From contig NC_061782.1 in the NCBI RefSeq assembly GCF_022458985.1, positions 8,821,672-8,885,671 of the forward strand: a stretch of DNA of 64,000 nucleotides, in the 5' to 3' direction. Made by a program: the position numbers and the translations under genes. This DNA comes from Mugil cephalus. Taxonomy: Eukaryota > Chordata > Actinopteri > Mugiliformes > Mugilidae. Every line of letters starts with the position of its first letter. Within the stretch, counting starts at the first letter, position 1. Below are positions 1-64,000 of this stretch, one piece after another. A model generated the notes under the pieces. That model worked only from the letters and a program-made list of their open reading frames with translations, was not told the origin of the DNA and searched no databases.

Positions 1-154
1 ATAATATAATAAAAGGAGTTGCATTTTGTGGTGACTCCGCTCAGACACTACCAGCCCAGAACATCTGCTCTGGGCAGCACAGACCCAAACACGACTCTTT
101 CGGTCTTAGAACCTGAATAATGTGTAGAAAACCATTGCTTTGCCTACTACAGAC

Positions 155-2811
155 CTGGGCCTTGGAAGCGTTTGATGAATAAGCGAATATTACTGATTCA
201 CTTTCGCTCTCTGGCCTGTTTTGTGACGATGCCTCCTTGGAATCCCTAGAAAAAGTCAACAAAAGATATAAGTAAAGCTTCTCCAATATGCAGTAGATCT
301 TATATAGTTTCCCAGCAATAATATTGAACTCTTCTCTAATGCCAAGTGCCTTACCGTGCAGATGATGATGATGCTGACACTGACGACGATTCGTCATCCT
401 CAGATGCTGTTGACCCAAACGACACCTAATGTGCACAAAAAAGGAGTTTAAGATGAAGTAATTTCATCTCAGCAAAAGCGTCTAATTAGAAAGTGTGCAT
501 TTAAGATGTGGTACCAGCAAGAGATAAACCAGAGATTAACTAACTAATTACAACTTGGTGTTTAGAATTAATCCTTTATTCTTCTAACTCTTCTAGTCTA
601 TGTTTGACAATGGAAAGTGTTAGAACATATTATAATACCTCACTGTCCAAGCTGGACTGTTTCTGAAGAGCAGACCAGGCCAGCTCAGCTGCATGTTGTT
701 CGGCTTCCTTCACAGTCTTACCTTGACCCATGGGGTAATCTTCGTTGTTGATTACTAATTTGCGGAAAAATCTGCATGAGAGAAGGAGGAACTCAGTGGG
801 AAGTGGTGTTTTTTTTAGAATCTGTTCAGATTACAGACATTCAGTCAGACTCACTGAGGATTATGAGCCGGGCCACATCTCTTCGCTTCCAAATACGTAT
901 GAGAGAGGGCTTTTTTCTGACAGTAGTGGTTGATGATTCCTTTGAAATCTGTCTGTGTGAAGCTGTTCTCTTTGAAGTTCACACTCAGTCTTTTGTTCTT
1001 GTCACTGTAATAAACAACCAAGGTTTCACGACAAAGACTCTAAAATGAAATAAATTGTGATTGTGATTCACTCACCAGAGATTAGAAACATTGAGATTTA
1101 CTTCCTCATTTTGCTGACCCGATGCATGGGTGTTTTTTTCATCTTCAGTCTTGAAAGTGGAGAAAGTGCAACTCTGAGATGATGACAGAAGGGCATCTGG
1201 CCTGCTGAGTACATTGTAAGCCTATGGCAGAGTTGATTATGTGCTTCACAACTTACCTCCGCCGTATTATTGCCATGTATCTCATCATACACCAGCTTGG
1301 CTGCTTTCTCCTTAGCTTCTCTCTTCGTCGCTCCTGTGGCCTCGGGATAGTTTTTGTCGCCAACAATAAAGCTGCAGCTTCTAGTATCATAGAAACACTT
1401 ATTAAGTGCCTGTTTTGAAAATGGCAAAGAATAAGGATGTGGTCAAGCCTCTTACGGGATGGCATTGTATAGTCCAGGTCTTGTTGAATCCACCGGCTTT
1501 ATTGTCAAACTGTTCCTCTGACCATATTCATTGAGCCAGCATATGTAGTTGATACTCAGTTGAACTGCAGCCGGAGCTTCTGCAACAGTTCCTGGCTGTT
1601 AAGACATTAGATAAATACACAACAATTAGACATATGCCACTGGTTTGGGATTATTTTTTTCTTTAACATGCATTGAGTTGAGTTAAGCAGATAGGGACAG
1701 TTATCTTACTAAGGCATCTGAGGCTTGAAGTTCATTCTCAGACAAGCCTTTCAGGGCATTTTTGGCTGCATTGGTCTTGGCATCCTTCTTGGTCTTCCCA
1801 TAACCTATGGGATAGGCTTTACCATCTAGGACAGCCCTTTGTTTGAATCTGTAGAGTAATTGTCATAAGTTTGTTAAACACATGATGCAGTTCACCTGAA
1901 ATGAGGAAATAAAGTTGTAGGTGTTGCCTTACAAAAAAAACAAAAAATCAAAACCATAAATGTGTAGCTACAGTACCATTTTCAACCTGGGTGTGGCAGG
2001 ACTGAACTCATCCTCCATTGTGTTGTGGCCACTTTTAGAAAGAATGATTTTCCATGCATGTTGTTTTTAAAGCCTCATTCAGCTGTGCTTACATTCACTA
2101 GATTAAACTGTCCAGCTTGGCTCAAACGATGTGTTTTATGGTCATTCTTACTTCATTTGGGAGTTTAATCCTCACTGTGCAGGACAATGCGTTTAACCTT
2201 ATTGAAATGACTCTGATGAAAGTGAAAGGTTTCAGTCTGAGCTCGGGTGTAGGCCTTAAATTTAAAACCATCAACATGTAACAGATTTGTGACATCAAAA
2301 CTAAAGCCAATCCATCCTAGTCCATCAGGATACAGTATTTACATATATGAAAACTCTTTGTACATTCACTGAAAATTGACTTTCATATAGATTTTAGGAG
2401 ATAATTTGTTTCCAGTAATTGATCTGTACAACAAAGCAGCTATATGTTCAATATATACATTTTTGTTCATTTAGTGCAAATATTTTCTATTATAGGCTAT
2501 TCTTAAAATAACTGCATCACAATCAAGAAATCCTATCTCTTACATAACTAGCTGAGAGTTTCAGCAGGTTATTCCAGTGATGCCATCTAGCCTACTGCTG
2601 TTGAAAGACATGCCTAGAGTGATTTACACCAGGACATATCATTTAATTATGTACACATTTCATCAAAAGTCCACAATAACCACAGGTAAAAGATACCGAC
2701 TCACAGTTTGTTATGATCAAGGCCCTCAGACCCCAGGTCCTTGTACTCCAGCTCAAGTCGGCGTTTCTGTTTATATTCATTTAATCTTGCGACGTAGTTT
2801 CCAGCTTCCAT
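155..2811 (-). CDS. eif2ak2: PKR-like dsRNA-activated eIF2alpha kinase, copy A (5' part; kinase exons outside window)
   Basis: N-terminal half of a PKR gene, the interferon-induced sensor that binds viral dsRNA and phosphorylates eIF2alpha. Exons, in transcript order: 2811-2705 (ATG at 2811-2809), 1848-1710, 1595-1456, 1409-1257, 1149-1076, 1004-855, 771-639, 398-355, 245-155. Exons 1+2 encode dsRBD1 (ends with the typical basic KKDAKTNAAKNAL helix). Exons 3+4 encode a second dsRBD (KREAKEKAAKLVYDEI). Exons 6+7 encode a third (GQGKTVKEAEQHAAELAW). Exons 8-9 are the Ser-rich linker, and exon 9 aligns with copy B exon 7 (SESVIF versus SDSVVL). No kinase exon is in view; the gene must continue left of base 1 if it is whole. 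Exons 3 and 4 do not join in frame and are flanked by phase-0 junctions, so an in-frame product needs both skipped. The 3' end of exon 9 is uncertain. Intron sizes and splice phases otherwise mirror copy B, so this is a tandem paralogue. Confidence 0.85.
1257..1595 (-). other. Extra dsRNA-binding domain exons of copy A (exons 3-4), frame-incompatible
   Basis: Exon 3 (1595-1456) reads phase 0 from its acceptor and ends after ATC CC at a clean GTAAGAGG donor, phase 2. Exon 4 in the dsRBD frame can start only at 1409 or 1397, both phase 0, and ends phase 0 at GAG/GTAAGT. The intron between them would be 46 or 58 nt, below or at the vertebrate minimum. Joining the two exons shifts the frame, and the shifted frame stops in exon 5; retaining the intron gives CCG TAA. 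The protein pattern (INYICWLNEYG ... DKNYPEATGATKREAKEKAAK) is a recognisable dsRBD. Copy B has no visible equivalent between its exons 2 and 3. Either this domain is decaying, or a base is missing from the sequence. Confidence 0.75.
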
Positions 2812-2939
2812 CGCCAGTGGCTCAGTGACAGTGCAAATATCGCAGCAGTTCTCTCTTTATGCTTTCACCTTATTCATACGCTGCACGGTCCGTGAGTGCT
2901 CGCGATCTCATTCGCTTCAGCTGTCTTCAAGTACCCATA

Positions 2940-2951
2940 AGTTTCGATTCC
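2940..2951 (+). promoter_or_regulatory. ISRE-like element upstream of PKR copy A
   Basis: AGTTTCGATTCC matches the ISRE consensus AGTTTCNNTTTC at 11 of 12 positions. It lies 129 bp upstream of the copy A start codon, close to the position of the perfect ISRE of copy B. A second, weaker match in the other orientation is ATAAACGAAACT at 2985-2996, and GGGAAACTAAAC follows near 3044. PKR genes are interferon-induced through such sites; function here is inferred. Confidence 0.6.
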
Positions 2952-3010
2952 TTCGCGTCATAGATCGAGGTTTTCTGGGACCGGATAAACGAAACTGGAA
3001 GTGCGCCGAC

Positions 3011-3032
3011 AAATAAATAAATAAATAAATAA
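3011..3032. repeat. (AAAT)n microsatellite
   Basis: About five perfect AAAT units in the 5' flank of PKR copy A. Confidence 0.9.
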
Positions 3033-3433
3033 TGCAGATACCGGGAAACTAAACGTGCTATAACTCGTGGTGTGTGTTTTTGTCAAAAGGGACCATGTTG
3101 TGCGTACTGAACCTCGCTTTAAAAGCAGTAACTTTCCCCAGGGACTAGGAACTTTAGGAGGTACACAGCGTGTTTCCATCTCAGTGCATAGTTAGAGACA
3201 TCTCTGTGTAAGTGTGCACATGGCAGAATGCTTTGATCGGAATTCAAGGGGCATCGACGTCACTGCCGCCCGAGGCCACGCCCACTGAGTGGCAAAAACA
3301 TGGTAACAGTGAATACAGCGAGACAGGGATATTTAAAATATGGATTATCAGACAACTGGACTCGAAAATGATCCATACGAACTGGTACAGATTTGAAAAC
3401 GTGGATTAGCCTCAGTATTTGTTAGTTTTAGTT

Positions 3434-3560
3434 CATTTCAGTTATGATAAGTGTAGCTAAATAAAAGATGCTAATGCTAAGTGCTTTAAGAAGTAACTTA
3501 GGGTATGTCTACATACATAATTCAATTAATATTACCTGACACAGACATTACCTGTAAGCT
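3434..3560 (+). repeat. Interspersed repeat, unnamed family (copy 1)
   Basis: The stretch from TTTCAGTTATGATAAGTGTA through the GCTAATGCTAAG motif is nearly repeated at 49,937-50,010, and the following part (AAGAAGTAACTTAGGGT...TATTACCTGACAC) matches 50,167-50,245. The family is not recognised. The rest of 2,812-5,142 holds the copy A promoter and the copy B 3' flank; I see no further gene in it. Confidence 0.6.
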
Positions 3561-4094
3561 AGTGTTAGGACCCCGGAACAAAAACATCCAAGAAAGCTGG
3601 TGGCAGAAGAAGGTAAACAGACCGGTAGAAGAACCCATGGACATACACTGTACTATTATCCATCAAATTTTGAATTTCCCCAATAGGGATCATTAAAGCA
3701 TTATCTTCTTTATATATAACACACTTTACATTTGAAGGACAAAACAACACCTGAACCTATGCTTGGTTCTTCTTATGTAGCTACGACTTAGACCCATAAC
3801 TTACTTTAGCAGTTAATGTTATATATATGTTTGACAGTGATAAATAATTTAGGAATAACATGGCCTACTTAGTACAATTACATACAGTGGCTGATATCTA
3901 AATGTCACTTTCATCATCTTACTGATGTCTTACTAACAAAAACATATTTTGGTAATACTAAGCTAGTTTAATAGCTTTACATCAACATCATACATCAAAT
4001 TCGACACATTCATAACAGTTAAATAACATAAAACATATTCTTCTCACTTGTGAAAAGGTCTGTATATGTTGTTGTTGTTGTTTATTATATGATA

Positions 4095-4180
4095 CAATAC
4101 GTCAACCAGAAAGGGGGCCGTATTGTCCACTGACAAGACACATAGCTCTGCCTAGTGTGTAGGAGGACATAACATGTAAA
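4095..4180 (+). repeat. Partial copy of the element seen at 20,886-21,393
   Basis: AACCAGAAAGGGGGCCGTATT and the following AAGACACATA...AGGAGGACAT correspond to AACCAGAAGGGGGCTGTATT and AAAGACACATA...GGAGGACATG near 21,260-21,352. Only this inner portion is recognisable here. Confidence 0.5.
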
Positions 4181-4944
4181 CTGTTAAAAGGACCGCGGTC
4201 AGAAGGTCTATAAAAACTTTACAGATTCATTATTTTGTTAATACTTGTTTCTGCATAAAACCCTTAAATAACTTCAGCCTCTTCAAAACTATCAAACATT
4301 CAATCATGATGAGGATTTTTACCGGCATTTTGAAATGCCAGCTTGATTACTTGATGTCTCGTTGTTATTTATGAACAAAAAGTTACAGTAAAAGGTTTTT
4401 TGGAGGTCGATATTTTTATCCATAGCTCGTCACACACTGAATGTGCTCACAAACTTTCTGCTCTTGCATCACATGGTTTCTCATTTTGATATTGTCTAGT
4501 CTTAGCAGGTTGCTGCATGTCACAACCAACACTCTTCAGGAAACTTTTATTAACAGAGTGGAATAGTTTCAGTTGAAAGTCCTCACACAGATGTTGCTAC
4601 CACACCGAAGTTTTGATTTTAACCTCTTCCTGGCTCCTGACATTCATTAGATCTGCATTTGACCTTTTCTGTGAATTTTGACCTGGCAGGTATATAGATT
4701 CACTCAAAGGTGTATGTGCATGCATTAATCAGACGTTCAAAGGTCGTGTAACCTGTAGCTAAATATGAATTCCCGAATAACTACCTTGTGAATCAATACC
4801 AATATCATCCAGAACAAACATTTGGTAAGTTTCTTGAACTAGGACAGAAGTTGTTTATTTATTACCAACTTCCGTTCATCTTTACTTAAACACGGTTGGC
4901 ATACAATAAATTATTTAACCCAGTAATAAACAAGACCATGATTA

Positions 4945-4950
4945 TTTATT
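4945..4950 (-). terminator. Candidate poly(A) signal of PKR copy B
   Basis: AATAAA on the minus strand about 195 nt after the copy B stop codon. Another lies at 4854-4859. Which is used cannot be told from sequence. Confidence 0.45.
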
Positions 4951-5142
4951 ATAGTGAATAATGTCATGATGTATTCACCGATTCAAAAATTAAATAAGTT
5001 TTTTTTTCCATCCCAGCACATACTAAATAATCCAGATACAGGATGTCAGTTCATGAAAGCAGCCATTAAAAAAGTAACTTCAAGGTATTATGGTGGTTAA
5101 GACAGAATTAATGCTAACCATTTTTGCATTTCCTTGTAGCAA

Positions 5143-8100
5143 TCACACAGTACTCCTATTTTTAAGCACTGTAAGTATATGTTTGCACTCTTCCAGGTCC
5201 GCCTTTAGTTTGCTTGCTTCCGGTCGGTCCTCTGGTTTCACATGCAGCATTGACCTTATCATTTGGTTCTGCAACAAGACAAAGAACAGCTAGCATGATC
5301 TCAATAATCTCCTGAAGTCCAAGCAGCACAAGAACTGTATTTCCCACAAAATTACCTTTTTTCCCAAAAGGTCACATGTCCTGCTTAATACTTGATATTT
5401 TCTTTCAGACATCCATGTCTAATACTCTTTTTGTGACCATTACTAGTGGTTGTCAGCCAGTGAAATAATAAATTAAATAAATACTAATTTACCTCTTCAT
5501 GGAAATGTTGTGAAAATGCTTTAGGAAGTGTCTGCTTTCTGGCATCCTCCCAAATCTGATAAAAGAAAAGAGAAAAGAGCCTTTAACACAACCAATAGAC
5601 TCTCCAGTATTCATGCTTTGTTTTGTTCTCACAGCATAGTATTACAAAGTTAAACCAAGTTCTAGGTGTTTTGGGGGGTCTAACAGGCTGATGGCAAACC
5701 AGCCAACAGATGCATTTGTACAACCTGACATGTGCGTTTAATACCCCCTCATCTGGCACGATACTGTAAGTAATGTCCTGTAACATGTGTTGGGCTATGA
5801 TTTTTAAAGCCAGTAGTTTGTGCAAGTTTCTCCTTAAATGTGTGACGCACTTGTCAAGAATGAAGACATTAACCATGGCTCAATGAGGCCATTTGAGAAA
5901 CTACAGCTGTTGCCATTTGCCTGTTGGCTTGATTTTTCAGACCTGGGGATTGGTTGCCACATGGTATTCAGTCATCAGTCATCATGACTGAACCAACCTG
6001 GGGTGTGTTTATACTTGAATGACACTGTAAAGAGCTACAAACCTGAATGGCTCATTCAGACACGTTTTAAAAGCAATGAAAAAGCAGGTTTTGCATGATA
6101 TGATTTGCTGTCTGCCAAGTAAAAATCATAGCCGGAGCGACCCAAAAGATATTAAAACCGTATGGACGTTAGAGCTGCATGAAAAAATCTTGACCTCGAT
6201 TCACACATACACGTGACCTCATTTCGAGACACAATGATTCTTACGCATTTTATTTCACGAGCGGCATCACAAACAAATGCCCCCATTTCTTCACGGATTT
6301 TTTCAAAGTAGCACTGACGCTGACTCCTCCCTCAACCTATGGGAAAGCGTCTTATTCCGTCAGTTCAGTCTGCAGTTCAATGTGTGGAAACAGTGAGGAG
6401 AAGAGAGAAGTCAGTGGTAAAGAGAGTTAAATGGATGGAGAAGAAACCCAGGTGGTAGTGGAGGGAGTCCCCCACAGAGTTAAAGTTCATCAGTGCAATA
6501 AACATTTTGTAAAAAAGAATCGTGTCAAATAATCGTGATCTCAATTCTAAACAAAAAAATCGTGATTCACATTTTTTCGTGCAGCCCTAATGGACGTGAT
6601 CTTAAATGAGTTCCAAAATGGAGGCTGAGATAGTCATAAAGTCAGTCAGTGGACTAATAAACTTGCCACAACTTTACTGTGCAGGTACATGAGTCATAGG
6701 TATGCTTAGTGTTAAAACTAACAGAACTCCACCCTTGCTGACTGTGACGCATCATGTTTTGAGGAAATGCAAACCTATTGGCATATGATATATTTTTCTG
6801 CTACTTAAACAAATACTTGTAACACCAAGGATGATTTTGGAACGTGTTTTTGAACCACTCACTACTTCACTCTCAGGGCCTACGAGATTCCAAAGGAGTT
6901 CAAAATAAATCAGCCCCATAGCGTAGATGTCCACTTTTTGGTCGTAAGTCTTCTTGCTCTTCTGTCATAAAAGAACACAATACAGCGACACTAGTGACTA
7001 AAATGTCCACAGATACCTTTCATTTAATATTTAGTTAATAGGTAATGTCTGCATCGCTGCTCTCACCTGCTCAGGAGCCATGTAAGACGGGGTTCCTTTG
7101 TACGCAGTCCTCTCAATCAAGTTCTCGGCATCGTCATCATTTTCTGCAGTGACCAGCCCAAAGTCTCCGATCTTCACTTTTCCATCTTGACCAAATAATA
7201 TGTTGGCCGGCTAAACATGGAAAAACAATAAATAAACACTTCATGGCTTATTAACAATAGTGTATTTAAAAAATATATTTTTAACATAATTTGTCTCACT
7301 TTCAGGTCTCTGTGGATGAACTTCTTAGAATGAATGTACTCTACGCCACTTAACAATTGCTGGGCAATGTCCAAGCTTTCCTCTCTCCTCTTGAAGTTTC
7401 GCAGGGATTTCTTTTCATTCTGAGTATTCTTCTCGTCTATCCACACTCTTAGAGTTTTGGTGTCACACAGCTCCATCTGAATGTAAAGGTACTTTACAGA
7501 TGCATCACTGTAAGAACAGCAAGAGAAAGGCAAATGGTGATATAACTCTTGTCTTTATAAAATAAGTAGCTCAATAGAAAGGATGAGGCTTACTTGAAGT
7601 ACTCCAACTGTTCATTGAAATGTCGCACTGGTACCCTTTATCATCCATCCAACAGGTGTGGTATCGAACAATGTTGCAGTGGGTGAGGTCTGACAAGGCC
7701 AACACCTCTCGAACAGCTTTTCTAATCCACAAGAGTAACAGAAAATGACGAGTTAATAAAACCTTAGTTTTATTTCATAAAAACACTGTGAAGTAATGGG
7801 AAGAAATTAAATGTTTTTTAATACTTGGCTTACTTTTTGTCGAGGACAATCTTTACAGCATAAAACCTCTGCGCGAGATTATGTCGTGCCTTGAAAACTT
7901 TACCGAAGGTTCCTTTTCCGAGGAGCTCTATGCAGTCAAAGTCTAATTCAAACCTATAGAAGTATATTTTTGGCAAAAAAATCAAAATATGACAAAGCTT
8001 TTTAATTCAAATATTATATACACAGGCATAAGATTATGACCGCCTTCCTAATATTGTGTAGATCTCTCTTGTGCCTCCAAAACTGTTGTGACTCATCAGA

Positions 8101-11100
8101 GAATGGACATGGACACTCAGGGTGTCCTGTGGTGTCCTATGGGTTGAGGGGAGATCCTTTGTGAATCAGACTTGTTCCAGCGCATCCCACAGATACTTGA
8201 TCAGTTTGGTATCTAGTGAATTTAGAGGTTTGTGTGGGTTTTTGTGGCTGCTGCCATGAGTGTCATTGCTATGTGGTGGGGGTGTCTGGGATATGTCAGG
8301 TCCAAACGTTTCCTAGCAGAACACTACATTGTCACAAGATGGTGACAAAGTCAATAAATTGACCTGTCAGTGGATTTAATGTTATGGCTGATTCTGATCG
8401 GTGTATATATACAGCATACGTAAATAAATTACCAATGACTGAACTAATGATTTAATTTAATTTTCTTACCTTGTGAGGACTGGTTGGGTTGTCGTTTTCT
8501 TGCTTTGACTAACTGCTGGACTCTTGGTACTGAAATTGACTGTATCCTTAATGAAAGTGATAATATAGAAGTTAATATGCAGTATTAGGCATGACCCATC
8601 AAAATGAACTTGCATGGTCTGGTCTTAATTTACCTCTTTGCTTTGGTGAGCATTTTTGAAATTTGCTGCAAGTCTAACAAACAAAACAAAGAAAAGTATA
8701 ATTGATAATAACATCTACTAAAATATTATGTAGTGGGTGTGAAAAGACGGCTTACTTTATTTTGGGCTTTCCGTCAGGACTTTGAACCTTTATAATGGAA
8801 AGTAGAGAAAAAAATTCATTACAAGCCGAAAAAGTTCTATTTTACTTCCTGGTCATCGAAAGAATCTCGGGACAATCTCCGGTCAACAAGTGCAGCTGCC
8901 ACTAAGTCTCAGTGCTAGTGATGATCCAGTGACCAATTTCCTATGCTCTTATCTCTTGTTAAGAAACTCAAAAAAAATTGCTGTTGTTCACATGAAACCA
9001 GGAACTCCTACGTTTTCTAGACCAAGATTTCACAGGAGGAATTGATAAGCAGAATCAGTAATGGCATCAGCATCAGTAAAATCTTATCAGTGCCCATCCC
9101 CATCTATGACGGTGTTAAAGGTGCTTATGTTTTACAGTGTTTTCTAGTTAGGAAGTTGGATCTTGTGAGTTTATGTAAATTAAAACCAATTGGTATCATT
9201 TCTACAATAATGTGGACATTACAACCTGAAGAGTTGTGGCAGCGTTAGGTGCATACATTACAAATAACACACCTGATTCTGTAGAGGTCTTTGGGTGAAT
9301 TGGTTAAAACAACAGAGTCGCTTGTAGATACTGGAATGCTTGATCCTCGACCGGAGTCCCTTGGAGAATATGATAATGCACATTAGGAGAATACTCTCAA
9401 CATTAAACCATCTGTCATATGGCTCAGTCAGCGCCTTACGGTGTGCTTGACAGTGCTGACTTCTTGGGTGTTGCACCATTATCAGCTGACCGGACACTAA
9501 CCTGAAAACACAAAGGATAGGCTTGGTCACTACCATAGTTTGTAGTGACTGATGCTGTTTGGTAACGGGGTGCAACATTAGCCTAACAAGCATTTATTTT
9601 CATTTTTGCAGTTTGATGTTTAAAATGACCTCTCCTGTTTCCAATAAGTGGCTCTTTAATAAGGTCACGGTAACATCAAATTCAAATGTATAAGGCAGTT
9701 GTTACAAGATGTTTTAAAGCTGCGGCACCTTATTTTTTCCCTCAGAGTCAAATTTAAATTGTTTCATTTCTGAGAGTTATATCAGCAAATGACAACAATG
9801 GGGTATTTACTTCCTGATTCCATTTGGAAGAAGTATGAAAACTAGACGTACCAAAATACAGGTTTTGAGGCTATAAGACCAACATGCTGAACATTATGCA
9901 TGCAGGTCTCAATATTCACACCTTCGAATGACTAAAGCAACACCTATGAAGCTGGCCCATAATTGCTGTAGGAACTCTAAAAGTTTGTGTGGATGATTAA
10001 GTAGTAGTTTTCAGGCACTGTGCATTTATGTGATAAGAATGTCGGTTCGGTCAGTGCTGCTTCACACAAGAGGAGCCAATGTGGGAGTCACTCTAATTTT
10101 TGATATCAGAAGAATAGAAATTCTTAAATACCTTGCTGTCCCAGTCAGACTGTTCCTGAAGCGCAGACCAGGCCAGCTGAGCTGCATTTTGCTTGGCTTC
10201 CTTCACAGTCTTACCTTCACCTACGGGGTATTCTTTGTCGTCAATTACTAATTTGTAGAAAAATCTGCAAGACGCAAGAATGAATTGTGTAAAGATTACA
10301 CTCTCGTAACAGGTAAGTATTTATTTTTTTTAGGTTTTTTAGTTCAGTCAAACTCACTGAGGATTATGCGGCGGGCCACATCTCCTGTCTTCAAGAAATT
10401 TAGGCAAGCGACTTGTTTTCTGACAGTAGTGGTTGACAAGTCCTATGAAATTTGCGTCTGTACAACCACTGTCCTTCACAGCCAAGCTGCTTATCTGATC
10501 ACTGCAGCAAGAAAGACATAAACTTATTAAAACTTTTAATAATCAATCAGAGCTAAAGTTAAACAGTAGTTTACATACAGTGTCATAGTGAAGAAGAATA
10601 TTGCTCGGCCTGTATTTTTGCTCACCAGAGATTGGACACATTCAAGTCTTGTTTTTGTTGTTCTGATGTGTCCTTGCATGTCTCGTCTCCAGTCTGAGAA
10701 CACAACAATATGGGAGTAGAATCAGTGACAGTAGAGATGTCTTTGTGTGCTGAGCTGGTGCAGTAGTAGAAGCTTCATGTGCATTTTCTGTCTCTCAATA
10801 AAACAACAAATGGTGCATCAACACAAATTTTCACACATATAGAGAGTAAAATTTGAAACAAAATCATCTTACAGATTCAGATGGTTCCTCCAACAAGCTT
10901 GTCAAAGCATTTTTAGCCGCATTCTGCCTGGCTTCCTTCTTGTTCTTCCCCACACCAACTTTATAGACCTTATCATTCAGAACGACTCTTATGGAGAATC
11001 TGTAAGTGAAATGCGCTTTGTTATACAGACGAGACAATTAATCTGTTTCATTTTGTTTTGGGACCGTACAAAAATTTTAATGACAGTCTGGAAAAGTCAA

Positions 11101-11876
11101 AAAGATAAGATTATACTTTGATGATCCTCTCTCGGTACAATTGACAGCACTGGGACTAAGAAGAGTAAATTAAAACACATCAGTAACTTAGCGTACTGAA
11201 AAAGAAGAAGACTTGAATAGCAGAAACTAAAATAATTAGTTTTAATTTGTATAGTTGGGATACAGTTTGTTCACTGAGTTGTGAAAACAACATGCTACAA
11301 AAAGAACTGCATGCAGCCTGGGGACACCGGATAGCAAAAGTGCAAGTAATATTAATAATACTTTTTTGTTTTTACTTTTTTTTCTGCATTTATATGACAG
11401 CAGCAGGTACTTCTTATATACTAGAGAGTGGGACTTAAAAAAACCTATCATGATATGATAGGATACAACATGTATGCATGTTTGCATACCGGTATTAATT
11501 CATCAGTAATAATAATTCAGAAGTATAGCATGGACACTAACCGAGCCTATTTTGGTGTGTAACTGATATTTTTTCATTATTGCTACTTTTACTTTAACTA
11601 AAATACCTGGGCACTTCTTACACCTTTGACTGGTGTCTCCAAACGTATGTGACATAGTAGATAATCACGTTTAACTCCTACAGGCTATTTTCCAAGTCAA
11701 AACAAGACCCCACACGTCTCCATTTCCTAAGTTTTGGAGCATGACTTTGCAAAAATTAGTCCAACTTACGTTTTAATGTGATCGGGGCCAACAGATCCAA
11801 CCTCCTCAAATTTCAAATCTAGTCGTTCTTTCTGTGCATGCTCGTTCAGTTTAGCAACGAAGTTTTCCGATTCCAT
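5143..11876 (-). CDS. eif2ak2: PKR, dsRNA-activated eIF2alpha kinase, copy B (complete locus, one phase error)
   Basis: Exons: 11876-11770, 10999-10873, 10693-10626, 10501-10358, 10264-10132, 9501-9440, 9359-9273, 8779-8756, 8673-8634, 8546-8470, 7953-7834, 7721-7594, 7507-7300, 7210-7067, 6961-6863, 5555-5493, 5268-5143. dsRBD1 is exons 1-2; the second dsRBD is exons 4-5; exons 6-10 are a Ser/Thr-rich linker. The kinase starts about residue 291: glycine loop GKGTFGKV, beta-3 lysine in FYAVKIV, HRDLKPANIL, DFG, then [15 protein letters not shown] holding two Thr at the positions of the human activation-loop sites, and EDRP near the C-terminus. It acts in the cytosol as the antiviral translation shut-off kinase. 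Exon lengths sum to 1,757 nt, one short of 586 codons: exon 12 ends phase 1 but exon 13 reads from phase 2. All other junctions agree. Exon 8 is a 24-nt microexon. Confidence 0.9.
6170..6589. mobile_element. hAT-type non-autonomous transposon (420 bp) with 8-bp target duplication
   Basis: Terminal inverted repeats: TAGAGCTGCATGAAAAAAT at the left, and the right end read in reverse is TAGGGCTGCACGAAAAAAT. It is flanked on both sides by the identical 8-bp duplication ATGGACGT (6162-6169 and 6590-6597), the hallmark of hAT insertion. No transposase ORF. It sits in intron 15 of PKR copy B. Confidence 0.92.
8019..8407. mobile_element. Short inverted-repeat transposon relic, ACACCGATCAG family (copy 1)
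   Basis: The left end contains GGCATAAGATTATGACC, and the right end read in reverse gives ATACACCGATCAGAATCAG then CCATAAC. The body (CCTTCCTAATATTGTGTAG, then TGTCCTGTGG, then CACAAACC in the reverse sense) matches 34,733-35,279. TA-rich ends. No coding capacity. It lies in intron 10 of PKR copy B. Confidence 0.8.
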
Positions 11877-11985
11877 CCTATACCCCAAAGTCTCAATACA
11901 TAGTTAAGTTATATTAAATATTACAGAGCAAAGTGCAAATCTGAAATTTATACACATTTTTCTCGAATGGTTCCACATCCGCCTA

Positions 11986-11997
11986 AGTTTCGTTTTC
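11986..11997 (-). promoter_or_regulatory. Perfect ISRE in the PKR copy B promoter
   Basis: Read on the gene strand this is GAAAACGAAACT, an exact match to GAAANNGAAACT. It is 110 bp upstream of the start codon. This is the expected IRF/ISGF3 site of an interferon-induced PKR gene. A TGACG-containing stretch lies just beyond, near 12,023. Confidence 0.8.
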
Positions 11998-12309
11998 GCT
12001 GTGTTTGCGTGAAGGTCAGACGTCATGACGCTCACGACACCTCGTGATGTTCAATAAAGTTTATTGAAAAAATGTCTGAAGAATTAAAACCGGTTCAAGT
12101 GTGTGTGTTTTTTTTGTTTTTTTTTAAAAAGCTCATATGTGGTTTAATATTTTTGGGGGGCTTCAGAAGAACAGTACCTGTTCTTCACCTTGACAAACCG
12201 TTAAACAACTATAGTTCCCGAGAGGTTTCAGTACCGTAGTCGTAGCTAAGACTCATGGGAAATGTAGTTGATAATAAAACAAAAATAGTTTGTTAAGGAA
12301 CTAGCCACA

Positions 12310-12696
12310 GGGTTTCTGCAGATTTGAACAAGTAAAATTTAAGACTTTTTAAAGACCTTTTTGAGACCGTTATAGGTTAAATTTAAGACCAACACTAAGT
12401 ATTAAAAATAAGGAAACCCAGGAGCCCCAGAATTACTTTCAAAATAACAAAATTTATTGTCATTCAACTATGAACTCAGGACATCCCTGGGGTGGGCTCC
12501 ACTAATGAGTAACAGAAACATAATAGGCTATGGACAAGAGCAGGCCAGACTGCAAATGAAGCGGTATCAAACGGACATAAGGATTTAAGACCTACAATTC
12601 AAAATATGCTTGCATTAAAAAAATTTGAAGGTCTTAAATTAGGATTATTGTTGAATTTTAGACTTTTTTCGTCGATATTGATACAGAATCCTTCAT
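12310..12696. mobile_element. Degenerate inverted-repeat transposon relic
   Basis: Begins CAGGGTTTCTGCAG followed by TAAAATTTAAGACTTTTTAA. The far end carries TTGAATTTTAGACTTTTTT and a decayed ACAGAATCCT that mirrors the start. This matches a common teleost DNA-repeat plan with AAATTTAAGAC subterminal motifs. The rest of 11,998-13,304 is AT-rich, with no gene seen besides the gpatch11 3' UTR. Confidence 0.6.
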
Positions 12697-13304
12697 CTAA
12701 TATTTATGAGCCTACCATTGTTCAGCATTAAGAATATATATATATATTTTTTCTGGTGCACTGTATGACCGATATTAATGCACAGCTAAGCACATATACT
12801 ATTGCTATAAAAATAGCAATAGTAAGTGTAATGACTGTTAACAAATAACTCAAAGAAAGTCATTCTCTCTGACGTTACTAAATTTAAAATAAAACAAAGT
12901 AAGTGTAATGTTTTCTAAAAAAAATCTTTAATGAAAATGCTAGGATGCAGTTTTTCTTGAAACAGCAAGATGGTTGTAAATATTTTCAAAATATAAGCAT
13001 CAAAATGTATCACATTTCAATTTGTTAAGAACGATATCAGATTTTACTTGTTATCCCCTCACAAATATAAACAGCAACATCCTTCTGAAAATGGACAGCA
13101 GAGTCCGACAGAACGATAAATAATGATGAACTGTTTTTTTTTTTTTTTACAAAGTCTGTTTATAGGATTATAAGTTAAATGAAATACATAAATGCCTTGT
13201 TTTTATGTTTCACTCACACATGCAATACCCCCACTATCTAACAATTGTATCTGCTTTTTCACTGGGAACTACAGCACATTATTATTTTATTTTTTTTATT
13301 AGGT

Positions 13305-14976
<1,672 letters not shown>

Positions 14977-15290
14977 AATGGTAGGTGTAGGTGAAAATAA
15001 ATATGGAAAAGAAAAGCTACACTGCTCTTATATTTATCCGGTTATGGGTCGTATTTACTTCTCCGGTGTTTGGTTCGTTCAATCATGTATTCCGATGAGC
15101 ATCAAGGTACTCATTGAATCTAACGTTCCGGGGAGTTTGACAGATAATATATTTTGTATTTATGTTGAGTTAATTAATCAAACAACATACATATAAAATC
15201 AATTATGAGCCTTTAACGTATTATATTAATTCTAGTAATTATGTTACGTTGTTTGTTTAGTTTCGACCCGGACAAGCTTTGAAGCGGCAC
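14977..15290. promoter_or_regulatory. Bidirectional promoter region gpatch11 / heatr5b
   Basis: Only about 300 bp separate the gpatch11 start codon from the heatr5b 5' non-coding exon, and the genes point away from each other. The heatr5b side is GC-richer (GCGGCACCGCCGAGAG near 15,283). No TATA box is evident. The transcription start sites are inferred, not seen. Confidence 0.6.
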
Positions 15291-15331
15291 CGCCGAGAGT
15301 CGTCGTCATTCATCCTGGGTCATCGAAACAG
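15280..15331 (+). other. heatr5b: heatr5b 5' non-coding exon (3' boundary supported)
   Basis: CATCGAAACAG/GTAGGAT is a good donor at 15331/15332. The matching acceptor is TTTTAATGTAACAG/ at 15797, and the start codon lies in that next exon at 15837 in the good context CTCACCATGG. The 5' limit of this exon is arbitrary. Confidence 0.5.
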
Positions 15332-15794
15332 GTAGGATGAACAATTTGCCTATGTATGTTCGCTATATCAGGAAGATATTGTTGCAGTCTTGTTTTTTGA
15401 AGAGCTTACTCATTTAAAAAAAGGACCGAAGTCATGTTTGGACGTGAATGGTTAGCGATAGTATAGCTTTTTCCTCGTAGGAAGTAGCTAGCTTAGGTTG
15501 CTAACCAGCTCGCCTATCAACAGCTGGAGACTGGCACCTGTCAACACAGAAAACCATAATGTCAATGTAATACAGCTGTGCCATTTCAGTCTGCAACACG
15601 TTATACAGCATACACATCTGTGACTTTATGTTTATAGCACATATATGCCTATTTAAAGTCTATAAATGCATTGTAAGGTCAGTAAATGACAATAGTAATA
15701 TAGGAGCTGTCTAGATGTTAGCCAGTCTAGCTGGAGGAAAAGGGAAATGTGACAGAAGCGACATTTAATGTCATGGTTCTTCCTTTTAATGTAA

Positions 15795-33821
<18,027 letters not shown>

Positions 33822-34610
33822 ATCCACCGCACACGCCTCGCCGCCTCGGTTAATGTTTGTTCCGTCGACACTATACCACATGCCATGTCCGTATCGCAGT
33901 TTGTTAAATGTATTTATTTATTGTACACCTCATCTTTTCCTTGATGGATGAGGATTCTTCTTGAGAAAGCGACGATGTAAATACCATTAAAAAGCCTTTG
34001 AATGTTCACTTTTAAAAGCTTGCTGTAAAATCTGTATCAGCTTTGATCATCGTGTGAATGTATCATTTGCGGACCAGATGCACAACTTACAACTTTTTTT
34101 TCCCCCCCAGGTCGTCAAACAATTTTAGAGAAATTGATGTTTGCCATTCGCTCTGTGATTTTTGCAGCGCATTAGCATGGCTGTTATTTTGTTCCTTTAC
34201 ATTCCAATCATGTGTGTTTGTTTAATGAAAAGCTTTTACTTTGAAGGTTTCAGTTCTGTCCTTTGTTACTTGTGGATTTTTTCTATGCTTTTCTCTGTAT
34301 TTTTTCCTTAAATTTTGCTGTTAACACTTCTGTTACATGCTTCGGTGCAAACTGGGAAATTAGCTTTGGTCACTTTTTAGCCAAGAATGAGATTTTATTA
34401 GAATCAATGGATTAAAAGAAAATGCACAATATTTTTTGGAAGGCTGTCAATTAGTTTTCTGATAAATGGAACAAAAATGTGCTTCATATCATGTTGATTG
34501 TTTTTCCATTAACTGTCTGTGTGTACATGAACACGTGAGCATCAGCTGTCATCGTAAATAGGCACATTTGTTGAAGTGTAATATTTTCCCTCTCATATTT
34601 TCAAAATGTG

Positions 34611-34616
34611 AATAAA
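34611..34616 (+). terminator. heatr5b: Poly(A) signal of heatr5b
   Basis: AATAAA 790 nt after the stop codon, followed by a GT-rich stretch and then repeat-derived DNA. The 3' UTR between is AT-rich with no other gene. Confidence 0.65.
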
Positions 34617-34732
34617 GTTACTTTCACCTCGCTGTATTTTGATTGCACATGAATGTTAATGTTTCAACACGATTTAAAAAAGAAAAAGAAAAATGCTGTT
34701 GACAGATTACAAATACTGATGTGTTGCTGATA

Positions 34733-35279
34733 CACACCGATCAGGCATAACATTATGACCACTCTCATATGTTGTGTAGGTCTCCCTTGTGCCTCCCAAA
34801 CAGTTGTGCCTCCATCAGCGAGTGGACATGGGCCTTCTGATGGTGTCCTGTGGCTTCTGGAAACAGGATGTTGTCAGGGTCCTATGGGTTGGGGGAAGGG
34901 ACCTCTGTGGATCAGGCCTGTTCCAGTGCATCCTACAGACACATGATCAGCTTAGGATGTTGTGAAGTTGGAGACCAGGTCAACGCCCTGTGCTGTTTTT
35001 CTGTTTTTTGTTGTTGTTGTTCCTAAACTATCTTTGTATGTGTACCTGTGTCAGGTTACATCCTGCTGGGCATGGCTGCTGCCATCAAGGAGTATAATTG
35101 GTTTTGGTGTGGTGGTGTCTAGTCTGGTCTGGTCCAGGTGGGTGCTACATGTCTAAGTAACATCCACATGAATGTCAAACGTTTCCCAGCACAACATTTA
35201 ATTGTCACACATTTGTCAGTGATAATTACCGTACTTCTCCTGTCAGTGGTTATAATGTTGTGTCTGGTCAGTGTTAGAC
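34733..35279. mobile_element. Inverted-repeat transposon relic, ACACCGATCAG family (copy 2)
   Basis: Starts TACACACCGATCAGGCATAA then CATTATGACCAC. The end, reversed, reads AACACTGACCAGACACAACA then TTATAACCAC. Same family as 8,019-8,407 but longer, with an internal T-rich/GTT stretch near 35,000. Confidence 0.8.
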
Positions 35280-35590
35280 ACAGATGTCAAACATACGGCC
35301 CATGGACTAAAAGTGGCCCACAGCATGAATTTGCAAAGTGTGAAAATTACATAGACAACTGCAATTTTTCAAAGACAATAACTGCTGTCCTTAATCCGTG
35401 CACTGTTTTAGAAAGAGAAGTGGACAGAACGGGAGACCCAGGACTAAACAGCAGACAGCAATGAGCCTAAATTACACTTATTTTTGAAGGATAGTTCTCC
35501 TTATTTACTTGTTCCTCTTTGCACTAAAACACATGAAAAATGTATGTGTGTTTGACCCCCAAACAAAAATGAGTTTGACCCCCCCTGGCG
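35280..35590. mobile_element. hAT-like repeat (GGTGTCAAACTCA type) abutting strn promoter
   Basis: Begins ACAGATGTCAAACATACGGC and ends AAAATGAGTTTGACCCCCCC TGGCG; the reverse of the end is the familiar CAGGGG..GTCAAACTCATTTT terminus. It lies directly between the preceding element and the strn promoter. Confidence 0.65.
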
Positions 35591-35599
35591 TAAGGGGTC

Positions 35600-35841
35600 A
35601 AATAAAGGAGGCCGATATTCCGGGAAGTCCGGGTGAACTAATCGAGCGCAGCCAAGATTTGTGTTGTGGGCGTGTCCGAGTCGCTGACGTCATCGGGTGA
35701 CAGCTAGCTGTCAGAAAGTGAGTTCATTCCCCGAGAGGTGCCGAGGAGACGGAGCGCCGTCGATTAGGTTTAGCGCTTCCCCTGGTATCTAGCACATCGA
35801 GACTGCGAGACAACGGACCGACCTTTCCACCGAGCCCGGCC
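35600..35841 (+). promoter_or_regulatory. strn: strn promoter and 5' UTR with a full CRE
   Basis: CpG-dense compared with flanking DNA. It holds a palindromic cAMP-response element TGACGTCA at 35,685-35,692, about 150 bp before the ATG. No TATA box seen. CpG density continues through exon 1. Confidence 0.65.
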
Positions 35842-38800
35842 ATGGACGAACAGGCGGGGCCCGGCGTGTTCTTTAACAACAATAACAACTCTGTTTTACC
35901 CGGCGGTGGGAAAGGACCGCTGCCCGATGGCGACGCTGGGGAGGCGGCTAGGGCGCAGTACAGTATCCCGGGGATCTTGCACTTCCTGCAGCACGAATGG
36001 GCCCGTTTCGAAGTAGAAAGAGCACAATGGGAGGTGGAGCGGGCCGAATTGCAGGTGAAAAAAAACACTACACTTTAATTGTACACGTCCACATATTAGT
36101 GGTAGTAGCCGGGCGCAAAGGGTGAGTAAGGCGTGTGTAGTTTGTGTGTTTGATTGTTCTGTACCGAGGCTGAAGCTTGTTAGCTTTAGCCAAGGAGCTA
36201 AGTGAGCTGCAGCGCCTCCTCTGACCCAACGGTACGACGAGTATTAGTGGCCAATTTAACGTGAGGGAAGCCAATAAACTCGTCTCTAACCGCTAAGAGC
36301 TCGGAGACTTTCTTTTGGTGATGGTTATATGAATATGTGTCAGATTTAAGCGTAAAATTATAGCCGTGTACCGCATATACGTTAAGTAGCAACACAGAAC
36401 GGCTATCTGACTACTTTAGCTGAGTATGTAGCACCCCGCCTTGGTTTGTAGTGTTTCTTTTTCTTTTTTTTGTTTCTTCTTTCCTTTATCTCTGAACCCC
36501 AAAATTAAAAAAATTAAAAATAAAAAATATGGAGAGAAAAATGTGTTAAATCTGTAGTGCTTTGCATTGGCAGATAGCAAACAGCAGTCTGGTGTACCGT
36601 AAGTCTTGTTTATGAATCTCACGGCTAGCTAGCTGCCATGTCACTACCAACCCCTGAAGTAAAATACTCTAAATAAAGTCTCACTGCTTTTACTTATTAG
36701 TAATTGGGCCACTGCGTTGGCAATTCATGTAACAATGCTATTTATAAAATACAAAGAAATAAGTTAGGCTTTCATTGCATTAGCCAAAAATGTTCCTGAT
36801 ACAACCTGTTACAAGCCTGGATGTTCAGTGTTTAGTTTGCTTTAATTTGTGGTAAGTACATATGTAAAGTTCACTCTTAAATCTTTTTGTATGATTCCAG
36901 TCCTGCTAAATTTTTAACTTGATCATTTGTCTTTAAAGCCTCATATCTGGTATATTTGTATGTCTATGGACATTGTACACTATCTGCCAGACCATTTTTT
37001 TTTTTTTTTTTATCCAAGAGATGAGTAGATGGTATATTATAGTTTAACTTATGTTGCTATGTCAAATGTTAGGGGAAAAGAAAATCTTTCCATCATTTTG
37101 ACCTAGTTGTTGAGCTGTGGCTGCTGGATCACATACAAGAGCCAAAACTGACTTTTGTGGTTTGGCGTCAGACGACTCCACGGATAAACTGACCTCGGCC
37201 AACAAAGGGACAGGAGAGAGACAATGCATTGTTTCTAGATTGGTGACGTATACCCCGATCGGTGTAGTACAGGTTTGACTCACTAGCCTCATGCAGCCTG
37301 TTCAGTGTGGCTGCTGTATAATGCTTCCTGTCTGCTGTCATGAAGCAAGCTTATCAGCGAAGAAGCTGCAGCAACTGTGGCGAGGCACAGCGAGGTTGCT
37401 ACATGGTTTACTGGGTGGTTTGTTTGTGGCGGCAAAATGGTGCGCGCTCAATTTGAGTTCTGGTTTTTGTCGCATCTAACCCTTAGTGAAGCGAAGCTTG
37501 TTTTTGAGTTGAACATCACTTGACCCACGGCAGACGATTTCTGAGCTGCTGTGGATATGACTGTTGCCCTTCTTTTAATATTCATCCGTCCCAGTGTTGC
37601 ATTGTAGGGAAGTAATACAACTTAAAAGCTTCCACATTGGATGTAACCTTGTTTTGTCCTTGGGTGATGCATCCATATTGTGATCTCATGATGTGTTTTT
37701 CTCCATAAATGGTGTTGATGGACTAACTTTCAGTGAAGGCACCAGGCAGTGAAGAAGAGAACAAGACATTAAAATGCCCTTAAATAGACATATGAATAAT
37801 GAATAATGACTCTATTGGGCATAGAGCCTTAATGGAAGATGCCATGCAGCATCTGAAGTATGTAGTTGCACATTCACTTATTTCCTCTCCAACATACAAC
37901 AAATATCTTTCATTTCAATGTCCACACACTCCGAGCAGCACAGTCACAACTGATACGTTATCTTCTTTTAAGAATATTATATGTCAGATAAAAGACTTTT
38001 GAAAACGCCATTTCCACACACAGTGACTGCACTCCTCCCCGTTTTTTTAATTTTTTATTACTGGTTGTATAACCATTGAGTGTCACACAGTTGAAGCTGT
38101 GTCTTATGCTGCTGGCTGATAGGGAGGCAAACCCCAGATCTTGTAGGAATGTTGTCCAGCCAGCCTGTTAGGTCATGCTCAGTGCCGCTCCTCTTTGCTC
38201 GAGCAGCACAGAAACTGTACATGCCCAACTCGTCCTGCTACTGTGCCATTTTCTCCGCGATGTATATAGGCTGCTGTCGTTCGCGATTAGGCTCCGGCTG
38301 AGTGGTCATTGATGATGAGTTGATTGACTCAATCAAGCGGAGCTGCTCGACTAGTCACAGGTTTCAGCTCCGCTTGGTCCTCGCGCTAATGAAAGTAATT
38401 CGGCCTTCATCATCAGCTGCTCAGTGAATTCTTTATGCTTTATAAATTTTAAACAGACATTAAAGTGAAAATTACCCTCACGTGTTTTCATGTGGCTCAT
38501 TGTGTCTGACCGACAGTCAATAAATCCACTTCCACAATCAATCCAACTATTGTGCCCTAAAATAAAACTACTGTTTTAAAAAATAGTTAGATTGTAGTGA
38601 TGTTAATGAACTATAGAGAATTAGTTTACTTTTGTTGTACCATATGATCAATCCGCTTGCTGTTTTATCTTCCATGTATTGATGGCTGTTGATTATTTTC
38701 TGGTGGACGCATCATCATTTTATTCTGGCATTGAAACTAGATGATGTATCTGCCAGTTTCTTTTGTGTTTATTTTGTATATGTTGAATTCTACTAATTTC

Positions 38801-41800
38801 GTTCTTAGTCTTACGTTTATTCCACTAAAACACCACGACAAACTCCTTCCATATGTGAACATATGTGGTAATAATTCTGATTTAGTGGCACACGCCAGTT
38901 AAGCGCTCCCGTTATTTGGTTTTAAACATGCAGAGACGAGGGGGCATCTCATTGCTCTGAAGCGAAGTTTGATTACAGGCGTTTTCTTTCACCCTGCTTC
39001 CCACATTATATTGTGTAGCCCTCCGAAATACATTTCTCATATCTCCGTGCTGCACTGATTAGAGCAGATCTTTTCCAGGCGTGGTGATTGAGGTTGAATC
39101 AAATTACACCCTCTGTAGGCCAGGCAGCGTGCTCCAGTGTGCTTCATCAGCTCCTCCAGTTATGGGGAAATCCCTGCTCCATAGGGGTATCTCCTTGCCA
39201 GAAGTATCTCTCGGCAGCCATAATTTGACACCGGGAGAAGGTTGAAGGTGACTCAGGGTGTAAGGTGGCTTTATGTGGGTACGCACCGAAACGTGGTCTC
39301 GCTTCACTAGACAGAATTGTCCCTTGTATTTCTAAAAGAAGGCATTTTTTTTGTTATGTGTGCCGCGCAATTTGATTACCTCTCTCTCTCCGAGTCGAAT
39401 GCAGCTAAATGCGGAGCCACCAAGTATTCCCCAACCCCTGTTATTTGAGTTATTGCTGTGATCCCGTGTTTACTTTTTTTTCGAATGGCTAAGCCCAAGG
39501 CATATTCAGTTCAATGGTCTGGCAATAAGACGGGCTGAACCGTGCACAAACATACACATGCACATACCTTGGCATTCAGAAATGGGAGTCACCGTCATTC
39601 CTCAGTCTTTAGTATGTCCACCCCCAAGCTGCAGTTATTTTTGCCCTCTCAGCGTGCGCCCCAGAGTGGGAAAGTACTAAAAGCTCACGCTTCCTTACCA
39701 AGAATACGTTTATCCTTGCACTCGGATAATTTAGACTTTTATAAATGTTGCAACATGCCGCACAGGCATCCTCTCTCGTGTTCCTGTAAAATGTACAGCG
39801 TGTACAGATAATTTAAGGGTTTGTTTTTTTTTTTACTGTGAGAGAGCCTAAAGGGACCTGTGTTTATTAACTAAAAAGCCTGGTCCTCTGAGCTTTGCTC
39901 CACTGTCCCCGTTGGATCCACACACCACAGCCTTTTTCTCCGTGCCGTAGAGCCGCCTTGTCGGCCCGTTAATTCCCTTCTCCTTCCTCCATTCACACTT
40001 AACAGCCTTCATCTGTCTACGTGGGTGTGCGGGACAGCTGCCTTGTTGTGCCTCAAAGTCGCCTGCCTCCTCCAGTTTTACAGTAAATCTGAGGTCACCA
40101 GTCTGTCAGAGTTGTAAATTGATGTACTCACCAGATCAAATTGCTGTTGTCTCAGTGTGATGCGGTAACGTGTGTGTGTGATGTAATCCTGTCCACAAAA
40201 ATCCTTTTATAATTTATATACAAATACAGTTACACTTTGCCGTGCAACAACTTAATTTTCAACCGGATGCACACCTTTTCACGGTTACATCGGTTTTCGG
40301 TTTGAAATACTGATATAACAAAGCAAACCTAAAGTGAAAACGCTAAGTCAGTGTTGTGTGTGTGTGTCAGGCCTTAAATGCGGGAGAGGTACTGAAAGTT
40401 GAGATGGCACAGAATGAGAACACACACAGCCAAAGGGCTTCAGCTGCCTCCTTGTTTCCTGTCTCACTTAGAAATGGAGCACTTCACCAGCCCCGTCTTA
40501 GATTGACCACTTGCAGATTCGTCATCTCTGCTAAATCATTCTTTTCACATGTCACATCTTCTTCTGTGTACTTTTACTCTCTTCCCTGTCGAGCTGCTGT
40601 TTCACCGCGGTCTCGTCAGGACCGCTCCTCACCGTCACACAACCTATTTGTCAGGGAAAGTGCTGATGTTGAAAAATTTAGCTCTTCGGCCGCACGCGTG
40701 CATGTGCGCCATGAGGCTTATGTAATATTAATGCAGCAACATGGGATGCAGCGCCCTCGTCGTCAAGAAGCCCAGCATAGCGCCTATGTGTGCGCCCGCT
40801 GTGCTGCAGTGCCGCGGTGTCAAGTGGATGTGAGCTTTTTGACAGTAGAGTGTAAAATGGAGCTCAAGAGGAAACTCGTGATGGGATGAAAAACAACAAA
40901 TCTGTGTCTGGGAAAAGAGAGGAGATGTGTTTCTGACTGTGAGCGGTCTCGAGCAGTATCTCACTGTTTGATCAGCTCACTGTGTCAGCCTGTCCCTCAG
41001 AGCAATCCTGAATCTGTTCCTGTGGCTATGAGCATCGTGGATCCATATGAAGCGTCTGCATCTGACAGAATAATTCAAAGTCCTCTTTGTTTCTCAGTGT
41101 TACTAACAGTTTTTTATAATACTAACATCTGTTTCCAAAGAGGCGCTGACATGCTAGCCATTAGCAGCGCGATTGGTATCTGCTACCTTTCCATTACAGT
41201 TTTTTGCAAAATAAAAGCGATATTTCTGAAATTTTGATAAAATACAATCACTCTTTGTACGTGTTTCCGTTGAAAGGTGTTTTACAAATGAGCTGTAACT
41301 CTTGTATAGTCTCGTCTCACGATACTTTCCCCATAATTCTCCTAAATTCCTGTCACGCGAGACTTCACCCTTGAGGAAGATGGACTTCAGATGAACTGGT
41401 CACATGACGCCCTGTGTTTCCAATGCGCTTTCACAATAAGCTTTTATATCGATATTTTTGAAAAACCACCTCATGAGAGCGTAAAGATGTTTTGAGTTTT
41501 TTTTCTAAATGTAGCCGTTTCCATTTTTTTTTTGGGATATTTAGTTTTTGTGCGTTTGGAGTGGTAATGGAAATGCAGAAAATGGTGAGTTATGGCGTTT
41601 TTTAAAAAACAATTGATAAAGACACAACAACAACTCCCAGGATCTGACCAAAAAACAACCATCAGACTAAATGGTCCAAACATTCACCGCCTCATCTCCG
41701 TATCATTTTTCGCATATCTCGAGGAAACTTTTCTACTTTTAAAGTCATTATTTGTTTGTTGATGTGGTGGGCTTTGCTGGGGGTACTCATCAGATTCAAC

Positions 41801-44800
41801 CATTTTAAAAAGTTTTGGAAACATCCCTGGATTTTGCCCTCCAAAAGTGCTTGAACTCAACATTAATTTCACAAATCATACCAGGGAATTGCACCAATGG
41901 TGTTTGAACTGGGACCCGGTATGACTTCATCAGAAACATTGCTTTACCCCTTGTAATGGGGTTGCCGTCCCCTTAATGTCTCAGGAGGAATGAGGCCATT
42001 GCGGCCAGTGTTGCAAGTCAGTGAGTCTTCTTTATGGCAGCATTACTTTTTATGGTCTTTACATCATTGCGCCAGTGAACTTTGGGTTCTCTGATGTTGT
42101 ATATGCTGTATTTTCCCAGAAGCAAACGATAAAAACAGGTCTTGAAAAATATCTAATTAAGATTGGCCAAAATGTTTGAATTTATATAATTTACAAACGT
42201 TTTAGGACTTTCTGTTTGATCTATTACCAGACAACTAAACTACTGGCGAATGAAACTAACTAATGACTAGGTATTGGAGATACGGCCTAAAAAGTTTATA
42301 TATATAAATACATTTTGCCATTCTGGTGATAACGATAAAAATCACAACAACAAAAAATATTGTAATTCCAATCCATGTTTTTGACTCAGTCTATAACTAC
42401 ATTCTGTCTTGAGAGCTCTAAGATGATGATTACCAGTTTGCACAGTCAAATAAGCTGCTTAACTACAGGTTTAAGTCGTAAGGTGTGGAGAAAACTGTAG
42501 TGACAAGTCAGACAAGTCTGATATGTGAAAACGGCAATCCCTTCGATTCTTTTCGGCTTTTTGTTTTTTTTGTTTTTCAAATTTACAATAAGGTGACCAG
42601 ATTTTTTAGATTTCTGAAATGAAATCCAGGGACATTCACAGGTTGGAGATAAATAATTAAATGTCAAATCAAGATGAAATGAAGAAACAAGGGGGACAAT
42701 TGCAGTTTAATTTATTTTGACATATTTAAACTGCTATATCTGTAATGTCAATAGCGTAACAACTGTTGTTGTGGTTGGGGACATTTTCAGGGACAGCTTT
42801 AGCCGTGGGACAGGTCATCCAAATCGGGGACTGTCCCCGGAAATCGGGCACGTCTGGTCACCCTAAATTACCGGAGGATGTGGCTGCTTTCTCCAGATTT
42901 GCTGGCTCACGTCGTGCTCCAGATTGTGGTTGTGTGATTGTGGTATGGATTTGTTGTGTTGCCATGTTTAGCCATTATCTTTTTTTTTTTGCAAACCTTG
43001 CACATGGGACAAGTTTGTCTACATAATCTATCTCATGATATCTGAACCAGTTCCATATTATTGATGGGGAGATGATTATTTTTGACGGTAAATCGCGTAC
43101 AGTAAGTTGTCGCCCATTCCTACTCGAGACAAATGAAGCTGCCATCTACAATAGACAGGAAGCTAATTTTCCCAAAATTAGAATCTGTTTTAGTAGATTT
43201 TCATTTCCATATAATGGTAAACGGCCATAGGGTTATGGTTATTTATCACATCTACCAAATTAAATTGGACATGCGCAATTTGTCATTTTAGGGGCGTAAA
43301 CTATGTGACAAGCAAAACCCAATGTTTATATTCAGATACTCGCTGCGAGATCAGGAGAATGACCAGAAAGTTGCTATCTCAGATAAAAGATGTCAGAGTA
43401 AATACATTCTTTATTTGCGGTTGGGGTTTGTGGACACAAATTCTCAAGATCTAACCTATCTGAGGCATCTTGTCTTAAGCATACAATGTTTGTGTTGATA
43501 TGAAGGACTGTTTTCCGAGGACAAATAGGAAAGAAGCGGCGCAGCTACATTACTGAATTCCCCAACACCTTCTCACTTACTTCTGTTGTTTTGCTACTTT
43601 TTCTGCTGCTGCTCCTAGTGTAATGGCATGCAAGGAATGTACTTGGCTAGTTATCAGATCTGCCATCATGGTGCTCATTGGTTTGCAGTAACAGAGAGTA
43701 AACGCGGTGTTCGCTGACAAAAAAGCTTGTTTGCGTTGTAAACGTGGGATTTACACCAGCCTCTTCCCCCTTCTTGAAACTCGGACCGTGGCCGACAGGC
43801 CAGAATGTGTGACCATTTTGTTTGTGCGTGAGCTCCGAGCTGCGCGAGCATCCGCTGAGTTTCTTTCGTCTGCAAACGCAATGAGCTCAGTCGTGCCGCA
43901 TGGATTTTTCAGTGTTGACTCCGTCTAGATTAAATGGACTCATTGTGGTGGGGATGTCTTTGGCAAATGACGCAGAACAAGTCTGGAAGAAAACATGTCT
44001 GGCATTCGCAAATCTCAGACTTTAAGGTCTTTTCTTGTTATAAATGGGGAGGATGTGGTTTACAGTCACTGTGTATTCATTGTCAGAAAGAAAAGTTTGA
44101 AAGGAGACATAACATTTGGCAGAATAGATTTCATCTCGCTTCGGTTGTCTGTAATTCACTGTAAACAATGGGTGGTTGAATTACCTACTTGTTTGTAAGA
44201 AGCGGAAGGAAACAAACTAGTTGAACAACCAAATTTGACTCACTGACATCAGAATAAATGTCTGTTTTTGAAGCAGCAGGATTACATGTTTCGAAATGTA
44301 GGATTTACTCTCTGCGCCAAAGCAGGAGATATTGTGTCCAGCTTTCTCACCAAGTTCGCTTACCAGATTTTAGTAGTTAGCGGCTGTTTATTGTCCTCCG
44401 CAGCCATTAGTCTATCTCTTCTGCCTCCTTTTCCTGTCTCTGAAAAGCCCAGCGCTCGAGATGGATGCCCCGTTCTACATGTCTCTCACTCAGACAGACT
44501 AAGGAGCCCTTATCCAGCAGCGCAATAATGCAGTCAGTGTGAGGCCGGGAATTAAATGCTTCCTGTGTCTCTTTATGGCCTGAGTTGACTCATTGCATTC
44601 CTCCCAAGGTTAATGTTTGATGGAAGAGAGATGGCGAGCCAGAGATTCACAGAGCCGCACTCTTCTCCGTCTCTGGCACGGCAGGACGCCCGGGTTCCCT
44701 GGGCCAGCGCTTCATGTGTATAAGGAAGCGAACGGTGACTCGTTATCTCAGCCGGCGCAGATGTACAGTTTCGTCTACAGTGAATCGCGGGTCGGTGGAC

Positions 44801-47800
44801 GTAACGCAGACCTCGACTTTACGGGACTGTCTTCAGCTGCGCGCCGAGAGACGTTTATTGGGAAATAAATCTGCGGGCAGCTTAATGAGCTTGTAGATGC
44901 ACCCCCGTTATTTGTGATACTGCCTCAGTCTACGGAGGCAGTTGTCCCCACTGATACCTGGATTAGAGCCACTTTAGCCTGAGTTGGTTATTTAGAGAGC
45001 TGCGCAATTGGGCCCAATCCAAACAGCAATAACTTTCCGTATGTAATATTTTCCTCATTCTTTATTTGTGCCCCTCTTTGTGCCTCCCATCCAAACAATG
45101 TCTGCTTTACTGAATATCAGCAGGTTATTCATTACTTGTCACCAGTGCTGCTTTTTCTTCCTCCCCTCTTCTCATATCGGGGAAAACCCTTTTTTCCACA
45201 AATCACTATTTTTTATTTGGTAAATGAATGATTGACTCATTCTTCTGTGACCGCTCAGACTTTGCTTCTATGATACTAACTGATACTGGGTCAAGCATTA
45301 TTAACTGTTATCCAACTACATTAGTCCAGATCCGGCTGATGCATAAGGAACTGCGCAAATGCTTTTTGGCGGAGGAGTGTTTGAAACGATGTGCCCGCTA
45401 ACCTTTCAAAACCATCAATTACTGGCATCGGTGCGGACTGTGAACATGCGACTGTTTACACTGTCAGACCGAAGACCTGTACTCTAAATCCTAATTGCAC
45501 TGGAGCTTTGGTTTGTTATGAGTTCCTCTGCGGAGTAATGTGACGACGGCAAGAAAATGCCTCATATTAATACGGGGCAGATTGAAGCGCTTGTCATGAC
45601 TCATTGTTGCAGGCAGCAGCAGCGGCGGCGGCGGCAGCAGCAGCGTTACTTGCTATCCGTGTTAAATTGTCATCCAGCCCACTCAAACTCGCACCATCCA
45701 CTGTGTGCTGAGGGAAAAGCTGCGAATCAAGTCAGTATTTAATCCTTAAAAAAAAAAAAAAAATGCAGTTTAAGGGGGGGAAAAATAGGAATTGTATGAT
45801 CTGTTCTTTTTGTCTCTAGAATGGCATAAAGGTTGATTCAAAATCTAATTTAAACGTGCCTATTCTGTCGTCTTCCCACATTCAGAGTGGCTCTCAAATC
45901 CGCCTCTTGTTCTCATTGTTTACTGGGGATATTCTCAGATGGGTTCAAAAGGACGGTGTAATTTGACGTGCTGCAGTGGAACCAACAGCACACTTAAATC
46001 CTCCACTCTGTAAACAAAATAGGTCTTTGGAGACTTTAGCTGCTTCTACAGTCATTTGGCAGGCTTTCGGTAAGCCACATAATACCCCATGGACCGTGTC
46101 TGCTTTTTTTTTTTTGTTTGTTTTTTATTTATTTTTTTTGTTCTTCTTCCTCGATTATATCTTTAGTAATTTAAAAACAACTGCACCTCTCATCCAAAAG
46201 GCTTCTTCAGTTCTTCTCAAATTATATGCGGTTAAAAGTGTAATTTTAAAAAATCATGCCGAGTTTGTAAGGAAAGAAGAAGTCACAGCCTCGCCACAGA
46301 TACAGCACTCGGGCTAGCTGTAGCTAATAGAAAGTGAACTGGAGCTACAGCTACCTGTAATTAAAACAAATGTATTGACTTTCCCTACCATTTGATGCTA
46401 CACCCTCGTAGTACTTGTTTTTTTTTTTTTTAAAACCACATAAACAAGAAAGTGACTAAACAAAGTCCTCCATAAACCCAGTTATCTCTTGTAGTTTCTC
46501 TTTCGTTGTAAATCATTTTTACATCATTTGCATTTATATCTTGTCTATTTTGCACTTTTTGCAAGGGAGTATATTTTATATTGCATTATAATATGGTGAT
46601 TGCAGCCACACAGGGTCTATTCGTGTTGTTAAATAACTTTGTTTAGTGTGGTGGCTTCTGTGATTGATTCATCTGCTGCAGCTTGTGTGCTACACTGTCA
46701 GCGTGTGTGTGCGCGCGCTCGCTACCCAGCAGTGTAATATAATGTAATGCTGACTCAGACTGAGTGCGTCAGCAGCTGCTGCCTGTTACTGGAGAGAGAC
46801 AGTGGTGTGCAGAGGAAGGGGGATGGTTTGTATGCGTGCGTGTGGGAGTGAGTGAGGAGGTTAGATTAAAATAGAATAATACAGATTGTCTTTTTAATTT
46901 TTCCGTCATGCCGCTCGTATTGATTTGACATCCTATTTTCAGTCTTGACCAAAGAAGTCGCTTTCAGATGTTTCCTCGTGGACGTTATCTTTTAAGTCTC
47001 GTATCTAAGATGCCAGAGCGACGGCGGAAACTCTATTTATAAAAGCAACTACTTGCACATGTCCTGGTGCTTTAAATAAGATGTGACAATAACTGTTTTT
47101 TTATGTTTTCAGGCCCAAATCGCCTTCCTACAAGGGGAGAGGAAAGGCCAGGAAAATCTAAAGAACGACCTTGTCAGGAGGATCAAAATGCTGGAGTTTG
47201 CCCTGAAGCAAGAGAGGTGAGCCCCCTATCGCCCACTGCTGCTCAAGACCTCCCACAACACACGAAAACCTCAGCCAGACTGCAACAACTTCAGCGTGTC
47301 CGCGTTCCTGAAATAAATTCCTGCGCAAAAGAGAAAATGATATTATGGCTGTATGAGATTTTCAGTGGTGGGGAACAAATTTGAACCGGAACCGAGTTAA
47401 AACACCTTAATATGTTTACAACAAGACTGTATTGATGATATGCAGTATTTTTAAAAAGAGGTTCCAGTTTCCTCTTGTGCTCTGCGTTCCAGTCTGGTGT
47501 CTCAGCTGGTGTCAGCAGAAGCAGAGTGCCAGAGAGATTCCCTCGAGTCCAGCTGGTGTTATGTCTCGAGCCGAGAGCATGCGTTGGCATGAAGGCTTTG
47601 TTTTACTGTCGGATGCTGACGACTCTGTGCCGTCCTTCAGTGGGAGAACAGGACGGGAAAGAGGAAACCCCTCTCCGCCCAAGAAGTCGTCTCAATGTCC
47701 CTTCGGTAGAATTAGATTGTCATAGTTCTCATTTGCACCGTCGCGATCAAACAAAAGACCCCCTGTGGCAGCGTAGGTGACAACACTTTGCATTCAACTT

Positions 47801-50800
47801 CCTCTTTGACACATGACTGCTCCCTGTAACAGACGTGTATTGGAGATTTAGAGGCATGTCTGTCTTAACTCCAGTCTGTCAAGCGTGTCATTCAAACAGA
47901 GTCTAAAGCACTCGCCCTAAACAAACAGTGCTCGTTGCTTCTTGTGTGTGATTTAATACTGGTTTTGTGTGGCCATGCGAGCGGCTCATTGTCTCTGCAG
48001 CGAAACAGGATGTACATAACTGCTCTGTGGTGAACAATAAAAGACTCTGATTCTGTCTGACAACTATGAGCCGAGACCATGTGGAATTCTGTGAATGAAA
48101 AGCGTTGCAGAAGTGAGAGTAAGCCAATTTCATTCTGCTCAAGTAAATGAAAACTGCCATAGGTAACAACTGAAACTGCCGACTCTTGTTAATTACATCA
48201 GGGAGTGTCTAGGTTAATGAGTACCTTTACACAACTAGAGCTAGACGAGGTATCAGACTGGGTTTAGCGCCCTGTCGTTCCTCCAGTCAGCCCAGGGGTT
48301 GGTTAAATCTCGCCAACCTGCGCTCCGAGAGGAGCGTCATCCGAGACTGGTTAAGCGTCGAGTCGTCCTTCAGCTGTTTGTAGTGTATATTTATCTACTT
48401 TGCTCCAGTGAGATCACCGCAGACCCTGCCTCTGGAGCAACACTTAGCCCAGAATTACTACCACTTTCCCCGGTTGCTAGGCAACAGGTCACGTCTCCGA
48501 GGGTATCTGAAAGCAATATCAGAAGTGGCTTTCCGAATGTGGGATGCACCCACATTTAAGGCGAATTTGATTTTGACGGGGGGGTGGTTGCTCGCTCCAT
48601 GCGGGGGCCGTGGAGAAGTAAAAGGTGGGAGAGCTCAGCTCGTATGAATAGAGCGACTCTTTATCCTCTGTTGTGGATGAGTGTAAAGTCAGTGCAAGAA
48701 ACATTATCTCAGTATTACGAGCGGACAGTGAGAACGGCCCCATTTGTATATTTACATTTTGTTTCCATGAAACCATGTTGTGATTGTAATCAAATAAATA
48801 AACATACCCAAACTGTCATGTGCTGAATAAAAATGCAGAAAAAAATGAGATAAAATGCATAATGAGGTTGTTAAAAATAACTGCTGCTCACACCCTTTTT
48901 CATCAAACCTGTTTTCCTCTGTCTTTTTACTTCCTCCAGAGCAAAATACCATAAGTTAAAGTATGGGACGGAGCTGAATCAAGGCGACATGAAGCCTCCG
49001 AGCTACGACTCCGGTAGGTGCATGGAGCCTCAGACAGGCAGCTCCACCTCTTCATAAGAAATGACTGTGATTGTTTCCTTCACATACTTCGAGTGACAGC
49101 GCATGTGAAAGCTGCAGTCGTGTTGTGTCTTGTTTGTCTTGATGGATTTCTTCACAGTAACCTGAATAGTGAAAGAGCACTCTTTGTTGCACATATCTGG
49201 TTGATTTATTTTTTTTTTTAAAGGGAAAGTTTAAAACATTTTCACTTTTGACATTATTTATAGTTTTCATTAGGCTTTTTTTTTTTTTGTCGAAAAACAC
49301 TGGAGTGAATTTAGCTTGAAATGTTTGATTTAAGATTTTACAAAAGCATTAACACAAAAGGGAAAAAGGGATAAACAGAAAAGGGACTATTTCTTTGTAC
49401 TACCACTGTGTTTTACGAATTGTTCTGAGTATAGTAAGGATAAATATTATTGATTCTTTTTCATGTAATTGGCGCTTAAACAAGTAAAAACAATGAATTT
49501 GTTCATCAACGGATAATGTTCACAACAGTATTCTCTAGTCTCAAACTCTCAGTTGTGACAATCTGCCCCCTTTTGTCAATTTAAGAAATTCATTTCTAAT
49601 AGTTCATTGGTTTAATAAGAATAATAATAATAAATTCAGCCACATTTTCTGTCTTGTGAACCCTATGAAACAGGGCAAAGCAAAGCGTATAATATCTTCT
49701 AATGACTCTTTTAAAGCAACACAGTTTTTAAGAGCTTAGAAATATGGTGAAATGTAGCAGTTAACATAACGAGGCCAGGGAAAATCTGACAATGATCCAT
49801 ACGAATTATCAAATAACACATGTGGCCAGAAATCTGATATTTTTATGGACCTGATTTCACCGCCAGGAAATACTATACTTATAGTAAAGTATGAACTTTT
49901 GGTACTTTTTACAACATAACTACCTTTAAGTTGACGTTCATTTCAGTTATGATAAATGTAGCTAAATAAAAAAATGCTAATACTAAGAGCTTTACTGAGC
50001 AGTAACGTTAATACTGTAGCGTCTGGATGGACGTTAAAAGGACGACGAGGAGTGCTCACAAATGTTCCATTTATTGTTGGAACTGAAATAATTACTCGCT
50101 GCCGTAACTACGCCCAAAACAACAGCATCCACAAACTTGTCCGACAGCCCTCCAGACTGTAAAGTTAAGAAGTAGCTTAAGGTGTGACTTCATCAAAAAA
50201 AAAAAAAAAAAAAATACAGCATAAATGAATATTACCAGACACTAATTGTGAATCACAACACCAGGTTTCGGTGCCTGGATTCCGGTTGTTTCTTCATAAT
50301 GCAACAATCCAATTTTACAGACGCTATTAAAGCCTATGATTCAAACTAATGCTGCTAATCTCCGTGCTCAACTGTCACGTTTTGCCACTCGGTGGCCGTA
50401 ACCACGGAGACTTCCGCTTGCTGTGACATCATGAGCAAACCGTCTATACAGTGACAACTCCAGCTGATAAAAACTCATCTAAAAGACATGTTGTTATCTA
50501 GATATGTATAAACTCAGCCACATCACTCTGGATGATTAAACATCGCATGAGATAAATAGGGGAGAAAATACATAATTATTTTAACATAAACAGAGCTCGA
50601 ACTACCTAATTCACATAAAAGATGTCTCTCTTCACAGTGTGACATGAATATCACTCTCATATCGGCCCACTGCCGGTTTCTTTGTATATCATTGTAGTTT
50701 AATTGGCCTCTCATGTTCAAGTCCTCTGCCATCATTAAGTCAGATTGCAATATTTCCTCTCCTCTCTCCTCATCTCTATTCATGAGGGCTGTTCAAAGCA

Positions 50801-51767
50801 CCCGAGCCCCTTGAAGTGTTGATGAATGAGGGGAGGTGAAGGGGAGAGGTGTCGCGTGAAGGGGGTGGAAAAGAGAGGGGGGGAGGGGGCGGACGGGACG
50901 GGACGAGAACTGGGACGTGTTGCTGGTATGGTGGCGCACCTGCCCACTCATCACCCTCCTGAATTAGACATGACCCACTTTTTTTTTAGGCAGCCTCACC
51001 TCTCTGCTCCACCGAATCAATCCCTCCCTCCATCCCTCCCTCCCTCCACACGCACACACACACTCTCACTCCATCACAATCCTATTAACACGTCTCTTTC
51101 TCTGCTCCATGCAAAGTTCCCAGCTGACTCTTGAGTCGAGTGCTGACACCGTTAAATATCAAAGTGAGCTTCCTTATCAGAGCAGTAGGCTGCACATAAA
51201 GAGCGTGTGTTGTTCTGGATGCTGCAGGCACCGGCACACATCACTGCTCTTTTCTATCACGAGTTGAAGATTATAAAGGTGTCAGAATGCATCATTAAAT
51301 TAAGTATTATATTAAAAAGCTTACTACACAGTATGTAAGATATTAATATTTGGATTTAGGCTCGTTATTCAATTTAAATGGGTGTTTCTTTTTAGCGTTG
51401 AGTGTTGAAGTGCTCACTACCACAATTTAAAGAGAAGCTATAGCGTCTCCTCTTTAACTCTATCTGCCTGTTTGCTTACTTGAAAGTGATTTTGTGTGTG
51501 TGTGTGTGTGTGTGTGTAATTGTCAGGGTGCTGTGATACAGGAATGTTCTGGTTGTGTTTACAGAGTGTAAATAATTCCAGAGTGCGGGTTATTTGTGAA
51601 GCCCTGATTTGTCTTCTCCTCTCCTCCTCCAGATGAGGCCAATGAGAACGAGACTTCTGGCTCACTCAACAATCAGCTGTCCTGGAAACAAGGCCGTCAG
51701 CTCCTCAGACAGTGAGTCCTTTTATCCGCTAACCCAGAAACCTACTAAATCCACTCACGTTACCTGC

Positions 51768-51803
<36 letters not shown>

Positions 51804-54800
51804 ACAAGGGATTCCACAGGACTCTAGTTACAGTTTTCTGAAATATTCACTTGTGAGAGAACCGCGTGTTTATGAGGTGTGCTTATTTGACAGTGGTTTA
51901 TTGGAGGGGGGGCAAATAATTGTGGAGAATAGCTCCCTCACATGGGCGACAGTGGTCATTACCTGCTGTGTGTGTGTGTGTGTTTTTTTTTAATGTTTTT
52001 TTGTACCCAGTGGCTCAGTACTATTTTTTTATCTTATCTGTCTCTCTAGTCACACTGTGTAAATAAACTGCCCCCCCCCCCCCCCCACACACACACACAC
52101 ACCTCCCGGGGCACTCTCACACATCATCTGTCCCAACATGCTGCCTGATGAAGCACCCAATTTATTCACGAGCCTGTGTCAAGGGACAGATCAATAATGT
52201 GCTATAACACCCCCTCCCTCTTACTGAGTTGCCCACTCGTATCGCTAGAGCGTCTGCATCCCCACTGGGTAGGTGCAATATTTGATGGGTATCACATCTC
52301 AGCGCTGACACTGTTAGCTGCCCGAGGACATGACACTTGCAGCAACAGTAACAACGAGTACTCTTTCGCATCACTGGCCGTAATAAGGTTGAGAAAATAA
52401 ATTTAATACAGTAATTGAATTCTTTTTGTGACATTGTTGAACCTTTGGAGCTTTTAAACAGCACCACACAAATAACACTTTACGTTTTTATGTTTGAGAT
52501 GAGATCAAACGCAACCATGTTTTAAGTTGATTTATCTCGATCCAGGTACCTGCAAGAGGTGGGCTACACAGACACCATCTTAGATGTGAAGTCCCAGCGA
52601 GTCCGGGCGCTGCTGGGACTAGCCGGGGACGGAAGTGGGAGGACAGCCGAGCGGATGAGCACTGAGCCTTTGGTCAACGGGACGGACACAACAAAAGTCA
52701 CCAGAGGGTGAGTATGTCCCTGTAATAGTACCAGTAGACTGTGTGGTAACTGGGGTTGGAGCCAAACCAGAATACTAATACTCATTTCAAACTATTTTAA
52801 AATGATTTCTAACCTAGAACAAGACAAACATCCTACCAAAAAGTCATAATGCTGTCATAAATCATAATGCTAATTTTGTGCTATCTTTTGATTGCACTTA
52901 TTTTTATTTTTATTTAATTTAATCTCATTTTATTTTAGTGTTTGAGTGTTTACTCTTACGTGCAACAAAGCTACGGTGACAAAGTAATTTCCCTAGTGCA
53001 TCATTAAAGTCTAAGTCTAAAAACGGCCTTTCCTCATGTGACCACGGTGAATATTTTTGCGTCTGCCTGTGTGACGCTCAGGAGTCAGGGTTAAAAGTTT
53101 TTAACTCAATTGTGGAGGCAGCAAATAACTTTTGGGAAGCGAAGTTTGACCGTGAGATTATTAGCATTCCTCATAGTTAGCATTCGTTAGCTCGGTAATT
53201 CAGACTACTGTCTATTGGTAATGGTAAATGGTCTTGCTTTTATATGGCGCTTTTTAAACCTACTGATACTCAATAGTGCCGTATTACGGGAGTGACTGGA
53301 GGTTCAGTATCTTGCTCAAGGACACCGCACACTGCTGTGATTGAACTGAAAACCACTCTACGTACTGAGCCACAGTCGCCTAATGTCTCCCACAAGCACC
53401 AAATCATCCTCACAGTCATGTTCTGCTCCTTAAAGTCAGACTAAATCACCTCTATTAGCTGCATTTAACACAAAACATCAGCAAGTACTGCATATACATC
53501 CATAATTATTATAATAGCTAATTAAAGAACAATTATTTTTACACTTGAATATCCTAAATTAGAAGTGTAACTCAAAAAATTGGGTTTATTCCACTACAAA
53601 TACTTTTTTCCCCCCTCAACGAATATGCATCAGCATCAAATTCCTGGTACTTTCTGCTGGGACTTTTAAGGGAAACACTTACACCCAACATGTGTCAGGT
53701 GTTTCACATTGATAGCGAAAACCGTGTTTTAATGCATTCTTCATTTTCCCCTCACCAGGAAAGCTGAGCTCTCTGACACCAGTGCCGTCCTGGAGGCTTT
53801 CAAGTTCATTGAGAACGTACCCGCCTTCATCAGCGATGAAGACGATGAAGACGATAGCGAGGGCAAGGACAGGACCAACGTGGAGTCCAGAACGGTAAGA
53901 GACCGGTCTGCTCTCGCCCTCGGGGATTCGCCCAAAGTTAAGTAGAAGTTGCTGCTGCTCTATAAATAACGGCCCCTTTAAAAAAAAAAAAAAAAAAATT
54001 TCCACCCAGATCCTGAGGAAGAAGCCTCCGTCGTCAACGTTGCCGGCCAGCATGGACACCAGCGAGGACCCCGACACAGAGGAGGCGCTGAAGGGCTTTG
54101 ACTTCCTGTCCAGCCCAGACGAGATGGACACCACGCCGGAGTCCCGAGGCACTGGTGATGGCACAGACTGGGGTGAGTCATGAATCAGTCACGAACAGAT
54201 CATGAAGTGCAGAGTTGGAACTGAATGAAAGTAGTAGTAGTAGAACCACCTACAGTATCAAATCAGTCATGAGGTTATTTCATTTTAAAGTATTTATCAG
54301 GAAAGATGTAACGTTCAGTTTTCTGCTTTTGTAATTTTCACATTTGTTCATAGATCGGTGACTGTTCATGGAGTAGCCGTCATTCATAATATCATCATGC
54401 TGTGGTCATAAGTCATGATGTTGGGAGTTTCTATGTTTAACCCATAGTTTGTGATCTCTTCCACTGTGTGTTCCCATAGCCAGCCCGTGACCACAATGTG
54501 TCTCCCACTCCCGTGTGTCGTCAAATCAACCCGATCCCCCTTTGAGTCTCGCTGATCTTTAGGCCAAACGGTGGTCCTGCTGAGGGGTTATCTTTGTCAT
54601 AATAACTTAATTCTTCCAAAAATGTGTGTTGATTTTTATGATGTGTCTCCACAAGAGGAAAATTTACTCCCCCTACCACCAAAAGTAATGAGCTGCTTCC
54701 AATTATCTAATGTCACTGAGGCGTCGGTGACCTGCTTAAATTTTCGAGGATGCTTGTCTCAGATTTGAAAGACGTACGACTCTCCTCGAGGTTTTTCATA

Positions 54801-57800
54801 CTTCCTGAGAGAGGTCTCTTCCTGCTAGGCCGCTCAGGCCTCGACCAGGGCAGTTCCTCAAAAGCCTCTCGGTCTGGTTTTATTCCCCTCCTGTGTAGAC
54901 AAGGACGAGCAAGGTCCCATTTCTGAGTCCTGGGATGTGGACCCGAGCCTGATAACCAAACTCAAGGAGCAGTACAGAAAGGAGCGCAAGGGGAAAAAGG
55001 GGGTGAAGAGTAAGTCCTGTCAGGCGTTGCTGCCTCCGTCCCTCTCCTCTCTCTGTAGAGCCTGACTTTTCTGAGTTCAGCCTAAAAGCCTCGAATCAAA
55101 AAAAAAAAACAAAAAAAAAAAAACTACATCTTCCTTGTTTGTTTTTTTTCTCCCCTCCTCTCCCTTTCTGGCTGTTCCTTATTACGCCTCTTGTCTTTTC
55201 TGTCTTCTGGTGAATGGCTGCGCATACAAAGTCTGTCATTGTTATTTCCCCGTGATGCTTGATGCATGTTTGTCTCTCTCCCATTTAAGTGTTTTTTCCA
55301 TCTTCGTATTCGTATTCACATCTTCATCCCGTCCACGCTGTTACATATCAGAGATTAATGTGTCCGTTGGACCATGAAGACGAGTCCATCTGTGTCCCAT
55401 CTGGGTTAGCAGTAGTCTCCACAGTCAGTCTGTTTCTGTATTGTCTCCACTTATAATAACATAATCATCACCATCTTTATCCTCATCTGTCAGCCATGTT
55501 TAAACTACAGTAACTAGTAATTGTCTGTAAATTGATAGCAATTAAAAGCTTTTTCAGTGAAGCGGCTCGGCTGAACGCTACCGCTCTCGAGCTAACAGCC
55601 CACTTCAGACTCATTTAGCGACTGAGAGCCATTAGAGTTTTACATTTATAAGACCCGAGCTCTGCTTTCCTGCTGTTGTGATTGAATCATGAGATCAACC
55701 GCTCACTCTCTTCTTCACTCGACTGCACGTTTTACACTTCCCCCTCTGGTTTTAGCAGAAATCTATTTTTGTTCTTCGCACTGTGTTGATGCTTTTATCA
55801 CTTCGCTGGGCGTGTGGAGGAGATAATCTGGAGGGATTTTAAAGGAATAGTTTGACATTCGGCAGAAATATATTTATTGTCTCGCACAGAGCGTCGGACT
55901 GAAAGACCAGTCCTCCTTACAGTGTGCTGTAGATAATAAACCCCACATACCTGCATCTCTTCAGATAAGCTATTAGCTTATTATTTTCGTGTTCCTTTAA
56001 TCCATCCAAACCCACTGTTTTAAGTCTTTGTGATAACTTGCTTTCTTTTCTCCCATCATTCTAGCCTGTATATTATTCTATAACTTTAAACTAAATTTAG
56101 GCTATTAAAGTTACACAAATTTCTAAATCGAAGAAATAACTTGAACCAACACATGAGTTTTTTTACTAGAACTATTTACAGTGATGAAATTTACAAGATG
56201 ACACCAGGCAGAAATTTATAAAAATATTTTTTAATTGTTAAATGTAAATGTAGAGAAAAATACACTATGAATCACAGTTTTTTTTGCCACAATGGTGTTT
56301 CACACCATTTCATTTTTACCAGGCTATTTTTAGCCGTTGTTAGCGCAACATGGACTTGTAGTTCCCATTGAACACGTTGAAAAACTTAAATTACACTGTA
56401 ACAGCATGTCAACATATGTATGTGGGAAAATAGTGTCTGTACGAACAATTTAATGCAACAAGAACTAATTAGACCTGCTAATATACCGAATATTCTAGTT
56501 AGTGTTTATACTGGGGGCGGCCATCTTGGCAACTCAACTCAAGGGTAGTGAGGATTCTACGAATTCCTGTTGAAAATGGATCGTACCATTAGTCTGAGGT
56601 CGGCACTGCCAAGATGGTTAGGGCCTTAGCCACCAGTGTCAAACTATTTGTTAAATCATTATTCTTTTTTTTTTTTTTTCCCCAGACAAAAATACACACC
56701 TTTAATGGATTCAATTAACACTTTGTGAGACTTCAGCTCTGCCTTAAATTATTCTCTCCACGCGACCCACAGTTTCAGATAAATGTGCCTCAACACCTTT
56801 TCTACATCTTCTTTTAACAAGGACTCTGCTGGTGGCTTCTCTCCATTTCCTCTTCTTTTTCATTCTACAACTTATTAATTTATTTTCCTCCCTTTCAGTG
56901 TTTCCTTCCATAATCATCTTGTGTTCTCTCTTTGAGCTTACGCTCAGTTCTTTGCTATTTTATGTTTTTCTCCTCTTTTCTCCGTCGCCGTTTGTCGGTT
57001 TCGCTAACATTTGACCTGACTTGTTAAACAGGGCCCAACCGGTCCAAGCTGCAGGACATGCTGGCTAACCTGAGAGACGCCGAGGACCTGTCCCACATGC
57101 AGCCTCCATCCACGCCCCAGTCCCGACCCAGCGTCGGCCGGTTCAACGAGCACGAGGAGAACCGGACGGATGAAGGTGCCCTATTAAAAAGACAGCCATG
57201 ATAAAATACAAACACTTTTCTCAGAGTAGACGAAACTCTCTTTTCTACTCTTTGTTGTTGTGTGTTTACTTAATTGTTTCTTCTCCCTCCAGTTGAGGCG
57301 ATGACTTTCCCGCCCACCTCAGTTAAGTCGTTCATCATGAACACAGACGAGGCCATGGAGAGCGAGCTCGGCCTGGGGGAGCTGGCTGGATTAACCGTGG
57401 CCAACGAGGCCGACAGTCTGGCATATGACGTGAGTCTTGAATAAATTTTGGACAATTTCTCTGTTCATGTTATCAATGTGACATTATAAAAAAGGAAAAA
57501 CACCCTCCCGCCTTACCACTCTAGTGCGCAACTCATTTTATTAGATAATTTAGCCAAATCTAATTTGAAAAATCAATGTCATTTTCATGTCACGTGCATG
57601 TTTTACTCTTTTATTACCTCTGCTCATAAACAGTAAATACTAAAGAAAACAAATAAGCATTATATTTTATGAACCAGCTAACGTGTTACGTCCATATTCT
57701 CTCCTCAGATTGGCAACAACAAGGATGCCATGAGAAAAACGTGGAACCCCAAGTTCACTCTGCGGAGTCATTTCGACGGGATCCGTGCTCTGACCTTCCA

Positions 57801-60753
57801 CCCGGTGGAGCCCGTCCTCGTCACCGCTTCAGAGGACCACACTCTCAAAATGTGGAACCTGCAAAAGACTGCTCCTGCCAAAAAGTACGACCGCCTTCAC
57901 ACGACAGCACGGCCCGCTTAATCAAAAGGGACCGTTTTTAAAAATGAGTCTCCCTGTATCTGAAGCAGCAACGTGAGCGTCATTAAAGTAAATTAAAGTG
58001 TGTTATTAATTATTATTATTATTATTAAAGCCCCACGAGGAGTTTAACTTGTCTTTGTTGCTGCGCCGTCACATGATTCATAGACAGGAAACCGTTCCCA
58101 TGTGACAAAGAACTGACAACACTCTGCTCCACAAGACTCCTGTACTAATGCTGTGCGCTTATTTTTAGACACTGACGTCATTATAAAATTAAGAGTTTTG
58201 TAAAGCAGACATTAAAACATCCTGGTGCCATTGATACTTATTAAGTACGGCAGCAGATTGTACGTCCATTTACTTCTTTTGTGCAGCTGAACAACAATAA
58301 TTTCATTACGCTTCACCTGATCCGTCTGTGTCATGTTAATGCTAATGTTTTTCTCCAGGAGTACGTCCTTAGATGTGGAACCGATCTACACTTTCAGGGC
58401 TCACAGGTAAAAAAAAATATAAAAATTAAAAATAAAACCTCTGCAGTTGCTTTGGTTTGATAGTTTCTATAATTGACGGTTCTTTAAATCATAGGGGTGC
58501 GGTACTGAGTGTGGTGATGAGCACTACGGGGGAGCAGTGTTTCAGTGGAGGCGTTGATGGGACCATACAATGCTGGAACACCCCCAACCCCAACATCGAC
58601 CCCTACGACTCCTACGGTAACACTGCTGTGTGCTTCGTTTGAATCTGAGGATTTTTTTTATTAATTAAATCACAGAAACTGATTTGAAGTTTTTTTTTTT
58701 TTTTACTGACAGACCCTTCGGTGCTGCGCGGGGCTTTGAGTGGACACACTGACTCGGTTTGGGGTTTGGTGTACAGCAGCGCACATCAGCGCCTCCTCTC
58801 TTGCTCTGCAGACGGGACCGTGAGACTGTGGGACGCCAACACCACCTCCCCAGCCCTCGCAGTATTCAATGAAAACAAAAGTACTGACTTTTGATTTATT
58901 ATTTATTGTGAATTTAAAGTTTCAGACAACCGGATAGCTAAACCGCGTGTTTTTTGTATTTTCCTCGGGCCACAGAGATGGGCGTTCCCTCTTCAGTGGA
59001 CCTGGTGTGCAGTGAACCAGCTCATCTGGTCACATCCTTCACAAACGGCCAGATTGGCCTCTTCAACATGGAGACCCGTCAGCTGGTCCTCAGTCTGGAG
59101 TCCAATTTGGAGCCAGGTGGGTTTGGAGGTCTGGACTGAACCGAACCTGAACTCAAGCAGACAGTGATAGAGATGAAAACAAAACGCCAATATTTTAATA
59201 GTAAGGTTTAACTAAAGTGTTCATTGGCAACTATAGCAGTACTAAAACCACAGAAGATTCTTCATTGACGTCCCTGCTTAGAACAGCATGTGTCTTAAGT
59301 CGACGTCCTGTTGGATTCAAATACAGCGTTGGAGGAAACATGGCTCTTTGCTGACCTCTACTGGAGCTAAAGGAATGAAAGACATTGGGATTTTCCTCCC
59401 TCTGTGCCTGTTAGACCTACATTAAATATCATGCGTGTGTAATTAATACAATATATCTAATATCATTGAATATTATACTGTTAAGTGCCAATATATGTAT
59501 CAAGAGTAACTCGTGGGAGTAAAAACAGATCTTAACCTCTTATCATTCCAGCCTTTTTGCAGAAAAACACAGGTTTAGGACGTATGTATCCAAAGTAAAC
59601 TGAATGCTGTTCGTGAACGTTTTGGAGCTCATACATGGTCTTGGTCTCTTTTGAAAGTCAAGACTCTGAAGTTTCCATCACAAAAGTCAGAATCACTTTA
59701 AGTGGTCTTGTTCTTGAGGAATCAAAGTTGGCACACGGTTAAAAAAATAAGAATTGTAGTTCGCCTGATTTTTTTTCATTTTGAAACAATGGGTTGGTTG
59801 AATCCTATAATAACTTTTATCAATGAAATCAGAAGAAAATGACACATTGCATCATGTAGCATTTTCTCAAACATAACTGGAGTACAAAGCTGTGATTAAA
59901 CTTCCTGTTTAGTTAAATAATAGACTGATAACGCTGTTAAACCTGGTGGTTCGGACTTTTTCCCACTAACGATTCTAATGTGCTCATTTGTTTTTAACCA
60001 GGCACTCCCTGCCAGATCAATAAGGTCCTCAGCCACCCCACCCTGCCCATCACCATCACCGCACAGGAGGACAGACACATCAAGTTCTTTGACAACAACA
60101 GCGGGAAGCTGATCCACTCCATGGTGGCTCACCTGGACGCTGTCACCAGCTTAGCTGTGGACCCTAATGGACTTTATCTCATGTCGGGCAGTAAGTACCA
60201 TCGTCTAAACTAACACAACTTTTATTCTGTGCACGTGAGCTCAGCGACGGCATCGATGTGGCAGTGGTGTAATATTCATTTGTTTAATATATAAAATCTT
60301 TGCCCATCAGTGAGTGTGTCTCCACATACTGTATCTTCTGCTATCGGAAAACTTTATGTTATAGTAAAATATTTCTGTAACATTAACATTGATACCGGAC
60401 TCATCTGTAGCCAAAGTGAAGCTTTTACAGTTCAGCCTCTTCACCTGTTACTAAATATAATTTACAACTCTTTACATGAAAGCACCATCGTACTTCCCTT
60501 TTTAGATTCAAGTGTCAATAAGCTTCTACTTCCCTCCACAGTGAGTTCCGTACCTTCCGTAACTCTTCCGTCTTTGTCCTCAGGTCACGACTGCTCCATC
60601 CGCCTGTGGAACCTGGAGAGTAAAACCTGCATCCAGGAGTTCACGGCTCACAGAAAGAAGTTCGAGGAATCGATCCACGATGTGGCATTTCATCCGTCTA
60701 AGTGCTACATCGCCAGCGCCGGTGCAGACGCCCTCGCGAAGGTGTTTGTATGA
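35842..60753 (+). CDS. strn: Striatin (STRIPAK scaffold, PP2A B''' subunit)
   Basis: Seventeen exons: 35842-36054, 47113-47216, 48940-49013, 51633-51711, 52546-52707, 53759-53894, 54010-54172, 54899-55009, 57032-57175, 57293-57429, 57709-57884, 58359-58406, 58495-58616, 58713-58880, 58976-59116, 60002-60190, 60584-60753. They sum to 2,337 nt = 778 aa plus stop, all phases consistent. It starts [11 protein letters not shown]. The caveolin-binding aromatic motif and coiled coil are in exons 1-3 ([20 protein letters not shown]), the calmodulin-binding area around exons 4-5, an acidic middle in exon 6 ([11 protein letters not shown]), and C-terminal WD40 repeats from about residue 455 (for example [31 protein letters not shown]), ending ADALAKVFV. 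Striatin recruits PP2A and GCKIII kinases. It is striatin proper rather than STRN3/4 by its N-terminus and synteny. The exon 1 Asn run (NNNNN) differs from mammals. The donor after exon 9 (GTGCCC) is weak. Confidence 0.97.
42590..42866. mobile_element. Inverted-repeat element (AGGGTGACCAGACGT type)
   Basis: Left end AAGGTGACCAGATTTTTTAG; the reverse of the right end is AGGGTGACCAGACGTGCCCG. The body contains GGGACATTTTCAGGGACAG and GGGGACTGTCCCCGG. About 275 bp, non-coding. Confidence 0.75.
45606..45646 (+). repeat. Imperfect CAG/CGG trinucleotide run
   Basis: CAGCAGCAG, then CGGCGGCGGCGG, then CAGCAGCAGCG in strn intron 1. Non-coding as far as can be seen. Confidence 0.8.
49937..50250 (+). 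repeat. Interspersed repeat, unnamed family (copy 2, with extra internal DNA)
   Basis: Shares TTTCAGTTATGATAA.TGTA and ATGCTAAT.CTAAG.GCTTTA with 3,434-3,500 and the later AAGAAGTAGCTTAAGGTGTG with about 3,488. Roughly 150 bp lie between the two matched parts here and not in copy 1. It includes a pure A run at 50,195-50,214. Confidence 0.6.
50826..50912 (+). repeat. G-rich polypurine tract
   Basis: Many runs of three or more G (GGGGAGG, AAGGGGGTGG, GAGAGGGGGGGAGGGGGCGG, CGGGACGGGACG) on the plus strand of strn intron 3, matching the loose pattern for G-quadruplex formation. Confidence 0.7.
51493..51518. repeat. (TG)n microsatellite
   Basis: About 13 perfect TG units just before strn exon 4. 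Confidence 0.9.
51772..51802. repeat. Poly(A) run, 31 nt
   Basis: Uninterrupted A run 60 nt after strn exon 4. No retroposed sequence is recognisable directly upstream. Confidence 0.9.
52071..52102. repeat. C16 homopolymer followed by (CA)n
   Basis: Uninterrupted C run running straight into CA dinucleotides in strn intron 4. Confidence 0.9.
53219..53383 (+). repeat. Degenerate teleost interspersed repeat
   Basis: TGGTAAATGGTCTTGCTTTT followed by ATATGGCGC, later TTCAGTATCTTGCTCAAGGA CAC and GAGCCACAGTCGCC. These are the landmarks of a very common fish short repeat; the middle is deleted here. Confidence 0.7.
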
Positions 60754-61536
60754 CGCGGAGCCGGGTCTCTCCCCACAGCCCCGCTCTCTGACTCAGCCTC
60801 CCATGATCAGGGACCAATAGAGTCACAGCAGGGGAAGGACCTTCAGACAGGGGTCCAGTCCCACCTCACACAGCCCACTGGTATCCTTTCAGACTGGCAG
60901 ACTATGTAGCCGCTAGCCTCAAACCGGGGCTGTGACTCACCATAGAAAGGGCCGGCAGGGAGGCCAGTCAGGAGGAGAACTGCTCTCTGGTCCCCCCCCA
61001 TCCACCATCCAGGCAGGCCTGGGTGTGACCGGCCGCAGCGCCCCTGCAGACAGACTAAAACTTAACCTCCGTAGCTAGGAGGCTCAGGACAAGTGTTAGT
61101 GTGGCGTGGAGAAATAAGGTCTCAAGCCCCTTCTTCTTCTGCCCCTGTGGCTTCACGCTCACCCCAGATCCCTCAGGCCCTCAACCTCCCCCCCCTCAGA
61201 CGAACCAGGTCCAGGCCCTTTACTCCAAGTCAGGTTTCGCGTCGTGCTGTACCACAAAAACGCGGAGGTACTCATGGCTCGCCGGAGCCGTCGTGGAAGC
61301 CTCTCGCCTCCTCCTCTCTGCTTTCCAGACTGACTCTGCTTGCTGGCCTGTCTTTATTTTTCCTTTTTAAAAAAACATGTATTGACAAATGTGCCTTTGC
61401 TTTGAAAAGGTCTTGAAAATGTTATTTTAACAAGCTTGTTTTTGGGGAACAGGGAGGGAGGGGACTGCGGAGAATCGGAGCTGGTTGTCACAATGTTGTC
61501 GATTTTAACATTGGATGTAAAATTACAAATGCTTAT

Positions 61537-62187
61537 AATAAACAAAATATATATTCAGTCTTAAACTTTACTGTGCAGCCTGGGTTTGAGTGCTCCTTTT
61601 TGATAAGTGTGGTTGGGGAATCAGTTTTGTGCATTTCAAGGCAAAGCTGGTAGAGTAATACAAACCATTAAGTATACTGCCTGTTTGTTAGATTCAAGTA
61701 ATTGTACACTTCAGAAGTAAGATTGCAAACATATGTGTCCAAAGTAAACCATCTTGGTTATATAATTACAATTCAAACTTGGTTCTAGATGTCAATTTTA
61801 GGAATAACTAACAGATTTTGGCCAGTTTGCTCTTGTTTGAATTGAATGGCTTGTTCTGTATGTAGTTTTCCCCACTTGTGTGGACATGCTTGACTACAAT
61901 GTGATGTATCATGTCCGGATATTTACAGTAGTCCGATGTTTAGCAGGAGATTAGTGCAGTGCTTTAGGACTATTTGGAATAATGCGTTTACCATCCAACA
62001 CTGAGGGGAGAGAAAATGTCCTGCGAGTCCAGTTTACTGTAAACTGAAGAGGGCGGAAAGAAGAAGCAGAAGAAGAAAAAAAAAAGGAAAAATCAATCAA
62101 AGATGTTGTACGTGTTAAGAGTACAGCTTCAAAAATGAGCCATTTTCTCAGTCACTGGTTTGTATATGAAAGTATGTTCAAAATAAA
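61537..62187 (+). terminator. strn: Two candidate poly(A) signals of strn
   Basis: AATAAA at 61,537-61,542 and again at 62,182-62,187, giving 3' UTRs of about 0.8 or 1.45 kb. DNA between the stop codon and 62,200 shows no other gene. Confidence 0.6.
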
Positions 62188-62869
62188 AAAAAAAACCTGC
62201 TGTAATATGTTCAACTGGCTCTGATGTTGGTCATTTTTTAACAGAAAAACAAACTATGTAGCCATGCAACTGATCAGAAATATCACACATAGACATTTTA
62301 TTATAAAATATATATAATGTGATGCATCTCCAAAAATTCTGGGCGTTTTTACCTACAGCTGTTTATTTGTGTAGATGGTCTGGAATCAAATCTGTGCTTT
62401 TTGACTTCAGATTTAACTAAATGTATATTTAAAAATTATGAATGAATTTATCTGAGTTTGGGCTTATTTATATGAGCTACATTACCTAGCTTAAATCTTC
62501 TGGAAATTATTTGGTAATATAACAGCATATATACTCAGAATAGTGAAAACTAATGATTAATTCCATAATTTATTTACATGAAACAACTATCACTTGAAAT
62601 TAGGTTCTGGAATAAGTATCGAATTTTGAAATGCTAAATGTGTAGAAACCCTGTAAAACTCCTTCAGAAATCACCCACTTTAAGTTCTCTTCATTTTCTT
62701 TATTTTATTAAAAATTGGAAAAAAAAAATATTGATCAATTATCTGAACATTATTAGCAAAAGGCTTTTTAATATGCATATGTACAAACAGGTCATAAGAG
62801 GGATAAAATCATAAATACTCTGTCAACAAAACAAGAGAAAAATGCCTGCAGTGTTAGAAGCAACCGCTG

Positions 62870-62969
62870 TTAGGAAACAGAGAGCGATGCTTTCATTGAA
62901 CTGCGTCCCACGTTCTGGTTGCGCTTCAGAAACACATCGACCCCATCGGCGATGTCAGCACCATAGTCT
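62870..62969 (-). other. Exon-like open stretch of unknown origin
   Basis: On the minus strand GTTCCTCTCAG/ is followed by a GC-richer open frame (GADIADGVDVFLKRNQNV ...) ending TAA at 62,872-62,870, with a minus-strand AATAAA near 62,700. It stands out from the AT-rich surroundings. I do not recognise the peptide. It is downstream of the vit stop codon, so it could be an alternative terminal exon, an exon of a lost gene, or chance. Confidence 0.25.
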
Positions 62970-63229
62970 CTGAGAGGAACTCAAACAATGTCCCTACTAT
63001 CGAAATCTCTCCTATTAGGAAGATCAAAACTCTTTAAGAAAAATATATCCTCTTCATCGTATGAAAGCACCTTGTTATTAAGTTTACCAAGTATGTTAAA
63101 GCCATAAGAGGAAGTGCTAGGCGTGTTTTTTTTGTTTTTTTTTTCAAATCTACGTCTCTCAGCAAGCACCATATCCCAGTAAGACTGTTTGTTGTACCCT
63201 TTTTTGGCACCACTCCTAAGGTATCTTAA

Positions 63230-63456
63230 GTGCCTTAATAAATGTGAATAAATCATTTACTAACACCTTATTGAAGAAACTCTTTGAGGTTCGTAAATGT
63301 GATAGAAATCCCTACGATTTCGTGCTTTTACTTGTAGTTAGACATAAAATGTTTCCAGTCTCTACAGATCAGTTTTACATAATAAGCAAACTGTTGTGTC
63401 GCCAGGTTGTGACATGCAAAGCATTAGTAAATTATTTGTTAACATTAATAAAGCAG
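63230..63456. mobile_element. Short inverted-repeat element (MITE-like)
   Basis: Left end TTAATAAATGTGAATAAATC then ATTTACTAACACCTT; right end reversed reads TTATTAATGTTAACAAATAA then TTTACTAATGCTTT. Interior non-coding, about 225 bp. Confidence 0.6.
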
Positions 63457-63565
63457 AGGTTTTAAAAAGGGTGACTTATCAGCCCCACTAGTTTGAAACA
63501 GAGGGGCTCTTCACAACTGGTACCTCAGTCTGTGTGTGTAAATCCTTTACTGCTACCACTGTCTG

Positions 63566-63571
63566 TTTATT
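63566..63571 (-). terminator. vit: Candidate poly(A) signal of vit
   Basis: Minus-strand AATAAA 188 nt after the vit stop codon. Confidence 0.5.
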
Positions 63572-63758
63572 TGGGATTCAATGCTGATAGATTTTTTTTT
63601 CTTCCAAACCCCCAATCCTCACCTAAATTCAAACCCCTCCCTCCTCAAATATGGGGACCCACCATCTGTGTAAATTTACAGTCACTGTTCTGTAAGGACG
63701 GCCCAAGATTCAGGATGTTCGCCTATCTCCCCCCCTCCCTCAACCTCGTCCTCCGTCT

Positions 63759-63937
63759 TCAGTTTCTGGGCTGCGAGTTGAACTCCTGGCAGATGTTGTT
63801 GATGATCTTGGGCACAAACTTGTAGAGGTTGTCGAACTCGTCCACGAAGAACGAGTGCTCCTTGTCGGGGTCCGTGGCGATGTACTCCAGCTCGTCCTGG
63901 GCTGCCCAGGCGATGCCAATGGAGTAGGCGATCACAC
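63759..63937 (-). CDS. vit: Vitrin, last exon only (C-terminal end of vWA domain)
   Basis: Minus-strand exon beginning after the acceptor CCTGATCCAG/ at 63,938 (phase 1 entry) and ending with TGA at 63,761-63,759. The 59 codons read GVIAYSIGIAWAAQDELEYI..., then HSFFVDEFDNLYKFVPKIIN, ending EFNSQPRN. This is the end of the second von Willebrand A domain. The EFNSQPRN ending separates vitrin from its relative cochlin. Vitrin is a secreted extracellular-matrix protein with LCCL and two vWA domains; the upstream exons lie right of the window. It is adjacent to strn, as in human. Confidence 0.92.
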
Positions 63938-64000
63938 CTGGATCAGGGGAGAGGACACCGTGAAGAATGACATAGGCATGTTTGTCACATCAAACACATT

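Follow-up and report, generated by a model that had tools for sequence, protein, structure and literature searches.

Tandem PKR genes are a known feature of fish genomes: in Tetraodon, PKR1-3 form a head-to-tail triplet, and fish PKRs carry one to three dsRNA-binding domains (dsRBDs) (PMC2291453). Vertebrate assemblies, in turn, contain spurious short indels within coding exons, so that genes seem broken (PMC9516821), and the fish work in PMC10051318 concerns made knock-outs. The locus described here resembles Tetraodon PKR1-3 in having three head-to-tail copies with varying dsRBD number, a kinase domain of seven exons and a kinase insert coded by two exons (PMC2291453). It differs in that one of the three copies, copy C, lacks one base at the junction within the insert. 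Triplets of tandem PKR genes have been described in fish before, and the finding is ordinary unless reads reveal a real allele. Judged from the assembled letters, the reading we place first, at slightly short of an even chance, is that the missing base was lost in the assembled sequence and that the real copy C reads through in frame.

The array occupies C13:8809819-8833547, that is, the left flank and positions 1-11876 of the window (the whole 64,000-nucleotide stretch analysed). The number of dsRBDs is about two in C (by Pfam) and about three in B and one in A (both by eye on gene-finder output). Copy C had earlier been called the only complete PKR kinase, which is true inside the window but not of the array, as two further kinase regions are found past the left edge of the window, at distances of about 1 and 9 kb.

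Coordinates of the features discussed (window positions unless a contig is named; donor bits from a simple vertebrate matrix)
Feature	Position	Strand	Remarks
PKR (EIF2AK2-like) copy C	5143..11876	minus	17 coding exons; hand-set exon model
Exon 12 (kinase exon K2)	7594..7721	minus	128 nt; phase 2 in, phase 1 out; CAA/GTAAGC
Exon 13 (K3)	7300..7507	minus	carries HRDLK; needs phase 2
Native donor GTAAGC	7588..7593	minus	strong, 8.0 bits
Cryptic donor GTACCA	7629..7634	minus	frame-restoring; weak, 1.3 bits
Cryptic donor GTGCGA	7623..7628	minus	frame-restoring; weak, 2.0 bits
Most probable lost-base stretch	7594..7621	minus	final 28 nt of exon 12, in the kinase insert
dsRBD half of paralogue B	639..2811	minus	start codon read by eye
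Paralogue B kinase exons	C13:8820639-8817900	same orientation as C	left of window
Paralogue A kinase exons	C13:8812676-8809819	same orientation as C	left of window
Clustered protocadherin exons L016-L025	G000:C5:12.05-12.54 Mb		short frames

The exon boundaries of copy C were hand-picked, and all 16 introns of the resulting model begin with GT and end with AG. Two dsRBDs and the beginning of the kinase lie in the first part of the gene, the remaining kinase in the second. Pfam dsrm matched in two stretches (E 2.5e-35), as expected for the N-terminal dsRNA-binding domains of PKR, and Pfam Pkinase matched as well. Against the PDB, all five matches of the kinase N-lobe part at E 1e-12 or better were PKR chains, while the C-lobe part gave nine matches at E 1e-25 or better (five PKR, three PERK, one GCN2), the top one being PERK; these matches identify a kinase domain of the eIF2-alpha-kinase type. 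The seven kinase exons (exons 11-17) with their beta4/beta5 insert agree with the organization in PMC2291453, and the only departure is that the kinase does not run in a single continuous frame, which breaks at exon 12/13. An assignment to PKZ was discarded, dsrm being present and no Z-alpha match being listed at E 0.001. Copy C is thus a PKR gene, but the letters as they stand encode an incomplete PKR. We judge it from sequence to be a candidate antiviral eIF2-alpha kinase gene, which would have been functional until recently and appears intact apart from one base. A small gene finder recovered 16 of the 17 exons, with the last exon, beyond the stretch supplied, missing; it gave exon 12 a cryptic donor, made exon 1 one base longer and added two spurious exons. 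Its training set included these very PKR exons, so this agreement is not independent proof of the model.

Intron phases agree at 15 of the 16 junctions of copy C, the sole exception being exon 12/13 (7594/7507). Spliced literally, this junction reads ...STS-MMHL-stop, the stop being the fifth codon past STS and lying ahead of HRDLK and DFG. The rebuilt 17-exon model therefore reproduces what the sequence-only reading had reported, namely a one-nucleotide clash, a coding sequence of 1,757 nt and a stop before HRDLK/DFG. A phase-2 intron at this place in both paralogues makes chance an insufficient explanation of the clash: in A and B the exons flanking the matching intron both call for phase 2, and neither kinase frame is interrupted. 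The matching exon measures 129 nt in A and 99 nt in B. The same reading had put the clash in a fast-evolving insert, in line with an A-C identity of 68/87 before the first cryptic donor and 22/38 after it. Aligned without a gap, A and C share 91 of the 128 exon positions, and a single 1-nt gap raises this to 92; its main effect is to bring the donor and the intron into register, with 12 of the first 13 intron bases then agreeing. As a separate observation, the exon 13 acceptor of C lies, by eye, 9 nt downstream of the A/B acceptor (7507-7516). An exonic AG seems to have turned acceptor there, with three codons lost in frame and the phase unchanged.

The missing base probably belongs to the final ~28 nt of exon 12. 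PDB chains of PKR show similarity in frame as far as GYQCD (near 7622), the alignment confidence being low over the last residues, and the gene finder, when frameshifts are cheap, sets the lesion at 7618. In a single-gap scan against A, 11 gap positions between exon offsets 106 and 128 gave at most one match fewer than the optimum. With so many near-equal placements, the scan does not single out the donor as the site of the loss; the dropped G at AAG-GTAAGC that had been suggested fits, but is just one among many placements fitting about equally. By codon position, the exon tail is identical to A at 7/13, 7/12 and 8/13 sites, with no pattern.

Of the three options originally listed, a one-base loss, whether null allele or dropped base, stood up to the analysis, while a shifted splice site did not. 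Under the assembly reading, a consensus error would have dropped one base from the end of exon 12, within the beta4-beta5 insert. The lesion site has no long homopolymer, which counts against such an error, and the false frameshifts in PMC9516821 were shown with reads, whereas the case of copy C is drawn from the assembled sequence. In favour of an error, the assembly carries frame breaks in other coding exons. Among the 150 cadherin matches listed there are at least 69 clustered protocadherin frames, 10 of these 69 being shorter than 780 aa. In seven of the ten, long open frames fall in different frames; similarity supports the different frames in L017, L022, L023, L024 and partly L018, and is lacking in L019 and L025. 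Plain in-frame stops occur in L020 and L021, L016 is mixed, and single-base gaps relative to near-identical neighbours appear in L016, L017, L018 and L023. Consensus errors in repeats could account for the protocadherin breaks, but so could real pseudo-exons, and the latter possibility weakens the support that they lend to an assembly error.

Outside the clusters, no frame change between adjoining matches was found among the 80 matches listed in 41 non-clustered cadherin frames, which is weak evidence. In the neighbouring gene, the gene finder predicted 49 exons (6,813 nt) at a penalty of -14 and 48 (6,550 nt) at -10, some of them spurious, and placed no frameshift in either set; it placed one at -8.4 and at -7, and four at -6. 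Paralogue A gave none in 21 exons at -14 and -7, and paralogue B none in 27 exons at -14 and one at -7. These zeros are likewise weak evidence, because at -10 and stricter the audit takes a cryptic donor in copy C and so passes over the lesion there. A GPCR search was left out as a frame-break audit: its list is confined to the best-scoring candidates and is biased towards intact genes. The assembly audits are therefore weak both ways, and error and real deletion remain close. If the base was lost in assembly, automatic annotation may create a spurious short insert at this site, as the frame-keeping gene finder did.

A real and recent one-base deletion, leaving C as a null or dsRBD-only allele tolerated beside intact A and B, is a serious possibility to which we give appreciably less than an even chance. 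With the letters correct and the native donor in use, the product would have 376 residues and end short of the catalytic loop; because four exon junctions follow the stop, the native-spliced mRNA would be expected to undergo nonsense-mediated decay. The open kinase frames of A and B are compatible with this, as C could then be redundant, and so are the at least two PKR alleles and nine PKZ alleles reported in zebrafish (PMC2291453). On the other hand, such a deletion must be young, given the absence of a second lesion and of any sign of relaxed constraint, and allele status cannot come from a single reference sequence. No other stop or frame break was found in the modelled exons of C, and pairwise dN/dS over the kinase was 0.32 (A-B), 0.30 (A-C) and 0.21 (B-C), rough values with dS high. 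Given no further lesion, a simple neutral clock, for which the indel rate was assumed, puts the divergence since loss below about 1.3% neutral. An old or decaying pseudogene was accordingly rejected, with one lesion alone and no sign of relaxed constraint. Genome-wide, no retrocopy or second haplotype of exon 12 was found: a DNA search with the exon returned the exon itself and paralogue A, and a protein search the three PKR copies and three weak matches. If real, the lesion would make C a naturally broken antiviral kinase beside two intact copies and hence a probe of tandem PKR redundancy. We consider it unlikely that a segregating or fixed one-base change has left, under virus-driven selection, either a natural null alongside the two intact copies or a kinase whose insert is shortened by splicing.

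Still less probable, though not negligible, is a splice shift in which a cryptic donor at 7634 or 7628 is used and a working kinase with an insert of 9 or 11 residues results. Both cryptic donors that had been proposed are present and in frame (AGG/GTACCA and CCA/GTGCGA, respectively), and the frame-keeping gene finder picks the one at 7628. The coding score of the exon tail, 0.53 nats in the native frame versus 3.17 in another, also speaks weakly and slightly against the native frame. Zebrafish PKZ offers a parallel, as the length of its beta4-beta5 insert is altered by splicing, to 15 residues at minimum; PKZ, however, skips whole exons, whereas copy C would have to rely on a weak cryptic donor, a route that is not supported (PMC2291453). 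Donors were scored with a simple vertebrate donor matrix and a locally fitted one. By the simple matrix, 17 of the 28 used donors in the array score below native GTAAGC (itself among the 28), the weakest used donor reaches 3.2 bits, and both cryptic donors fall under all 28; by the fitted matrix, the native donor reaches 9.18 and the cryptic donors, 35-41 nt away from it, -1.05 and 4.14. The predicted inserts would also be shorter than those of either paralogue, since between the landmarks CW and KYLYI there are 16 residues in B, 26 in A (by hand) and 23 in native C; they would likewise fall below the reported PKR range of 14-34 residues, for which the landmarks may differ from ours (PMC2291453). 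With frameshifts allowed, the gene finder returns to the native donor plus lesion somewhere between penalties of 10 and 6 nats; interpolation puts the switch at about 8.4. Within this small model, a lesion would be favoured if one-base lesions exceed about one per 570 kb (128 nt x e^8.4).

Other in-frame escapes are very improbable: exon 12 skipping (exon 11 ends in phase 2) and an upstream acceptor at 7547 both preserve the frame, but the former would remove the alphaC helix and beta4 residues and so leave no active kinase, and the latter requires a 46-nt intron with few pyrimidines ahead of the acceptor. Read-through into the intron past the native donor was also rejected, its eighth codon being a stop.

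Concerning the surroundings, a search for inverted repeats of at least 14 nt at 6100-6650, as for a possible transposon, found none. The PKR array is adjoined by a long multi-exon gene on the plus strand (15798-33776), tentatively named GCN1, a regulator of the eIF2-alpha kinase GCN2. A PDB search with this gene matched Importin-4 alone, which does not confirm that name.
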